The notes beneath the pieces were generated by a model. That model worked only from the letters and a program-made list of their open reading frames with translations, was not told the DNA's origin and searched no databases. Made by a program: the position numbers and the translations under genes. Shown here in pieces: positions 1 through 64,000 of a stretch of 64,000 nt of DNA; position 1 is the first letter of the stretch, and each line of letters starts with the position of its first letter. The DNA lies in NCBI GenBank assembly GCA_947073515.1, contig CAMTMC010000009.1:1-64000 (forward strand), written 5' to 3'. Source of the DNA: an uncultured bacterium. GTDB lineage: Bacteria; Bacillota; Clostridia; Oscillospirales; Oscillospiraceae.

Positions 1-240
1 CACAAGGCGGCAAAACAGGCATTTGACGATTTGGGTATCAAGAAGCTGCCCACCGTCAAGAGCTTGCAGGCCGAGTATGCCCAGCTGTTGGAAGGAAAGA
101 AAAAAGACTATGCCGAGTACCGGCGCTCCCGCGAGGAAATGCGGGAACTGCTGGCCGCGAAAGCCAACGTGGACCGGCTGATGGGATATGGGGAGGAACG
201 CCAGAATGACCGGGAAAAGGAACAGGGGCAGGACCGCTGA
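1..240 (+). CDS. Relaxase/mobilisation protein, C-terminal fragment (5' end outside window)
   Basis: The reading frame is open from base 1 to the TGA at 240, so only the last 79 codons are visible; the apparent TTG start at 31 is internal. The segment is very rich in Lys, Glu and Arg, with the text KLPTVKSLQAEYAQLL followed by heptad-like charged helices, which resembles the coiled-coil tail of relaxases carried by Clostridial ICEs. Relaxases nick oriT and stay covalently bound to the transferred strand; the catalytic Tyr and His motifs would lie upstream and cannot be checked here. The assignment rests on the tail and on the ICE context (xis and int at the other end). Confidence 0.6.
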   Translation, partial: HKAAKQAFDDLGIKKLPTVKSLQAEYAQLLEGKKKDYAEYRRSREEMRELLAAKANVDRLMGYGEERQNDREKEQGQDR

Positions 241-458
241 CGCGCCTGTTTTTTCGTATTTTCTCACCGCCGCAGGCAGGTGAAAAGCGTTCCGCAGGAA
301 CGCGCAGCCACAGAATGAAATTCTGTGTTCAAAAGGGGCTTGGGGAATCCCCAACAAGCAGCGCCAGGAGCCGAATGGCTATCCTGGGGCATTGCTTGCC
401 TCTTTTCTCCGAAAATGAAAAGAACCAGTGAGAGAATCGTTAAATTTCACTCACTGGC

Positions 459-816
459 TCAATTCGTTTCAAATTTTTCGGACAACTCTGTCAGTTCTTT
501 CACCGTTTCTTGGGTGTGATGCAACAGGGTGTCACGCATTTCTGGCGGACAGCTGGAATAAAGCATTTTCATCTGATTGACACCCTCATCCTCCAGAGAA
601 ATATCTGGATTTATAAGCGTATCTAAAAGAGATGTGCAGGACCTTTGCCAATGCTCTTAAAATCAAATAAGAAGGATTCATTTTCCCCTTTTCGATATTG
701 GCGATTTGCTTTACAGAAACATGGCTCAGATCCGCAAGCTCCTGCTGTGTCAGGTCTTTTTTCTTTCGGGCTTCCCGCATTTTTTGCCCCAAAGCAGTCA
801 AATCATCAATCGGCAT
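459..816 (-). pseudogene. XRE-family helix-turn-helix regulator, frameshifted
   Basis: The 5' part encodes a classic XRE domain (residues about 8-66; DLTQQELADLSHVSVKQIAN contains the recognition helices). After residues LAKVLHIS the frame runs into a premature TGA at 586, but shifting one base at the AAAA run (625-628) restores LDTLINPDISLEDEG and continues for about 45 more codons to a TGA at 459, giving a normal-sized product of about 119 residues. One extra base in a short homopolymer therefore separates this from an intact gene. It is either a young pseudogene or a sequencing error. Such regulators commonly control ICE transfer genes; its target is not visible. It reads away from the HTH gene at 1108. 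Confidence 0.8.
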
Positions 817-960
817 AATCGTTCACCTCAAGAATATTGTATCGTTCCGGTTTATGCAAAGAAATAACCTTATTGTACCTGATGAACGGTATGATTATGC
901 TGACTTTTGTGGAGCAATAGATAGGGATAAACTTGTATTCTTCGAGCAAACGAAATATAA

Positions 961-1082
961 TTAGGGTTGAGCAAAACTCCGATTTGCTCATAAGACTATA
1001 CAATAAATAGTGCTATCCGGCTCGCTTGAGCGCTATATATTGTGACTCAACTTTGCAAAACTCGCGTTTTGCTCAACCCTAA
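961..1082. repeat. 17-bp perfect inverted repeat flanking 88 bp
   Basis: TTAGGGTTGAGCAAAAC (961-977) is repeated in reverse complement at 1066-1082. The right arm also forms a tight hairpin with GCAAAAC at 1055-1061. The element lies between the divergent XRE (ends upstream at 816) and HTH (1108) genes. It could be a MITE-like insertion or a large cruciform with a regulatory role; no coding capacity is seen inside. Confidence 0.7.
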
Positions 1083-1107
1083 AATATAATATTTTAGGAG
1101 GTGCAAA

Positions 1108-1290
1108 ATGGACTACATAACATTAAAAGAGGCAAGCCAAAAATGGGGAGTTTCAGTTCGACAGATAAACTATTATTGCGCCGATAGCCGTATCCTCGGG
1201 GCTGTGAAGATGGCGACAATCTGGCTGATACCGAAAGACGCAGAGAAGCCTGCTGACAGGCGTAGGAAGAAGGGAAAAAACAACCAATGA
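1108..1290 (+). CDS. Small helix-turn-helix DNA-binding protein
   Basis: The 60-residue protein starts at an ATG 7 bases after a consensus AGGAGG. Residues 5-30 (LKEASQKWGVSVRQINYYCA) match the winged-helix/excisionase-like fold that begins with a LKEA-type helix and ends with a basic tail (RRRKKGK). Proteins of this size and type often sit just in front of two-component genes in Clostridial ICEs and probably bind DNA as a local regulator or recombination directionality factor. The next gene, a response regulator, follows 72 bases downstream on the same strand. The specific role is inferred from context only. Confidence 0.65.
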   Translation: MDYITLKEASQKWGVSVRQINYYCADSRILGAVKMATIWLIPKDAEKPADRRRKKGKNNQ

Positions 1291-1362
1291 GATTAACGAA
1301 AAAGTGAATTTGACTGATTATAGACTTTTTCCTATTATGATACCAGCGAGCGAGGTGAAACC

Positions 1363-2025
1363 ATGAGTTATACGATTATGATCATAGATGATGAACAGAT
1401 GATTTTAGATATGCTTCGGGATCAGTTTGAAATGGAGCAATATCAGGTCATTACCGCAAAAAGTGGTGAAGAGGCCCTGCAAAAACTGACCCAGCAGCCA
1501 GATATTATTTTGCTGGATATCAATATGCCAGGGATGGATGGCCTTGCGTTGTGCCGGGCAATCCGCGATCATGTAACCTGCCCCATCCTATTCTTAACCG
1601 CCCGGATTGAGGAAGCGGATCGTGTAGCAGGCTTGCGGGCCGGTGGGGATGATTATATTTTGAAACCGTTCAGCCTGGCTGAGCTGACTGCTCGTGTAGA
1701 GGCCCACCTGCGCAGAGAGAGCCGTATCCAGCAAAAAATCAGTGTCCGGGGCTTTGGAGACATTGTGGTGGACTACGCCGCAAGGACTGTCTCGCGAAAT
1801 GGCCAGCCCATAGAACTTTCCAAGGTGGAATTTGATATAGTGGAACTGCTTTCCCTCCACCCTGGACAGGTATTCAGCCGGGAGACCATTTATGAACAGG
1901 TGCGGGGTTTTGATGGCACCGCTGACAATGCTGTGGTGAAGGAACACATCCGCCGCATCCGAAACAAGCTGGGGGCGCAGTATATTGAAACAGTCTGGGG
2001 GTGCGGCTATAAATGGGCAAAATAA
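1363..2025 (+). CDS. OmpR/PhoB-family response regulator
   Basis: Residues 1-118 form a receiver domain with the acidic pair Asp9/Asp10, phospho-acceptor Asp52 (IILLDINMPGMDG), Thr79 and Lys101. Residues about 125-220 form a winged-helix DNA-binding domain ending in the typical VWGCGYKW segment. At 220 residues the length is normal. The stop overlaps the start of the histidine kinase gene by 13 bases, so the two are translationally coupled and form a cognate pair. By analogy with VanR/BceR-like systems next to ABC transporters, it probably activates the lipoprotein and transporter genes that follow, in response to a cell-envelope or antimicrobial signal; that role is inferred. Confidence 0.93.
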   Translation: MSYTIMIIDDEQMILDMLRDQFEMEQYQVITAKSGEEALQKLTQQPDIILLDINMPGMDGLALCRAIRDHVTCPILFLTARIEEADRVAGLRAGGDDYILKPFSLAELTARVEAHLRRESRIQQKISVRGFGDIVVDYAARTVSRNGQPIELSKVEFDIVELLSLHPGQVFSRETIYEQVRGFDGTADNAVVKEHIRRIRNKLGAQYIETVWGCGYKWAK

Positions 2026-3260
2026 AACACTGGCTTCACTCCATGCCTCTCCGCCGGGCTTTTGTATCACTTGTCCTTGTTATGGCGGTGCTTGTAGCTG
2101 GTTTTTCAGCAGTAACCATTTTTACCTGTGTCAACGTGCAAAATCAAATCTTGGAAAGTGTGACTGACTACCAGGTGTTACCGCCCCAAGAGACTGAGGA
2201 TGAATATAACCTGGTGATTGCAGATAATAAACAGATCGTCCCAGGGGAAAATGGACAGCTTGTGATTTTATCCACCGAGTACCAAATCGCCAACCTGAGC
2301 GATACACAACGGGTCGCCTACTATGCGGCAAAAGCAGCCGTAGTCCTGGTGCCGACCTTGCTTTTCGTGCTTGGTACGATTTTCTGCGCCTGGATGTTCT
2401 ATTCCATCAAACTGAAACAGCCGCTATCGTTACTCTTACAGAGCACCGACCACATATCACAGAGTGACCTGGATTTTTGTTTGGATTATCCCGCTTCGGA
2501 CGAAATGGGTGAACTCTGTCGGGCGATGGACACCATGCGGGCCGCCCTCCTAAAAAATAATCAAGAGACTTGGGCTATGATAGAGGAGCGGCGCAAGCTC
2601 AGCGCCTCCATCGCCCATGACCTCCGTACCCCCATCACCGTGATGAAAGGCTACACAGAATATCTCTCGCATAATGTTCCGCTTGGACGCATCAGCGAGG
2701 ACAAACTGATGGGCACGATCCGCAATCTTTCTTTGGCAACAGACCGACTGGAACAGTATGCAAACCAGGTGCGCGAGATACAGGCGATGGACGCCATCCC
2801 AGTGAAGCCAACATCCTGCTCTTTGCGGAAATTTTTTGAGGAACAGGAGGACGAATACGCCGTTTTAGCGCAGCAGCACCAGCTTCAATTCTCTATGGAT
2901 ATTAGTGGGGTTCCGGATATTCAGGTCATGCTGGATGGGATCTTGGTACATCGTATGATCGACAATGTGATTTCTAATGCCCTGCGCTTCGCCCGCCGTG
3001 AGATCACATTAAAGGCCGGGTGGCAAGAAGGTCTGCTTACAATTCAAGTACATGATGATGGGAAGGGCTTTTCAGAAGAATCCCTCCGCTCCGCCACAAG
3101 GCCGTTTTACAAGGAAAATACGGAAAATGACCACTTCGGGCTTGGCCTCTCGATCTGCAACACCCTTTGTCAGAAACAGGGTGGAACGCTCTCTCTGAGC
3201 AATAACAACGGAGCTTGCGTAGAAATGCAGATACAAGCGGAAAAAATTGATGCCGATTGA
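2013..3260 (+). CDS. Sensor histidine kinase, partner of the upstream regulator
   Basis: The 415-residue membrane kinase has transmembrane helices at about 18-40 and 106-131 around a short extracytoplasmic domain of about 65 residues. A HAMP-like linker precedes the H-box SASIAHDLRTP with the phospho-accepting His202. The ATPase part contains an N box (DNVISNALRFA), a DDGKGF G1 box and FGLGLSIC G2 box. The short sensor loop suggests that it senses membrane-associated stress or works through its transporter partners. It follows the response regulator with overlap. A hairpin at 3287-3313 separates it from the lipoprotein gene downstream. Confidence 0.92.
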   Translation: MGKIKHWLHSMPLRRAFVSLVLVMAVLVAGFSAVTIFTCVNVQNQILESVTDYQVLPPQETEDEYNLVIADNKQIVPGENGQLVILSTEYQIANLSDTQRVAYYAAKAAVVLVPTLLFVLGTIFCAWMFYSIKLKQPLSLLLQSTDHISQSDLDFCLDYPASDEMGELCRAMDTMRAALLKNNQETWAMIEERRKLSASIAHDLRTPITVMKGYTEYLSHNVPLGRISEDKLMGTIRNLSLATDRLEQYANQVREIQAMDAIPVKPTSCSLRKFFEEQEDEYAVLAQQHQLQFSMDISGVPDIQVMLDGILVHRMIDNVISNALRFARREITLKAGWQEGLLTIQVHDDGKGFSEESLRSATRPFYKENTENDHFGLGLSICNTLCQKQGGTLSLSNNNGACVEMQIQAEKIDAD

Positions 3261-3286
3261 CCAATCGTAGACCTTTTCCAATTATG

Positions 3287-3320
3287 CTCTCCTTATCCTA
3301 ACGATAAGGAGAGTATTTTT
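3287..3320 (+). promoter_or_regulatory. Hairpin that encloses the ribosome site of the next gene
   Basis: CTCTCCTTATC (3287-3297) pairs perfectly with GATAAGGAGAG (3303-3313) around a 5-base loop. The right arm contains the AAGGAG ribosome site for the ATG at 3321, and a T-rich stretch (TATTTTT) follows. The structure could act as a partial terminator behind the kinase gene or hide the ribosome site. Confidence 0.6.
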
Positions 3321-4316
3321 ATGCACAGATTTCTTTTTATTTCATTGGCACTTGTATGTTTGCTGGCTGGGTGCAGCGCGCCGCAGACCAGCGACCCAGC
3401 CACGGATGAATCGGACAACCTGGACGCCTATTTTGAGGAAGAACCAGCGGACAATGAGGTGGGCTCTGCGGAATTTGGTCTGCAAGACCCGATGGACATG
3501 GTTTATACCTACGATGGTGAGCCCTTGGAAATTCCGTTCTCCATAACTGGCGCTTCTTCTGGAAAAACCACAGAGATTGGCGTCCTCCTATTTGTGGATG
3601 GGATGGCCCAGCCCTATTCCGCAGTCTATGAGGATGGTACAGAGCTTGAGGAAAACTATATGCAGGTCTTTAACCTGGATTATGGACAGCAAGAGAATTT
3701 CAACATGGTATTCCAGCCAGTGACCGGCAAAGCGGGGGAAACCGTCCCTGTTATGGCTGTCACAATTCTGGAGCCCAGTTTTGTAGCAGAAGGGCCCGAT
3801 AATCCGCGTTATGGCTTCCACCACCAGGAATCTGCAACCATATCCCGCCAGATTTCTTTTGCAGCAGACGCCCCCGTACAGACATTGGCCGCAGCCGGTA
3901 CGGACTACAATGTGGTGGATTTGCCGCAGGACGTATTAGATACCCTGGCTGCGTGGGGTGCGACCGATATCCTGGACACGACGGCAACCTTGTCCCTAGG
4001 TGTTGAAGATGGAAATTACATCCAGGCAGATGGGAAAACAGCGACAATCACTGTGCAGCTCTACGGCGGGCCGGAGGCGGAGTTCAATATCACTCTGTTC
4101 ATCAACCACCAGCCTGTCCAACTCAATGGAGCGGACTATCTCTCTGTTCGGACTGTAAAAAACCAGATGGTAGAAGCCACATTCCAGATTGATACCTCTG
4201 CACTTGGTACGCTGAACACGGTCTATGCCATTGCCGTTACCCCGGAGGATGGGGAGCTTGAGATCAACAATCCAGTTAAGACAGCATCTGTACTTTTGGT
4301 CAACGGGGAGGTTTGA
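3321..4316 (+). CDS. Extracellular lipoprotein of unknown function (ICE cargo)
   Basis: The 331-residue product begins with a lipoprotein signal peptide whose lipobox LLAGC places the lipidated cysteine at residue 18. The acidic, Ser/Thr-rich stretch after it is a typical surface spacer. The rest is predicted to be mostly beta-strand with no motif that I recognise. Two similar halves may be present: both contain phrases of the pattern 'LFVDG.. QPYS' and 'LFINHQPVQL' followed by a long strand. It sits between the two-component genes and a second lipoprotein, so it may act in sensing or in delivering substrate to the ABC transporter; this is inference from order only. Confidence 0.75.
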   Translation: MHRFLFISLALVCLLAGCSAPQTSDPATDESDNLDAYFEEEPADNEVGSAEFGLQDPMDMVYTYDGEPLEIPFSITGASSGKTTEIGVLLFVDGMAQPYSAVYEDGTELEENYMQVFNLDYGQQENFNMVFQPVTGKAGETVPVMAVTILEPSFVAEGPDNPRYGFHHQESATISRQISFAADAPVQTLAAAGTDYNVVDLPQDVLDTLAAWGATDILDTTATLSLGVEDGNYIQADGKTATITVQLYGGPEAEFNITLFINHQPVQLNGADYLSVRTVKNQMVEATFQIDTSALGTLNTVYAIAVTPEDGELEINNPVKTASVLLVNGEV

Positions 4317-4321
4317 CGAAC

Positions 4322-5461
4322 ATGAAAAGAATCAGTATTTTGCTTGCACTTGTACTCAGTCTTTCTCTGCTTTCCGCCTGCGGAGGCAACGAACCGGCGG
4401 CTAACACCGGAAATTCGTCCAGCAATCCCTCAGCGGACTCCCAGCAGGCTCCTGACGAATCGGCGGAACAGACAGCCGGCAGCGGAGCCAATTTTCTCTC
4501 GCCGGAGTACGATTATACCACCAATGAGCTGAAACTGACCGATTTATCTACCGGCGAAGTAACAGCCACCTATGCTTTTGACACCGCCCAAACACCCCTG
4601 CTGACAGACAAGACCAGCCAGGGAGTCATCGTCATGCTGTCCAGTCAGGCAGCGGCGGATGTGCAGGACACCGGCGGGGTCACGGTGATCTCCGGCGACA
4701 GTTCTGTGGAGACGCTGTATTACTGGCTATTCGATCAGAGCCTTAATCTGGTGGGCACCTACGAATTGACAGACGAAGCATTGGTAAATGGTCTTTGGGG
4801 CTCTGTCTTTGCTGCTGCGCCGGATGGGAAAACCCTTGTATATGCGGAAGGGCCCAGCCTCTATCAATATACCTTTGATACACAGGAACTGACGGAAATC
4901 ACTCCGGCCATGAGCGAAACCGTTTATTTTGAGGCGGTCGGGTACAGCGGCAGCGGAGACTATTTGGCCTTTTTCGGAAGCCTGGACGGGCAGGAAAATA
5001 CCACGGCCTATGGCTCGATTGATTTGAGCAGCAACACCGCCGCTATTTTTTCTGCTGAGGGCTTTTCCGGTTCCATGCTCTCTGTAAACGGAGAATATGC
5101 TGCTGTTTCCGATACGATTCTGCCCGCCAGCATGGGAGGCGCAAAGCAGACCGGCTCCGTCCTCTTTTTGGATTTGACCCAGCAGCAGGGGAAGGTAATC
5201 AACGTGGAGAGCGGAGATGAAAGCGGGATTGCCGCCGTATCCGCAGACGGCCAGTACATTGTGACCTGTGCGGGTGGAGACAGCCCAAGCGGTACTCTGC
5301 GGGCCTATCAGGTCAGCGATGGCACAAAAGTTGCGGATGAAACCTATACGATGGATACAAACTGCAAACCCTATGAGATTTGGGTCATCGGCCATTCCGC
5401 CTATGCAGCCCTGGGCACGGATGACGGCTATGCCCTCTCACAAGCGGTTGACCTTCTGTGA
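4322..5461 (+). CDS. Lipoprotein with beta-propeller-like repeats
   Basis: I chose the ATG at 4322, ten bases after GGGGAGG, over an in-frame TTG nine bases earlier. The 379-residue product has a lipoprotein signal peptide with lipobox LLSAC (Cys20), an Asn/Ser/Gln-rich spacer, then repeated phrases such as 'FAAAPDGKTLVYAEG', 'GYSGSGDYLAFFG' and 'AAVSADGQYIVTC'. These match the blade pattern of TolB/WD40-like propellers. It starts 5 bases after the upstream lipoprotein gene ends and 7 bases before the ABC ATPase gene begins, so all belong to one operon. The ligand is unknown. Confidence 0.75.
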   Translation: MKRISILLALVLSLSLLSACGGNEPAANTGNSSSNPSADSQQAPDESAEQTAGSGANFLSPEYDYTTNELKLTDLSTGEVTATYAFDTAQTPLLTDKTSQGVIVMLSSQAAADVQDTGGVTVISGDSSVETLYYWLFDQSLNLVGTYELTDEALVNGLWGSVFAAAPDGKTLVYAEGPSLYQYTFDTQELTEITPAMSETVYFEAVGYSGSGDYLAFFGSLDGQENTTAYGSIDLSSNTAAIFSAEGFSGSMLSVNGEYAAVSDTILPASMGGAKQTGSVLFLDLTQQQGKVINVESGDESGIAAVSADGQYIVTCAGGDSPSGTLRAYQVSDGTKVADETYTMDTNCKPYEIWVIGHSAYAALGTDDGYALSQAVDLL

Positions 5462-5468
5462 GGAATAC

Positions 5469-6344
5469 ATGATGAAACTGGAACTTGAAAGCATCACAAA
5501 ATTTTATGGAAAATATCACGCGCTCCAAAATGTATCCGCTACTCTGACAGAAGGGGTTTATGGATTGTTGGGGCCAAATGGGGCCGGTAAGACGACACTG
5601 ATCAACATTTTGATTGGAATACTGCCTGCCAGCGGCGGCGTGATCCATCTGGACGGTGAAAACACCGTCCAGATGGGCGGGCGCTACTTTGACCAGATTG
5701 GCTATATGCCCCAGTACCCTCAGTTCTATGCAAATTTTACCGTACAGGAATTTTTGGACTATATGTGCCAAGTAAAAGGGCTAGCGAACGCAAAAGAGAG
5801 CATCGACGCGGCGCTGGTTTTCGTCAATTTGGAGGAAAACCGCAGCAAGCGGATCGGGGCGCTGTCCGGTGGGATGAGACAGCGGCTGGGGATCGCCCAA
5901 GCTATTCTGAACGACCCTAAACTGCTGGTGCTGGACGAGCCGACGGCGGGCCTTGACCCTGGTGAGCGAATCCGTTTCCGCAATCTCATTTCCCGTCTGG
6001 CCAAGGGGCGCATCATCCTTTTAGCTACCCATATTGTTTCCGATGTGGAATATATCGCCAAAGAGATCCTCCTGTTGCGGAAGGGTACACTGGTCATGCA
6101 GGGCACGCCCAGGGAACTGGAGCAGAGCATCCAGGGAAAGGTGTGGGAGGTATCAGCCAACGAGGCGGATATGGCTCTGATGGTGGACACCTACTGCGTG
6201 AGCAATATCAAGCAGCAGGATGGCTCCTATCTGCTGCGCATTGTGGATGATGGGAAACCGCTCCGAGGCGCAAAGCCGGTATCCCCAAATCTGGACGAAG
6301 TGTTCCTGCACACCTTTTTCCAGCCAAGTGAGGGACAGATATGA
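5469..6344 (+). CDS. ABC transporter ATP-binding protein
   Basis: The start chosen is the ATG at 5469, with GAGGAA just before it and 7 bases after the upstream stop. The 291-residue protein has Walker A GPNGAGKTT (residues 35-43), the signature LSGGMRQR and Walker B LLVLDEPTAGLD, followed by the H-loop LLATH. The C-terminal 60 residues resemble the extension found in ATPases that pair with ABC-2 type permeases. It overlaps the next permease gene by four bases (ATGA). With the two following permeases it forms a BcrAB-like exporter, a type often linked to resistance to peptide antibiotics; the substrate here is unknown. Confidence 0.92.
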   Translation: MMKLELESITKFYGKYHALQNVSATLTEGVYGLLGPNGAGKTTLINILIGILPASGGVIHLDGENTVQMGGRYFDQIGYMPQYPQFYANFTVQEFLDYMCQVKGLANAKESIDAALVFVNLEENRSKRIGALSGGMRQRLGIAQAILNDPKLLVLDEPTAGLDPGERIRFRNLISRLAKGRIILLATHIVSDVEYIAKEILLLRKGTLVMQGTPRELEQSIQGKVWEVSANEADMALMVDTYCVSNIKQQDGSYLLRIVDDGKPLRGAKPVSPNLDEVFLHTFFQPSEGQI

Positions 6345-7531
6345 GTTTTCTCTATTTGGAGGCCAGAAAAGGCATCCTGCGGCGCTATACACTGATTGCG
6401 CTGGCGCTGTTCCTATGTCTGAATACGGTCAAAATCATCGCGGACTATCACGCCGGAGAGATACGGCCCGTTGCGGCCAATACAAGCGGAATGCAGGCAG
6501 GCTACGACACCATCTATGAGCGGATCAAAGGCCCCATTACAGAGGAAACCGTACGCTTCCTCACGTCAGAGTACCAGCGGTTGGACGCTTTGACGGCAGA
6601 TGGAACATATAGCCGGGAGCCGCAGGAGGAGACTTACAGCGGCTATATCTTTGGCGACTACTATCTGCTCCACAGTTACTTCTATCCCCACATGGAGTAC
6701 AGTGTCAAGTATTCCTCTGATATGGAGGAGATTCTGGCCCAGGCGAAAGAAAATATGACTTTCTATCAAGAGAGCGGTAACACAGCGGGAGCGGCAGAAA
6801 ATGCCTACATTCTCCATCACTATGCAGGCCGAACGATTCCTGCGTTTTATCTGTATGATGGCTGGGAAGCTTTACTGTCCTATGACTTTTCCGATCTACT
6901 GATCCTGCTTTTACTCATTTTGGCGGTAGCGCCCGCATTCACGCGGGAGAAGGAAAACGGGATGACCCTGATTCTGTCCTCCTGCAAACGAGGCAGATGG
7001 CCTCTGCTTATTTCCAAATGCGGCGCTGGAGTGATATTTGCATGGATACCGACAATCCTGTTCGCCCTGTTAAACCTCCTGGTATTTGGGCTTTTGTGCG
7101 GTTTTGATGGCTGGGGCAGCCCGCTCTATGCCATCGAAAGCTATCAATATACTCCATTCTCCGGCTCGATTTTGCTGTTCTATGGATTGATTTGCGGGTT
7201 AAAGGCCATCGGTTTCAGCGTGACAGCACTCTTGCTGATTCTCCTGTCCGCCTGTTTCCAAAAATCACTCTATCCATGTCTGATGGGATTGGGGCTTGGC
7301 GTGGCATTAAACTACTGCACTGGTTGGGCGCTCTCCCCCGTGTGGTGGAAACAGGCCCTCTCCTGCATCAGCCCATTCACCTTGACCAGCGGCAGTAAAC
7401 TGCTGGAAAGCCTGTCTGGGGTGAGCATCGGCGGGGTATATCTGCTCCGACTTTTCGTGGTTCTGATCGTTCAAGCTGTAATCGCGTGTCTGCTGGTCAT
7501 AGCAATCAGGAGGAAATCATGCTGCAAGTAG
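6341..7531 (+). CDS. ABC-2 type permease
   Basis: The 396-residue protein has one N-terminal membrane helix (about residues 13-29), a large hydrophilic extracytoplasmic segment of about 150 residues, and at least five further hydrophobic helices (around 188-205, 230-260, 280-300, 306-328 and 370-392). The phrase FTREKENGMTLILSSCKRGR just after the second helix is the typical cytoplasmic loop of ABC-2 permeases that contacts the ATPase. It overlaps both neighbours and shares topology and loop text with the second permease, so the pair probably forms a heterodimeric pore. Confidence 0.85.
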   Translation: MSFLYLEARKGILRRYTLIALALFLCLNTVKIIADYHAGEIRPVAANTSGMQAGYDTIYERIKGPITEETVRFLTSEYQRLDALTADGTYSREPQEETYSGYIFGDYYLLHSYFYPHMEYSVKYSSDMEEILAQAKENMTFYQESGNTAGAAENAYILHHYAGRTIPAFYLYDGWEALLSYDFSDLLILLLLILAVAPAFTREKENGMTLILSSCKRGRWPLLISKCGAGVIFAWIPTILFALLNLLVFGLLCGFDGWGSPLYAIESYQYTPFSGSILLFYGLICGLKAIGFSVTALLLILLSACFQKSLYPCLMGLGLGVALNYCTGWALSPVWWKQALSCISPFTLTSGSKLLESLSGVSIGGVYLLRLFVVLIVQAVIACLLVIAIRRKSCCK

Positions 7532-9126
7532 AATTAAAGAAGATATTATTTCATCATAAAGGGCTTTTACTTCTTCTGATTGCTCTGGCGGCTTATGCAG
7601 TCTTTTGCGTCGGCAGCGGCTACGACAGCAGTTATATGATTGACCGGAATGAAGATACTTATCTGGCCTACATGGATCGCTGGCAAGGCGAGGTGACAGA
7701 GGAAAAAGCGCAGGAGATGGAGACGGAATACGCAGAAGCCACCCGCTCCGATGACGGCAGAAAAGCCGCCTTCTTGACCATCTATAACCAGTATTACTAC
7801 GCAAAAGAGGACCCCGCCCATCGCTTCCTGATGGATGAGCGGGGATGGGACACACTCCTGACCCACGATGGAGTGAATGTAATCCTGCTGTTGTTCCTGC
7901 TGGCGCTTTGTGTTCCAGTATTTTGTGGGGAATACCAGTGTGGGATGGCGCAGATCCTCCGTTCTTGCAGAAATGGCCGAGGGCGGTTGGCTGGAATCAA
8001 ATTAGGCGTAATGGCGGCCCTGGCGGTTCTGGCGACGGCTCTGTTTCAGTTGGTGCAGTTTGTTGTTGTCTCCTTGTTGGTCGGCCTGGATGGAGCATCC
8101 TATCCGCTGCAAAGCCTGTCCTTTTTTGAACATTCGCCCTATCTCATTTCCGTTGGACAGGCGTATGGGATCGTAGTCCTGTCCAGGTGCTTGGGCGCTG
8201 CTTGGTTTGCAATCCTGATTGCCCTGCTCTCCATCCTGTTCCGGCAGACGGTACTGACTACATTTTCCGGCATCGCGGTTTCTATCCTGCCACATTTGAT
8301 CGGCGGCAGCTTTCTCAAATATGTCCTTCCGCTTCCTGCGGGGTTGCTGGCAGGAACCGGCTATGTGTGGGGAACACTGACAGAGGTTGGATATGACGAG
8401 GACTGGAACCTGATTGATATAGTGACCTTTCCGGGTATCACGCCGGAGCAGTTTGGACTTTTGGTGATTCTGTTCTTGGCTATTGTCTGTCTGCTGGTTT
8501 GGCTCTGTCTCAGGTTTTATGTTGGCAGGCGGAAGGTCATTTCTACTCGCCCTCTCCTGACAGCGGCATTGATACTCTGTATGACCGTTTCATTGACTGG
8601 CTGCGGGTACAGCAATTCCCGTGAGATTACGCATGATTTTCTGGCCGATGCGTCCAAGGGAGAAAACAGCGCCTATACAGTGGAGCTTGATATGGTGGAG
8701 AACACCATCACTGCGACCAGCAAGGCCACAGGTGAGGCCATCCTGCTGACCCGTGATCCCTTTGGACAATCCGGGGCGATCTCCAGCATCTACGTTGACG
8801 AGGACGCCTGTTACTACGCTTCCAGCGGCGAGGTGGGCGATGGTTTTCAGATTTACCGAATCGACTTGAAGGATTTTTCCACACGGCTTTACTTCAGCAC
8901 CGGCTCTGATAACACGGCGACTTTTTGGGGCTTGTTTGACCATGAACCGACAGTAGACGAACTGCTGGCAGATGTGGGCTCCACATCCTTTGTCATAGAT
9001 GGGAATTACATCTACTATCTGCAAGGCGGACGGCTCTATAAGGTGTTCCGCTGGACGGGATGGGAGACAGTGGTTGTCCCAAACGTAGAAGGAATGCACA
9101 GCTTGGAGTATATGAGTGTTATCTGA
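7519..9126 (+). CDS. ABC-2 type permease fused to a lipoprotein-like C-terminal domain
   Basis: The ATG at 7519 follows AGGAGG by five bases. The first 335 residues repeat the plan of the upstream permease: an N-terminal helix, a hydrophilic loop, the FCGEYQCGMAQILRSC loop, then a bundle of helices ending at about 334. Next comes GRRKV and a complete lipoprotein-style signal: basic residues, a hydrophobic stretch (about 345-358) and the lipobox SLTGC with Cys362. About 170 hydrophilic residues follow, predicted to be beta-rich and resembling the lipoproteins upstream. No frameshift or stop separates the parts, so it is a real in-frame fusion in this sequence. Whether signal peptidase II cleaves it is unknown. 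A strong terminator follows at 9241. Confidence 0.85.
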   Translation: MLQVELKKILFHHKGLLLLLIALAAYAVFCVGSGYDSSYMIDRNEDTYLAYMDRWQGEVTEEKAQEMETEYAEATRSDDGRKAAFLTIYNQYYYAKEDPAHRFLMDERGWDTLLTHDGVNVILLLFLLALCVPVFCGEYQCGMAQILRSCRNGRGRLAGIKLGVMAALAVLATALFQLVQFVVVSLLVGLDGASYPLQSLSFFEHSPYLISVGQAYGIVVLSRCLGAAWFAILIALLSILFRQTVLTTFSGIAVSILPHLIGGSFLKYVLPLPAGLLAGTGYVWGTLTEVGYDEDWNLIDIVTFPGITPEQFGLLVILFLAIVCLLVWLCLRFYVGRRKVISTRPLLTAALILCMTVSLTGCGYSNSREITHDFLADASKGENSAYTVELDMVENTITATSKATGEAILLTRDPFGQSGAISSIYVDEDACYYASSGEVGDGFQIYRIDLKDFSTRLYFSTGSDNTATFWGLFDHEPTVDELLADVGSTSFVIDGNYIYYLQGGRLYKVFRWTGWETVVVPNVEGMHSLEYMSVI

Positions 9127-9240
9127 TACTAATTAACTTATGTTCATCAAAAAAAGCCTTGCTCACGCCTCGGCTCACTATACTCCACCATCGGCATTAT
9201 CCTGCCGACTAACCAGCAATTATAAAAGAAATGCGCTTGA

Positions 9241-9274
9241 CGCCAGTTTCCCACTTTGGGAAACTGGCGTTTTT
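9241..9274 (+). terminator. Rho-independent terminator of the cargo operon
   Basis: CGCCAGTTTCCC (9241-9252) pairs perfectly with GGGAAACTGGCG (9258-9269) around a 5-base loop and is followed by five T. It ends the transcript of the two-component/ABC block. Confidence 0.9.
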
Positions 9275-9379
9275 GCTTGTTATTTCTTGTGGAATAGCCA
9301 CGAATTGTGCCGGTGCCGTTCTCCACCTCATTTCAGTTCACCCCTCAACTGGACCCGCGAATCGAAATGGAGGTACATA

Positions 9380-9787
9380 ATGCAGAAAATCAATCTTCGG
9401 GAGCTGTATCCCGACATTTATAAAACGGATACTTATCTGGAAATATCCGATGAAGTACAGGCAGTGTTCCTGGCCGACAAACGAGCTGAAGCACGTTACC
9501 TGCGACAGGTGTATAACTCCCTGGACTGCGACAACGGCATTGAGAAAGCCGTGGTACAGCATCCGCTGACCCCGGAAGAAATACTGGAGGACAAGCAACT
9601 CCGCGATCAGCTTTATGCCGCGGTGATGGAGTTGCCAGACAAGCAGGCCAAGTGGATTTATGCCCGGTTCTACCTGGGCATGACCATTAAGGAAATTGCC
9701 AAGGTGGAAGGTGTTGATCTCAGCTGGGTATATAAGAGCATAAAGCGCGGGTGGAAGCGCCTGAGAAAAAAGGTGCAAAAAGTTTAA
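9380..9787 (+). CDS. Sigma-70-like factor, region 4 type (ICE regulator)
   Basis: The ATG at 9380 follows GGAGG with correct spacing; the longer upstream reading frame has no ribosome site. The 135-residue product ends in a sigma region 4-like helix-turn-helix: LPDKQAKWIYARFYLGMTIK, then EIAKVEGVDLSWVYKSIKRG and a basic tail. Such short sigma-like proteins occur close to xis and int in many Clostridial ICEs and are thought to take part in control of excision or transfer. No region 2 is visible, so it is probably not a complete sigma factor. The next gene is the excisionase, 495 bases downstream. Confidence 0.8.
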   Translation: MQKINLRELYPDIYKTDTYLEISDEVQAVFLADKRAEARYLRQVYNSLDCDNGIEKAVVQHPLTPEEILEDKQLRDQLYAAVMELPDKQAKWIYARFYLGMTIKEIAKVEGVDLSWVYKSIKRGWKRLRKKVQKV

Positions 9788-10282
9788 TTAACATGGCCAA
9801 AATGTCGCTGTTTTCTTCACTACCATTAGAAGGATAGCTTTTCACCTTCATTGGTACATTGACAACTGAATACACGGCAGAACAGGTACATAACCCGCGT
9901 ATGAGCGAGTGCAGGACGCCGCGAAGATGGAGCAGCCAGGAGGTGATGGACAAGCTGTTTCGGAGCGATCAACGTCCCTGTGACCCGGATGGTGGCACAT
10001 CCGGTGCGATGACTGCGCGGGGGCTTAAAGATACTTCCTCACGGCCCGCCAAAGACTTGGGGGGAACCCTGCGGCGCACGCTATGAACGACGCTGCGGAG
10101 TTATGACAGCCGCGCCAGCGGAGACCTGTTCTGTCCCCAGCGTCAGGGATGCGTGGCAAATGTGGCGTAACACAAAAAAAGTTTCAAAATTAGATACCAT
10201 GCGCTGGCAGGCAAAACTGCCAGCGCATTCATGTGATTTTGGAAGCCACAACCATATCCTTGACAAAGAAGGGAGAGATTAT
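9788..10282 (+). other. Non-coding ICE segment between the sigma-like gene and xis
   Basis: No convincing gene is seen in these 495 bases. A TTGACA (9859-9864) could be a -35 element, but no good -10 follows at normal spacing. A perfect 12-bp hairpin (ATGCGCTGGCAG at 10199-10210, complement at 10217-10228) lies 55 bases in front of xis without a T-run. The stretch could hold a regulatory RNA or recombinase binding sites. A 75-codon frame at 9859 has no ribosome site, and I do not call it. Confidence 0.5.
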
Positions 10283-10513
10283 ATGGAAAAGTTATTTACA
10301 AGGAAAGAAGCGGCCAAAATCCTGGGAATCAGTATTGCAACACTGGACACGGCCCGCAACAATGGCCTGATTTCCTATGTTCAGTATGTGCAGAACGGCT
10401 GTGTCTATTTCACAGACGCGAGCCTTCAGGAGTACATCGCAAAATTCACGCATCGGGCGAAGCCGGTGGAAAAGTGCGCCACATACCGCAAAGTGCGAAG
10501 TGCCGAGGCGTGA
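10283..10513 (+). CDS. xis: Excisionase (helix-turn-helix)
   Basis: The start is the ATG at 10283, behind GGGAGAG; the upstream extension has no ribosome site. The 76-residue protein contains LFTRKEAAKILGISIATLDT, the winged helix-turn-helix of excisionases, and a basic C-terminus. Excisionases bind next to the attachment sites and push tyrosine integrases toward excision. It lies 84 bases upstream of the integrase, the expected arrangement, and probably shares its transcript. Confidence 0.85.
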   Translation: MEKLFTRKEAAKILGISIATLDTARNNGLISYVQYVQNGCVYFTDASLQEYIAKFTHRAKPVEKCATYRKVRSAEA

Positions 10514-10597
10514 GCTGATCCGTATCCTTGCTGAAATAAGTGGTGTCTGGTAAAACAAAGATACAGCGCTGAATATGATTCTTGAGAGGTAACGGTA

Positions 10598-11818
10598 TTG
10601 GCAAAAAGAAAACGACTAATTCCAGATTATAGTACGGTCACACTGAATGGCGTAGAGTATTACAGAACCCGAATCGAGGATGCCGATGGCAAGCGGGTCG
10701 CCCTTTATGCGAGAACTCCCGAAGAACTGTATGACAAAGAAACGGAGGCGTTGGAGCAGATCGGTCATGCCCGGTTTCATCGGAAATCGCCAACGGTAGC
10801 AGAATACTGTGAGAAATGGCTGCTGATGCAGTCGGTCCATGTGCGGCAGACCACCTTGACAGATTACACCTCCAAGGTGAGGCGGCATATCATTAAAGAA
10901 TTGGGAGAGATGCGGATGGCAGATGTAACTCTGGATGACATCCAGCTCGCTCTTGTCCCGGTTTCCAAAAAATCGGCATCGCTTTACAAGGCCATTGTGA
11001 TTCTTTATAAATCCATCTTTCGGGCGGCGAAGGAAAGCCATGTGATCGAGGTGAATCCAACGCTCCATCTAAACGCAAAAGGCGGCGGTGTCCCACAGGA
11101 GGACTGCCAGGCGTTGACGGATGAACAGGTCGAGCAACTTTTAGACGCGATCCGGGACTTGCCGCCCTATGTGTCTGTGATGACCGGCTTATATGCCGGT
11201 CTGCGGAGAGAAGAAATCCTTGCGCTCCAATGGGATTCGGTGTATCTGGACACAGATGCCCCTTATCTGACAGTCCGGCGGGCATGGCACACGGAGCATA
11301 ATCGGCCAGTCATTCTCACCGAACTAAAGACCAAGGCGGCAGAGCGGAATATCCCGCTCCCGACCTGCCTGGCAGAGTGCTTGAGGGAGGCGAAGAAAAC
11401 ATCTACATCTGATTATGTGGTGGCGAATCGGGATGGCGGCCCGCTGTCCTACACACAATTTAAGCGGCTGTGGCAGTATATTGTGACGCGGACTGCCAAA
11501 CCGAGAGTGGCCCGGAAGCTGGTAGACGGGAAATATGTGAAGTATATCCTCTACCCGCAGCTGGGAGAGAAAGCCCGGAACAATGGTCACTGTGTTTACA
11601 GCTTGGATTTCGAGGTCACACCCCACCAGCTCCGGCACACCTACATAACCAACCTGATTCATTCTTCGGTGGACCCCAAAACGGTGCAGTACCTGGCAGG
11701 GCACGAAAGCAGCAAAATCACGATGGATATTTACGCCAAAGTCAAATACAACCAACCGGATCAGGTTGTCAAAGCGATGGGCGGCGCATTTTCCCAATGG
11801 GATGCCATGTGGGCATAG
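10598..11818 (+). CDS. int: Tyrosine site-specific integrase, intact
   Basis: The 406-residue protein starts with a TTG behind GAGAGG. It has an N-terminal arm-binding region, a core-binding domain (about 65-155) and a catalytic domain with the expected residues: Arg203 (YAGLRREE), His343 and Arg346 (PHQLRHTYI), His369 (LAGHESS) and the nucleophile Tyr379 (MDIYAKV). It inserts and excises the element. A terminator follows at 11,834. A second, clearly related integrase lies 136 bases downstream on the same strand, so this ICE end carries a tandem pair of which only this copy is intact. Confidence 0.93.
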   Translation: MAKRKRLIPDYSTVTLNGVEYYRTRIEDADGKRVALYARTPEELYDKETEALEQIGHARFHRKSPTVAEYCEKWLLMQSVHVRQTTLTDYTSKVRRHIIKELGEMRMADVTLDDIQLALVPVSKKSASLYKAIVILYKSIFRAAKESHVIEVNPTLHLNAKGGGVPQEDCQALTDEQVEQLLDAIRDLPPYVSVMTGLYAGLRREEILALQWDSVYLDTDAPYLTVRRAWHTEHNRPVILTELKTKAAERNIPLPTCLAECLREAKKTSTSDYVVANRDGGPLSYTQFKRLWQYIVTRTAKPRVARKLVDGKYVKYILYPQLGEKARNNGHCVYSLDFEVTPHQLRHTYITNLIHSSVDPKTVQYLAGHESSKITMDIYAKVKYNQPDQVVKAMGGAFSQWDAMWA

Positions 11819-11833
11819 AACGGAGAATACAGC

Positions 11834-11868
11834 AAGAGCGAGGCAAAGACGCCTCGCTCTTTGTTTTT
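11834..11868 (+). terminator. Terminator between the two integrase genes
   Basis: AAGAGCGAGGC (11834-11844) pairs with GCCTCGCTCTT (11851-11861) around a 6-base loop, followed by a TGTTTTT tract. Confidence 0.88.
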
Positions 11869-11954
11869 CTCAATCCGCATCTTTGATTTAATCAGGTCTT
11901 TCTGATAAAAAGGGAGTGAAGGAACCAATTTGCGCATAAGAAAGGAAATTATCT

Positions 11955-13179
11955 ATGGCTAAGAAAAAAACAATTCCCCAGTATACAAGTGTGGAGCGAA
12001 AAGGAATCCAGTATTATAGGACAAGGATTCTGGACGCCGATGGCAAGCAGGTCAGCCTGTACGCAACGACTTGTGAGGAACTTTATGAGAAGCAATTAGC
12101 GGCGAGACGCCAAGTACAGGAGATTCTCTTTCACCGGCAGCATCCGACCGTCGCAGAGTATTGCGAGAAATGGCTGATGATGCAATCTGCAAAGGTTTCG
12201 GCGGCCACACTGAAAGGATATACTTCCAACATGAGGAACTACGTCATCAAGCCAATGGGCGATATGTATATGGAGGAAGTAACGGCTGATGACATCCGGC
12301 TGGCGTTGGTGCCACTGTCCAAGAAGTCCGAGGGCCTGTATAACAAAGTGAATATGCTCATCAAGTGTGTTTTCTATTCTGCCGAGCGCAGCCAGCTTCT
12401 TGCAGATAACCCCTGTGTGGGAATATCGGGAAAAGGCGGGAGACCGGCACAGAAAAAGGAGGCGCTGAGCGATCAACAGGTTGCGGTGCTTCTGGAGGCC
12501 ATCAAAGGACTGCCGCCATATCTCTTTGTGATGATCGGTCTATACGCTGGCTTGCGTCGGGAAGAAGCCCTTGCCCTCCAATGGGACTGTGTGTTCCTGG
12601 ATGTTCCCACCCCATACATTTCGGTACGGCGGGCATGGCGGGCGGAACACAACCGGCCGGTGATCTCTACGGTTCTAAAAACCAAAGCGGCCCGGAGAGA
12701 CATTCCCATCCCCAAGTGTCTGGCTGACTGCCTGCGAGAAGCGAAAGTGACCTCTACGTCTGACTATGTGATTGCCGACAGCGAGGGCCAGCCCCTGTCT
12801 TACTCACAGTTCAAGCGAGTGTGGCAGTACATTGTTGTCCGTTCCACCAAGGAGCGCACCTATTATAAATATGTGAACGGACAAGAGCATTAAGTACACG
12901 GTAAAGCCGACGCTGGGAACCAGCCAGAAAAACAATCCCAGGATTGTCTATACCCTGGATTTTGAAGTGACGCCCCATCAGCTCCGGCACACCTATATTA
13001 CAAATTTGCTTTATGCGGGTGTTGATCCCAAGACGGTTCAGTATCTTGCCGTACATGAAAATAGCAAAACAACTATGGACATTTATGCAAAGGTCAAGTA
13101 TAATAAGCCCGAAGAACTTTTCGATGTGGTGAACCAGGCACTTCGCCCATCTGACCTTGCGGAGAACGTTTGTGATTGA
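11955..13179 (+). pseudogene. Second tyrosine integrase, frameshifted
   Basis: The first 312 codons are collinear with the intact integrase upstream (similar start, TVAEYCEKWLMMQS, LYAGLRREEALALQW with the first catalytic Arg) but end at a TAA at 12,893. Removing one base at about 12,889 (the C of GAGCATTAAG) restores the text IKYTVKPTLG and continues to the end at 13,179 with HQLRHTYI and the MDIYAKV tyrosine. A single inserted base therefore removes the His/Arg/Tyr part of the active site. It may be a duplicate of int or the integrase of a second element that landed at the same site. A sequencing error is the main alternative. Confidence 0.85.
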
Positions 13180-13329
13180 TTGGGTTAAGGGGTAGGACAA
13201 CCGAGGCCCGCTACCTCAAAAAAGCCCGTAAAATCAAGGAAAAACGGCGCTAAAACGATAGCAGTACGGCCTCAAGGCCGCCCGCCGCGCCCCCCAGTTC
13301 TCCAAGCGTTAACTCCATCCCCGAACCCT

Positions 13330-13364
13330 CAAACTGCCAGCCCGCCAGGGCTGGCAGTTTTCTT
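13330..13364. terminator. Hairpin near the right end of the ICE
   Basis: AAACTGCCAGCCC and GGGCTGGCAGTTT flank a 4-base GCCA loop and are followed by TCTTG. It separates the ICE end from the MarR operon. Confidence 0.75.
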
Positions 13365-13400
13365 GTATGTAAACAATTTTTGAACTCCGGATCAAAGGGC

Positions 13401-13458
13401 TTGACAATTTTTCTCTTCCGGGTAAAATAATCAATGCGTTAATCATTAATAGATTAAC
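13401..13458 (+). promoter_or_regulatory. Promoter and MarR-type operator
   Basis: TTGACA (13401-13406) and TAAAAT (13423-13428) are 16 bases apart. Ten bases on, GTTAATC (13438-13444) and GATTAAC (13452-13458) form a perfect inverted repeat with a 7-base spacer, covering the likely transcription start. This is the expected position for autorepression by the MarR protein encoded next. Confidence 0.8.
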
Positions 13459-13483
13459 TATTTTGTCGAAAGAAGGTTTTCCC

Positions 13484-13951
13484 GTGGAAACTTCGTTTCG
13501 CGAGATGGATCTGCTGTCCCGCAGCCTACACCAAGCCCACCGGGCGGCCGTCCAGGCGGAGCTGTCCGCCGCCGGCCTGGAGCGGGTAGGCCACCCCATG
13601 CTGGTATCCATCCTCCAGTCCGCCGGGGATTCCCCGGACGGCCAGTGCCAGGCCCAGCGGGAGCTGGCCGACCTGCTTCACATCTCCCCCGCCGCCGTGG
13701 CCAACTCCCTGAAATGCCTGGAGCGAGACGGCTATATCCGCCGGGAGCCCTGGCAGAAGGACGCCCGGCGCAACCGGGTGATGCTCACGGAGAAGGGCGC
13801 CGCCGCGGTGGAGGGCTGCCGGGATGTATTCCGCCGGGTATCCGCCCGCATGATGGCCGGGTTCTCCCCGGAGGAGCTGGCCCAGCTGGCCCAGTTCCAG
13901 CGCCGGATGCTGGACAATCTGACCACTGACTTTCCCATCAAAAAGGAGTGA
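13484..13951 (+). CDS. MarR-family transcriptional regulator
   Basis: I chose the GTG at 13484 because AGAAGG lies 7 bases before it; a TTG seven codons upstream is possible but has no ribosome site. The 155-residue protein has the MarR winged helix: RELADLLHISPAAVANSLKC as the recognition segment and KDARRNRVMLTEKG as the wing. A perfect palindrome overlaps its promoter, which suggests autorepression. The two ABC half-transporters start 8 bases after its stop, so it should also control them, probably releasing on binding a small toxic molecule. The order marR-ABC-ABC is a common multidrug efflux cassette in Clostridia. Confidence 0.9.
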   Translation: METSFREMDLLSRSLHQAHRAAVQAELSAAGLERVGHPMLVSILQSAGDSPDGQCQAQRELADLLHISPAAVANSLKCLERDGYIRREPWQKDARRNRVMLTEKGAAAVEGCRDVFRRVSARMMAGFSPEELAQLAQFQRRMLDNLTTDFPIKKE

Positions 13952-13958
13952 TTTTACC

Positions 13959-15698
13959 TTGCTTTCCCTGTTCCTCACCCACCTCCAAGGCTACAAAAAA
14001 GCCGCCGTCAAATCCCCCATCCTTATTACCTTAGAGGTCATCTGCGAGCTGCTCCTCCCCCTGGTGATGGCGGAGATTGTGGACGTGGCCATCCCCAGCC
14101 AGGACGTGGGACACATCTTCCGCATGGGCGGGCTGATGCTGCTGCTGGCCCTGTTCGCCATGGCCTGCGGCGTGGCCTCCGCCAAATACGCCACCTTCGC
14201 CAGCCAGGGCTTTGGCGCCAATCTGCGCCAGGCCCTGTTCAACAAGGTGCAGGAGTTCTCCTTCGCCGACATCGACCGCTTCTCCTCCGCCTCCCTCATC
14301 ACCCGCATGACCAACGACGTGAACGCCATGACCATGATGCTGTCCATGGGCCTGCGGATGCTGGTCCGGGCCCCGGTGATGCTCATCGCGGCCCTGTGCA
14401 TCAGCATCTCCATCAACGCCCGGCTGGCGGTGGTCCTGGCGGTGGTCATCCCCCTGATGCTTCTCGCCATCGCCATCCTTATGAAGGTATGTACCCGGCT
14501 CTTTGAGGCCATGCAGCAAAAAATCGACGGCCTGAACAACACCCTCCAGGAAAACCTGGTGGCCATCCGGGTGGTAAAGGCCTTCGTCCGGGAGGATCAC
14601 GAGCGGAAAAAGTTCAAAACGTCCAACGACGAGCTGATGATGGCCGGCCTGGACGTGGGCATGAAGATCGTGGCCATCATGCCCATCATGATGCTGGCCC
14701 TGAACGGGGCCACCGTGGCCGTCCTCTACCTGGGGGGCAAAATGGTCATGGCCGGGGGCTTTCTTCTGGGTGACCTCCAGGCCTTCATCAACTATATTTT
14801 CCAGATCCTTATGAGCGTTATGATGGTGGCCATGGCCCTGCTCCAGCTGACCCGGGCCCAGGCCTGCGCCCGCCGCATCAACGAGGTTCTCAGCACCCAG
14901 CCCTCCATCCAGGACAAGGCCCAGGACGGCGGCGTCCCCCTCCCCGCCCCCAGGGGCAAGGTGGAGTTCCGGGATGTCTCCTTTAAATACGCGGCCACCG
15001 GCACCGGCGACAATGTGCTGTCCAACATCAGCTTCACGGTGGAGCCCGGCCAGTTTGTGGCCATTGTGGGGGGCACCGGCACCGGCAAGTCCTCCCTGGT
15101 CAACCTGATCCCCCGGTTCTACGACGTCACCGGCGGGGCCGTGCTGGTGGACGGGCTGGACGTGCGGGACTACCCGGTTGAAACCCTGCGGGAGCGGATC
15201 GGCATGGTCCTTCAGACCAATATTCTCTTCACCGGCACCATCCGGGAAAACCTGATGTGGGGCCGGGAGGACGCCACCGAGGAGGAGATGATCCAGGCCG
15301 CCAAGGACGCCCAGGCCTATGACTTTATCATGTCCTTCCCCGAGGGCTTTGACACCGTCCTCACCCAGGGGGGCACCAATGTGTCCGGCGGCCAGAAGCA
15401 GCGGCTGTGCATCGCCCGGGCCATGCTGAGAAAACCCGCCATCCTGATACTGGACGACTCCACCTCCGCCGTGGACTCCACCACCGAGGCGGCCATCCGC
15501 CAGTCCTTCCAGACCAATTTGAAGGACACCACCGTCATCATCATCGCCCAGCGGATCTCCTCCGTCCAGTACGCGGACGAGATCCTCATCCTGGATGACG
15601 ACCACATTGTGGGCCAGGGCACCCACGAGGAGCTGCTGGCCGCCAGCGCCATCTACCAGGAAATTTATCAGTCTCAGCTTGAGGGGGTGAGGGAGTAA
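13959..15698 (+). CDS. ABC exporter half-transporter with a degenerate ATP site
   Basis: The 579-residue protein starts at a TTG behind AAGGAGTGA. Residues 1-310 form a six-helix exporter domain; the nucleotide-binding domain has Walker A GGTGTGKSS (371-379), signature VSGGQKQR and Walker B LILDDSTSAVD. In the last motif an Asp replaces the catalytic Glu that follows the Walker B Asp. In heterodimeric exporters such as TM287/288 and BmrCD, one subunit shows this change and forms the non-hydrolysing site, so this subunit is probably the degenerate partner of the next gene. Both genes overlap by one base (TAATG). It probably exports a drug or other amphipathic compound. Confidence 0.93.
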   Translation: MLSLFLTHLQGYKKAAVKSPILITLEVICELLLPLVMAEIVDVAIPSQDVGHIFRMGGLMLLLALFAMACGVASAKYATFASQGFGANLRQALFNKVQEFSFADIDRFSSASLITRMTNDVNAMTMMLSMGLRMLVRAPVMLIAALCISISINARLAVVLAVVIPLMLLAIAILMKVCTRLFEAMQQKIDGLNNTLQENLVAIRVVKAFVREDHERKKFKTSNDELMMAGLDVGMKIVAIMPIMMLALNGATVAVLYLGGKMVMAGGFLLGDLQAFINYIFQILMSVMMVAMALLQLTRAQACARRINEVLSTQPSIQDKAQDGGVPLPAPRGKVEFRDVSFKYAATGTGDNVLSNISFTVEPGQFVAIVGGTGTGKSSLVNLIPRFYDVTGGAVLVDGLDVRDYPVETLRERIGMVLQTNILFTGTIRENLMWGREDATEEEMIQAAKDAQAYDFIMSFPEGFDTVLTQGGTNVSGGQKQRLCIARAMLRKPAILILDDSTSAVDSTTEAAIRQSFQTNLKDTTVIIIAQRISSVQYADEILILDDDHIVGQGTHEELLAASAIYQEIYQSQLEGVRE

Positions 15699-17851
15699 TG
15701 CCAGGACCCAACCGCCATCCAAAAGGTGGCTACGTAAAACCCAAAAACATGGGGAAAACTGTCAAGCGCCTGGTGGGCTACCTCACCAAGAGCAAGCTGC
15801 CCCTTATAGCCGTCTTTTTGTTCCTGCTTCTGTCCGTCTTCAGCAGCGTCGGCGGCAGCTACATGATGCGGGGCATCATCAACCAGTTTATCTGGTCGGG
15901 CTGTACCGACTTCGCCGGGCTGGGGCTGGCCATCCTGAAAATGATCGGGGTCTTTCTGATCGGCTCCGCCGCCGCCTACGGCCAGTCCGCCGTTATGGTC
16001 CGTCTGGCCGAGGGGGGGATCAACCGCCTGCGGAAGGACTTGTTTGACAAGCTCCAGTCCCTCCCGCTCAGCTACTTCGACCAGCACCCCCATGGCGAGC
16101 TGATGAGCCGCTTCACCAACGATGCGGACAACGTCCAGCAGGCCCTGGAGCAGAGCGTGGTGTCCATCCTGTCCAGCGCGCTGATGTTTGTGGGCGTGGT
16201 GGGGATGATGTTGTTCATCAACTGGAAGCTCTTCCTGGTCACCGCCCTGACGCTGTTCCTGATGATGCAGGTTTTCAAGCAGGTGGGCGGCCGCAGCCGC
16301 AAATACTACCAGGCCCAGCAGAAAGCTCTGGGCGAGATGAACAGCGAGATTCAAGAGGTCATCGAGGGCCTGAAGGTGGTAAAGGCCTTCACCCACGAGG
16401 AGCGGGCCAAGGCCGACTTCCAGTCCCTGAACACCGCCTACCGGGACTGCGCCCAAAAGGCCAACTTTTTCGCCGGTGTCATTATGCCCGTCGCCGGCAA
16501 CCTGATGAACATCAGCTACTCCCTCACCGCCGCCTTCGGCGGTCTGCTCTCCGTCCTCCAGGGCTTCGACCTGGGCGGCCTGGTGGTCTACCTGAATATG
16601 TCCAAGCAGGTGGGCCAGCCCCTGAACCAGATCTCCCAGCAGATGACCATTGTGCTGTCCGCCCTGGCCGGCGCCGAGCGGATCTTCGAGGCCATGGACA
16701 CCGCCCCTGAGATCGACCAGGGCACTGTCACGCTGGTGGGGGCGGAGAAGGACGCCAACGGCACCCTGTCCCAGTATACCGGCGGCGGCCGCCCCCGGGC
16801 CTGGGCCTGGAAAACCCCCCGGAGCGCCGGCATGGCCCTGGCGCCCGTCCTGGCCCAGGGGGACACCCTCATTGAGCTGGGCCAGGCCGTCCGGGAAAAC
16901 GGCAAGCTGAAGCTCCTCCCCCCCGGCGGGGATTCCCCGGAGGGCGTCTGGGTCCAGGTGGCCCGGGACGGCACCCTCACCCAGGTGGATGACCTGTCCG
17001 CCCTGGCCAACCACGGCTGGGCCTGGAAGTACCCCGACCACAACGGTGAGAGCTCCCTCCACCTGATCCGGGGCTCCGTCCGGAACGTCCCCGGGGAGGA
17101 CTGCTACCTCACCGAGCTGCGGGGGGCCGTCCGCTTCAACCAGGTGGACTTCTCCTACGTCCCGGGCAAGCGGGTGCTCCACGGCGTCACCGTCTACGCC
17201 AACCCGGGGCAGAAAATCGCCTTCGTGGGCTCCACCGGCGCGGGCAAGACCACCATCACCAACCTGATTAACCGCTTCTACGAGATCGAGGGGGGCGCCA
17301 TCACCTACGACGGCATCGACGTGAGATCCATCCGCAAGGACGACCTTCGCCGCTCCCTGGGGGCCGTACTGCAGGACACCCACCTGTTCACCGGCACCAT
17401 CATGGACAACATCCGCTACGGGCGGCTGGACGCCACCGACGAGGAGTGCGTCGCCGCCGCTAAGAGCGCCAACGCCCACTCCTTCATCCGCCGCCTGCCC
17501 GAGGGGTACAATACCCTGGTCACTGGCGACGGGGCCAACCTGTCCCAGGGCCAGCGGCAGCTGCTGGCCATCGCCCGGGCCGCCGTGGCCGACCCGCCTG
17601 TGATGATCCTGGACGAGGCCACCTCCTCCATCGACACCCGCACCGAGGCCCTGATCCAGAAGGGCATGGACGCCCTGATGGAGGGCCGGACGGTCTTCGT
17701 CATCGCCCACCGGCTGTCCACCGTCCGCAACGCCAACTGCATCGTGGTCATCGAACACGGCCAGATTGAGGAGAAGGGCGACCACAGCGAGCTGCTGGCC
17801 AAGGAGGGCCGCTACTACCGCCTGTACACCGGCCAGTTCCAGCTGTCCTGA
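15698..17851 (+). CDS. ABC exporter half-transporter with a large linker insert
   Basis: At 717 residues this is about 130 longer than usual. Residues 30-335 are the six-helix domain and 478-717 the nucleotide-binding domain (Walker A GSTGAGKTT at 511-519, signature LSQGQRQ, Walker B MILDEATSSID with the catalytic Glu). Between them, about residues 344-474 form an inserted segment with paired Trp-rich strands and no membrane helix. The signature reads LSQGQ rather than LSGGQ, which fits pairing with the degenerate Walker B of the first subunit. The insert is probably cytoplasmic because it joins the last helix to the ATPase. Its function is unknown. Confidence 0.92.
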   Translation: MPGPNRHPKGGYVKPKNMGKTVKRLVGYLTKSKLPLIAVFLFLLLSVFSSVGGSYMMRGIINQFIWSGCTDFAGLGLAILKMIGVFLIGSAAAYGQSAVMVRLAEGGINRLRKDLFDKLQSLPLSYFDQHPHGELMSRFTNDADNVQQALEQSVVSILSSALMFVGVVGMMLFINWKLFLVTALTLFLMMQVFKQVGGRSRKYYQAQQKALGEMNSEIQEVIEGLKVVKAFTHEERAKADFQSLNTAYRDCAQKANFFAGVIMPVAGNLMNISYSLTAAFGGLLSVLQGFDLGGLVVYLNMSKQVGQPLNQISQQMTIVLSALAGAERIFEAMDTAPEIDQGTVTLVGAEKDANGTLSQYTGGGRPRAWAWKTPRSAGMALAPVLAQGDTLIELGQAVRENGKLKLLPPGGDSPEGVWVQVARDGTLTQVDDLSALANHGWAWKYPDHNGESSLHLIRGSVRNVPGEDCYLTELRGAVRFNQVDFSYVPGKRVLHGVTVYANPGQKIAFVGSTGAGKTTITNLINRFYEIEGGAITYDGIDVRSIRKDDLRRSLGAVLQDTHLFTGTIMDNIRYGRLDATDEECVAAAKSANAHSFIRRLPEGYNTLVTGDGANLSQGQRQLLAIARAAVADPPVMILDEATSSIDTRTEALIQKGMDALMEGRTVFVIAHRLSTVRNANCIVVIEHGQIEEKGDHSELLAKEGRYYRLYTGQFQLS

Positions 17852-17897
17852 GCCGCCCCCAGCTCTCACATTCCCCTTCCTCTTGGGAAGCAGCAAA

Positions 17898-17946
17898 CCC
17901 CCTCGCCGCCCTGGATGGGACGGCGAGGGGGTGTTGTACTTTTTTC
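17898..17946 (+). terminator. Terminator after the ABC exporter operon
   Basis: CCCCCTCGCCG (17898-17908) pairs with CGGCGAGGGGG (17921-17931). A T-run follows at 17941-17945. It lies between convergent genes. Confidence 0.8.
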
Positions 17947-17957
17947 CCTTCAGAAAA

Positions 17958-19713
17958 TCAATCCAGCCTAAATTTGCCTACCAGCTCGTTCATCAGCAGG
18001 GACTGCTCAGACAGCTCCTGGGCGGTAGCGGCGCTCTTCTCCGAGGTTGAGGAGGTCATCTGTACCACAGTGGAGATCTGCTCCAGCCCCTCCGAGACCT
18101 GGGAGATGGAGGTGGTCTGGCTCTCCACGGCCTCCACAACCGCGTTGACCTTCTCGGTCACATTGGCGGAGATGGCACTGGTCCTGCTCAGGGCCTCGGT
18201 CACCTGGCCCACCACCTGGCCGCCCTCCGAGACGGCGGCGATAGACCCCTCGATCAGTTCCTTCGTGGCCTTGGCGGCCTCATCGGATTTGGAGGCCAAG
18301 TTCCGCACCTCGTCGGCCACAACAGCGAAGCCCTGGCGCTGCCCGCCCGGGCGGCCTCCACGGCGGCGTTCAGGGCCAGGATATTGGTCTGGAACGCAAT
18401 ATTCTCAATGGTATCAATAATTTTTCCGATCTCCATGGAGGAACCGGAAATCCGCTCCATGGCGGTATTCAGATCCTTGACAAACCCCACACTGACGCCA
18501 ATCTGCTCGCCAGCCTGCTTGACAAAGCCGCCCGCCTCCTCGGCCGCCTCGGAGGTCTTCCGGTCCGTCTCGCCGATGCTGGCGGCGGTGACGGACAGCT
18601 CGTGGACAGCGCTGGCTTGCTCGGTAGCCCCCTGGCTCAGGGACTGGGCCCCATCGGACACATGGGAGGCGCTGTTGGCCACCATTCCGGCGGACTGGCT
18701 GATCTGGCAGAGGGTATTCTTCAGCGCGCTGTGGATCGCTTTGATAGACCGCTCAATGGTCACAAAATCGCCCCAGTATGTACGGGTAATCTCCTCCCGG
18801 AAGTCCCCCTCGCCCATCTTTTCCAGGTGGTGGGCCACATCCTGAAGTACATCGTTCAGCCGGACAATCGTAGTGTCCAGCGCTGTTCTCAGCTTGGCGG
18901 TCTCGTCCTTGGAGGCCACCTCAGGGGTGGGGGTTTTCAGGTCGCCGTCCGCCAGCTTTTCCAGCCGGGCGACACAGGCCCGGATCGGGCCGGAGATGGA
19001 CTGCCCCACCTTCACGGCCACAGGGTAGGTGGCGATCACCACCAGGAGCACCACCAGGACTGTGAGCATAATGCTCCGGTCCAGGGTGGCTTTAAACTCC
19101 CTCTGGCTGGCCTCAATGGCGACGCTCCACTCCTGATAACCCTCAATGGGGGCATAGCCCACAAACTTGTTGTCGCCATAGAAGTTATAGGCGCCAAACC
19201 CGCTCTCCCGCTGGATCATCCGCTGGTTCACCTCGGCCACGTCCGCCAGGCTGGGGTCCTCCTCCGCGGCCATAATCATGTTGGAGCCAGATTCCACCAC
19301 AGAGCGGTCCCGGTGCCCGATGACGTTCCCCCGTCTGTCCAGCACATAGGCCACGCCATCGTCGCCCATAGCCAGGTTGACCACAATATCAGACAGGAAG
19401 TCGGCGCTGATGGCGCCGTACACCACACCCGCAAAGCGGCCGTTCTCCAGAATGGGCACCTCCAGCAGAAAAATCATCCGCTGGCCGTCATTCATAATGT
19501 CAGAGATATAGGGCTCCTTTGTCTCCTTGCACTGCTGGAAATACTCCTCCCCGGCGTAGCTGTAGCCAGTGGAGGACATCCCGTCGGCGTCCATTTTGCC
19601 GGTGTAGAGAAAGCCGTGATCACTCCGATTAGGATGGAGCTAACCAGCACCACCGCCAACATACTGACTTGAATCTTTGACTTGATCGACTTCACGAGTA
19701 TCTTCCTCGCCAT
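17958..19713 (-). pseudogene. Methyl-accepting chemotaxis protein with a deletion and a frameshift
   Basis: Three pieces are visible. The start (ATG at 19,713) gives a basic N-terminus and first membrane helix (VSMLAVVLVSSILIGVI). Around 19,615 the frame changes to DHGFLYTGKMDADG, which enters the middle of a Cache-type sensor; roughly the first 80 residues of the extracellular domain appear to be missing. The second piece runs through the second membrane helix, HAMP and most of the signalling domain to EAARAG. Near 18,342 one base is missing; the other frame continues as QGFAVVADEVRNLASKSDEA to the end. The deletion is not a homopolymer error, so the gene is probably dead. Confidence 0.85.
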
Positions 19714-19794
19714 ATCCCGGATGAAATTTCTCCCTGAGCTATAGTAGTACAGGGAGAAAAAATCTTCAATCCAAATTTAAATGTTAACACTTAT

Positions 19795-20556
19795 TTAATA
19801 TCTGCTGGAGCGGGTTTTCCCCCTCAGCCAGCCGGCCGCATCCCCCGCCAGGGCGGGGACGGCCACCATGAAGCAGTGGAACATGGCGGAGCTGTTGTAC
19901 AGCAGAAATACCATGGGCAGATAGCACAGGAAGCAGGCGATGGGATACAGGGGGCACAGCCCCCTCCGGCGGCCCAGGGACATGCCGGAGGAAAACCCCG
20001 CCGCTGGCAGCAGCACATAGGGCAGCAGCAGCCCGGACAGGACAGGCACGTCCCCGGAGAACATGTGGTCCGCCCAGTACATCAGCAGGGGCAGGCCGTC
20101 GCACAGCAGCAGGGCAAAGGGCAGATAGGGCAGGGTCTCCCTCCACTTCAGCGGGGACGGCCCGGGGGCCAGCCCCATCATAGTCCGCAGGCTGACTACC
20201 TCCATATACCAGCCGATCCATCGCCCCAGCCAGATGAGGGCGTACAGCACGGCCAGCATGGCCAGCCAGGCCAGCAGCTGGGTCCCCCTGGCCCCCAGCC
20301 GGGCGGCCAGCAGCCCGAACAGCAGGGCGGTCACCCCGAAGTGGGCCCCGGAGCGCAGCAGCAGGGCCCTGCCGTCGTCAGCGAAGGGCAGGGTCGCCGC
20401 CCCCGCCGCCGCCCCCAGGGCGGCGCACAGCAGGAACACCTCCGGCGACGGCCCCCGCGCGTCCGCCAGGTTGGAGGCCAGCACCACGCTGGCCGCCGCC
20501 CCCAGCAGCGCCCCGGCCAAAATACGGATCACCCAGCTCCATTTAATCCTGTCCAC
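19795..20556 (-). CDS. DUF3021-like multi-helix membrane protein
   Basis: The 253-residue protein has seven or eight hydrophobic helices with very short loops. It overlaps the upstream LytTR regulator gene by 14 bases on the same strand. A LytTR DNA-binding protein followed by a DUF3021 membrane protein is a widespread pair in Firmicutes, in which the membrane protein is thought to restrain or sense for the regulator. The usual DUF3021 protein has about four helices and 130-150 residues, so this one is longer than normal, and the family call rests mainly on the pairing. A role in envelope stress is possible. Confidence 0.6.
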   Translation of the reverse strand: MDRIKWSWVIRILAGALLGAAASVVLASNLADARGPSPEVFLLCAALGAAAGAATLPFADDGRALLLRSGAHFGVTALLFGLLAARLGARGTQLLAWLAMLAVLYALIWLGRWIGWYMEVVSLRTMMGLAPGPSPLKWRETLPYLPFALLLCDGLPLLMYWADHMFSGDVPVLSGLLLPYVLLPAAGFSSGMSLGRRRGLCPLYPIACFLCYLPMVFLLYNSSAMFHCFMVAVPALAGDAAGWLRGKTRSSRY

Positions 20557-21010
20557 GGCAATTCCCCCTCCCCAGACGCAGCGTCTCCTTGATTTTTTTC
20601 ATATACCGGCGGGACACGTAGGCTTGGGCCACGCCGTCCAGCGTCATACGGATGGTGCCCGCCAGGGACAGATCCACCGCCGTCACCCGGTCCAGATTGA
20701 TGATCTCGCTGTTGGAGACGCGGACAAACCGGGTCGGATCCAGCCGCCCCTCCAGCTCGTACAGCCGCAGGGGGACGCCATAGACCGCCTCCCCCGTCTG
20801 GGCCGACACCCCTTTCCCGTCGGTGTAAAACCGGAGAAATTCCTCCTGGGGCAGCAGCTTCCGCTCCTCCCCGGAGCTCACCGGGACAGGGCCCATGGAC
20901 AGCTTCGCCAGCCGCTCCGCCAGGCGGCGCAGCTCCCCGCTCTCCGCCCCGGCCAATATGATGATTTTGGGCTCCTGCCGGCCGGGCTCCGTCCGGATCT
21001 CCACCTCCAC
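20543..21010 (-). CDS. LytTR-domain DNA-binding regulator
   Basis: The 155-residue protein carries a LytTR domain in its C-terminal 100 residues: FLRFYTDGKGVSAQT, LYELEGRLDPTRFVRVSNSE, INLDRVTAVD and YVSRRYMKKIKETL. No receiver domain is present, as is usual for the LytTR/DUF3021 pair. Two GTG starts are possible (21,010 and 21,004); the second has better spacing behind GGGGGAGG. LytTR proteins bind short direct repeats and often regulate their own operon. The partner membrane protein starts inside the end of this gene. Confidence 0.85.
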   Translation of the reverse strand: MEVEIRTEPGRQEPKIIILAGAESGELRRLAERLAKLSMGPVPVSSGEERKLLPQEEFLRFYTDGKGVSAQTGEAVYGVPLRLYELEGRLDPTRFVRVSNSEIINLDRVTAVDLSLAGTIRMTLDGVAQAYVSRRYMKKIKETLRLGRGNCRGQD

Positions 21011-21114
21011 AGGCCTCCCCCCTCTCTTGCCCCCAGTATAGCCTCCCCGCCCCCTCCCTGTCCACTGTTTTGGGACAGCCGGTCATTTTTCCGGGATAAA
21101 TGGTCGCTTCCCCG

Positions 21115-21143
21115 TTGACAGCGGGCAGCTTTTAGGCTAAAAT
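21115..21143 (+). promoter_or_regulatory. Promoter of the tRNA-Arg gene
   Basis: TTGACA (21115-21120) and TAAAAT (21138-21143) have an ideal 17-base spacer and lie 40 bases before the tRNA. Confidence 0.8.
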
Positions 21144-21182
21144 ATCAGAGCGTACAGCCTTGAGCGCTGTATTTTTATCAAT

Positions 21183-21259
21183 GCCCCCGTACCTCACCGG
21201 GATAGAGGGTCCGCCTCCTAAGCGGAATGTAGTGCGTTCGAGTCGCGCCGGGGGTGCCA
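21183..21259 (+). tRNA. tRNA-Arg (anticodon CCT)
   Basis: The 77-base sequence folds as a tRNA: the acceptor GCCCCCG pairs with CGGGGGT (with a first G-T pair), the anticodon stem TCCGC/GCGGA encloses CTCCTAA (anticodon CCT, reading AGG), and the T-loop is TTCGAGT. The 3' CCA is encoded. A consensus promoter precedes it and a terminator follows. Confidence 0.93.
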
Positions 21260-21266
21260 TTAGCAG

Positions 21267-21305
21267 CACAAAATCTTCGGAAAACCGAAGATTTTGTGTT
21301 TTTCT
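21267..21305 (+). terminator. Terminator after tRNA-Arg
   Basis: CACAAAATCTTCGG (21267-21280) pairs with CCGAAGATTTTGTG (21285-21298) around AAAA, followed by TTTTTCT. Confidence 0.9.
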
Positions 21306-21324
21306 ATGATCTTTTGAGCGTCGA

Positions 21325-21371
21325 GGAAAAACGCTATCCCTCCCACCTAAGAGGTGGGAGGGATAGCGTTT
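21325..21371 (-). terminator. Terminator of the peptide-uptake operon
   Basis: A perfect 20-bp stem (21329-21348 with 21352-21371) and a 3-base loop are followed on the minus strand by a T-run. It lies 30 bases after the stop of the last operon gene. Confidence 0.88.
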
Positions 21372-21401
21372 ATTAGCTAAGCAGGTCCCTCTGTCGTTTT
21401 C

Positions 21402-22361
21402 TCAGAGTGGGTGGTGACAGGCAAAGAGATGTCCATTCTCTTCCGTTTTCGACGGAACTGACGTTCTGCATACCTCCGTGGCGTAGGGACACCGGGTGTG
21501 GAAACGGCAGCCTGGTGGCGGTGCGATGGGACTCGGCAATTCACCAGAGATCAGTTCCTTCTCCTGGCGCTGTTCCGGGTCGGTCACCGGTACGGCACTG
21601 AGGAGAAAATGGGTATATGGATGCCTGGGATGGGCAAATATCTCCTCTGTGGGGCCACTCTCGCAGATCTGCCCCAGATACATGATACATACCCGGTTAG
21701 AGATTCGTTGCACCACGTTTAAATCATGGGAGATAAACAGGTAGGTCAATCCCATTTGATTCTGGAGGTCAGCTAGCAAATTCAGCACTTGAGCCTGGAT
21801 AGATACGTCAAGCGCGGACACCGGCTCATCACATACGATGAGTTTGGGATTTAACGCCAGGGCCCTGGCAATGCCTACCCGCTGGCGCTGTCCTCCACTA
21901 AATTGGTGGGGAAATCGGTTGCGGTATTCCACGGGAATCCCTACAATTTTCAGCAACGCCTCCACTTTCTCCTGCTGCTCCTGTCGGGTCCCCACATGGT
22001 TGATCGTCAAAGGTTCCATAATGGAGTTTGCAATGCTCAGCCGGGGATCCAGGCTGGCATAGGGATCCTGGAAGATGCACTGGATATCCCGGCGTACCTT
22101 CCGGAACTCACCCTTGCTCATGGCGGTCAGTTCCTGTCCCTCAAACCAGATTTTGCCCTCCGTTGGGCGCAGCAGGCCCAGGATTAGACGGCCCAGGGTA
22201 CTTTTGCCACAGCCGCTCTCGCCCACCAGGCCCAGAGTCTCCCCTCGGCAGATGGTAATATCCACATCGGAGATGGCATGGACTTTGTTGCGGCCGGCGG
22301 GGAACGTCTTCACCAGATGTTCAGCGCGCAGCAATACATTCTGTTCCCGCTCCATGCTCAT
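21402..22361 (-). CDS. dppF: Peptide ABC transporter ATP-binding protein, DppF/OppF type
   Basis: I start this at the ATG at 22,361 (MSMEREQ), behind AAGGAGG; a longer frame begins inside the previous gene. The 319-residue protein shows Walker [10 protein letters not shown], signature FSGGQRQR, Walker B LIVCDEPVSALD and the C-terminal cysteine motif CRFHTRCPYATEVC common in oligopeptide ATPases. With DppD it drives import of di- or oligopeptides through the two permeases upstream. Its start overlaps the dppD stop by four bases. It is the last gene of an eight-gene operon and is followed by a strong terminator. Confidence 0.93.
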   Translation of the reverse strand: MSMEREQNVLLRAEHLVKTFPAGRNKVHAISDVDITICRGETLGLVGESGCGKSTLGRLILGLLRPTEGKIWFEGQELTAMSKGEFRKVRRDIQCIFQDPYASLDPRLSIANSIMEPLTINHVGTRQEQQEKVEALLKIVGIPVEYRNRFPHQFSGGQRQRVGIARALALNPKLIVCDEPVSALDVSIQAQVLNLLADLQNQMGLTYLFISHDLNVVQRISNRVCIMYLGQICESGPTEEIFAHPRHPYTHFLLSAVPVTDPEQRQEKELISGELPSPIAPPPGCRFHTRCPYATEVCRTSVPSKTEENGHLFACHHPL

Positions 22362-23371
22362 ACCTCCTTTGGGATCAGGGGACACCGTACCAGGTGTCCC
22401 TGGCTCACCTCTGTCATGGCAGGCACCTGCTCAATACACGCCTGGGCAGCATGAGGACAGCGTGGGGCAAACCGGCAACCTTGAGGCATCTCCGCCAGCA
22501 TAGGTACAGTTCCAGGGATACTCTGGAGACGCTTACCGATATTCCGGTTAGGCAGAGAACCCAGCAATCCCCTGGTGTAGGGATGGGTGGGATTGCGAAA
22601 CAGCTCATAGACATCTGCCGCCTCTACTATTTTTCCAGCATACATGACGTATACCAGGTCACACACCTCCGCAACCACGCCCAAATCGTGGGTAATCAGT
22701 AACACTGAGGTTCCCGCCTCCTGCTGAAGCTTGCGCATCAATTGGAGGATCTGGGCCTCAATCGTTACGTCCAGGGCGGTGGTGGGTTCATCGGCAATGA
22801 GCAGGTCAGGCTGGCAAATCATAGCCGCGCTGATCATGATACGCTGGCGCAGGCCGCCGCTGAGTTCGTGAGGGTAACAGCTGAACCTCCGCTCCGGCTC
22901 AGGGATGCCTACGCTCCGAAACATCTCAATGACCTGGTGCTTGGCCTCCTCTCTGCTCATTTGTTTGTGGAGCATCAGCACCTCAGTCACCTGCTTGCCG
23001 ACCCGAATCACCGGGTTCAGGCTGCTCATGGGTTCCTGGAAGATCAGAGTGATCCGATCACCGTACAACTGGCGGCGCTGCTCAGGGGAGTAGCGCAGGA
23101 AATCCTGTCCGCAGAATGTGACGCTCCCCTCCTCGATCATGCCGCCCTGGGGCAGCAACCCCATGATGGAGTTTGCCATCATACTTTTCCCGCAGCCACT
23201 CTCGCCCACCAAGCCCACAATTTGTCCCCTAGGCACTTCCAGATCCACGCCGTCTACAGGATATAGTCTACCCTTTCTGGTCTTGAGACAGGTCCGGAGC
23301 CCTGAGATTTTCAAGACAGCAATATCTGAATCAGGCGAAAAGGCTTGGATTTTATCACGTTGTGTTTTCAT
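22358..23371 (-). CDS. dppD: Peptide ABC transporter ATP-binding protein, DppD/OppD type
   Basis: The 337-residue protein has Walker A GESGCGKS (residues 56-63), signature LSGGLRQR, Walker [13 protein letters not shown] and the H-loop LLITHD, and ends with the Cys-rich motif [14 protein letters not shown]. In E. coli DppD a cluster of this type binds an iron-sulphur centre, but this is not established here. The ATG at 23,371 lies 7 bases after AAAGGAG. It is placed between the permease genes and dppF in one operon and forms the ATPase heterodimer with DppF. Confidence 0.93.
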
Positions 23372-23399
23372 CCGTTTACTCCTTTACTCATTGGGCAGA

Positions 23400-24260
23400 T
23401 CAGCGGCGCAGTTTCGGGTCAAACGCGTCCCGCAGGCCATCACCCATGAGGTTCAAAGAAAGAACAGTCAGCATGATCGCAAGGCCGGGGAAAATAGTGA
23501 TATAGGCGTTATGCCGCAGGAAGTCTTTTCCGTTGGAGAGCATCGCGCCCCACTCGGGAGTCGGCGCGGGGACACCCACGCCCAGGAAGCTCAGGCCCGC
23601 GCAGGCTATGATGGCCGAGCCTACACTCAGGGTGGCCTGCACAATGATGGGAGCAAGGCAGTTTGGAATGATATGCCGTATAATGATGAGCATATGGGAA
23701 GCGCCTGTGATTCGGGCCGCGTCTACATACTCCGCATTCTTAATCTGTAGAACGGAGGCCCGCATAATCCGGCAGTATCGCGGGATATTGGACACACCCA
23801 CCGCCAGCATCATATTAAACACGCTCTTGCCCAAAGCAGAAACAATGGACAGATTGAGCAGCAGGCTGGGGATAGCCAGCAGCACGTCCATGCAGCGCAT
23901 TACCACCGCATCATAACCGCCGCCGAAGTAACCGGCACTGGCCCCCAGCAAGCTCCCGATGACGCACGCGATAGCAACCGAAACCACACCTACCAGCAGG
24001 GAGACCCGGGCGCCATAGAGAACACGGCTAAAGATGTCACGGCCGAACTCATCCGTGCCAAACCAGTGGGCGGTGCTGGGCCCCTGTAAGGCATCTGCGT
24101 AGACCTGTTCAATGGGGTCATAAGGGGCCAAAAAATCCGCGAAGATGGCGACCACAATGATCGCAAACAGGATAGACATGCCCATTACCGCCGCCCTGTT
24201 CTTTCTGAACTCGTTCCACACGGACATAAAGTAGCTCTCGTTTTTCACGGTTCTATTCAT
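23400..24260 (-). CDS. dppC: Peptide ABC transporter permease, DppC type
   Basis: The ATG at 24,260 is preferred because GGGAGG lies 8 bases before it; a GTG three codons upstream is also open. The 286-residue protein has the N-terminal OppC-type helix, the periplasmic-side text DPIEQVYADALQGPS and GTDEFGRDIFSRVLYGAR, five further helices and the EAA loop (EYVDAARITGASHMLIIIRH) that contacts the ATPases. It pairs with the DppB permease encoded directly upstream; the stop of dppB lies 6 bases inside this start region. Confidence 0.92.
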   Translation of the reverse strand: MNRTVKNESYFMSVWNEFRKNRAAVMGMSILFAIIVVAIFADFLAPYDPIEQVYADALQGPSTAHWFGTDEFGRDIFSRVLYGARVSLLVGVVSVAIACVIGSLLGASAGYFGGGYDAVVMRCMDVLLAIPSLLLNLSIVSALGKSVFNMMLAVGVSNIPRYCRIMRASVLQIKNAEYVDAARITGASHMLIIIRHIIPNCLAPIIVQATLSVGSAIIACAGLSFLGVGVPAPTPEWGAMLSNGKDFLRHNAYITIFPGLAIMLTVLSLNLMGDGLRDAFDPKLRR

Positions 24261-24265
24261 AGCGC

Positions 24266-25204
24266 TCACCTCCCGTTGCTCAAGCTGGTCTTGATCCGGG
24301 GATCAATAAAGGCGTAGATAATGTCCACCAACAAATTGGTGACACAATATATAAAGGCGATCATAAGCACGCCACCCTGGACTACTGGGTAGTTACTGCC
24401 TCGAATAGAATCCACCATCAGCTTGCCCACTCCGGGAATGGCAAAGATACTCTCCGTGATGACTGAGCCACCCAACAGGATGCCGAACTGCAGCGCAATG
24501 GTCGTAATAATAGGGATCAGGGCATTATGCAGCGCATGGCGGGTGATGATAATAAACTTTTTTTGCCCCTTGGCATGGGCAAAATTGATATAGTCCTGGT
24601 TGATCACCTCCAGCATACTCGACCGAGTCATCCGGGCAATAATTGCCATACAGCCATATCCAATGGTCAGCGCCGGAAGAATCAGCTGGGCCAATGTCCC
24701 ATACCCGGAGATCGGGAGCCACCCCAATTTGACACCAAACAATAACATCAACAGCAGGCCCTGCCAGAAGTGGGGCATTGATACGCCGCCCAAGGCAAAG
24801 AGCATACAGAGGTTATCAAAAATGGAGTTGTGATTCACCGCGGCGATCACCCCAAAGGTAATCCCCAGAACGATGGCAAGGCCGGCGGATACACATGCCA
24901 AAGTCATAGTTTTGGGGAGGCGTTCCAGCAGAAGCTCTGTAACAGGGCGTTTGTTCAGATAGGATACCCCCAGATCTCCATGGAGCAGATCCCAGACATA
25001 ATTGGCGTATTGCACCCAGAAGGGATCGTCCAGGCCAAGCTCCTCGTGAATCTGTGCAATCGCCTCAGGGGTAGCTGCCTCATCGCTCAGTATCGCCAGC
25101 GCTGGATCGCCAGGTGTAAAGTAGAGCAGCGTGAAGATAATCAGCGTTACGCCCAGCAGCACAGGAATCAGCGCAATGAAGCGTTTTAGAATATATTTAA
25201 CCAT
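24266..25204 (-). CDS. dppB: Peptide ABC transporter permease, DppB type
   Basis: The 312-residue protein begins MVKYILKRFIALIPVLLGVT, the standard DppB N-terminus, and has about six helices. The loop DYINFAHAKGQKKFIIITRH is the coupling (EAA) loop, and the end SIRGSNYPVVQGGVLM to DPRIK is also typical. It forms the translocation pore with DppC. It is the fifth gene of the operon, 42 bases after the TPR gene. Confidence 0.93.
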   Translation of the reverse strand: MVKYILKRFIALIPVLLGVTLIIFTLLYFTPGDPALAILSDEAATPEAIAQIHEELGLDDPFWVQYANYVWDLLHGDLGVSYLNKRPVTELLLERLPKTMTLACVSAGLAIVLGITFGVIAAVNHNSIFDNLCMLFALGGVSMPHFWQGLLLMLLFGVKLGWLPISGYGTLAQLILPALTIGYGCMAIIARMTRSSMLEVINQDYINFAHAKGQKKFIIITRHALHNALIPIITTIALQFGILLGGSVITESIFAIPGVGKLMVDSIRGSNYPVVQGGVLMIAFIYCVTNLLVDIIYAFIDPRIKTSLSNGR

Positions 25205-25246
25205 GACATCTGTCCTTTTTTAGTTTCGGCGGCCCGCAAGAATTGT

Positions 25247-26068
25247 TTACAGAAGGTCTTTCGCCCAGGTCGCCTTGTCCTGTAGTGCCATCTTATAACC
25301 AAAGGCGTGATGGTCTTCCTCCACGGCCAGGATCTCTTTCAGATATCCGGCCGCTCTCTGGTCGTCGCCCGCAATCCAGTGGCAGTAGACCACGGCACCA
25401 TATAACTCAGTAATGATGCGCTTGGCCATCGTGCGGTCGATGTCCTGATCAAAGTCATCAATGCTGGTCTGACCAGTATACAGCAGGCAGCGCTTGAGAT
25501 ACATCAGGTCACCCTTCTCCACCGGGGTGTCGGCCGTGATGCCGGCAATGGAGGCCAAAGCCTTGTCCTTCTCCCCCATGTGCAGATAGGCCATGAAGAT
25601 CCAATCCCGCTCGGGGGGCGTATTGTTGGTGCCGTTCTTCAGGTGGCAGTCAATGCCCCGCTCAAAACACTCAATGGCCTGCTCATATTGCTCTAGGAAG
25701 TAGTGCGCTACCCCGCAGAAGTGCCACTTCCAGGCGTCCTTGTCGTCCAGACGGGTGGACAAAGTCAGATCGGCCAAAGCCTGGGGATAGCGGTCCTGAG
25801 ACAGGAACTTCCGGCCTCGATTGTAGTACTGATCGCCGTTGAAGGGCTGAAGGGCCAGGGCGTGGGACAGGCTCTCGATGGACTTTTCGAAGTCCTCGTT
25901 GAAATACAGGATACCGCGGGACACCCAGGCGATAAAGTCCTTGGGATCCTTGGCCAGACGGGCCTCCATTTCCTTCAGGATCTCCTCATCCATTACGATG
26001 GGACCCCGCGTGGCGCCGCCCTCGCGCATAAGCTTCAGCTGGCGCTCCTGAATTTTTTCATGACTCAT
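25247..26068 (-). CDS. Tetratricopeptide-repeat protein in the peptide operon
   Basis: The 273-residue cytoplasmic protein starts behind a perfect AGGAGG. It contains three to four TPR-like helical pairs: FIAWVSRGILYFNEDFEKSI, PFNGDQYYNRGRKFLSQDRY, DAWKWHFCGVAHYFLEQYEQ and a later WIFMAYLHMGEKDKALASI. There is no signal peptide. TPR proteins act as protein-protein adaptors; a partner is not evident, although placement between the peptidase and the transporter suggests organising peptide uptake and breakdown. The function is otherwise unknown. Confidence 0.8.
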   Translation of the reverse strand: MSHEKIQERQLKLMREGGATRGPIVMDEEILKEMEARLAKDPKDFIAWVSRGILYFNEDFEKSIESLSHALALQPFNGDQYYNRGRKFLSQDRYPQALADLTLSTRLDDKDAWKWHFCGVAHYFLEQYEQAIECFERGIDCHLKNGTNNTPPERDWIFMAYLHMGEKDKALASIAGITADTPVEKGDLMYLKRCLLYTGQTSIDDFDQDIDRTMAKRIITELYGAVVYCHWIAGDDQRAAGYLKEILAVEEDHHAFGYKMALQDKATWAKDLL

Positions 26069-26110
26069 TACAAAATTCCTCCTACCAAATATTTGAATAA
26101 CACTGGGAAT

Positions 26111-28111
26111 TTATTCTTCGATCAAATAGCTGTCAATCCATTGAGACAGCTCCTGGAGCCGGCGGATACGGCTGCGGGGAGGACCTGAGCGGGACAGCTC
26201 ATGGCAGGCATTCCGGAACAGGCACATCCTAGTGGGAACTCCCCTGATCTGCAGGGCAGAATACATCTGCATAGCTCCATTGAGCGTACAGCGGTAGTCC
26301 TCAAATGAGTGCAGAAACAGGGTAGGTGTAACCACATTCTTGGCGTAAGTATAGGGGGACTGATCCCGGAGGCGCTCGTCATGGTCCCAGGGTGTGCCCC
26401 CGTAGACCCCCGCTGTCCCCCAGATGCTAAAGTCAGAGGAGCCGTAATCGCCGCTGATGTTTGAAATGGATCGCATGGACACAGCCGCTCGGAACCGTCT
26501 GGTATGTGTGATACACCAGTTGGTCAGGTACCCCCCGTAAGAACCGCCCATCACCGCCAAGCGCTTAGGATCAACAGCGGGGTACTGCTCCAGCACAAAG
26601 TCAGTCCATTGCATAACGTTGGCAAAGTCTACCGTCCCCCGGCGAGCCCGGAGATCGGCGAATTCCTCACCGCCACCGGCAGAACCCCTGGGGTTGCAGA
26701 AGAATACAAAGTAGCCCTTGCCGGCCAGATACTGCATTTCATGGAAGAAGCCAGCGGAGAAAGCCGCTCGAGGGCCGCCATGGATTTCCAAAATCCCCGG
26801 ATAGGTTTTCTTCGGATCGTATCCCACTGGCTCTATGACAAAGCCGCTGATGAGAAACCCTTCCGGATCTGTGAACTGATATTTCCGAGGCTGGCTGACG
26901 ACCCGATCCGCCAAAGCCGGTGTGTTGATCTGACTAAGCTGACGCAGCGAACCGGAGGAGAGGGAAAAGAGCTCCTGAAGTCCGTCTGTAGTACCAGTGG
27001 CCAGCAACACCCCGGCTCCAACAGCGAAGCTGTCTGGAATAAACCACTCGCTGTTAAGGCGCTCCGGTTGCTGTCCCGGTTTCCACCGGTTGAGGAAGGC
27101 GTAGGTATCACAGGTGGTGATGTAGTACAAATTGCCATCCAGCACCTTGAACGTTGTTCCGGTACCGTAACGGCAGTCGGAACAGGTCTTGCTGCCAAAA
27201 TCCTCACGGCTGTGGGTGTGGCGCAGGCGCATCGCCCCTCCCTGGAGGGGAAGTGTGTACAGATCGTGGTTGGGGAAGGGACCCTCACCGTTCCAGGGGG
27301 CGGCAGCCACCACCAACCCATCCCCCAGGAAGTCAAGCCCCATGATCTGATAGGAGCCTGGGGCCAGTAGGGTGGCCGTTCTCTCGCTGTAGGTATCATA
27401 GATATAGATCCCATGCTGTCGGACGTAGTAGCGGTCATAATCAATGCCGCTGTACGCGATGTACTGCCCGTCAGGGCTCACGGCACTGAAGGATGTTTCA
27501 AAGTGCCGTGGCGTCAGCTCACGCAGACGTTGCGTGGAAGTGTTATAGAGATATAGGGCATGGCGCTTCTTGTTGATGAAGCCACGGCCATCGGATAGGA
27601 AAGGAACCTCATCACAGACCTCAAAAGCCTCCTCCTCCCGCAGCTTGTCCAATGCCGCCAAGCGTTCCTCTTCGGGCATAGCTTCGATATCCGGACGGTT
27701 GTTGTCTCGGACAGCGGAAAGAAGAAAGACATCTGGGCGGATCATCCGGGCTGTGGCCCCCTTCAGCGGAACCCGGAACACCTCTTTACATTCTTGGGTG
27801 CTCAGATCCTGCTCCCAGAAAACCGTGATGTAACCGCCCCGAGCCGCATACTGCCTGTCCTCCTCCGCACGCAGCAGAGGGTATAGGATTCGGCCGCTGT
27901 CTAAACAAGAGAAGCTGCGGGCGCCGCAGGTCCCCGGGATAGGGCACACCTGGCCGGACTCCAGCTCACAGCGCCAAAGGCCGGCGTCATAGCTGTTAAT
28001 CTCTTTCACTGCCTGGGAGAGACAGAAAATGGCGGAGCGCCCGTCCGGTGTCAAATCTAGAGCAGAAAAAAATCGGTACTTTAAAAAGTCCTCACAGGTT
28101 ATGGCTTGCAA
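26111..28111 (-). CDS. S9-family prolyl-oligopeptidase-like serine peptidase
   Basis: The start is a TTG at 28,111 behind AAAGGAGG. The 666-residue protein has an N-terminal beta-propeller (about residues 15-400; blades such as SAVSPDGQYIAYSG) and a C-terminal alpha/beta hydrolase domain with nucleophile Ser524 (GGSYGG), Asp605 (HSFEDYR) and His637 (NACHE). No signal peptide is visible, so it probably works in the cytoplasm, cleaving short peptides brought in by the transporter encoded in the same operon. It resembles dipeptidyl-peptidase 5/acylaminoacyl-peptidase types. Its exact specificity cannot be read from sequence. Confidence 0.9.
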   Translation of the reverse strand: MQAITCEDFLKYRFFSALDLTPDGRSAIFCLSQAVKEINSYDAGLWRCELESGQVCPIPGTCGARSFSCLDSGRILYPLLRAEEDRQYAARGGYITVFWEQDLSTQECKEVFRVPLKGATARMIRPDVFLLSAVRDNNRPDIEAMPEEERLAALDKLREEEAFEVCDEVPFLSDGRGFINKKRHALYLYNTSTQRLRELTPRHFETSFSAVSPDGQYIAYSGIDYDRYYVRQHGIYIYDTYSERTATLLAPGSYQIMGLDFLGDGLVVAAAPWNGEGPFPNHDLYTLPLQGGAMRLRHTHSREDFGSKTCSDCRYGTGTTFKVLDGNLYYITTCDTYAFLNRWKPGQQPERLNSEWFIPDSFAVGAGVLLATGTTDGLQELFSLSSGSLRQLSQINTPALADRVVSQPRKYQFTDPEGFLISGFVIEPVGYDPKKTYPGILEIHGGPRAAFSAGFFHEMQYLAGKGYFVFFCNPRGSAGGGEEFADLRARRGTVDFANVMQWTDFVLEQYPAVDPKRLAVMGGSYGGYLTNWCITHTRRFRAAVSMRSISNISGDYGSSDFSIWGTAGVYGGTPWDHDERLRDQSPYTYAKNVVTPTLFLHSFEDYRCTLNGAMQMYSALQIRGVPTRMCLFRNACHELSRSGPPRSRIRRLQELSQWIDSYLIEE

Positions 28112-28188
28112 TACTGCTGACCTCCTTTGCGGGAAGGGGCTGTCATACGTCTGGAATAAGCCATACAGCAGCCCCTTTCATAATTCCC

Positions 28189-28554
28189 CTAAACGTCTTT
28201 TCTGGCGGCGGTAATCACAATGCCGAGCAGGACTCCCTCAGGAAGCACGGAACCTGTGTGGGTCAATCTGGCTGGTTGAAAGCCATCAACGATCCACTCC
28301 GTCCAAGCCCGGTTGAATTCGTCCAGATCAGCTCCGTCTTTCAAAATAATCTCTACCCGAAGCACATGGCACTTGTCGGAGCCGTACTGTTCCAGCAGCT
28401 CATCGTAGCGATGAAGCAGGGCGGTGGCCTGTTCGTACATCGTCATGGCACGCTTGGTGGCGTCAGCCGGGGCATGGATCTCAAAGTACAGGACTCCGTT
28501 GAACTCAACGATGCGGCTCGCCCGGCCGTGCGGCTCGTGGTGGATAACTTTCAT
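28189..28554 (-). CDS. RidA/YjgF-family protein
   Basis: The 121-residue protein has the RidA-like order of strands: an N-terminal segment ending in FNGVLYFEIHAP, a helix with MYEQATALLHRYDELLEQYG, and HVLRVEIILKDGADLDEFNRAW, followed by a PARLTHTGS-like segment. RidA proteins hydrolyse reactive enamine/imine intermediates formed by pyridoxal-phosphate enzymes. The usual catalytic Arg (in an S-R-x-V context) is not obvious here: the matching place reads QPARLTHT, so the arginine may be present but the context differs. It lies 26 bases after the binding-protein gene, which suggests a link with amino-acid breakdown from imported peptides. Confidence 0.75.
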   Translation of the reverse strand: MKVIHHEPHGRASRIVEFNGVLYFEIHAPADATKRAMTMYEQATALLHRYDELLEQYGSDKCHVLRVEIILKDGADLDEFNRAWTEWIVDGFQPARLTHTGSVLPEGVLLGIVITAARKDV

Positions 28555-28579
28555 GTTGTAAAATCACTCCTATTCTGTT

Positions 28580-30172
28580 TTACTCTACAAAGTAGACGTT
28601 ATTGTACTTCTGGTAATTAGTGGGCAGAATAAGGTCAAAGCCTCGGATCTTAGAGGTCGTGGCGGTCATAGTTTTCATGTTGTAAAGAGGAATATAGACC
28701 ACGCGGTCATACAGGTACTGCTGAATATCAGCATACAGCTCCAGACGCTTCTCGCTATCGGTCTCAGCCACAGCTTCGTCCAGCATGGCGTCCAGGTCGG
28801 GGTCGATATAGTTGACGCGGTTGCCGCCGGGGCCCACCAGGTCGGAGTACAGCTTGCCCAGGGTCTGGTGGGGATCGCGGAGGGTACAAACGGTGGTGAG
28901 GATAGCGGCAGTCTGCTCACGGGCGTTGAGCATGGGGGTATAGGCAGAGCTATCCATCTCATTCAGGATGACGGTGATACCGCTCTCAGCCATCATGTTT
29001 TGCAGGAACTCACCCATACGGCGGTTGTCGGCACTGGTATAGAAGGACAGCTCCAACTTAAAACCATCCGGATATCCAGCCTCAGCCAGAAGCTGCCGGG
29101 CCAGCTCGGGGTTGTACTCAAAGCCGCCGGTAGAGTAGGCGCCAGGCACGGTGCTGGGCAGATAGTCATTCAGGGGCTCCGCTGCGCCCAACAGACACAC
29201 AGAGCACAGCAGGTTGTTGTCGATGGAGTGGCCGATGGCCTTGCGGACCTTTGTATCGGTAATCCGATCAAAGTTCAGGGCCAGATAGCTGGTGTTCACG
29301 CCCGAACACTCCCACAAGGTCAAATCAGGATTAGACTTGATATCCTCCATCACAGTGCCAGACACCTCCTGGATCAGATCCACACCACCGGATTCCAACT
29401 CCATAAGGCGTGTGCTGATCTCGGGAATGTAGCGGAAGTTAATGGCACGCATCTTGGCCGGGCCGTTGAAGTAGTCATCAAAGCGCTCCACCACGATATT
29501 CTCCCCTTCGTTCCACTCCACCAGCTTGAAGGGGCCGGTGCCGTTCTCCACCAGATCCAGATCACCAGCGGCCAGGTGCTCCTCATAGAAGGACTGCTGG
29601 AACACACTCATGGTAGCGTGACACAGGGTACCCAGGAAGGGGGCAAATGGTTCGTAGGTGGCCAGCACGATGGTGTAGTCGTCCTCAATCACAAAGTTGT
29701 CGGGATCAAACTGGGCGGCATTGCTCTGGGAACCCGGAGTTTCCTTCAGGGTTGCGAAGGTGAACGCTACATCCTGAGCGGTCAGCTCGTCGCCGTTGTG
29801 GAACTTGACGCCTTTGCGCAAACGGAAGCGGTAGGTGGTCTCACTCAGCTGTTCCCAACTCTCGGCTAACAGGGGCTGGATGTTGCCCTCCTTGTCCATC
29901 GTAACCAGAGTGTCATATAGGTTTGTGTGGAGCTGGGCACCGGGCAGCTTGCTGTCGTTACCAGGGAACATAGATTGAACGGTGCCATAGACGGCGATTG
30001 TCATCTCATCTTTGGAGGAGATGACCTCACCGGTAGTGCCGCCGATGCCGGCGTTCCCAGAAGTACTGCCGCTGGAGGGCTGTTCCCCTGTGGCACAGCC
30101 GGCAAGAACAGAGACGGACACGATGGCTGCCATAGCCATGCACAGCCATCTTCGGATTGTGTTCTTTTTCAT
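28580..30172 (-). CDS. Peptide-binding lipoprotein (SBP family 5, DppA/OppA type)
   Basis: The 530-residue protein starts behind GAGGAGG. Its signal peptide ends with the lipobox VLAGC (Cys26), followed by a Ser/Gly spacer. The mature part has family 5 landmarks: QPLLAESWEQLSETTYRFRL, GVKFHNGDELTAQDVAFTF, NGTGPFKLVEW and TDTKVRKAIGHSIDN, and ends near YDRVVYIPLYN. It captures peptides, or possibly nickel or other ligands known for this family, and hands them to DppBC. It is the first gene of the operon, with a TATAAT box upstream and a LysR gene divergent from it. Confidence 0.93.
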   Translation of the reverse strand: MKKNTIRRWLCMAMAAIVSVSVLAGCATGEQPSSGSTSGNAGIGGTTGEVISSKDEMTIAVYGTVQSMFPGNDSKLPGAQLHTNLYDTLVTMDKEGNIQPLLAESWEQLSETTYRFRLRKGVKFHNGDELTAQDVAFTFATLKETPGSQSNAAQFDPDNFVIEDDYTIVLATYEPFAPFLGTLCHATMSVFQQSFYEEHLAAGDLDLVENGTGPFKLVEWNEGENIVVERFDDYFNGPAKMRAINFRYIPEISTRLMELESGGVDLIQEVSGTVMEDIKSNPDLTLWECSGVNTSYLALNFDRITDTKVRKAIGHSIDNNLLCSVCLLGAAEPLNDYLPSTVPGAYSTGGFEYNPELARQLLAEAGYPDGFKLELSFYTSADNRRMGEFLQNMMAESGITVILNEMDSSAYTPMLNAREQTAAILTTVCTLRDPHQTLGKLYSDLVGPGGNRVNYIDPDLDAMLDEAVAETDSEKRLELYADIQQYLYDRVVYIPLYNMKTMTATTSKIRGFDLILPTNYQKYNNVYFVE

Positions 30173-30220
30173 ATGTGATCCTCCTCAATATTATTTTTCC
30201 CATTTAAAGGGTGTATCTTA

Positions 30221-30250
30221 ATTATACATGTTGAATTTTGGACAACGCAA
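30221..30250 (-). promoter_or_regulatory. Likely promoter of the peptide-uptake operon
   Basis: On the minus strand a perfect TATAAT (30226-30221) lies 18 bases after TTGCGT (30250-30245), about 50 bases before the binding-protein start. The weak -35 suggests that an activator such as the divergent LysR protein may be needed. Confidence 0.55.
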
Positions 30251-30294
30251 TGCTAGAATAATTATAGCTGTTATAAATCATATATATTAGCGTA

Positions 30295-30469
30295 CTAGAT
30301 TGCAACTAGGGCTTGTTTGAAAAATGTCAATATTGCCCAAACAGCGGCCCTTTTGCTGCCATACTTCCCCAATTTTTCTTGAAATCCATCCAGCCCGCCA
30401 AACCGAGACGCAGCCCAGCGACCATTTGATCCGCCGACCGACGTATTGCCCCTTGCCAATCGAAGGTAT
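30295..30469 (-). other. Possible gene fragment in the dpp-lysR intergenic region
   Basis: The 317-base gap between the binding-protein and LysR genes holds an open minus-strand frame without a start, ending at a TAG (30,297). It contains FGGLDGFQEKLGKYGSKRAA and ends FFKQALVAI. I do not recognise it. Its right end is a 24-base sequence that recurs at 34,835-34,858, which suggests debris of a mobile element. Confidence 0.35.
30446..30469 (+). repeat. 24-base near-repeat, copy 1
   Basis: TTGCCCCTTNNCAATCGAAG-GTAT (N positions: GC here, AT in copy 2). Copy 2 is at 34835-34858 in the same orientation; 22 of 24 bases agree. The two copies bracket about 4.4 kb that includes the LysR gene and the EIIC-chemoreceptor pseudogene. 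Confidence 0.7.
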
Positions 30470-30489
30470 CATAATAGGAGTGGTGTAAA

Positions 30490-31404
30490 ATGACCATTGA
30501 TCAGTTGCGGTATGTAGCAGAAGTTATGAAATGCCATTCGTTTAACAAAGCCTCAGAAAACTTATATGTCTCCCAGCCAGCTGTGTCTGTGGCCATCCGA
30601 AAATTGGAAAGTGAGTTGGGGGAGCCGCTGTTCATCCGCAACAATAACGGAGTTTCTCCAACCCCATTTGGGTTGGAACTGCTGCCATTTATCCAAAATA
30701 TGATCAGTCTGTACGAGCAGATGCCCATACAGGCCTATGGAAAATCGGCGAAAAAGCTCCTGCGCATTTCCGTTGCCAACGGGGGGTTCCGTTTCTTCTC
30801 TAGAGCTGTAGGTCAGCTATATATGTCACACAAGAAGGATGGTGTCCATTTGGAATTTCATGACGTGACTATGGAGCAAAGCCTGTCCATGGTCACCAAT
30901 GGTACGGCCAACATTGGAGGCTTCGCCATCTGGTCCTTCCAAAAAAAAGAGATGGAGTCCCGATTGCTGCGGACCGGGATCCACTTTGTCCCTCTGGGAT
31001 CCGTGCCTCCTTCGGTCTCCATTGGTCCCCAAAATCCCCTATGGAACCGGGTAGAAGATTGGGTCACACTGGATATGATTCAAAATTTTCCCATTATCTA
31101 TTCCTTCTCTGAACACTCTAATATCCTGCTGCGGAAACTAGGGCTCTACAATAAAGGCAACTTGATTACTTGTAAGGAACGCGCGGGCCGTGGAGAACTT
31201 CTTTGCCAGACGGATGGTATCTCAGTAGGCGGCTTTGCCCGGCCAGCTTATCGTAGAGGTAATTCGTACCCAGAACAGCGGATTTTTGACTTGCGAGGCT
31301 TTGATTTCCAAAACCAGTTTGGCTATATCTATAACCAGTCCTATAATCTCTCTCCAGTGTGCCAAGAGTTCATCTGCTACCTGAATGATATGCTTCAGGA
31401 GTAA
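30490..31404 (+). CDS. LysR-family regulator, divergent from the peptide operon
   Basis: The 304-residue protein begins MTIDQLRYVAEVMKCHSFNK and continues with the LysR winged helix (ASENLYVSQPAVSVAIRKLE). The remainder is a two-lobed ligand-binding domain of usual length. The divergent position, with the dpp promoter in the gap, suggests control of peptide uptake, with an effector such as an amino acid or peptide; this is inferred. The gap has been altered by inserted debris (30295-30469), so the regulatory sites may not be original. Confidence 0.88.
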   Translation: MTIDQLRYVAEVMKCHSFNKASENLYVSQPAVSVAIRKLESELGEPLFIRNNNGVSPTPFGLELLPFIQNMISLYEQMPIQAYGKSAKKLLRISVANGGFRFFSRAVGQLYMSHKKDGVHLEFHDVTMEQSLSMVTNGTANIGGFAIWSFQKKEMESRLLRTGIHFVPLGSVPPSVSIGPQNPLWNRVEDWVTLDMIQNFPIIYSFSEHSNILLRKLGLYNKGNLITCKERAGRGELLCQTDGISVGGFARPAYRRGNSYPEQRIFDLRGFDFQNQFGYIYNQSYNLSPVCQEFICYLNDMLQE

Positions 31405-31763
31405 AACGTACCGTGCTGTCACAGATGCCCTTGCTGGATACCCCCATACGGCGTTCTCCAGGCTGTTTCTGCCCATCACAACCGCCACATCAGCGGCGCA
31501 CAGAGAAGCACTCCCGCCCATAACTGGATTTGGGAACTTCCGTACACATGAATCTCAAGAAAAGCAGAAGAATTTTTTGAACAATTGAAGTGCCCCATCC
31601 GAAAAACAAAACCTTATCTCTGGATGCTCAACACATTGAATCAGTTGATCAAAATCCATGGTATTTCTCTATAGACAGGAAACCCCCTTCCATTGGAAAG
31701 GGGCTGAGCCTGTATACAAAAAGGCACTATGCGCTCAAGGGGGCATAGTGCCAAAATTATGAT

Positions 31764-31907
31764 GGAATAAGCGGTGTTTTCAATCGCGGACGTGAGCCGT
31801 ACTATGAAGCCTACGCTTCTCAGATTGCCTCCGTCATGGGCCTGAACACAGTACGTTATGACCTGGAAAATTGGAAGGGTACCACCGCCTCTAAATGCCG
31901 GCTTCGC
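31764..31907 (+). pseudogene. Possible fragment of a HipA-like protein
   Basis: An open stretch of about 48 codons without a start reads FNRGREPYYEAYASQIASVM followed by GLNTVRYDLENWKGTTASKC. The pattern 'PYxExxASQIAxxMGLNxVxYxLxxWKG' recalls a segment of HipA-like kinases and related phage proteins in Clostridia. Both ends are missing. The assignment is from memory of the pattern and is weak. Confidence 0.35.
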
Positions 31908-31926
31908 CGTATGATTGACTATAAGC

Positions 31927-31981
31927 GTCAAATGCGGAACCGCCAGACCTTTTTATGGGGCCTGGCGGTTCCGCATTTGAC
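31927..31981. repeat. Perfect 20-bp inverted repeat
   Basis: GTCAAATGCGGAACCGCCAG (31927-31946) is reverse-complemented at 31962-31981 with a 15-base loop that contains TTTTT. It is not placed behind an intact gene and may be a terminator left from a lost gene or an element end. Confidence 0.7.
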
Positions 31982-32088
31982 ACTTACAGTCTTCCTGATG
32001 AAAAGAACAATTTGTACACGACCAATTAAATAGCGGGTATTTTTATTTTGATACAGCTTTTGCTGGGATATTTTACTCCCGCAATTAC

Positions 32089-34286
32089 CTAACTTTCAAG
32101 GTTTTCAAGCGCATTCACTGCCAAAAGGCTGGTTTCCTCATTCATCTTCCGCAGCTTTCGCACCATTTCTTTGGACTCATCCGACCGGTCGCGGACCTGT
32201 TCAGCCACCTTAGAGGTATGGGATGCTGTTTCCACAAAGAAATGGCTAGTGGTCTGGATCTGCTCATTGATTTGCCCCAGTTCGCCGACCACCTCGCCGC
32301 TATGCTCCAGAACGGTATGACACTGTTCCTGAATAGTGTGGATGTTCCGCACAATTTCGTCAAACAGCTGGTTGGTGTCAATCATCTGCTGCCGTCCGGT
32401 TTCTACCTGCCTCAGACTGACTTCAGAGCGCTCGATCATATTAGAGGTATCCGCTTTCATCCCCTGCAACAAGCCCTCGATGTCGGAAACGGCCTTTGCC
32501 GTTGCCTCCGACAAATCTTTTATGCTGCCGGCCACCACAGAAAACCCTTTGCCATGCGCGCCGGCGCGCGCCGCCTCAATCGAGGCGTTGAGCGAAAGGA
32601 TGGTCGTTTGCATAGAGATGTTCTCAATGCTTTTTAAGATTCCCTCGATCTGCCCGCAGCGCAGATTAAGCTGGCTGGCCAGTTCACTGGTCTTTTGCGT
32701 GGAGAAGAAAGTTTCCTCCATTTCCTGCATCGTTTGCCGCATGTTCTGCGCGCCTGTCTCAGATAGCGTGTTTGTTTTTTCCATATTCCGCAAGACAATT
32801 TATATACTGGTATCCGTGTTGCCGACGGAGGTATCAATGATCTGCATATAATCGTCACAGGTCCGCATCAACTGCATCTGCCGCTGCATCTGGGCGGAGA
32901 GATCATTCAAATCTTCAACGATGCTTTCCAGGACGACTGAAAAATTCGTGATCTCCCCATTGACCTCACCCGTGGAGCTATGGATTTTCTCTACCACTGT
33001 ATTCAATGTATTCTTTAACAGGGCCGTATTCTTGTCCTCCAGGGATTCCTTTCGTGCGGCCCGCCTGTCCATCACACGAATAAATGGCAGGTAAATCAGG
33101 ATACCTGTCGTAATATTGAGAATCTGGAGGACGCTGCCAGACAGGTGCCCGCCCGTGGCCAAATATCCGCTGATCAAAGGCGGCATGGCCCAATGTACCT
33201 CCGTTACAACCCGGGCAACCAGACCGAGCGACATCGCGATCCATGAAATGAGGGTTACCGTAAGCAGCGTGAGCAAAAAAGGGATCAGTAGAATCGGGTT
33301 CAAGATGATAGGAAAGCCGAACAGCACAATTTCATTCATGTTGAAGAGCGCAAAGATACCGCCCATTTTGGCGATGCCGCGGATATACCGGCTTCTGGCA
33401 ATAATGAACACCGCAATGATAATACACAGCGATGTCCCCGCTCCCCCCATAAATACAAAAGTATCCAGGAAGCCCTTGCTGATAATGGCAAGCTGCCCGT
33501 CAAAGGCGTTTGATTCATCGCGTACAGGTCGGTATTATGGATGAGATTCTCGCCGAACGCGCTGGCCATGATGCTGTCCATCACATTTCCGCCATGAATC
33601 CCGAAAAACCAGAAGATATGGATACCGAATACCAGAAACAAGGTGCCAACGAGCCCGCCTCCATCGGCCGCTGAAAAAAGGAATGACAGGGCGGTGTAAA
33701 TCCACTCGTCAATCCCCTTGCCGGAGGCCATTGAGATGACGCCGTTTGTGAGGGCAACACAGAAAACGGACAGCATGACAGGGAAAAGGGCCTCGAACAT
33801 TTGCCGCACTTCCTCCGCCGTATCCTCTGGAATATTGATTTTAAGATTGGAGCATAGGCGGTACAGCTCGGTGGACAGAATTGCGATCAGCATCGCCCCG
33901 AAAAGCCCGCTGGAGCCCAACCGGCTCAGCGAGATGCCGCCATCCGAGGTTGTAACGCAAATGGTCAGGTAGGCGGATACACTGGTGAGACCTGACAGCG
34001 TGCCGTTCAGATTGTAGGCGTTGCCGAGATAATAGCCCAAAGTCCATGCGATCAAAATCGCCATGATGGCGGTGCTGGCCAGCCAAATCGCACCATTTAC
34101 AGCCCGGATCACCTGTCCAACCGGAGTGGACAGGCCCGCCTGCACGATGTTGATGGGAATATTATTGATCGGCGACGCAATTGATCCCAAGATGATGACT
34201 GGAAGCGTGATCGTAAATGCTTTTTTAATAGAAATGATGTAACGGTTTTGGAATAGCCTGTCGGCCGTCTGCAAAATGCTTTCCAT
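32089..34286 (-). pseudogene. PTS EIIC permease fused to a chemoreceptor signalling domain, broken
   Basis: The start ATG at 34,286 lies behind AGAGGAGT. The first part is a complete type-3 (lactose/cellobiose-like) PTS EIIC with FWFFGIHGGNVMDSIMASAF and later ILIYLPFIRVMDRR. It is followed without HAMP by a linker and an MCP signalling domain with the hairpin tip ISMQTTILSLNASIEAARAG. About 732 codons in all. Two lesions split it: one missing base near 33,510 (the frame resumes as NAFDGQLAIISKGFLDTFVF) and an in-frame TAA at 32,800-32,802 in the linker, with the same frame continuing on both sides. PTS permeases phosphorylate sugars while importing them; fusion to an MCP would couple sugar binding or transport directly to CheA. 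TnpB debris starts 30-40 bases upstream, so the promoter may also be lost. Confidence 0.85.
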
Positions 34287-34326
34287 AATTACTCCTCTGA
34301 ATAGAACTTCATATGCAGATTTCACC

Positions 34327-34475
34327 AATCATACCATATTTCCCTGGTGGAAGCAATCCCTGCACTACAAGTTCCAGCAGTATATCACCTATTTGGCTGA
34401 AGCTGTGGGCATTCGGGTCATTGAACCGGAGGAAAGCTATACGTCCAAGGGATTTTTCACGGATGCAGAGCCCAA
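34327..34475 (+). mobile_element. TnpB fragment (IS200/IS605 type)
   Basis: An open stretch reads WWKQSLHYKFQQYITYLAEA, then GIRVIEPEESYTSKGFFTDA. The 'Y.A...GI.V....ESYTSK.SF.D' pattern is the C-terminal catalytic part of TnpB/IS605 OrfB proteins, just before the zinc-binding cysteines. Only about 50 codons remain, so it is not functional. Confidence 0.7.
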
Positions 34476-34481
34476 ACAGAT

Positions 34482-34815
34482 GTGGCATACCACTTGTTTC
34501 TGCGATATACGCTGAGCGAGGAGCTGCCTCACTTTTCCACGGTAAGCTATAACTTCTGGCATCGGTCCGCCGCGGAAACAATAGAGGCGGTATTTCGATG
34601 GGTCTTAGATGAGGCCGGGAATGCGGGAGCACTGGCCCCGGCGGCGGCGTTTATAGACGGGACGCACATCAATGCCAGCGCAAACCTGAAAAAGAAAATC
34701 AAACAAGAGGTACCGGCGGCGAAACAGTATCAGGAAGCGCTGCTGGCAGAGGTAAACGCAGACCGGGAAGCCCACGGAAAGAAGCCCTTCGATGACAACG
34801 CCGCCAGCATCTGCT
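34482..34815 (+). mobile_element. IS1182-type transposase fragment
   Basis: The frame starting at ATG 34,482 reads MAYHLFLRYTLSEELPHFST, AAAFIDGTHINASANLKKKI and [15 protein letters not shown]. This corresponds to the N-terminal and central part of IS1182-family DDE transposases (FIDGTH includes the first catalytic Asp). The similarity ends near 34,812, where the sequence joins unrelated text leading to the 24-base repeat and the recA copy. Both ends are truncated. Confidence 0.8.
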
Positions 34816-34834
34816 TTAGCCCTGAAAAACCGTG

Positions 34835-34858
34835 TTGCCCCTTATCAATCGAAGGTAT
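34835..34858 (+). repeat. 24-base near-repeat, copy 2
   Basis: This matches the copy at 30446-30469 in 22 of 24 bases, in the same orientation. It sits exactly between the IS1182 fragment and the upstream region of the decayed recA. Confidence 0.7.
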
Positions 34859-34905
34859 ATGTATGTAGAAAGCAATTCCAAAAAGGAATAAGGAGTGATA
34901 TAATC

Positions 34906-35800
34906 GTGGCAGCGAAAGAGAAAGATCCCGCTATCGAGCCAGCCGCGCCGGCTGCTGACCGGCAAAAAGCACTTGAGAGTGCTGTGGCCCAGATCGAGAA
35001 GGCATATGGTAAGGGCTCCATCATGCGGCTGGGGGAGAATACGGGCATTGTGGTGGAGGCTATCCGTACCGATTCCTTGGCTCTGGACATTGCCCTGGGC
35101 ATCGGCGGCGTGCCGAAAAGGCCGCATTGTTAAGATCTACGACCTGGAATCTTCCGGAAAGACTATCTTAGCCCTGTACATTCCCTCAGCCGGACACTGG
35201 CGAGCAGGGCCTAGAGATCTGCGAAGCTCTGGTACGCCCTAGCGCCTTGGATGTGGTGGTAGTAGATTCCGCTGCCGCGCTCACGCCCCGGGCTAAGACC
35301 AAGGGTAACATGGCGACAGCCATGCTGGTCTGCTGGCCCGGTTGATGAGCTAGGCTCTGTGCAAGCTGGCTGGGGCGGTAAGCAAAACCAACTGCATCGT
35401 CCTCTTCATCAACCAGCTGCGTGAGAAGGTGGGCGTAGTGTATGGAAACCGCACCCGGCTCAAAGTTATTCAAAACAAGGTGGCGCCCCCGTTCCGGGAA
35501 GTTGGGGTTGAGAGCCTGTACGGCGAGGGCCTCTCTAAGTGTGGTGAGCTGGTAGACCTTGCGGTCAAGCACGATATCATCCAGCGATCCGGCGCCTGGT
35601 TCTCTATGGGTGAAGCCAGAATCGGTCAGGGCAAAGAGACAGCCAAGCAGTTCCTCCAGGACGATTCCAAACTGACCAAGGACATTGAGATCCAGATCCG
35701 TGCTATCTCGGAAGCCGCCTTCCGCCTGATGGGCGTTGACAAACGCCGTGCCGTTAAGGGTAACGTTGCACATTCCAAGCGAAGCCCCTGTTTCTGTTCC
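34906..35800 (+). pseudogene. recA: Decayed recA copy
   Basis: A GTG start at 34,906 behind AAGGAGTG begins text unmistakably Rec[21 protein letters not shown], then [16 protein letters not shown] frameshift follows at about 35,125, and the P-loop reads DLESSGKT where RecA has GPESSGKT. About 45 residues are missing before [11 protein letters not shown]. Walker B survives as [17 protein letters not shown]. After further frame changes comes TNCIVLFINQLREKVGVVYG, joined directly to NRTRLKVIQNKVAPPFRE. About 38 residues (the L2 loop region) are deleted between two copies of the Gly-Asn coding motif. The rest reaches AAFRLM. Multiple deletions, frameshifts and stops rule out function; a working recA must exist elsewhere. 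Confidence 0.92.
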
Positions 35801-36289
35801 GGCCCTTGATGGTGTCCTAGGCGGTCTGATTAGGATGCAGGTATTCTGGCATAAGACCAAGCGCTGGAACTTTAGAACTGGGTTCTTGGCCCTGTTGGTC
35901 CTTCAGAGCCTCTTTGCAATCTTCCCGACCTGAATCCTTCCAAGGTAGAGCCCTATATCCTGGTAATGTCATTGAGTTAAGCAAAAGGCACTCGGATACT
36001 AGCGGTTTCAATTTCCTTATTCCCCCGTGGAAAGGCGGTCAGATTTTAATTGGCATTTTTTATTTTGTTTTAAGAAAAAATTATATGGTTTTCGACAAAT
36101 TTTAAGATGAGTGATTATCAAAATATGGTGTTATCTGTTTCATGAGGAAAAGGTGACCAGTACATTTGAGAGCACTTTCCGTCGGTTTCCGCTGAAGCCG
36201 GTAAGGGAATAATTCCGTGACATGCTGGTGGATGTCCGCACACGGTCTGCCGTGCTGTTGGTCTGGCAGAGTGACAAGGGGGCAAGGGA
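35801..36289. other. Non-coding stretch after the recA remnant
   Basis: I see no supported gene in these 489 bases. The last 230 are visibly A+T-rich. Short frames on both strands lack ribosome sites. It probably contains the promoter for the gene at 36,290, but no box is clear enough to call. Confidence 0.5.
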
Positions 36290-37204
36290 ATGAACCTCAC
36301 GAACAAGGAGAAAAAAAGGATTCGTTTTTTGACCGGCATTTTTGGCTGGGTATGTCTTCTGATAGGGGGGGCTTTTGCGTTTGATTGGGAGTCGCTTACA
36401 AAAGAGATGTACGATATATACAAATATGGGCCTATCGTACAAATTGCCTGCGATGTACCAAATCAGGAACTGAATGTGACAATGACAGTGGATACAGATG
36501 GAAAAAGTGAGCTTTATTTTATCCCACATGGAGAAGCGGGGCCTATCAATGTCTGGCTCTATGTGGTGGATTTTTACGCACCATTTTCGTGGCGGATTCT
36601 TGAGAACACCGAAAGCATAACACTGTATTCACTGAACGAACATAGCTATGCGGCGTATCCATCCAGTGCAGTGTCGGGGGAAGGGCAGGCGGTAGCTTTC
36701 CGGATGCATTTTCAGGAAGGAGAGTATGCCATCAGCAGGATTGCGCTCCAGCCAATGAACGGCAGGCAGTTCCTCCGCGAAAAGGAGGCAAGCTGGTTTC
36801 GACTCCCTTACGTTTGTCCCTGGGTTTCCAGTGATCCAGAGGATATTTATACCGCATACGACAATGGCGGATATTTCAATGATCCAAAATTTATCAGCAA
36901 AACCATTGATGGTGCAACTTTATATTTGTCTTCACTGTCCATCCTGGCCAGCGCCCCTAATCACGCTTATGTGAATCCTGGTTTAGTTTTGGAATCTGTT
37001 TCGCCGGAAACTACACCCAAAGGGTATCATTTTCTGTGGAGATGCAATGAATTTTTTTCCCCGCTCGTCCAATATACGGATATAACATGGCAGACGGCCT
37101 TTGAACGAAAGGGAGCAGTTGCCGGTTTATTTTTTGGACTTGGTACATCATGCCTGTGGATGGTACATCAGCATCCGATCAAGAAAGGCAGGAAACAAAG
37201 GTGA
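36290..37204 (+). CDS. Unknown protein with N- and C-terminal membrane helices (paralogue A)
   Basis: The 304-residue protein has a basic N-terminus, a membrane helix at about residues 10-30, a large extracytoplasmic-looking domain of about 240 residues rich in aromatic residues and beta-strand, and a second hydrophobic stretch (about 276-292) with a basic tail. I recognise no domain. It overlaps the next gene by four bases (GTGA), and that gene has the same length and plan, with similar phrases ('NVWLYVVDFYAPFSWRI' against 'TVWVNIFSSPDHAEFAWTL'), so the two are probably tandem paralogues that act together. Base composition is low in G+C compared with the flanks, which suggests transfer. Confidence 0.75.
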   Translation: MNLTNKEKKRIRFLTGIFGWVCLLIGGAFAFDWESLTKEMYDIYKYGPIVQIACDVPNQELNVTMTVDTDGKSELYFIPHGEAGPINVWLYVVDFYAPFSWRILENTESITLYSLNEHSYAAYPSSAVSGEGQAVAFRMHFQEGEYAISRIALQPMNGRQFLREKEASWFRLPYVCPWVSSDPEDIYTAYDNGGYFNDPKFISKTIDGATLYLSSLSILASAPNHAYVNPGLVLESVSPETTPKGYHFLWRCNEFFSPLVQYTDITWQTAFERKGAVAGLFFGLGTSCLWMVHQHPIKKGRKQR

Positions 37205-38190
37205 AAAAATGTATTGCTATATTGAGTTCCGCCTTCCATCATTATCGTAAGGAAGTTACTTGTTTTTGTCTTGCCATGCTGCTGATTGGGGGCGGGATAG
37301 CGCTTGGTTTTCCGTCAAAAGATGATTATGATGAGGTAAAGAGCGCCAGTGTGTTGGTATGTGTTTTTGAGGAAGGCTTTGAGACAGTTTGCAATCTTGC
37401 GGTTAATGTGCATTTCACCGATACCGGAAAGGTAACATTCCAGTTTAATCCGTTTGATTCTGGGACAGTGCCGCAGACCGTTTGGGTCAATATCTTCAGT
37501 TCTCCCGATCATGCAGAGTTTGCATGGACACTTTCCGGAAATGTGGAGCATCGGAAGATGTTCTACCGGCCGGAAAGCAATTTAGTGACGTCGTCTCTGG
37601 ACCCTGCAAGTGAGGGAACGGGATATTTTATGGAATTTTTCAAGATTACCGTGGACAGTGACGGGATACCGGAAGAAATTTATCTGCAACTAGACCCTGA
37701 GGGTGTCATTTATCAGTATGATGACATCATTAGAATTTGCGCCCCTCATATTGCGTCGATGCTGTATAACCCCGATATAATCCCCAATGGTGAGTTCAAT
37801 ATGACAGAGCTGTTTCAGGAATTCGGGAAGGATGCCTTCGAGCGTACTTTTTCTTTCGGAAAGATTGATGGTCAACCGTTAACTTCGGCGCTTTTGCAGA
37901 TCACCGGAACATATGACTCGGAAAAATTTTACTATGATTCATCCTACAAGCTTGAGCATATTTCGCCAATTTCCTACAAACGTGAATTACAATCCGTGGC
38001 ATGGGAGCCGGAACTGTTCACTTTCACTCCGATTATCGAATATAAAGCAAAAAACTCAGGTGTAGTTGATTCATTTATTGCGTTTCTTATGATATCCGTA
38101 GGATCGTTTTTTCTCCCTATTTCACTGGAACGGCTCTATGCGGATGCGATGGAATCGAAAGGAAAACGTCGTAAGAAGCGAAAAGGCTAA
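37201..38190 (+). CDS. Unknown protein with N- and C-terminal membrane helices (paralogue B)
   Basis: I take the GTG at 37,201, behind GGCAGGAAA and overlapping the upstream stop; a longer frame begins inside the previous gene. The 329-residue product has a basic start, a helix at about 18-36, an extracytoplasmic domain, a second helix near 300-316 and a very basic tail (KGKRRKKRKG). Topology, length and several aligned phrases match the upstream protein. No family is recognised. An intact pair amid debris suggests either recent arrival or selection for the pair. Confidence 0.75.
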   Translation: MKKCIAILSSAFHHYRKEVTCFCLAMLLIGGGIALGFPSKDDYDEVKSASVLVCVFEEGFETVCNLAVNVHFTDTGKVTFQFNPFDSGTVPQTVWVNIFSSPDHAEFAWTLSGNVEHRKMFYRPESNLVTSSLDPASEGTGYFMEFFKITVDSDGIPEEIYLQLDPEGVIYQYDDIIRICAPHIASMLYNPDIIPNGEFNMTELFQEFGKDAFERTFSFGKIDGQPLTSALLQITGTYDSEKFYYDSSYKLEHISPISYKRELQSVAWEPELFTFTPIIEYKAKNSGVVDSFIAFLMISVGSFFLPISLERLYADAMESKGKRRKKRKG

Positions 38191-38549
38191 TTTCCGTATT
38201 CCGTCCAGAGAATGCTTACGGTGCAGCCCTCCAGGGAGTTTCGCTCTCTGCGGGGGGCAACCATAATCCCCGTCCATGGATCGCACAGCCCAGGGCCGGC
38301 ATTGCCGCTTCCCTCTAACGACTGGCCCGGCAACCTTCAGCTGTTCAGCTGGCCTGTTCGCCGCCAAATTCGTCTGCCGGCATCTTTTCAAGCCGGAGAA
38401 GCCGTAGTGACCAACAAATAAGAGAACCCAGGAGGACACACTTCCCCCCGGGTTTTCTGAGCTTTGAGTCTTATTCTTACCATATAGTGTTGCGGCATCA
38501 GTCTCATATACAAGAGAAATATCTGCCGACAAGCTATCCATACGCCGGA

Positions 38550-38900
38550 TACTGGGTCAGGAAGTTTATATGAAGATGTATGTTGTAAAGGACGAGGAAC
38601 TCTATCTGCCCGAGAAAGGAGTCCGGTTCATCGCCAGCCATGACGGCGCCGATTCTCTGGTGGAGAGCAGCACAGATTTCAATCCGATTAGGAACTAGGC
38701 AAACGAACTCCATGCCAAGGACACCAGCAAAAAGGTGCGCGCTGTCAAGAAGATGCAGGCAGAGCGCAGCGTCTCGGTGGAAAGTCGCCCTACAGCTACC
38801 ACAAGAAAGCGTCTGACTGTAAGGACCTGATTCCAGATGAGGACACCACGCCTGTTGTCTGCTGTATCTTCGAACTGTGTACCTCAGGGAAAGGACCTGG
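38550..38900 (+). pseudogene. Large serine recombinase remnant
   Basis: The text YLPEKGVRFIASHDGADSLV, then TDFNPIRN, a TAG stop, then ANELHAKDTSKKVRAVKKMQ, a frame change, and SPYSYHKKASDCKDLIPDED with VVCCIFEL follows the order found in TndX/TnpX-like large serine recombinases (VRFI-x-I-DG; FxPxRN; AxDTSxKxR; PYGY; VxxIF). The catalytic serine region and the C-terminus are missing. It marks a former Tn4451-like insertion. Confidence 0.75.
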
Positions 38901-39167
38901 TCAGGTGAGCCGCGCTGGGTCAGATGGATACATCACTCAGAGGGAGGTTCTCACTGCCAGGAAAGCTTGATGCTGGACGAATGTTTATTTCTGGAAAACA
39001 AAACACCTCCATGGGCCCCATCATCCAAATTCCGCTTTGCTCCGGCGATTTTTTTATAAAAACCGCCATCTGCTCCGCTCCCTTGCTCCTCTTCTCCAAA
39101 TCGGACCCGCTACGCTGGGCTTCGATTTGGTTTTGGGCGTGAACCTGGAAGCTGGTGCTTATATACT

Positions 39168-39209
39168 CCCAAAAGAAAGACACGACTTTCGTCGTGTCTT
39201 TCTTTTGGG
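39168..39209. terminator. Perfect 19-bp hairpin downstream of oleate hydratase
   Basis: CCCAAAAGAAAGACACGAC (39168-39186) pairs with 39191-39209 around a TTTC loop. It lies 46 bases after the stop of the minus-strand gene. The A/T blocks are inside the stem, so termination is likely but not certain. Confidence 0.65.
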
Positions 39210-39254
39210 GTTCCGCCCCACCCTTCGGCATCTTTTCAGATCCGAAACAGGACC

Positions 39255-41030
39255 TTAAATCACATGGTACTCCTTCAGCAGCTTCTCGATATCTGTCCCC
39301 TCGATCTTCTTCAATGCCTCGTGGAGCACCAGCTTCTCCTTCAGCCCCAAATCCATCTCCGTGATCTTTTTCCCGTCCCGGAGCTTCACAGTGGCATCCA
39401 GCAGATCCCGGACATCGTACGTGCTACCCCACACCTCGGGCACGCCCCGATCCACATCCAGCAGGGTGTACACCGCCTCCATGCCGGTACGCATGGAGTA
39501 CTCGGTGGTGAAGATGGTGTCCCGGGCGGTCTCGGCGAACTGGCCCACGAAAGCGAAGTTCACCGCTCCATCGGGCACCACCTTGGGCCGGTCGGTGTCG
39601 TTCCGGGGCATGAAGAAGGCGTCGATATAGGGCATCATCACGGGCACGGTGTTGGCGCTGTTGGCGGCCAGCTCCTGGATCTGGTCCTCGGGCACGCCCA
39701 GATGGTACAGCCACTCCATGCAGATCTCCTTGCCGGTACACTCCCGCATGGGCTTTTTCACGTAGTCGCCGGGCACGTCGCTGAACAGGGCGTAGACCCA
39801 CACCAGGCAGTGGTCCTTGGGCTGGGCCCGGAACTGGGGCTGGCGGTTGATGGTCCAGCTGAGCAGCCAGGAGGAGTCCTTCACCGTCACAATGCCGCCG
39901 GTGACCACGCCGCCGGAGAAGGGGTCCCGCTTGCAGATTTTGGTGATATAGGGAATGATCCGCTGATCCAGGGTCTCCACAGTGGCGGACATCCAGTTGG
40001 TCTGCTCCGGGTCATAGCAGAACTTGTCCGGATTGCCGAAGGCGGGGTCCTGGGCGGCGATCTTCCGCCACATATCCCAGCCGCCGCCGGGCTTGATCTC
40101 GGTGTTGTACACGGCGGGGGTATTCTGATCCCCCATGGAGGAGTTCTCCACGCAGCCGCCGTTGGTGATGAAAACCAGGTCGTTTTCCGTCAGGTCCACG
40201 AACTCCTGGCCGCCCTCCCCCAGCAGCTCGATCCGGCGGGCCAGCTTCCGTCCCGGCCGGAGGTCAAACTCCACATTGACCACCTTGGTGTTGTAGTGGA
40301 AACGGACGCTGTGCCCCTCCAGATACTTGACCATGGGCAGGATCATGGACTCATACTGGTTGTACCGGGTGAACCGCAGGGCCTTAAAATCGGGCAGGCC
40401 GCCGATGTGGTGGATATAGCGCTTGATATACCGCTTCATCTCCAGGGCGGAGTGCCAGTTCTCAAAAGCGAACATGGTCCGCCAGTAGAGCCAGAAGTTG
40501 GAGTCCAGCACCTCGCCATCGAAGAAGTCGGTGATGCGCTTGTCAAACAGCTCCTCGTCCGGGGTGAAGAACAGCCTCATGATCTCCATGGCCGCCTTGT
40601 CGGACACATCGAATTTCCCGTCGGTATGGGCGTCCTCCCCCCGGTTGACGGTGGCCCGGCACAGGGAGTAGTTGGGGTCCTTCTTGTTCAGCCAGTAGTA
40701 CTCGTCCAGCACGCTGACCCCCTCTGTCTCAATGGAGGGGATGGAGTGGAACAGGTCCCACATGACCTCAAAGTGGTTGTCCATCTCCCGGCCGCCCCGC
40801 ATGACGTAGCCCACGTTCTCAAACCTCCAGCCGTCGCAGGCGCCGCCGGGGGTGGGATCCTTCTCGAAGATGTGGACATGCTCCCCCTTCATCTGGCCGT
40901 CCCGGATCAGGTAGCAGGCCGCAGTGAGGGCCGCCAGGCCGGTGCCGATGATATAGGCGGATTTGTGATCCACGCCCTCGGGCTTCTGGGGGCGGGCGAA
41001 GGCCTCGTAATTGCCGCTGGAATAATACAT
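39255..41030 (-). CDS. ohyA: Oleate hydratase (67-kDa myosin-cross-reactive antigen family)
   Basis: I chose the ATG at 41,030, nine bases after GGAAAGG; an ATG three codons upstream is too close to the ribosome site. The 591-residue enzyme has the FAD-binding motif IIGTGLAALTAA (residues 27-38), the acidic end of the first fold (HIFEKDPTPGGACDGW), and the active-site segment MRGGREMDNHFEVMW, whose Glu82 matches the catalytic Glu of characterised OhyA proteins. It adds water to the cis-9 double bond of unsaturated fatty acids to give 10-hydroxy acids, a detoxification step known in gut and skin bacteria. A TetR gene lies directly upstream on the same strand and probably regulates it. Confidence 0.95.
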   Translation of the reverse strand: MYYSSGNYEAFARPQKPEGVDHKSAYIIGTGLAALTAACYLIRDGQMKGEHVHIFEKDPTPGGACDGWRFENVGYVMRGGREMDNHFEVMWDLFHSIPSIETEGVSVLDEYYWLNKKDPNYSLCRATVNRGEDAHTDGKFDVSDKAAMEIMRLFFTPDEELFDKRITDFFDGEVLDSNFWLYWRTMFAFENWHSALEMKRYIKRYIHHIGGLPDFKALRFTRYNQYESMILPMVKYLEGHSVRFHYNTKVVNVEFDLRPGRKLARRIELLGEGGQEFVDLTENDLVFITNGGCVENSSMGDQNTPAVYNTEIKPGGGWDMWRKIAAQDPAFGNPDKFCYDPEQTNWMSATVETLDQRIIPYITKICKRDPFSGGVVTGGIVTVKDSSWLLSWTINRQPQFRAQPKDHCLVWVYALFSDVPGDYVKKPMRECTGKEICMEWLYHLGVPEDQIQELAANSANTVPVMMPYIDAFFMPRNDTDRPKVVPDGAVNFAFVGQFAETARDTIFTTEYSMRTGMEAVYTLLDVDRGVPEVWGSTYDVRDLLDATVKLRDGKKITEMDLGLKEKLVLHEALKKIEGTDIEKLLKEYHVI

Positions 41031-41112
41031 AAAAAACATCCTTTCCAAAATTTTTGTGGGGTGATCTATCTGATGGCCCTATCATAGGGCGCTTTCCTTC
41101 CTTTCACAATAA

Positions 41113-41159
41113 ACAAAATGCCCTAGGTGATTAAAAACTAATCACCCAGGGCATTTTGT
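41113..41159 (-). promoter_or_regulatory. Long inverted repeat between tetR and ohyA
   Basis: ACAAAATGCCCTAGGTGATT (from 41113) pairs, with one mismatch, with the sequence ending at 41159; the loop is about 5 bases. It can end tetR transcription or serve as an operator near the ohyA promoter. Confidence 0.6.
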
Positions 41160-41169
41160 CAGAATTTTT

Positions 41170-41751
41170 TCACGATCCGGGCCGGGAGGCGCCGGCCCCA
41201 GAGTCAAAGGCCTCCAGGGCCCGGGGGATATTCCCGTGGACCACGGCGCTGGTCCGCTCCACAATGTCCGCCGGATCCTCCTTCATACTGCCGCCGATCC
41301 ACTCCAGCACCACGCCCACAAAGGCGTACTCATAAAAACTGGCGATAAACCGCTTATCCGGTTCACTCACCGCCATCTCCTTCGACTTTTCCTCCACCAC
41401 GCCCAGGATCAGGCTGTGGATCAGCGGATTCAGATACTGCTCAATCCGCTCCCGGCTGACGCACCGGTAGACGTTCATAATAAAGGGTTTATTCTCCTGC
41501 ACCGCGTGGAAAATGTTCAGGAAGCCCTCCTGCCAGGTGTCGTAGGTCTTCTTCCCCTTCAGCGCCCGGGCCGCGTCCTCCACACAGGCCCACTCCACCA
41601 GGTCGTAGATGTCCTTGAAGTGGTAGTAGAAGGTCATGCGGCTGATGCCGCAGTCCTCCGCGATATCGTTGATGGTAATTTTGGTCAGCGGCTTCTGGAG
41701 CAGCAGATTTTTCAGCGACGCCGCCAGGGCGCGTTTTGTGGCTTGTGACAT
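41170..41751 (-). CDS. TetR-family regulator, probably of oleate hydratase
   Basis: The 193-residue protein has the TetR DNA-binding domain at residues 1-55: LAASLKNLLLQKPLTKITIN and DIAEDCGISRMTFYYHFKDI. The C-terminal part (FIMNVYRCVSRERIEQYLNP) resembles the DhaS/TetR_C_8 group found in Firmicutes. It lies 139 bases upstream of ohyA, reading in the same direction, with a long inverted repeat between them. A fatty acid or a membrane stress could be the effector; this is inferred from the neighbour. Confidence 0.88.
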   Translation of the reverse strand: MSQATKRALAASLKNLLLQKPLTKITINDIAEDCGISRMTFYYHFKDIYDLVEWACVEDAARALKGKKTYDTWQEGFLNIFHAVQENKPFIMNVYRCVSRERIEQYLNPLIHSLILGVVEEKSKEMAVSEPDKRFIASFYEYAFVGVVLEWIGGSMKEDPADIVERTSAVVHGNIPRALEAFDSGAGASRPGS

Positions 41752-41876
41752 AGGCGCCTCCTGTTCCTGTTCCCATCGGGCAGATCCAAGCTCTTTCCGG
41801 GGCCAGCTCTGATTAACGCCAGTCTAGCAGAAGACGCGGGCAAAGTCAACGAGGGCTCTCACAAGGCAATTCTATA

Positions 41877-41905
41877 TTGCCGATTTTTGACAATCGTGAT
41901 ATAAT
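41877..41905 (+). promoter_or_regulatory. Promoter of the four-gene unknown operon
   Basis: TTGCCG (41877-41882), a 17-base spacer and an extended -10, TGATATAAT (41897-41905). This is one of the best promoters in the window and lies about 70 bases before the first start. Confidence 0.75.
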
Positions 41906-41974
41906 GTCTCTCATCAACGGATATTTCCCACGGCCTGCCCCTTCGTGATAGGATCCATCCACAAAGATTGCGGG

Positions 41975-42379
41975 GTGAGTCTCATTTCGAACTATCGGAA
42001 ACAACTGAACGAAGCCAATGAGGCTCTGGCCCGGGATCAACAGCAGATGGTTGATCTGGAGTGCCAGATTCAGCGATTAATGGAGAAAAAGGCCTGCCTC
42101 AGCCAGCAGATCGAGGCTGACATCACCAATGTGGTCACCAAGGGGATGCTCCACTTCGACGAGGAAAAACGCAGGCACCTGCTGAATGAAGCGGCACAGC
42201 TCAGTTACTCCCAATTAAGAATCGAGAAAATCAACCGTTTAAACGACTGCTGGAACGCCGACCATGTGAATTTTGAGACCATCACCGAGCTCCAAGCCAT
42301 AGAACGCTATGTGGGGAAGAATTCCCCCGGCTTGCTCTCCCAGCTGGGGAAGTTCATGCTTGGGGGTGGAAACCAATGA
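41975..42379 (+). CDS. Coiled-coil protein of unknown function (unknown operon, gene 1)
   Basis: The start is uncertain: a GTG at 41,975 or an in-frame GTG at 41,945; neither has a strong ribosome site. The 134-residue product is soluble and almost wholly helical, with a long heptad-like N-terminal half (YRKQLNEANEALARDQQQMV and RLMEKKACLSQQIEADITNV) and a C-terminal region ending in GLLSQLGKFMLGG. I recognise no family. Its stop overlaps the next start (ATGA), and an extended -10 promoter lies upstream, so the operon looks functional. Confidence 0.65.
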   Translation: MSLISNYRKQLNEANEALARDQQQMVDLECQIQRLMEKKACLSQQIEADITNVVTKGMLHFDEEKRRHLLNEAAQLSYSQLRIEKINRLNDCWNADHVNFETITELQAIERYVGKNSPGLLSQLGKFMLGGGNQ

Positions 42380-42681
42380 ACCTGCGGGTCGTATACCCCT
42401 CTCAGATCCCGTGCCTGCTGGTGCGGCTGAAATCAAAGAAATTTTTTGCCGGAACCCGATACCGGTCCCGGCACGGCGTTTTTACATACGAGGCCGGGCG
42501 AAGCACCTATTTTATCCGCAGGCGGACGGTTGATATCCTGCTGGATCAAGAGGACTCCCAGTCCATTGATGATATCTGCCAATATCTCAAATATGTCTTT
42601 GGCGACACGCCGCTCGGCCTGGCCCTGTCCAATCAACGCTATTACCCGTCATTTTCTTCCATTCACTACATAAAAATATAA
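42376..42681 (+). CDS. Small protein of unknown function (unknown operon, gene 2)
   Basis: The 101-residue protein starts with an ATG overlapping the previous stop. It is basic in the first half (RLKSKKFFAGTRYRSRHG) with several predicted strands, and has a helical middle (SQSIDDICQYLKYVFGD). No signal peptide, membrane helix or known motif is visible. Translational coupling to gene 1 suggests a complex of the two. Confidence 0.55.
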   Translation: MNLRVVYPSQIPCLLVRLKSKKFFAGTRYRSRHGVFTYEAGRSTYFIRRRTVDILLDQEDSQSIDDICQYLKYVFGDTPLGLALSNQRYYPSFSSIHYIKI

Positions 42682-42697
42682 ATGGGGGTCTCGTGCG

Positions 42698-43072
42698 GTG
42701 ACCAAAGTAAAAACCAACGTTTTTTATGCCTCGCTCGCTGCTATATTATTGACTCTACTCATTGTAAGGCTGGTTTTACCGGATGAGGCATGCTCCTGGG
42801 TCAGTTCCGTTAACTATGGGGGCTTCGTTATTGCGGCCGCCGCCCTGTTTTTTAATATGTCACATGAATACAGGCAGTTCCAAAAGTTCTACCCGATTGC
42901 AGGTTTTTTCATACTCCTTTTAATTGCTCTGACTGTACTCGGTGCTTTAATCCTCACAAATGTCATTGTTCTCAACAACAAATTCGACGATTCGATTACG
43001 CTGTTAACCCTATTCATATCTTTGCCTGCGCCACTGTATGTTGAACTTATGGGCCACTATTTAAAACGATGA
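42698..43072 (+). CDS. Four-helix membrane protein (unknown operon, gene 3)
   Basis: The 124-residue protein starts with a GTG behind GGGGG. It has four hydrophobic helices (about residues 8-26, 39-52, 66-90 and 98-115) with short loops and a basic end, KR. The family is unknown. It is the only membrane component of the operon and would anchor the products of genes 1, 2 and 4 if they interact. Confidence 0.6.
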   Translation: MTKVKTNVFYASLAAILLTLLIVRLVLPDEACSWVSSVNYGGFVIAAAALFFNMSHEYRQFQKFYPIAGFFILLLIALTVLGALILTNVIVLNNKFDDSITLLTLFISLPAPLYVELMGHYLKR

Positions 43073-43082
43073 GGTGATTGAA

Positions 43083-43748
43083 ATGGACTACAAACAGCCA
43101 TTAGACGCGTACCTGTCCACCTGCGCGGGCGGCGTCTTAAACGTGTTCTACGAGATCTATCAGATCATCAAATCCGTAGAACCCGATTCCCAGCCAGAGG
43201 CGGTCATGTACTTGGTTGACACCCTGGATCAATCCCACAGCGACGAATCCCATGAGGTCACAAAAGATTATTATACGGAAAAGCAGCTCAATGCCGCGCG
43301 GGAAAAATTCCGCAAAAAGAAAATCCGCACCCTGATCGCCCAGGAGGCGAACGAGGCCTCCAAAAACAATGTGCCTCCCATCGGCTTCTACCGGAATATC
43401 TGGGGCAAGCTGACTTCTTACTGCAAAAATGACCGGGAAGCCGCGTATGTTTTATTCACCTTGGTGGATCACAGGCTCATCCCGTACCGCAGTGTTGGAA
43501 TCGGCGTCTCTATGTCGGACGAGGAATACGAGGCGTGCGTACAGAAAATTGGAGACACCGTTTTTTGGGATACCATGTACATCTTCCAGCTGAATTACGA
43601 GCAAAAAACCCAGTACGCCTCCCTTTTAGTGGACAAATTGCTGGCCCTGGAGGACAGGAACCTGCAAACAGTCTACATGTCTCTGATCCTGAAGATCGTT
43701 GAGAAGAATATGCGGGACCGCCTGAAATCTTCCATCGAGGACGCGTAA
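43083..43748 (+). CDS. Helical protein of unknown function (unknown operon, gene 4)
   Basis: The ATG at 43,083 follows GAGGTGATT. The 221-residue soluble protein appears wholly helical, with a basic segment (AAREKFRKKKIRTLIAQEAN) and a C-terminal half rich in amphipathic helices (YASLLVDKLLALEDRNLQTV). I recognise no domain or catalytic motif. It is followed by a strong terminator, which closes the operon. Confidence 0.65.
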   Translation: MDYKQPLDAYLSTCAGGVLNVFYEIYQIIKSVEPDSQPEAVMYLVDTLDQSHSDESHEVTKDYYTEKQLNAAREKFRKKKIRTLIAQEANEASKNNVPPIGFYRNIWGKLTSYCKNDREAAYVLFTLVDHRLIPYRSVGIGVSMSDEEYEACVQKIGDTVFWDTMYIFQLNYEQKTQYASLLVDKLLALEDRNLQTVYMSLILKIVEKNMRDRLKSSIEDA

Positions 43749-43763
43749 ATACCGGGAAGGCAG

Positions 43764-43798
43764 GAGCGCCGCCGGGCCCAGGCCCGCGGCGCTCTTTT
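43764..43798 (+). terminator. Terminator of the unknown operon
   Basis: GAGCGCCGC (43764-43772) pairs with GCGGCGCTC (43786-43794), with a further GGGC/GCCC pairing inside, followed by TTTT. Confidence 0.88.
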
Positions 43799-43944
43799 GT
43801 GCCGTCCGCGCCGGCCCTTGGCCGGAACCTCCTTTCCGTCCCCCAAACCAGGACGGCCCCTCTCCCCCTCACTCAGAGTTTTCCTCCATTGACGAAATCC
43901 CCCCGCTCTGCTATCCTTACACTGAGAGGAAGGGGGCCGGGGAG

Positions 43945-44847
43945 ATGATACAAGTGGACCATGTGACCTTGCGGTATCCCAATGGGAAGGGCATCCAGGA
44001 GGTGTCCTTCCAGGTCAGGGAGGGGCAGGTCATGGGCTATCTGGGCCCCAACGGCGCCGGCAAAACCACCACGATCCGCTGTCTGCTGGGCTTTTCCCGG
44101 GCGGACAGCGGCAGCTGCTCCATCGGCGGCATGGACTGCTGGCGGAAAGCCCCTGAGATCCAGCGGCTGTTGGGCTACCTCCCCGGTGAGATCGCCTTTT
44201 TGGACGGGATGACCGGCCGCCAGTTCCTGGGCTTCCTGTCCCGGACGCGGGGTGGGAGGGACGGCGTCCGCCGACGGGAGCTGGAGGAGCGCTTTGAGAT
44301 TGACCTGTCGGGAAAAATCAAACGGTACTCCAAGGGGATGAAGCAAAAAGTGGGGATCATCGCCGCCTTTATGCACGACCCCCAGGTCATCATCCTGGAC
44401 GAGCCCACCAGCGGCCTGGACCCTCTGATGCAAAACCGCTTTACCGACCTGGTGCTCAGCGAGAAAAAGCGGGGCAAGACCATCCTCATGAGCAGCCACA
44501 TGTTTGAGGAGGTAGAGAAGACCTGCGACCGGGTGGTCATCATCCGGGAGGGGCGGGTGGTTCTGGAGGACAGCATCCACGCCCTGGGGCAGAACCAGCG
44601 CAAATCCTTTTATCTCCGCCTGGCCCAGCCGGAGCAGGCCGCCCGGCTGGCGGAGCTGGGCTGTGAGGTGGCCAGCCTCCCCCCTGACCGGTTTAAAATC
44701 CAGATCCAGCAGGAGCGCCTGGGGGATCTCCTGGGCCTGCTGGCCCAGCTGGACGTGATCTCCTTTGAGAGTAAAAGCCAGAGCCTGGAGGAGATCTTCC
44801 TCCATCTCTATGGCGGGGAGGGCCCCCATGAATCTGACGCTGTTTAA
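43945..44847 (+). CDS. ABC transporter ATP-binding protein
   Basis: The 300-residue protein starts behind GGGGAG. Walker A is GPNGAGKTTT (about residues 34-43), the signature reads YSKGMKQKVG and Walker B IILDEPTSGLDP, with the H-loop ILMSSHMFEE. The KGMKQK form of the signature is common in ATPases of ABC-2 exporters. A C-terminal extension of about 80 residues follows. It overlaps the permease gene by 20 bases, and a membrane-fusion protein comes next, so the three form an exporter whose substrate is unknown. Confidence 0.92.
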   Translation: MIQVDHVTLRYPNGKGIQEVSFQVREGQVMGYLGPNGAGKTTTIRCLLGFSRADSGSCSIGGMDCWRKAPEIQRLLGYLPGEIAFLDGMTGRQFLGFLSRTRGGRDGVRRRELEERFEIDLSGKIKRYSKGMKQKVGIIAAFMHDPQVIILDEPTSGLDPLMQNRFTDLVLSEKKRGKTILMSSHMFEEVEKTCDRVVIIREGRVVLEDSIHALGQNQRKSFYLRLAQPEQAARLAELGCEVASLPPDRFKIQIQQERLGDLLGLLAQLDVISFESKSQSLEEIFLHLYGGEGPHESDAV

Positions 44848-45625
44848 GGCCGATCTGAAGGGGAATGCCCTTCTTCTGGCCATCATCGCCTACGCCATGA
44901 TGCTGTACTTCTCCGTCATCGCCTATATGTTTGATCCCGGGGACACCACCGCCATCACCAGTATGCTGGAGCTGCTGCCGGAGGGGCTGATGTCCGCCTT
45001 TGGCTTCGACTCGGTGTCCTCCAACCTCACCGGCTTCCTGGCCGACTACTACTACGGGTTCATTGTGTTCATCATCCCGCTGATCTACTGTATTGTCACC
45101 GCCAACAAGCTGGTGGCCAAGCTGGTGGACAACGGCTCCTTCTCCTACCTGCTGATGGCTCCGGTGTCCCGGCGGAGCGTCATCGTCACCAAGGGCCTGT
45201 TTTTGCTGTTCTCTATCGCCCTGCTGTTCGCCCTGCTCCATGTGGCCGGCGGGGCGGTCTGCCGGGCGCTGTTCGGCGATATGCTCAACCGGCGGGTGTT
45301 CCTGCGCCTCAATCTCAACGCCGCCCTGCTGACCATGCTGGTGGGGATGATCTGCTTTTTCTACTCCTGCCTGTTCAACGAGTCCCGGCTGTCCCTGGCC
45401 TGTTCCTCCGGGGTGACCGTCGGGTCGCTGCTGCTGTTCATGCTGGGCGGCGCCTCCCCCAAGGCGGGGTTTTTGAAGGATTTGTCCCTCTACTCCCTCC
45501 TGGATACCCAGCGGATTTTGGAGGGGGGCGGCACGGCGGGGCTAGAGGGGGTCCTGGCGGCCCTGATCCTGCTGCTGTTTCTTCTGAGCGTTCTGGTGTT
45601 CGACCGGAAAAATCTGCCCATTTAA
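44828..45625 (+). CDS. ABC-2 type permease
   Basis: The ATG at 44,828 is chosen; GGGGAGGG lies before it inside the end of the ATPase gene. The 265-residue protein has six hydrophobic helices (about 15-35, 70-90, 115-140, 155-180, 185-210 and 237-258). The segment LVDNGSFSYLLMAPVSRRSV is the cytoplasmic coupling loop typical of this family. It probably works as a dimer with the upstream ATPase. Confidence 0.87.
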   Translation: MNLTLFKADLKGNALLLAIIAYAMMLYFSVIAYMFDPGDTTAITSMLELLPEGLMSAFGFDSVSSNLTGFLADYYYGFIVFIIPLIYCIVTANKLVAKLVDNGSFSYLLMAPVSRRSVIVTKGLFLLFSIALLFALLHVAGGAVCRALFGDMLNRRVFLRLNLNAALLTMLVGMICFFYSCLFNESRLSLACSSGVTVGSLLLFMLGGASPKAGFLKDLSLYSLLDTQRILEGGGTAGLEGVLAALILLLFLLSVLVFDRKNLPI

Positions 45626-45641
45626 GCGGGGGGTGCTGACT

Positions 45642-46694
45642 GTGAACAAGAAAATACCCATACAACGGCTCATCCTGGTCCTGGCCCCTGTTCTGGCTGT
45701 GGCAGGCGCCCTAGCCCTGTACTCCCTCCTCCCCAAGGACGATCTGCTTCTTCTGGAAGGGGCTGTGGAGATCCCCTCCGCCACCTGCTTCGCCCCGGTG
45801 AGCGGACGGGTGGAGTCCGTCCTGGTCCAGGCCGGGCAGCGGGTGGAGCGGGGCCAGGTGCTGGCCGCCCTGGACGACAGGCCAGTGGATGACCAGGCGG
45901 CCCTGCTGAGGCAGACCCTGGCCATCAAAGAGGCCCGGCTCCAGCAGCTGAAGACCCCCCTGGAGTTGGACGCCCAGCAGGCCGCCCGCCGGGCGGCCCA
46001 GGACAACGTCTCCCTGTGGCGGGAGAACCTGGCCCAGGCCCAGGCCGCGCTGGCCTCGGCCCGGCAGGCCCTGGCGGAACAGCAGGCCCTCTATGACGCC
46101 GGCACCATCTCCCGGGCCGAGCTGCGGCAGTATGAACAGGCGGAGCAGGCGGCCCAGTCCCAGACGGTCACCACCCAGGCCCAGCTGTCCGCCGCCCAAA
46201 ACAGCGTGGATGCCATCTCCCTGCCCACTGTGGATGAGCTGGCGGTGGCCGCCGCCCAGGCCGATGTGGGCCTGACCCGGCTCCAGATTGAACAGCTGGA
46301 GCGGGGACGGGAGGACTACCTGATCCGGGCGGCGGCGGACGGGGTGGTCCTCAGCTCCAGCCTGGAGGCCGGCGCCACCGTGGCCGCTGGCCAGGGGGTC
46401 TTCCAGCTGTCCAGCGAGGACCGGCAGCACGCCGTGTTCTACCTGCCCCAGGACTGCCTGTCCCAGGTGGCCTTTGGGGATGAGCTGCCCCTGTTCCTCC
46501 AGGGGAGCCAGGAGGAGGCGGCCCGGGGCCGGGTCACATACATAGACCTCCAGGCGGTCTACCCCCCGGAGGACTACGAAAATGACAGCAACCGGAACCA
46601 GCGCAGCGTCAAAATCAAGGTTGAGCTGACCTGCGGAGGCCCCTTCGCCATCGGCCAGCCGCTGTTCCTCCGCCTGGCGGCCAGCCGGGGGTAA
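45642..46694 (+). CDS. HlyD-type membrane-fusion/adaptor protein
   Basis: The start is a GTG at 45,642. The 350-residue protein has one N-terminal membrane anchor (about 9-29), the first half of a lipoyl domain (SGRVESVLVQAGQRVERGQV), a long coiled coil (about 85-190; Gln/Ala-rich) and the second half of the lipoyl domain (LIRAAADGVVLSSSLEAGAT), then a beta-barrel part. Such adaptors stabilise ABC exporters and guide the substrate across the wall. It follows the permease gene by 16 bases. Confidence 0.9.
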   Translation: MNKKIPIQRLILVLAPVLAVAGALALYSLLPKDDLLLLEGAVEIPSATCFAPVSGRVESVLVQAGQRVERGQVLAALDDRPVDDQAALLRQTLAIKEARLQQLKTPLELDAQQAARRAAQDNVSLWRENLAQAQAALASARQALAEQQALYDAGTISRAELRQYEQAEQAAQSQTVTTQAQLSAAQNSVDAISLPTVDELAVAAAQADVGLTRLQIEQLERGREDYLIRAAADGVVLSSSLEAGATVAAGQGVFQLSSEDRQHAVFYLPQDCLSQVAFGDELPLFLQGSQEEAARGRVTYIDLQAVYPPEDYENDSNRNQRSVKIKVELTCGGPFAIGQPLFLRLAASRG

Positions 46695-46842
46695 TCCTGG
46701 CCGGAATCCCACCGGGCGGCCCCGGCCTATCTTTTCACAGTTTATTCACCCATTCCCCCGGCGATTCCAGTATCATAGACCTGGCGTATCTCCTACATCA
46801 CAGCGGGGCATGGCCCCGCCTCAAAAGAAAGGGTACTGCTGT

Positions 46843-47430
46843 ATGAAAGTCAAAAAGTCTCTCTCGCTCCTCCTGTGTACGGCCCTGGCCCTGGCCCTGC
46901 TGGCCGGGTGCTCCAAAAAATCCGCCGGCGGCTCCAGCGGTTCGGCCAGCGGCTCTGGCAGCGGGGCCGGCGGCCCGTTCTCCTCCTTCACCGCCGATAC
47001 TCTGGACGGCGGGACCTTCTCTCAGGACGAGATCCAGGCCAAGGATCTCACCATCATCAACTTCTGGGGGATGTTCTGCAACCCCTGCCGGGCCGAAATG
47101 CCCGACCTGGCGGCCTACGCCAAGGCCCTGCCGGACAATGTCCAGCTGATCACCATCTGTATCGACGCCTTGGACGACCTGGAAGGCACCCAGGAGTTTT
47201 TGGACTCCTGCGGCTATGAGGGAGTCACCCTGGTGAACGGGGACGAAACCTTTATTTCCATTACCAGCACCATACAGGCCTTCCCCACCACTATCTTTGT
47301 GAACAGCCAGGGGGAGATTGTGGGGGATACCATTGAGGGCAACTGGGGCAACCTGGCTGAGTCCTACACCGAGGCCGCCAACAAGGTGCTGAAGGCGGAG
47401 GGAAAGGCGGAGTTCAGCCTTGAAGAGTAA
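46843..47430 (+). CDS. TlpA/ResA-like thioredoxin-fold lipoprotein
   Basis: The ATG at 46,843 is chosen because the lipoprotein signal begins there (MKVKKSLSLLLCTALALALL, lipobox LLAGC). A Ser/Gly spacer follows, then a redoxin domain with the active site CNPC in FWGMFCNPCRAEMPDLAAYA and the cis-Pro region FPTTIFVN. Exposed on the outer face of the membrane, it would reduce or exchange disulphides of surface or haem proteins. The next two genes (a CXXC mini-protein and a polyferredoxin membrane protein) would supply electrons from inside the cell. Confidence 0.92.
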   Translation: MKVKKSLSLLLCTALALALLAGCSKKSAGGSSGSASGSGSGAGGPFSSFTADTLDGGTFSQDEIQAKDLTIINFWGMFCNPCRAEMPDLAAYAKALPDNVQLITICIDALDDLEGTQEFLDSCGYEGVTLVNGDETFISITSTIQAFPTTIFVNSQGEIVGDTIEGNWGNLAESYTEAANKVLKAEGKAEFSLEE

Positions 47431-47563
47431 GCTCCGCTGGGTCCCCATTGGCGTGCTGGCGGCGGCGGTGATGAGCGTGGCCGTTGGCGCCGCCGGCGGG
47501 GAACCCCGGGAAGTTCTGGGAAAGGCGGTGCGGATATGCCTGGAATGTATCGGGATCGGGTAA
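47420..47563 (+). CDS. CD1871A-type CXXC mini-protein
   Basis: A 47-codon frame starts with a TTG overlapping the end of the TlpA-like gene and ends at a TAA inside the start of the next gene. It encodes one membrane helix (VPIGVLAAAVMSVAVGAA) followed by VLGKAVRICLECIGIG. The ICLECIGIG ending is the hallmark of a small family known from Clostridia and placed between thioredoxin-like lipoproteins and 4Fe-4S membrane proteins, exactly as here. It probably relays electrons or disulphides across the membrane. Gene finders usually miss it because of its size and TTG start. Confidence 0.8.
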   Translation: MKSKLRWVPIGVLAAAVMSVAVGAAGGEPREVLGKAVRICLECIGIG

Positions 47564-48462
47564 GAGGGGCGAAGGGGCCCCGGCTCTCCTTCCAGCGCAA
47601 AACGCAGCTGCTGTCCGCCGCCCTGTTCAACGGTTACGCCATCGGCTTTCAGAAGGGGAAAATTTTTACCGGCGGCGCCAAGGCGGTCTGCGTCCCCGTG
47701 CTCAACTGCTACTCCTGCCCGGGAGCTCTGGGGGCCTGCCCCATCGGCTCCCTCCAGGCGGTGCTGGGGGGACGGAAAAACTTCCCCTTTTACGTGCTGG
47801 GGACACTGATGCTCTTCGGCGTGGTTCTGGGCCGGGCGGTGTGCGGGCTGCTGTGCCCCTTTGGGCTGGTCCAGGACCTGCTGCACAAAATCCCTGTGCC
47901 CAAGGGCAAGGTGCCCCCCCGGATCGACCGCCCCGCCCGGTATGTCAAGTACGGCGTCCTTCTGGTGATGGTCATCCTGCTCCCGGCCCTCGCCCCCACG
48001 GGGACGGGCATCGCCTCCCCCTATTTCTGCAAGTACATCTGCCCCGCCGGGACCCTGGAGGGCGGAGTCCCCCTGCTGCTGATGAACCCCAACCTGCGCA
48101 GGGCGCTGGGATCGCTCTTCCATTGGAAAGCCCTGGTGCTAGCGGCTGTCCTGGGGCTGTCCACCGTCATCCACCGCCCGTTCTGCAAGTATCTGTGCCC
48201 TCTGGGGGCTTTCTACGCCCTGTTCAACCGGTTCAGCTTTTATCAGATGGGCCTGGACAGGGGCAAGTGCGTGGGCTGCAAGCAGTGCGAGCGCTCCTGC
48301 CCCATGGATGTGGAGGTCACGAAACACATTAACAGCCCTGAGTGCATCCGCTGCGGGAAGTGCAAGTCCCTCTGCCCCACTGGGGCCATCTCCTCCGGCT
48401 TTTCCTGCCGTGCCACGGGAAAGGTGGAGGGGGCACAAAAAGAATCCTCTGGTTTCAACTGA
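47536..48462 (+). CDS. Polyferredoxin-type membrane protein (4Fe-4S, NapH/CcoG-like)
   Basis: The 308-residue protein starts at ATG 47,536 or 47,545, inside the previous mini-gene. It has about four membrane helices with paired cysteine motifs between them (NCYSCPGALGACP; CGLLCPFG; CKYICPAG; CKYLCPLG) and two C-terminal ferredoxin motifs, CVGCKQCERSCP and CIRCGKCKSLCP. Proteins of this type move electrons across the membrane. Together with the mini-protein and the TlpA-like lipoprotein it forms a likely extracytoplasmic reductive pathway. The stop codon lies inside the terminator stem. Confidence 0.9.
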   Translation: MPGMYRDRVRGAKGPRLSFQRKTQLLSAALFNGYAIGFQKGKIFTGGAKAVCVPVLNCYSCPGALGACPIGSLQAVLGGRKNFPFYVLGTLMLFGVVLGRAVCGLLCPFGLVQDLLHKIPVPKGKVPPRIDRPARYVKYGVLLVMVILLPALAPTGTGIASPYFCKYICPAGTLEGGVPLLLMNPNLRRALGSLFHWKALVLAAVLGLSTVIHRPFCKYLCPLGAFYALFNRFSFYQMGLDRGKCVGCKQCERSCPMDVEVTKHINSPECIRCGKCKSLCPTGAISSGFSCRATGKVEGAQKESSGFN

Positions 48463-48478
48463 AACCAGAGGATTTTTC
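48443..48478 (+). terminator. Terminator overlapping the polyferredoxin stop codon
   Basis: AATCCTCTGGTTTC (48443-48456) pairs with GAAACCAGAGGATT (48461-48474) around AACT, followed by TTT. The TGA stop spans the loop and second arm. The minus-strand kinase gene ends 32 bases further on. Confidence 0.88.
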
Positions 48479-48509
48479 ATGGCTTTGAACCGCCGGCGTC
48501 TGGGGCCGC

Positions 48510-51233
48510 TTACGCCGCCTCGCCCTGCTTGGGGGGCCGGACGGCGGAGGCCGCCGCCTCATCCTTTCTCATAAACAGCAGGCCAAACGACCCGGGCCCG
48601 CAGTTGCACGCCACGGCGGAGGACGCCTTTTGCAGGTAAACCCGCTCAAACGGGCAGTACTGGCGCACCAAATTCTGGATATACTGTAGCTTCTCCTCAT
48701 CCAGCCCGGAATATGTGATGAACAAAATCCGCCGGTCGATGCTCCGTGTCTCCTGAAGCACCCGCTTGACATATTTCTTTGCGACATTGGCGAAGTTGCC
48801 GATCTCCACACCCCGCACTCCCATCCTGCTCTTTCTCAGCCCAAGTATCGGATGGAGCAGCAAAGCGTCACAGAGGATCTGGATCCGTTTTGAGAGACGT
48901 CCAGACTGGCACATCATGTGGGTGTCATTGATGATAAAGGCGGAGGAAATGAAATGCTCCATCCGTTTGACCAACGCAATGATCTCTGTCTTCGAGGCAT
49001 GATATTCCGCCATCTGGGCCGCGTACAGCACAGCCAGCCCCATACTGCTGGAGAGATGCCCGGAGTCGATCACAGAGACATTATCAAAGGATTTCGCCGC
49101 CTCCACGGCGTTTTGGAAGCCCGAGCTGACATGCTTGGCCATCGTGATATGGATCACATTCTGCGCCTCCGTCAGCTTTTCCGCAAAAAACCGCTCGTAA
49201 TCCTCCACGTCAGGGGGCTGGGAGTACCCCTTCCGCCCCTTTGCGATATGCCCCAGCAGCTCATCCGGCTTCAACTCCCGGCCATCCAGGAACCGGCCCT
49301 CATCTGTACAGACATAGTATGGGCATACAGAGATCCCAAAGGTCTTAATCAGGGATTCCGGGAGGTCACACACGCTGTCCGTTGTGACCAAAACAGACCG
49401 CCTCTTGGCCTGTTCAAAAATCAGGACATCCTTTTCCAGCTCTGACTGGCTGGCGTCCTCACACTGGCGCACCAGCTCCTTTGGCAGAATGTTCAGCACA
49501 GCCGCCTCCAGCAGCGCGCCGCTGACCGGCTTGGCCAGATAGCCGCTGAACCCCTCCTTCCGGTAGAGCTGCTGGTTGTCGCTGCCGGCGTTGGCGGTCA
49601 GGGCCACCACAGGGACATCCTGGCACATCCCCCCCGGCTGTTTGCGCAGGGCGTGGAGGCACTCAATCCCGTCCATCTCCGGCATTAAATGATCCATTAA
49701 AATGCAGTCATAGTAGTGGTTCTGGGTCAGCTTCAGGCACTCAATCCCGCTGGCGGCGGTGTCGATCTGGACCTTGGTCTCCGCCAGCAGCTTCGTCACC
49801 ACGGTCAAGTTCATCTCGTTGTCGTCCACCACCAGGATATGGGCGTCCGGCGCCTCAAAGCTCTGCCGGTAGGTCCCCTCGTTATGGAGCTTTACCCGGG
49901 AGTCCAGCGTAAACCGCCCCAGCGCTTTCTCATCCACGATATCCTGCTCCAGCGTGACAATGAACTTCGAACCCTTCGTGTAGACACTGTTTACGCTGAT
50001 CTCGCCGCCCATCAGCTCCACCAGCTGGTGGACAATGCTCAGCCCCAGCCCGGTCCCCTCAATGTGGCGGTTTTTCTCCTCGTCTACCCGCCGGAAGGCA
50101 TTAAACAGGTAGGGGATATTCTCCTTTTTCACCCCCTGCCCGGTATCCTCCACAGAGTACCAGACCCGCACCCGGTTCACGCCCTGACGCTCACAGCGGA
50201 CGGAGAGGGTAACAGAGCCCTCGCTGGTGTATTTCACCGCGTTGTTCAGCAGGTTGATGAGAATCTGCTTGATCCGCACCTCATCTCCGCAGAGCATGCT
50301 CGGGATGGACGGATCTACCTGCAGCTTGAACTCCAGGCCCTTCTCCCTGGCTTTAATCCAGATCATATTGACAATCTCGGAAAAGAGCGTCCCCGTCTCA
50401 TAGGAGGTATTGATGATCTCCATCTTGCCCGACTTGATTTTGGATATGTCCAGGATGTCGTTGATCAAAGTGAGCAGCAGTTTGCTGGCCCCCTGGATAT
50501 TCCTGGCGTTCTCCGCCACCTCCTCCGGGATGTCCCCCCGCAGGGTGATCTCATTCAATCCGATGATCGTATTGATGGGGGTGCGGATCTCGTGGCTCAT
50601 GCTGGAAAAGAAGTGGTTCTCCGCCTGGTTCAGCTCCTCAATCTCCTTTTTCTGCTGCTGGGTGAGGGCGTTTTCCTCCTCATACATCCGGTTCAGGAAC
50701 ATGAGCAGCACACTGGTGAGCAGTCCCACCATGACCATGGAGAAGGCGGAGTCCATAAAGGAGCTCTGCTGCGTGCTCAGGGCGGCCAGCTCCGGGTACT
50801 TGTAAGCGATGCCATAGCAAATCAGTGTCTCCGCCGCGCACAGCACAAAAAACACGGCCATGCGCTTCCCCTGCAGGGTGATGCAGACGTAGATAAAACA
50901 GAACACAAACCACTCCGGCACCCCGCTGTAAAATCCGCCCGCTGTAAAGAATGTAAAAGGAAACAGCACCAGCTGCAACACCACAATGACCGTGGCCCCC
51001 GTCTGGATCCGCCCCTTCCGGATGCTGATCCGCACGATTTCCGTGACGATCACCAGGCTTACCACCAGAACGGCGATATTCAAGAGATCCCTGCCCATGG
51101 GCAAGGTAAAGATCAGCGCTACCATGAAGATCGCCGTGGCGATACGGAACATCCGCTCCTGTAAGCTGATCCTATGGTCAAAGATGATATCAAACCATTT
51201 TTTAATCACACAAATTCCCGCTCCTTCCAACAT
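48510..51233 (-). CDS. Hybrid histidine kinase-receiver fused to a DegV lipid-binding domain
   Basis: The 907-residue protein has an N-terminal membrane part of about six helices (30-180), a kinase core with His214 (SMSHEIRTP), an ATPase domain with GTGLGLSIV (about 393-401), a receiver with phospho-acceptor Asp514 (ILMDHLMPEMDG) and Lys568, and from about residue 613 a complete DegV domain: VLVTTDSVCDLPESLIKTFG, then SSGFQNAVEAAKSF and, near the end, VACNCGPGSFGLLF. DegV proteins bind one long-chain fatty acid; in FakB they present it to the kinase FakA. Here the domain could let fatty-acid status tune the phosphorelay. The start may instead be GTG 51,209, which has better spacing behind AAGGAG. 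Confidence 0.9.
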   Translation of the reverse strand: MLEGAGICVIKKWFDIIFDHRISLQERMFRIATAIFMVALIFTLPMGRDLLNIAVLVVSLVIVTEIVRISIRKGRIQTGATVIVVLQLVLFPFTFFTAGGFYSGVPEWFVFCFIYVCITLQGKRMAVFFVLCAAETLICYGIAYKYPELAALSTQQSSFMDSAFSMVMVGLLTSVLLMFLNRMYEEENALTQQQKKEIEELNQAENHFFSSMSHEIRTPINTIIGLNEITLRGDIPEEVAENARNIQGASKLLLTLINDILDISKIKSGKMEIINTSYETGTLFSEIVNMIWIKAREKGLEFKLQVDPSIPSMLCGDEVRIKQILINLLNNAVKYTSEGSVTLSVRCERQGVNRVRVWYSVEDTGQGVKKENIPYLFNAFRRVDEEKNRHIEGTGLGLSIVHQLVELMGGEISVNSVYTKGSKFIVTLEQDIVDEKALGRFTLDSRVKLHNEGTYRQSFEAPDAHILVVDDNEMNLTVVTKLLAETKVQIDTAASGIECLKLTQNHYYDCILMDHLMPEMDGIECLHALRKQPGGMCQDVPVVALTANAGSDNQQLYRKEGFSGYLAKPVSGALLEAAVLNILPKELVRQCEDASQSELEKDVLIFEQAKRRSVLVTTDSVCDLPESLIKTFGISVCPYYVCTDEGRFLDGRELKPDELLGHIAKGRKGYSQPPDVEDYERFFAEKLTEAQNVIHITMAKHVSSGFQNAVEAAKSFDNVSVIDSGHLSSSMGLAVLYAAQMAEYHASKTEIIALVKRMEHFISSAFIINDTHMMCQSGRLSKRIQILCDALLLHPILGLRKSRMGVRGVEIGNFANVAKKYVKRVLQETRSIDRRILFITYSGLDEEKLQYIQNLVRQYCPFERVYLQKASSAVACNCGPGSFGLLFMRKDEAAASAVRPPKQGEAA

Positions 51234-51260
51234 GGCTCTCAGGAAATACGCTGGAACAGG

Positions 51261-53813
51261 CTATATCCCGGCCAGCCGCTGGCACAGCTCCTCATACGCG
51301 CGCAGCAGCCCGGCGTGATGTGACAGGATAAAATCCACGTCCCCCTGTTTCCCGGCCATCTCCAGATCTTTGGCCTGGGCGGAGAGGTCCTTCGCTCCGA
51401 TGGTCAGCGACGTGCTCTTGAGGGCGTGGACCTTGACCGCGTAATCCGCCCAGTTGGCGGCCTCATACAGGGAGACGATCTCCGCCCGCTTGCTCTCGCC
51501 CTGGGTCCGGAACATCCGCAGCATATCCTGGAAGAAGCTCTCATCCCCGCCGCAGTAATCCAGCCCCAGCTCTACATCGACGCCGGCCTGGGCAAGCCGG
51601 TCAAAGAGCCCCTCCGCTCCGTTCCCCAGCGCCTCCTCCGGCCTGTCCTCCTCCCGCTCCACCGGATCGGGGACAGGGGCGGGGTTTTCGGGGACCGTCT
51701 CAACCGGGACAGCCTGTCCGGCTTCCTCGGGGTTCTCCCGCTCCCCGGCGGCCTCCTCGTACTGGATGAAGCGGTTTGGCAGCACCCTGCGCAGCACCCG
51801 TTCCAAGATGGTCCGCTCGATGGGCTTGGGGATAAACTCCGTAAATCCCTCGTTGCGGAACATCTCCCGGGCGCCGCTGACGGTATTGGCGGTCAGCGCG
51901 ATCACCGGCAGGTCCTGATAGGCCCCGTCCCGCAGCTCCCGGATCATTCTCAGGGTCTGGACGCCGTCAAAGCCCGGCATCATGTGATCCAGGAATACAA
52001 TATCATAGGCGGCTGTGTCACACTTGGCGATGGCTTCCTTTCCGCTCAGGCAGGTATCCACCTCGATCCCGTAACTTCCCAGCACGCCCTTGGCCACCAC
52101 CAGGTTCATCTCCTCGTCGTCCACCGCCAGGGCCCGCACCCCCAGACAGGTAAACGGCTTGCGCCCGGCGGCCTGGGCCTCCGCAAATCCCCGGGCGCCC
52201 AAGTCCCCGTTCAGCAGATTCGCCACCGACAGCGCCGAAAAAGGCTTATGTATGATAAACAGCCTGCTCCCGTTGTCCAGCGTGAACTCCTTATCCGCAA
52301 TGACGATGACCCGGTATTTCCCGGCTAGATCCTCATAATACCCCTGGTTTTCCTCATATTCCGACTGGGCGATGAATATATGGGTCAGATTGCGGCTGCG
52401 CTCTAATTTCTGCAAGCCCTCAAAATTGTGGGCCTGATACCCATTGATGCCCAGCCCTTCCAGCAGATTGAGGATCAGGCCGTCATAATACCCCCGCACC
52501 TCGTCGCAGCTGTACCGCTCCGGCCTGAAATAACAGGCCACGCACACCTGCTCGGCGTGGTTGAGCATAATGCACGGCTGACCGTCCACCACGCCCTGGG
52601 GAATGACAATATGGGCGTGCAGGCCCTCCTGGCCCTTGCTCTCAAAGTGGATAAAGCCGCCCATGGCGTTCAAAAGCCCCCGGGCGATGGGCAGCCCCAG
52701 CCCCAGCCCGCCAACCAGCCGGCTGCTGCCCGAGTCCGCCTGATAAAAATCGTCATACATCTGCAGCATCTGGGAATCCGTCATGCCGATGCCCGTGTCC
52801 TGGATATCAATGATCAGGTTGACCCCGTAGCTCTCCATCCGGTACCCGATCCGGACGTTCACGCCGCCCTCCTCGGTAAACTTAATGGAGTTTTCCACCA
52901 GGATTTTCAGCACGTGGGAAATTTTCTCCGCGTCCCCCACCAGCACCGCCGGAACCTTGGGGTCGATGTCAAACACAATCTCCAGGTGCTGCCGGTTGCT
53001 CTGCAGCGCTGTCATGGTGATCACGTCGTTCAGCACCGAGGTGATCATATACTCCTCTTTTGCCGGCGTCAGCGTGCCCTCCACAATCTCTGTGTAGTCC
53101 AGCATATTGCTGATCTGGCTGGACAGCCGCTTCCCGGCCAGCTTGATGGAGGTCATGTCCGCCCGGATATCCGGCGAAAGCCGCTTTCCCAGCGCCACCT
53201 CGCTGATTCCAATCACCATGTTAATCGGCGTGCGGAGCTCATGGGACACATTGGATAAAAAAACGGCGTTCTGCTTTCCAGACGCCTCCAGCTCGGCGAA
53301 TACCTGGTCGTACCATCTCCGCTGGACAGCCCGCTGCTTGATCCAGTATCCCGCCAGCGCCAGCCCGCTCAAGGTCACCACAGCCCCCAGCGCCAGACGG
53401 AACCAGTCCCGGAATTCCATGCCGTATGTGATGGTACGCAGGATCAGGATGTGGTACGCCAGCGCCAGCGTGTAGACCGCCGCCAGGGCGTACAGCACCC
53501 ACTTTTTATTCAGCATGAACAGCGCGAGAATGGTGACGCAGGCCACAGTTGGGATCTCAAACAGGCTGGACTCGTGCACGCTGAAGAAGAAGAACTCCAG
53601 CACCATGATTCCGGCGCAGAGGTTCTCATAAAAGGTGTCTGAGCCCCTCTTCCCAATGTGTAAAAGCCATACGCTGAAGCAGCCGGCCCCCATCAGGGGG
53701 ATCACCCAGATTTCCCACGCCATCATCACGGTGGTCAGGGCCAGCAGCCCGCTGAACACCGTGGTGATCGACGCCAGCAGCAGGTGCCTGCTCGTCTGCT
53801 CCCCCGCCCTCAT
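51261..53813 (-). CDS. Hybrid histidine kinase with receiver and HPt domains
   Basis: The 850-residue protein has about five or six N-terminal helices (10-160), a kinase core with His191 (NVSHELRTPIN), an ATPase with GGLGLGLPIA (about 368-377), a middle segment (412-545) resembling a degenerate receiver, a true receiver with Asp609 (IVFLDHMMPGFDG), a Pro/Glu-rich linker (685-730) and a C-terminal HPt domain with His796 (KVHALKSTS). It can therefore run a full His-Asp-His relay by itself. Its start overlaps the stop of the single-domain receiver gene by four bases, which suggests that this receiver accepts the phosphate from the HPt. Confidence 0.92.
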   Translation of the reverse strand: MRAGEQTSRHLLLASITTVFSGLLALTTVMMAWEIWVIPLMGAGCFSVWLLHIGKRGSDTFYENLCAGIMVLEFFFFSVHESSLFEIPTVACVTILALFMLNKKWVLYALAAVYTLALAYHILILRTITYGMEFRDWFRLALGAVVTLSGLALAGYWIKQRAVQRRWYDQVFAELEASGKQNAVFLSNVSHELRTPINMVIGISEVALGKRLSPDIRADMTSIKLAGKRLSSQISNMLDYTEIVEGTLTPAKEEYMITSVLNDVITMTALQSNRQHLEIVFDIDPKVPAVLVGDAEKISHVLKILVENSIKFTEEGGVNVRIGYRMESYGVNLIIDIQDTGIGMTDSQMLQMYDDFYQADSGSSRLVGGLGLGLPIARGLLNAMGGFIHFESKGQEGLHAHIVIPQGVVDGQPCIMLNHAEQVCVACYFRPERYSCDEVRGYYDGLILNLLEGLGINGYQAHNFEGLQKLERSRNLTHIFIAQSEYEENQGYYEDLAGKYRVIVIADKEFTLDNGSRLFIIHKPFSALSVANLLNGDLGARGFAEAQAAGRKPFTCLGVRALAVDDEEMNLVVAKGVLGSYGIEVDTCLSGKEAIAKCDTAAYDIVFLDHMMPGFDGVQTLRMIRELRDGAYQDLPVIALTANTVSGAREMFRNEGFTEFIPKPIERTILERVLRRVLPNRFIQYEEAAGERENPEEAGQAVPVETVPENPAPVPDPVEREEDRPEEALGNGAEGLFDRLAQAGVDVELGLDYCGGDESFFQDMLRMFRTQGESKRAEIVSLYEAANWADYAVKVHALKSTSLTIGAKDLSAQAKDLEMAGKQGDVDFILSHHAGLLRAYEELCQRLAGI

Positions 53814-54172
53814 TTTTTCTCAAACTCCTGGGCGATCCGCTTTTTCAGCTCCTGGGGCCGGTAGGGCTTTTTCAGGTAATCCACCGCCCCCAGCAGCAGC
53901 GCCCCGACCACGTCTTCCACCTCTCCCGACGCCGTCAAAAAAATGACGGGCACGTCCAAGCCGAAGCCCTTCATGCGCTCGAAGGTCTCCATCCCATTCA
54001 TTAAGGGCATATCAATATCCAGCAGGACCAGATCCACCTTCTGGGTCTTTAATATGTTCAGCGCCCGCACCCCTGAGTCCGCCAGCACCACGTCATAGTC
54101 TTCCCCCAGGATGATCTGAGTCCTCATCAAATTCATCTCATCGTCATCCACCACTAAAATCCGCTTTTGCAT
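53810..54172 (-). CDS. Single-domain response regulator (CheY-like)
   Basis: The 120-residue protein is one receiver domain with Asp9-Asp11 acidic cluster, phospho-acceptor Asp52 (LVLLDIDMPLMNG), Thr80 and Lys102. No output domain follows. It is the first gene of the three-gene phosphorelay operon and overlaps the HPt-bearing kinase gene by four bases. It probably acts by protein contact, as CheY or Spo0F do, and could carry phosphate between the two kinases. The output of the system is not encoded nearby. Confidence 0.92.
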   Translation of the reverse strand: MQKRILVVDDDEMNLMRTQIILGEDYDVVLADSGVRALNILKTQKVDLVLLDIDMPLMNGMETFERMKGFGLDVPVIFLTASGEVEDVVGALLLGAVDYLKKPYRPQELKKRIAQEFEKK

Positions 54173-54485
54173 ACCAGCCTGCCTCCCAATTTACGTAATC
54201 AAATTATTCGCAGATTATACATCCTATTCTAAATCAAGACTATGAGAAAATCAAGCTCCATTAGAATCGCTTTTCTCAATAGGACAAATATTCTTCCGTG
54301 CCCTTTAAGCCAAAATACCCCTGTGTCCCCGAGCCCCTCCGGGGGCGGAAGCAGATCAAAGGATTGGGGCCGATCTATCCTCCAAATAACAAAAATAAGG
54401 CTTGCGCCGGGCGGGGGGATATGATATAATTCCCAAAGAAGTTTCTGGAAAGGGCTTGACATTTATGCAGTTTTGTGCCACCCTA

Positions 54486-54557
<72 letters not shown>

Positions 54558-54677
54558 CTATGGCTATGTAGCTTTGTCATGCTCTGAAAACCTTATACGG
54601 CAATACGACGCTTTTCCGCTCTCCGGGCGGAAGGGCGCCTTTTTGCGCCCAAAAACAAAGAGAGAGGAAATGAGAGT

Positions 54678-55871
54678 ATGAAGAAAAAATGCTGTCCCTT
54701 GTGCTGGCCCTGGCGATGTGCCTGGGCCTGACTGTCCCCGCATTTGCGGCGGGCACGGTGAAGGTGGTGGAGAACAAGACGCAGGGTGTTAAAATCACCC
54801 TGAACGGGTTCCTCCGGGAAGAGACCCGCAGCTATAATGTATAGGTCTCCACCGAGTATGATGAGGATACGGGCGAGGAGATCACCATTGTGGAACCCCA
54901 CGAGTTCACAATCTACGTGGTGGCGGACAATTCCACCGTCACCATTGAGGCGCTGGCGGGGCGCAAGTACGCCGACGCCAGCCTCCAGGGCCTCAACAGG
55001 TGGATTGTTGCGCCCGGCAGTCCCAATTACAATTCATCGGTACGCGAGGCGTGGATTACTTTCCTGGATAACAGGGAAAACTACGCCTACAGTTGTGAAG
55101 GCGACGGTGGTACTACAGATTGGTGGGTGTGGGATGGTGAAGGCAAATTCATTTATGGTGATTACAACTTCACGTGGCCTCTGGACAAAGCTGTGACCGA
55201 AACCGTCTCCCCAGAAGACCAGTACCAGTTTTTGAATCTTAGCACGGGATATGGCATCGACTGGATGTGCGAGAGCGACTACGCCAAGCTGGTGCCCGTG
55301 GACGGCGGCCAGCCCACCCAGCCCACTGACCCCGTCCAGCCCACTGTTCCCACTGTGGGCAATTTCACCGACGTGACGGAGAATGACTGGTTCGCCGGGC
55401 CGGTGCTGTGGGCGGTGGAGCATGGAATCACCTCCGGCACCTCCGAGACAGCCTTCTCCCCCAATCAAAATTGCACCGTGGCCCAGATTCTGACCTTCCT
55501 CTGGAAGGCCAGCGGCTCCCCCCAGGCCGCCGGGAGCAATCCCTTCTCCGATGTGTCCAGCGGCGATTACTACGCCAACGCCGCCGCCTGGGCCTATGAG
55601 AAGGGCATGGTCTCCGGCAAGACCTTCGGCGGGGACACCCCCTGCACCCCGGAGCATGGCGGTGACCTACCTGTGGAAAGCGGCCGGCAGCCCGGACGCC
55701 GGAACCCCGGATTTTACCGACGTACCCGCCGGGGCGGACTATGCCGGCGCCGTGGCCTGGGCCGTGGAGCGGGACGTGACCTCCAGCACCTCTAACACCA
55801 CCTTCTCCCCGGACAGCGTCTGCACCCGTGGGCAGATTGTGACCTTCCTCTACCAGGGGCTGGCCAAGTAA
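54678..55871 (+). pseudogene. Secreted S-layer-homology protein, broken by three lesions
   Basis: The ATG at 54,678 begins MKKK, but the frame is lost within the A-run (54,683-54,689); adding one A restores the signal peptide LSLVLALAMCLGLTVPAFAA. An in-frame TAG at 54,842-54,844 interrupts the mature part; the same frame continues through VEPHEFTIYVVADNSTVTIE and a Pro/Thr linker into two SLH domains (FTDVTENDWFAGPVLWAVEH; FSDVSSGDYYANAAAWAYEK). Near 55,649 one extra C shifts the frame; the other frame gives AVTYLWKAAGSPDAGTPDFT and the third SLH domain to 55,871. SLH domains bind wall polymers, so the intact protein would sit on the cell surface. An AAGC microsatellite lies upstream. Confidence 0.85.
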
Positions 55872-55902
55872 CAGAAATAGCGCCGGCCTCCCGGCCAACG
55901 CA

Positions 55903-55940
55903 AAGTGCCGCTCCAATTCAAATGGGGCGGCACTTCTTGT
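55903..55940. terminator. Terminator between convergent S-layer and M20 genes
   Basis: AAGTGCCGC (55903-55911) pairs with GCGGCACTT (55927-55935), followed by TCTTG. It can serve both strands. Confidence 0.75.
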
Positions 55941-55984
55941 TGTGATACCCAGGCCGGCGGCGGGGATTCATTCCCGGCGTTCCC

Positions 55985-57157
55985 TCACACGCCCTTCAGC
56001 CAGGCCAGCGCCGACTCCACGTACAGGCTGGCGGCGATGGGCAGGCAGTCCTCATCAATGTCAAAGCCGGGGGTGTGGTGGGCCAGCCGGGAGCCGGGGA
56101 CGGCCTCGCTCCCGCTGCCCACAAAGGCGTACACCCCGGGGACGGCGGCGATGATCTCCGCCATGTCGTCCCCGCCCAGGGATAGCTCCTTGGGCACCAG
56201 GTTCCCCTTCCCCACTACACGCTCCAGGGCGGGGACAAGCTCCTCATAGGCCCTGGCGTCGTTGACCAGGGCCCGGGTGAAGGACTCCACCTCAATCCCG
56301 GCGGCGGTGTTGTACAGGGCGGCCACCCCCCGGGCGGTCTCAGCGATCTTGCTGTTGAGCATGGCCCGGGTCCCCTCCGAGAAACAGCGGACGGTGCCCT
56401 CGATCACCGCCTCTTTCGCCACAATGTTGTAGCCCTCCCCGGAGCGGAGCACCCCCACCCCGATCAGGGCGGGGTCAGTGGGGCTTTTCAGCCGTCCCAC
56501 CAGGCCCTGCAAAGCGGTGACAATCTGGGCGGCGGCATAGAGGGCGTCCGCCCCCAGCTCCGGCGTGGAGACGTGGGCGCTCCTGCCCGTGACCCGGATG
56601 GTAAAGTGGTCCACCGAGGCGTTCTCCGCCCCCGGGTTCACCGCCACCTTCCCCACCGGCAGGTTGGACTGGAGATGGACGCCGAAGGAGCGTTCCGCCC
56701 CCTCCAGCGCCCCGTCCCGCAGAAAGAGGACGGCCCCCTTGCCATACTCCTCCCCGGGCTGAAAGACAAAGTCGATCTCCCCGGCGAAGGAGTCCTCCAG
56801 CCCTTTCAGCGCCCGGGCCGCCCCCAGCAGGGCGGCGGTGTGGGCGTCGTGGCCGCAGGCGTGCATCACGCCGGGACATTGGGAGGCGTAGGGGACCGCC
56901 TTCTCATCCTGGATGGGCAGGGCGTCGGTGTCCGCCCGGAGGACGATCTTCCGCCCCGGCCCTCTCTTGCCCTGGAGCACCCCCAGCACCCCGGTCTCCC
57001 CCACCCGGCGGGCGGGGATGCCGATGGCGGCCAGCTCCGCCTGGATACGGCTGGCGGTCTCAAACTCCCGCATACTCAGCTCCGGGCGGCTGTGGAAGTG
57101 GCGGCGCAGGGCGGTGATGTAGTCCCGGTCCTGTTCAATCAGTGGATGGACGGCCAT
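55985..57157 (-). CDS. M20-family amidohydrolase (N-acyl amino acid/hippurate hydrolase type)
   Basis: The 390-residue enzyme has the metal-binding residues of the family: Cys101 and His103 (HACGHDAHTAALLG), the Glu pair near 136-137 (FQPGEEYGKGA), a His near 162 and, at the C-terminus, AHHTPGFDIDEDCL. The central dimerisation domain follows residue 180. It removes acyl groups from N-acyl amino acids. It is the last gene of the methionine-uptake operon, 119 bases after metQ with a hairpin between, so it may release methionine or another amino acid from an acylated form. Substrate specificity cannot be read from the sequence. Confidence 0.92.
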   Translation of the reverse strand: MAVHPLIEQDRDYITALRRHFHSRPELSMREFETASRIQAELAAIGIPARRVGETGVLGVLQGKRGPGRKIVLRADTDALPIQDEKAVPYASQCPGVMHACGHDAHTAALLGAARALKGLEDSFAGEIDFVFQPGEEYGKGAVLFLRDGALEGAERSFGVHLQSNLPVGKVAVNPGAENASVDHFTIRVTGRSAHVSTPELGADALYAAAQIVTALQGLVGRLKSPTDPALIGVGVLRSGEGYNIVAKEAVIEGTVRCFSEGTRAMLNSKIAETARGVAALYNTAAGIEVESFTRALVNDARAYEELVPALERVVGKGNLVPKELSLGGDDMAEIIAAVPGVYAFVGSGSEAVPGSRLAHHTPGFDIDEDCLPIAASLYVESALAWLKGV

Positions 57158-57224
57158 ATTGATTCACCTCAACAAGTTGGATTCCTTCCCGCCCTGGGAA
57201 GGGGAGGGGATTGTACCGGGAAGC

Positions 57225-57248
57225 TCCCGCCCCCTTTGGGGGGCGGGA
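57225..57248. terminator. Hairpin between metQ and the amidohydrolase gene
   Basis: TCCCGCCCCC (57225-57234) pairs with GGGGGCGGGA (57239-57248) around TTTG. No T-run follows on the minus strand, so it is more likely an attenuating or RNA-stabilising structure than a full stop. Confidence 0.5.
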
Positions 57249-57276
57249 CTTTTCCCGCTCCGGCGGACAGTCCGCT

Positions 57277-58125
57277 TTAAAACGCGGGGATATAGGTGCC
57301 CTGATAGATGTCCCGGATGGCCTGGGCGGTCTCCTCGGACTGGTAGGCGGCCAGCACCTTCTGATAGACCCCGTTTTCCAGGTCGGCAGTCCGGCAGGCG
57401 ATGATGTTGATGTAGGGGTTGTCAGAGCCGGGCTCCACCTGCTCAGTGTAGACCGCCTCGTCGATTTTCAGGCCGTTGTCGATGGCGTGGGCCCCGTTGA
57501 CAAAGGCCGCGGCCACGTCGGGAATCAGGCTGGCGGTGTTGGCGGCCTCCACCTCCACAAACTCCAGGTTCAGGGGGTTGGCGGTGATGTCCTTCAGCTC
57601 GGGCATGTAGCCAGCGGCGGGGTCCACCTCCAGCAGGCCGGCGGCCTCCAGGATCTTAAAGCACCGGCCCTCGTTGGTGGGGTCGCTGGGAACGGCGATC
57701 TTGTCCCCCGCCTTCAGCTCGCTCACCTGGGTGATCTTGTCGGAGTACAGGGACAGGGGGGCCAGGATGGTGTCCCCCAGGACGGCCACATCGTAGCCCA
57801 GGTCGTCAATCTCCTTCTGGAGGTAGGCCTTGTGCTGGAAGGCGTTCAGGTCGATCTCCCCGGCGTTCAGGGCGTTGTTGGGCAGCTTGTACTCGGCGAA
57901 CTCCACCATCTCGCAGCGGATGTTCTCCGCCTCCAGTAGCTTGTTGACGGTGTCCCACTGCTCGTTGTTGGCGCCCACCACGCCCACCTTGACCACCGTG
58001 ACCTCATTGCCGGAGCCGCCGGCGTTAGAGCTCCCGCCGCTTCCGCCGGAGCCTCCCCCGCAGGCGGCCAGGGACAGGGCCAGGGCTGCGGCCAGGGCCA
58101 GGGAGAGCAAGTTCTTCTGTTTCAT
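57277..58125 (-). CDS. metQ: Methionine-binding lipoprotein MetQ
   Basis: The 282-residue protein has a signal peptide with lipobox SLAAC (Cys22) and a Gly/Ser spacer. The mature part follows the NlpA/MetQ plan: VVKVGVVGANNEQWDTVNKL, AEYKLPNNALNAGEIDLNAF (QHKAYL follows) and KIAVPSDPTNEGRCF. It binds methionine, possibly D-methionine or derivatives, outside the cell. It starts behind AAGGAGG, 68 bases after metI. Confidence 0.95.
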   Translation of the reverse strand: MKQKNLLSLALAAALALSLAACGGGSGGSGGSSNAGGSGNEVTVVKVGVVGANNEQWDTVNKLLEAENIRCEMVEFAEYKLPNNALNAGEIDLNAFQHKAYLQKEIDDLGYDVAVLGDTILAPLSLYSDKITQVSELKAGDKIAVPSDPTNEGRCFKILEAAGLLEVDPAAGYMPELKDITANPLNLEFVEVEAANTASLIPDVAAAFVNGAHAIDNGLKIDEAVYTEQVEPGSDNPYINIIACRTADLENGVYQKVLAAYQSEETAQAIRDIYQGTYIPAF

Positions 58126-58193
58126 ATTCAGTTCCTCCTTAATAATCAGGCAGATATTCCATAATTTGATCCAGCAGCTGGAAAGCCAGCTGG

Positions 58194-58874
58194 TCAGTGA
58201 GTCGCCTTTCTGGCGATCAAGGCGCCCACCGCTTGGACAACGCTCACCAGGATGACAATGATGAGGATGACCGTCCAGGTGATCTGGGGCAGGTTCTTGC
58301 TGTGGCCGTACATAATGGCGAAATTCCCCAGACCGCCGGCCCCCAGGGTCCCGGCGATGGCGGTGAAGTTGATGAGGGAGACCATGGTAATGGTCACCCC
58401 CCGGGTAATGCCGGGGACCGCCTCTTTTAAATAGACCCGCCGGATCATCTCCCAGGGGGAGGAGCCCATGGCCTGGGCCGCCTCAATCAGGCCGGCGGGG
58501 ACCTCAGCCAGGGCGCTCTCCACCTGCCGCCCCAGGAAGGGGATGGTTCCGAATACCAGAGGGATGATGGCTCCCCGGACGCCGATGGCGGTGCCCACCA
58601 GCAGGCGGCTCAGTCCCAGCAGTAAAATGGCCAGCAGGATAAAGGGGATGGAGCGGAAGAAGTCGCAGACCCGGCCCAGAATGAAGTTTACCGGCCTGTT
58701 CCGTAAAATCCCCCCCTCCCGGGTGGTGAACAGGAGCACTCCAAAGGGGATGCCCAGCACTAGGGAGATACCCCCGGAGATGCCCACCATCTGGATGGTC
58801 TCCCAGAAGGCCCGCCACAGTTGGTCGGACCGGGCCACCACGTCGGGGATGATCTGATTGAGCAGCTCAGCCAT
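58194..58874 (-). CDS. metI: Methionine ABC transporter permease MetI
   Basis: The 226-residue protein has five hydrophobic helices and the family text RSIPFILLAILL, then ALAEVPAGLIEAAQAMGSSP, the coupling loop that binds MetN. The C-terminal half contains FTAIAGTLGAGGLGNFAI, another family landmark. It overlaps metN by eight bases. Confidence 0.95.
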   Translation of the reverse strand: MAELLNQIIPDVVARSDQLWRAFWETIQMVGISGGISLVLGIPFGVLLFTTREGGILRNRPVNFILGRVCDFFRSIPFILLAILLLGLSRLLVGTAIGVRGAIIPLVFGTIPFLGRQVESALAEVPAGLIEAAQAMGSSPWEMIRRVYLKEAVPGITRGVTITMVSLINFTAIAGTLGAGGLGNFAIMYGHSKNLPQITWTVILIIVILVSVVQAVGALIARKATH

Positions 58875-59895
58875 GGGAAATCACCTCCACCAGTACGTTC
58901 CGCTCCGACAAGTAGTCCGCCGCCCCGGTGATCTTGTCGTGCCCGCCCCCGGCGATGACCACCAGGCCGCCCAGGGGCTTGCCGTCAATCAGCTCAACGC
59001 TGCCCAGCAGGATATTCACGTCCAGCTCAAACCGCCGGGAAATGCTGGAGATCAGCGCCTCAGAGGTACTGCCCTCCAGGTAGTCCAGCCGGAGCAGGTA
59101 CTCCCCGTCCTTCAGGCGGATGGGTCTGGACGGGTCCTCCAGCAGCTCATGGATGCGGGAGAGGTTGGATGTACTCTCCACGAACTTTTTGGTGATGGCC
59201 TGCCGGGGTGTAGAAAACACCTGGAACACGTTGCCGCTCTCCACCACCGAGCCCCCCTCCATCACATAGACCCGGTCGCAGATCTGCTTGATCACCTGCA
59301 TCTCGTGGGTGATGACCACAATGGTGATGCCCAGGGTCCGGTTGACCTCCTTCAGCAGCCGGAGGATAGACCGGGTGGTCTCCGGGTCCAGGGCGCTGGT
59401 GGCCTCGTCGCTGAGGAGGACCTCCGGGTCGTTGGCCAGGGCCCGGGCAATGGCCACCCGCTGCTTCTGGCCCCCGGACAGCTGGGAGGGGTAGGCGTCC
59501 GCCTTGTCGGACAGGCCCACCAGCTCCAGCAGGGAGCGTACCTTCTGGTCGATCTCCTGCCGGCTCCTGCCCTTCAGGGGGTAGGCCACATTGCCGTACA
59601 CCGTCCGGGAGGCGAAGAGGTTGAAGTGCTGGAAGATCATGCCGATCTTCTTCCGCTTCTCCCGGAGCTGCTTTTGGTCCAGCGCCATAAGCTCCTCGCC
59701 GCCGATGGTGACGGTGCCCTCGGTGGGCCGCTCCAGCAGGTTGACGCACCGGGCCAGCGTGGACTTGCCCGCCCCGGAAAAGCCGATAATCCCGGCGATG
59801 GTCCCCTTCTCGATGTGGAGGCTCACATCCTTAACCGCCTCCACCGTCTGTTTCCCTGTCTCAAACCGCTTTGAGACGTGTTCCAATCGAATCAT
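58867..59895 (-). CDS. metN: Methionine ABC transporter ATP-binding protein MetN
   Basis: The ATG at 59,895 is preferred (MIRLEHVSKRF, behind AGGGGAAC); a longer frame has no ribosome site. The 342-residue protein has Walker A GFSGAGKST (38-46), signature LSGGQKQRVA, Walker B VLLSDEATSALDP and the H-loop ITHEMQV. Residues from about 265 form the regulatory NIL domain, which in E. coli MetN binds methionine and blocks transport. No S-box or T-box riboswitch is visible in the 111 bases upstream, so control by the LysR protein encoded upstream is more likely. Confidence 0.95.
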   Translation of the reverse strand: MIRLEHVSKRFETGKQTVEAVKDVSLHIEKGTIAGIIGFSGAGKSTLARCVNLLERPTEGTVTIGGEELMALDQKQLREKRKKIGMIFQHFNLFASRTVYGNVAYPLKGRSRQEIDQKVRSLLELVGLSDKADAYPSQLSGGQKQRVAIARALANDPEVLLSDEATSALDPETTRSILRLLKEVNRTLGITIVVITHEMQVIKQICDRVYVMEGGSVVESGNVFQVFSTPRQAITKKFVESTSNLSRIHELLEDPSRPIRLKDGEYLLRLDYLEGSTSEALISSISRRFELDVNILLGSVELIDGKPLGGLVVIAGGGHDKITGAADYLSERNVLVEVISHG

Positions 59896-59937
59896 ATCTG
59901 TTCCCCTTTTCTTGCGCGTGTTCCAAGGATAGCACAA

Positions 59938-59995
59938 AACCCGCCCCAGGTGTTAATACCCAAAACCAGGGGCGGGTTATAGAAAAAAACTATAG
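59938..59995 (-). promoter_or_regulatory. LysR terminator and possible operator in front of metN
   Basis: AACCCGCCCC (59938-59947) pairs with GGGGCGGGTT (59969-59978); on the minus strand a TTTT follows, so it can end lysR transcription. Next to it TATAG-N7-CTATA (59978-59994) forms a small dyad of the kind bound by LysR proteins and could control metN. Confidence 0.6.
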
Positions 59996-60006
59996 CCAAT
60001 CTCCGG

Positions 60007-60906
60007 TTACAAGAGGATTGACTTGCGTACCTCCTGGAGATACAGCTCCCCCAGCCGGCTCAGGGGGCTGCCCCGGCGCTGGATATAGCCGATGTGCATG
60101 ACGCCCCCCTCCTCCAGAGGGATGGTGGTGTACTCCGAGCCGTTGAGGGGGCGGCACACGATGCCGGAACACAGGGTATAGCCGTTCAGGCCTTTCATCA
60201 GGTTGAGCACCGTGGCCCGGTCATTGACCCGGATCAGCTGCCGGTACTGGTAGGTGCTCAGCACCTCCTCCGACAAAAACAGGGAATTCCGTTTGCCCAG
60301 CTCAAAGGAGATGCAGGGGTAGGGCTCCAGGTCGGCCATGGTGAGCCGCTTCCGGCCGGCCAGGGGGTGCCCCCCCCATAGATAGACGCAAGTGGAGCAG
60401 TCCCGCAGGGGGTGGAACTCCAGGTTGTTCTCCTCAAGGAGCTTGGTCAAGTACTTCTCGTTAAAATCGTCCAGATATAAAATGCCCAGCTCGCTCTTGT
60501 AGTCCCGAACGTTCTCTATGCACTCATAGGTCCGGGTCTCCAGGATGGAAAACTCATACTCCTCCATCCCCACCCTGCCCACCATCTCCACAAAGGCGTT
60601 GATGGCGAAGGTGTAGTGCTGGGTGGACACGGAGAATTTTTTCCGGGACCGTCCGGCTACAAACCGTCCCTCCAGGAGGGCGTACTGCTCGCAGATCTGC
60701 CGGGCGTAGTTCAGGAACTCCTCCCCCTCCGCCGTCACCGTCACGCCCCGGTTGGAGCGGCGGAACAGCTCAAAGCCGATCTCCTCCTCCAGCTCCTTCA
60801 CCGCGCTGGACACGCTGGGCTGGGAGACGTAAAGATTTTTCGCCGCCGAGTTGACAGAGCCGCTGTCCGTAATAGCGACCACATATTTCAGCTGCTGGAG
60901 CGTCAT
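60007..60906 (-). CDS. LysR-family regulator upstream of metNIQ
   Basis: The 299-residue protein begins MTLQQLKYVVAITDSGSVNS and has the LysR helix-turn-helix AAKNLYVSQPSVSSAVKELE, followed by a two-lobed effector domain. It reads in the same direction as metNIQ and lies 111 bases upstream, unlike the usual divergent arrangement. The closest landmark group is the CysB/CysL/MetR type, so sulphur or methionine supply may be the signal; this is inferred from position. Confidence 0.88.
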   Translation of the reverse strand: MTLQQLKYVVAITDSGSVNSAAKNLYVSQPSVSSAVKELEEEIGFELFRRSNRGVTVTAEGEEFLNYARQICEQYALLEGRFVAGRSRKKFSVSTQHYTFAINAFVEMVGRVGMEEYEFSILETRTYECIENVRDYKSELGILYLDDFNEKYLTKLLEENNLEFHPLRDCSTCVYLWGGHPLAGRKRLTMADLEPYPCISFELGKRNSLFLSEEVLSTYQYRQLIRVNDRATVLNLMKGLNGYTLCSGIVCRPLNGSEYTTIPLEEGGVMHIGYIQRRGSPLSRLGELYLQEVRKSILL

Positions 60907-60981
60907 AGCGCCCCCCTCCTTTCTGACTCAATTTGCCGCCGGCTGGCGCCAGCCCGGGGGCCATAACAGTGGAATACATAG

Positions 60982-61017
60982 AAAACCCTCTGATTTCAGC
61001 TAAAATCAGAGGGTTTT
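60982..61017 (-). terminator. Terminator after the tRNA pair
   Basis: AAAACCCTCTGATTT (60982-60996) pairs with AAATCAGAGGGTTTT (61003-61017); on the minus strand it directly follows tRNA-fMet and ends in TTTTC. Confidence 0.88.
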
Positions 61018-61093
61018 TGGTTGCGGGGGGAGGACTTGAACCTCCGGCCTCCGGGTTATGAGCCCGACGAGCTACCAACTGCTCTACCCCGCG
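61018..61093 (-). tRNA. Initiator tRNA-fMet (anticodon CAT)
   Basis: On the minus strand the sequence begins CGCGGGGTAGAGCAGTTGGT and has the anticodon loop CTCATAA (CAT). The T-loop is TTCAAGT, and the end CCCCGCA-ACCA is encoded. The first base C opposite A72 is the unpaired C1-A72 of bacterial initiators, which separates it from elongator Met. Confidence 0.93.
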
Positions 61094-61096
61094 ATA

Positions 61097-61183
61097 TGGT
61101 GCCGGAGACCGGGGTCGAACCGGCACGGGATCTCTCCCACGGGATTTTAAGTCCCGGGCGTCTGCCAATTCCGCCACTCCGGC
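61097..61183 (-). tRNA. tRNA-Leu (anticodon TAA)
   Basis: On the minus strand the 87-base sequence starts GCCGGAGTGGCGGAATTGGC, the class II D-arm of tRNA-Leu. The anticodon loop CTTAAAA gives TAA, a long variable arm (GTGGGAGAGATCCCGT) follows, and the T-loop is TTCGACC. CCA is encoded. It lies 3 bases upstream of tRNA-fMet and shares its transcript. Confidence 0.95.
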
Positions 61184-61212
61184 ATGGGTGGCTTCCGGTC
61201 TAGTGCCTAAAT

Positions 61213-61241
61213 AGAGTATCACATTTTCCGCCCCGTGTCAA
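61213..61241 (-). promoter_or_regulatory. Promoter of the tRNA-Leu/tRNA-fMet pair
   Basis: On the minus strand TTGACA (61241-61236) and TACTCT (61218-61213) are 17 bases apart, 30 bases before tRNA-Leu. Confidence 0.65.
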
Positions 61242-61351
61242 GCAGAAAATTTCGACCGGATTCTCCCTCCCATTCCCGCTACCGGGAGAGCCCCTTCCCC
61301 CTCCGGGGCCCTCCCCATCCACGGCGGCCCGGCACACGGGGCACAGCCTAA

Positions 61352-62389
61352 TCACAGGGTGATTCCGCACTCCTCCAGCCGCTGGCCCAGGCTCTTGCCC
61401 TGGTTGCCGGCCCGGCCGGTCACGGTCTCGGCGTGGAGCATGGAGCTGATCACCGACTCCTCCACGCAGTCCGCCACCGCCCGGAACACCAGATCCAGCA
61501 GGTTTTCCTGGAGAACCTGGGTTGTTGCGAAGGCCTCCCGCCCGTAGTGGGGCACCCGGGCCCCGGTGGAGAACATCACCGCCATCTCCCCGCTGCCCGA
61601 GGAGATATAGGCCCCCGTCCGGGCCAGGCCGCTCTGGGCCCGGCGGCACACCCGGCCCATCTGCCTACAGCTCAGGGGGATGTCAGTCGCCAAAATTACC
61701 ACGCAGGACCCCTTGTCCGCCCGGGCGGGGCCCTCGGCGATTTTCTGCCCCAGAGGGGAGCCGCCCACCCGTAAATCGACGGTCTGCCCGAAGTTGGTGA
61801 GCAGCAGCGCCCCCACCGCGTAGGCCTTTCCCCCGATCTCAATCACCCGGGAGGCGGAGCCGATCCCGCCCTTCAGCCCATAGCAGCACATCCCCCGGCC
61901 AGCGCCCACAGCCCCCTCGGCGAAGCGGTCGGAGGCGGCGGCCAGGGCGGCGTTCACGTCCCCCTCCGTCACGTGCATCCCCCGGATGTCGTTGAGCCTG
62001 CCGTCGTTGCACTCCAGCACCACCGGGTTCACCGTGCCGGTGGTCAGGCCGATGTCCTCATTGTCCGCCAGGCTGTACCGGATCAGGGCGTTCACCCCCG
62101 TCCCCACACCAAAGGTGTTGGTGAGGACAATGGGGGTCTCAATGGTGCCCAGCTCCTGGACCTGGACCAGCCCCGCCGCCTTGCCAAAGCCGTTGATCAC
62201 GTGGCAGGCCGCCGGGACCTTCTGGGCGAACAGGTTGCCCTCCGCCGGGATGATGGCGGTCACCCCGGTCTGTACGTCCCCGTCGCTGAGGGTCACATGG
62301 CCCACCCGCACCCCGGGCACATCGGTGATCAGATTCCGCTCCCCAGCGGGGAAGCTGCCAAAAGTCAGAGTCTTTTGTTCCACACCCAT
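61352..62389 (-). CDS. P1-family peptidase (DmpA/BapA aminopeptidase type)
   Basis: The ATG at 62,389 follows GGAGGG; longer frames lack a ribosome site. The 345-residue protein shows ITDVPGVRVGHVTL at the start, TTGTVNPVVLECNDG in the middle and the self-cleavage site DKGSCVVILATDIPL. In DmpA the chain breaks between the Gly and Ser of this motif, and the Ser (here Ser228) becomes the N-terminal nucleophile of the beta chain. The family removes N-terminal residues, including D- and beta-amino acids, from small peptides. It stands alone, divergent from birA. Confidence 0.92.
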   Translation of the reverse strand: MGVEQKTLTFGSFPAGERNLITDVPGVRVGHVTLSDGDVQTGVTAIIPAEGNLFAQKVPAACHVINGFGKAAGLVQVQELGTIETPIVLTNTFGVGTGVNALIRYSLADNEDIGLTTGTVNPVVLECNDGRLNDIRGMHVTEGDVNAALAAASDRFAEGAVGAGRGMCCYGLKGGIGSASRVIEIGGKAYAVGALLLTNFGQTVDLRVGGSPLGQKIAEGPARADKGSCVVILATDIPLSCRQMGRVCRRAQSGLARTGAYISSGSGEMAVMFSTGARVPHYGREAFATTQVLQENLLDLVFRAVADCVEESVISSMLHAETVTGRAGNQGKSLGQRLEECGITL

Positions 62390-62537
62390 ATGGATCCCTC
62401 CAAAAATTATTTCCCTGACATTATATCCCCATCTCCCGCCGGTGTAAAGAGAGTTTTCCGTCAACTCCGTTCCCAGCCGGTTGACGCCCCCTCCTTTCTG
62501 CCGTATAATAGAGAAAATAATCAGAGGGGGCGTCTGT

Positions 62538-63530
62538 ATGAGCCGGGAAAAAGTGCTGGCCCTCCTGCGGGAGCGGCAGGGGGAATATGTGTCCGGGGAG
62601 GCCATGAGCCAGGTCCTGGGCATCAGCCGGGCGGGGGTCTGGAAGGTGATCCAGGCCCTGCGGCAGGAGGGCTATGTGGTCTCCTCCGCCCCCAACCGGG
62701 GCTACCGGCTGGAGGCGGGCCCTGACCTCCTCCGGGCGGGGGAGCTGTCCGCCCCTCTGGCCGGCTCCCTCGTAGGCCGGGAGCTGGTGTGCCTGGAGGT
62801 CATTGACTCCACCAGCACCGAGTGCAAGCGCCGGGCCATGGCCGGGGCCGCCGAGGGCCTGGTGGTGCTGGCGGAGGAGCAGACCGGGGGCCGGGGCCGC
62901 CGGGGCCGCTCCTTCCAATCCCCCCGGGGCAAGGGGCTTTACCTGTCCGCCCTTCTCCGCCCCAGGCTGTCCCCCCAGGAGGTGTCCAACTTTACCGCCT
63001 GGGTGGCGGTGGCGGTGTGCGACGGCATCCAGGCCGCCTGCGGCCTGCGGCCCCAAATCAAATGGACCAACGACATCGTCCTGAACGGGAAAAAGCTGGT
63101 AGGCATCCTCACGGAGCTGGGCCTGGTCAGCGAGAGCAACGACTTAGACTGGTTAGTCACCGGCATCGGGGTCAACGTCAACCAGAGGCCGGAGGACTTC
63201 GACCCGGGGATCCGGGATATGGCCACCTCCCTGGCCATGGCCCTGGGCCACCCGGCGCGGCGGACGGAGCTGGCTGCCCAGATCATCCTGGCCTTGGACC
63301 GGGCCTACCAAGGGTTCCCAGGAAACAAGGATGAATACTTTCAGAAATATACAGCGGACTGTATTACCGTGGGGAGAGAGGTCCAGGTCATCACCCCAAC
63401 CGACCGGCGGGATGGCTTCGCCGAGGCCATCGATCCCGATTTCAACCTGGTGGTCCGCTTCCCCGACGGCACCCGGGAGGCCTTTTCCGCCGGGGAGGTC
63501 TCCATCCGTGGGATGTACGGCTACGTATAG
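62538..63530 (+). CDS. birA: Biotin-protein ligase and biotin operon repressor BirA
   Basis: The ATG at 62,538 follows AGAGGGGG. The 330-residue protein has an N-terminal winged helix (residues 5-60; SQVLGISRAGVWKVIQALRQ), the biotin-binding motif GRGRRGR (118-124), KWTNDIVLNGKKLVGIL in the catalytic domain and a C-terminal SH3-like domain (GREVQVITP to GEVSIRGM). It attaches biotin to carboxylase carrier proteins and represses biotin genes when loaded. No bio genes lie in the window. A bidirectional terminator separates it from ftsH. Confidence 0.95.
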   Translation: MSREKVLALLRERQGEYVSGEAMSQVLGISRAGVWKVIQALRQEGYVVSSAPNRGYRLEAGPDLLRAGELSAPLAGSLVGRELVCLEVIDSTSTECKRRAMAGAAEGLVVLAEEQTGGRGRRGRSFQSPRGKGLYLSALLRPRLSPQEVSNFTAWVAVAVCDGIQAACGLRPQIKWTNDIVLNGKKLVGILTELGLVSESNDLDWLVTGIGVNVNQRPEDFDPGIRDMATSLAMALGHPARRTELAAQIILALDRAYQGFPGNKDEYFQKYTADCITVGREVQVITPTDRRDGFAEAIDPDFNLVVRFPDGTREAFSAGEVSIRGMYGYV

Positions 63531-63536
63531 CGTCGA

Positions 63537-63570
63537 AAACGGCCCTGCCAATGCGGCAGGGCCGTTTCTT
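63537..63570. terminator. Bidirectional terminator between birA and ftsH
   Basis: AAACGGCCCTGCC (63537-63549) pairs with GGCAGGGCCGTTT (63555-63567) around AATGC, with T-tracts in both directions. Confidence 0.9.
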
Positions 63571-64000
63571 AGTCTTGATAGGGGGCCAGTTCCTCACAGC
63601 CGGGGTCCTCAAAGACCTTGGAGAACATCTCGGCGTCCATGGTCTCGTGGTCCAGCAGGTACTTGGCGGTGATCTCCAGCTCCTTCCGGCACTGGGTCAA
63701 AATCTCCTCGCACCGGGCCAGGGCCTCGTCCACGATCCCCTTGACCTCCTGGTCAATCTGCCCGGCCACCTCCTCAGAGTAAGTCCTGGTCTGGGCCATG
63801 GAGCGGCCGATGAAGATCTCGCCGCTCTCGCTGCCGTAGGAGATGGTACCCAGCCGCTGGCTCATGCCGTACTTGGTGACCATGGACCGGGCGATCTCAG
63901 AGGCCTTTTGAATGTCGCTGGACGCCCCGGTGGAGATATCCCCCAGCACCAGCCGCTCCGCCGCCCGGCCGCCCAGGCAGACGGCGATCCGCTCCTTCAG
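63569..64000 (-). CDS. ftsH: ATP-dependent zinc metalloprotease FtsH, C-terminal fragment (5' end outside window)
   Basis: The minus-strand frame is open to the right edge; an apparent start at 63,949 is internal. The visible 143 codons read LKERIAVCLGGRAAERLVLG, then DISTGASSDIQKASEIARSM and VTKYGMSQRLGTISYG. This is the region after the catalytic HEXGH motif, including the GGR-AAE-L-G-D-TGAS-D segment that supplies the third zinc ligand. The tail ends in LAPYQD. FtsH degrades misfolded membrane proteins and some regulators. The AAA part lies beyond 64,000. Confidence 0.93.
   Translation of the reverse strand: MKERIAVCLGGRAAERLVLGDISTGASSDIQKASEIARSMVTKYGMSQRLGTISYGSESGEIFIGRSMAQTRTYSEEVAGQIDQEVKGIVDEALARCEEILTQCRKELEITAKYLLDHETMDAEMFSKVFEDPGCEELAPYQD

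Follow-up and report, generated by a model that had tools for sequence, protein, structure and literature searches.

A chemoreceptor (MCP) signalling domain is fused directly to a PTS sugar permease (EIIC) in a gene that is broken in the window, the whole 64,000-nucleotide stretch of DNA analysed here, and intact in eight other genomes. This joining of a sensor-type EIIC to an MCP rod is real, rare and mobile. Ancestrally the fusion was most likely a receptor that sensed sugar directly, and its link to chemotaxis is most likely weakening or lost in most of the intact copies found. The explanation that we favour, at a probability of roughly 55%, is that a PTS permease gave rise to a membrane sugar sensor, which was coupled to CheA ancestrally and has been decoupling in most of the carriers found.

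The window gene and its intact relatives

The fusion gene lies on the minus strand at 32092-34286, with its ATG at 34286 and its stop after 32092. EIIC is followed by the MCP signalling domain in one ancestral frame that is interrupted by two lesions in the window copy. The features of the gene, in its reading direction, are:

34328..34356, minus strand: promoter-like pair TTGCTT-17-TATGAT upstream of the start (spotted by eye)
33501..34286, minus strand: EIIC permease, first part, 262 aa, with FFGIHGG motif (PF02378 89.4 bits; TIGR00410 lacE 135.1 bits)
33501..33534, minus strand: lesion 1, a reading-frame change (ORF reading)
33049..33534, minus strand: EIIC permease, last part, with FNMNE motif (within the 244-codon piece 32803-33534: PF02378 42.5 bits; TIGR00410 165.4 bits over residues 16-163 of 244)
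32803..33048, minus strand: linker, taken to begin the cytoplasmic rod (no Pfam match, no HAMP; in the intact relative L075, MCP 2ch7 aligns over residues 433-722)
32800..32802, minus strand: lesion 2, an in-frame stop codon (ORF reading)
32092..32799, minus strand: MCP signalling domain, 236 aa (PF00015 110.4 bits)
32506..32631, minus strand: MCP hairpin tip (CheA/CheW contact region), canonical in the window copy (tip alignment)

All three pieces exceed their curated Pfam cut-offs (PF02378, PF02378 and PF00015), and neither EIIC piece exceeds that of TIGR00410. The sequence-only reading had described a broken gene with FFGIHGG and SLNASIEAARAG strings; both strings are present, as are the frame change within 33501-33534 and the in-frame stop at 32800-32802. 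It had named the permease a complete type-3 EIIC, of which the EIIC assignment stands (PF02378) and the subfamily is corrected to lactose/cellobiose (TIGR00410 lacE). The absence of Cache and HAMP domains was likewise upheld, with no Pfam match to either in the three window pieces and none to HAMP (PF00672, E 0.01) or Cache in the eight intact relatives. The window copy is a decayed or mis-assembled fusion gene. Its lesions are probably recent or errors, since the copy is broken yet its pN/pS ratios, given below, are low. Between roughly the -10 box and the ATG, the sequence resembles that of other copies when the printed flanks are compared by eye. Two further observations by eye concern the flanks: an inverted repeat with arms of about 20-25 nt and a short loop at 31927-31983, downstream of the fusion, and short ORFs at 34309-34868 that resemble transposase remnants and have no Pfam match.

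The GTDB species collection was scanned with the second EIIC piece and the linker by means of six short peptide patterns, and 24 related loci were recovered. In eight of these (L075-L082, from eight other genomes) a single open frame of 740-780 codons spans all three pieces. Identity to the window is 84-88% in EIIC part 1, 83-88% in part 2 and 75-81% in the MCP, and every copy matches both PF02378 (115-128 bits) and PF00015 (65-104 bits, cut-off 34.6). A ninth fusion, L083, is cut by its contig end; the remaining 15 loci are ten EIIC proteins with a long extra domain and five stand-alone EIICs. Fusion hosts include Acetatifactor muris, Schaedlerella arabinosiphila, Mediterraneibacter agrestimuris and strain 1XD21-70, together with several metagenome genomes. 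With search patterns derived from one sequence, eight is a lower bound for close relatives, and the count is silent on distant ones. The sequence-only reading had proposed one ancestral frame and a real family, and had named the lack of both domains in one intact frame elsewhere as the outcome that would speak against it; eight intact ORFs that hold both domains were found in eight other genomes, and the family is thus real. A window copy that is broken and comes from a 65-contig draft genome might suggest an assembly artefact or a deletion that joined two separate genes, a reading refuted, and left with almost no probability, by eight intact single-frame copies from different records (several of them isolates or strains) and different gene neighbourhoods.

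The EIIC-MCP plan is rare. The EIIC of the fusion was found in none of 36 genomes of the same genus, and no EIIC-MCP turned up among the loci retrieved from three partly overlapping sets of genomes (394 of the order, 391 of the class and 200 of the family). The 397 genomes of the Schaedlerella host's family gave 71 matches in 63 genomes. Thirty of these loci were inspected and the other 41 matches, judged by length and identity alone, were at most 37% identical. Only the known fusion of the Schaedlerella host and a fragment, L253, were found among the inspected loci, the other 28 having no MCP in the EIIC frame. L253, from another genome, retains about 111 codons of a truncated first part at 85% identity, which indicates that other broken copies exist. 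At L270 an MCP frame stands at the locus edge beside a 712-codon EIIC protein and is possibly a neighbouring receptor gene. Within the open-access literature searched, no paper on an EIIC-MCP fusion was found.

Permease ancestry, surroundings and movement between hosts

TIGR00410 was matched over its full length at 278-291 bits (cut-off 236) in all four intact fusions examined, and the PF02378 cut-off was exceeded in all eight. The scores of intact fusions against the transporter equivalogs were lower than required, at 278-291 of 434.45 bits for cellobiose (TIGR00359) and 151-157 of 614.4 bits for lactose (TIGR00394). Over its whole length (residues 4-414) the EIIC of L075 aligns with 3qnq, a solved cellobiose IIC, at E 4.4e-58. 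The residues that match H250 and E334 of 3qnq, which we take to be substrate residues, are kept in L075 (positions hand-counted) and do not vary among the 19 EIICs aligned.

A tree of 79 EIIC domains, midpoint-rooted only, was built with the window copy left out and with rows excluded if they missed one of the two EIIC pieces, fell outside 350-520 aa or were identical. The EIICs of the fusions (eight plus L083) and of EIIC-EAL proteins (31 plus L016) were found on one side of a branch with support 97/98, with stand-alone EIICs outside. Each set forms its own branch, the fusions at 100/100 with a long stem (1.48) and the EIIC-EAL set at 97/96. Pfam recognised EIIC in all 32 EIIC-EAL comparison rows and EAL in 31 (L016 is cut by a contig end); in the fusions no EAL domain follows the EIIC and the MCP stands in its place. 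As EIIC-MCP and EIIC-EAL proteins group together apart from the stand-alone EIICs, the EIIC resembles a sensor to which different outputs can be attached. On a plain reading of the tree, a single EIIC lineage would have left transport for sensing, bearing either EAL or MCP, and the sister grouping would be a case of output exchange on one sensor. The C-terminus of the EIIC, where the MCP sits, presumably faces the cytoplasm, since EAL must be cytoplasmic. EIIC-EAL proteins thus resemble the fusion in having an N-terminal EIIC of the same subfamily and a C-terminal cytoplasmic signalling output, and differ from it in the kind of output, EAL rather than an MCP rod, and in an EIIC only about 21-31% (part 1) and 34-52% (part 2) identical to that of the window. 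PMC8846402 lists PTS_EIIC among the rare domains that are putative receivers in c-di-GMP proteins.

Matches to PTS_IIB (PF02302) were found in five of ten carrier genomes and not in the other five, namely the window's own genome and the hosts of L075, L077, L082 and L083, several carriers being incomplete drafts. The window's own genome does encode an EIIBCA of the glucose type. A setting among che or PTS EIIA/EIIB genes, raised by the sequence-only reading, was not seen: the 22 neighbouring ORFs scanned in nine loci, 13 of them with any Pfam match, included no PTS or CheA/CheW gene and were of types such as purine permease, aminotransferase, UvrD, rRNA/tRNA methylase and hybrid kinase. In L080 (789-7674) the intact fusion gene lies between matches to hsdM and hsdS of a type I restriction system. 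Full isolation from chemoreceptor genes is counted against by another MCP gene about 7.5 kb away on the same contig in the L075 host, and by a second chemoreceptor in the window at 18066-19594, about 14 kb from the fusion gene, which is a dCache-HAMP-MCP broken by a split of its MCP domain over two frames near 18320. PTS transport by the fusion looks unlikely in the half of the carriers that have no match to a lactose/cellobiose-type EIIB, given also that no PTS gene was found beside the fusion; phosphorylating transport is possible in the five carriers with PF02302 matches. Stand-alone lactose/cellobiose EIICs (LacE/CelB/ChbC type; 3qnq) therefore share with the fusion a full-length EIIC, as scored by TIGR00410 above, and are unlike it in that the fusion is a lone gene without EIIB or EIIA beside it, carries an extra MCP rod and has a separate position in the tree.

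RecA of the window host is 68.5-72.3% identical to that of the nine other carriers and 91.5-95.4% identical to that of four same-genus genomes, and the fusion is 75-88% identical by part between the window and the other carriers. Synonymous divergence of the fusion was lower than that of recA, a single gene near saturation, in 36 of 36 pairs. The DNA shared by the copies is mostly the gene and a few tens of bases per side, reaching up to about 260 bases upstream and 205 downstream in L079, L080 and L082. The simplest reading of these comparisons is horizontal transfer of the fusion gene between distant hosts. Three vehicles were considered and rejected: a transposon, as no upstream/downstream flank repeat and no common neighbour was found in eight loci and the window; a plasmid, as no match in the plasmid search reached 60% identity and the two highest-ranking ones carry EAL protein annotations; and a phage, as the viral scan gave no relative. 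Broken recA remnants (34966-35626, plus strand) lie near the fusion and are nearest to the window's own genus, the intact recA being on another contig. A Lachnospiraceae contaminant contig was judged unlikely on the basis of these remnants, which score 311-338 summed bits against the own genus and 233-269 against the nine fusion hosts, from one gene fragment.

The MCP rod, its tip and selection on the parts

The EIIC match of L075 ends at 414, and some 20 residues further on the alignment with the solved T. maritima MCP 2ch7 sets in, so that hardly any sequence separates the hairpin from the permease. With the glutamate of the tip at residue 571, the arms measure about 157 and 161 residues and form a symmetric hairpin, of a length class that we take to be 44H. 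HAMP domains are common in MCPs, yet dispensable.

All 97 other MCP matches above the cut-off in the nine other carriers (108 matches less 8 fusions and 3 under the cut-off) were used as a reference for the tip, with positions named by what we take to be Tsr numbering. Conservation among the 97 is near complete: N381, E385 and F396 are kept in 97, the Gly of GRG in 96, V398 in 94 and R388 in 90 (4 His, 3 Asn). All six positions carry the prevailing residue (N, E, R, G, F and V) in the window copy and in L075. Each of L076-L082 departs from at least one of N, G and F, positions kept in 96 or 97 of the 97, and R388, under the same assumed numbering, is His in five of the eight intact copies. Some changes are specific to a copy (L077 has S for N, L078 has G for F, and L081 lacks one residue), and others recur at the same sites and look independent (G to E or V, R to H). 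Of the 41 positions of a generic tip, L076-L082 match 17-22, L075 matches 22 and the window copy 24, whereas the 97 other MCPs match 22-35, with a median of 32. By this overall measure L075 lies at the low edge of ordinary MCPs. As the changes differ between copies, they look like loss and not like a new shared motif.

Selection on the parts was followed by pN/pS, obtained by a counting method with codon bootstrap ranges, in which pairs are mutually dependent and ratios run high at short distance. Within L076-L082 the ratio was 0.19 (0.14-0.24) in the EIIC, 0.32 (0.20-0.48) in the linker, 0.49 (0.38-0.63) in the whole MCP, 0.43 (0.33-0.59) in the MCP arms and 0.80 (0.43-1.55) in the tip, the last being indistinguishable from neutral. 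For EIIC, MCP and tip respectively, the ratios were 0.16, 0.26 and 0.29 (0.18-0.49) between the window copy and L076-L082, 0.16, 0.34 and 0.64 (0.37-1.25) between L075 and L076-L082, and 0.15, 0.28 and 0.43 (0.23-0.79) between the window copy and L075. The EIIC is thus constrained in all four comparisons (0.15-0.19), and the tip is the fastest part in most of them, even between the window copy and L075, which is the opposite of ordinary MCPs. In several pairs of L076-L082 the dS of the MCP is below that of the EIIC, pointing to possible recombination that could distort the ratios. The tip is eroding in seven of the eight intact copies (L076-L082) while the EIIC stays constrained. Hosts without chemotaxis were rejected as the cause of this erosion, since all ten carriers have CheW-domain proteins and the nine other than the window's own genome have 6-25 MCP matches each; CheA-sized frames are 698-734 aa long in these nine and 400 aa in the window's own genome.

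Explanations of the fusion and comparison with known systems

The favoured sensor explanation would work as follows. A lactose/cellobiose-family EIIC that has abandoned PTS transport would bind a beta-linked disaccharide, perhaps of the cellobiose or chitobiose type, from outside. Its outward/inward movement would pass via the C-terminal helix straight into the MCP coiled-coil hairpin, with no HAMP between, and the hairpin would thereby alter CheA activity in the ancestor of the window copy and in L075. L076-L082 would be partly or fully uncoupled from CheA. A sensor is suggested because the pocket residues are kept, an EIIB match is absent in half of the carriers and the gene stands alone; CheA control is less likely in L076-L082 because the tip departs at near-fixed positions and has a pN/pS of 0.80. 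The direct sugar-to-flagellum receptor put forward by the sequence-only reading is plausible for the window ancestor and L075 with their canonical tips, and appears doubtful for L076-L082, where near-fixed tip residues are lost and the rate of change is indistinguishable from neutral.

It is conceivable, though we think it rather unlikely, that selection acts on the EIIC part, be it a permease, a facilitator or a regulator that binds sugar, and that the MCP is a decaying passenger whose chemotaxis link is past or never worked. Such a passenger would account for the rise of pN/pS in L076-L082 from 0.19 in the EIIC to 0.49 in the MCP and 0.80 in the tip, and for the His at position 388 (presumed Tsr numbering) in five of eight intact copies where 90 of 97 other MCPs have Arg. 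It fits poorly with an MCP that is full length and in frame in all eight copies with an intact EIIC and no contig-end cut, with arms that are still constrained (0.43, 0.33-0.59), with the canonical tips of the window copy and L075, and with the five of ten carriers that have no EIIB match. The constraint on the arms while the tip changes, with the same sites hit repeatedly (G to E or V, R to H), could instead mean that the rod enters receptor arrays or pairs with some other partner and exerts no control over CheA, as a modulator or decoy whose altered tip is kept for that purpose. We consider this improbable, as the tip changes differ by copy, as described above for L077, L078 and L081.

In E. 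coli PTS chemotaxis, the signal is believed to travel via EI, and likely also EIIA-Glc, binding to receptor-CheA-CheW complexes, according to PMC4996493. The fusion would also report PTS-type sugars to CheA and is unlike that system in that permease and receptor are one protein. If the permease is physically the receptor, it would provide a second route beside the indirect EI-borne signal and open the question of how a coiled coil reads a transport cycle. MCPs with dCache or other sensors have the same PF00015 hairpin, and the tip of L075 and the window copy is canonical like theirs; the sensor of the fusion differs in being a whole multi-helix permease with no Cache or HAMP found, and seven copies have eroded tips. 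This graded erosion in hosts that keep other canonical MCPs amounts to a natural experiment on receptor uncoupling. The most far-reaching reading would be a permease-derived sensor module whose output has been exchanged between EAL and MCP, a permease fold acting as chemoreceptor in a phosphorylation-independent link from sugar to CheA, a lone gene spreading between orders of Clostridia, and a series of intact to eroded tips that records the uncoupling; we put this combination forward tentatively, at slightly below even odds.

Ks-Amt5, in which an ammonium transporter is joined to a histidine kinase, is likewise a transporter fold that has become a sensor with a signalling output attached; its Amt domain is described in PMC8534201 as translocating ammonium inefficiently. 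Ks-Amt5 is unlike the present fusion in its substrate, ammonium, in its histidine kinase output and in its unrelated fold. The window itself encodes, at 48510-51233, a 907-aa hybrid histidine kinase with a receiver and a C-terminal DegV domain (PF02645), to our knowledge an unusual combination.
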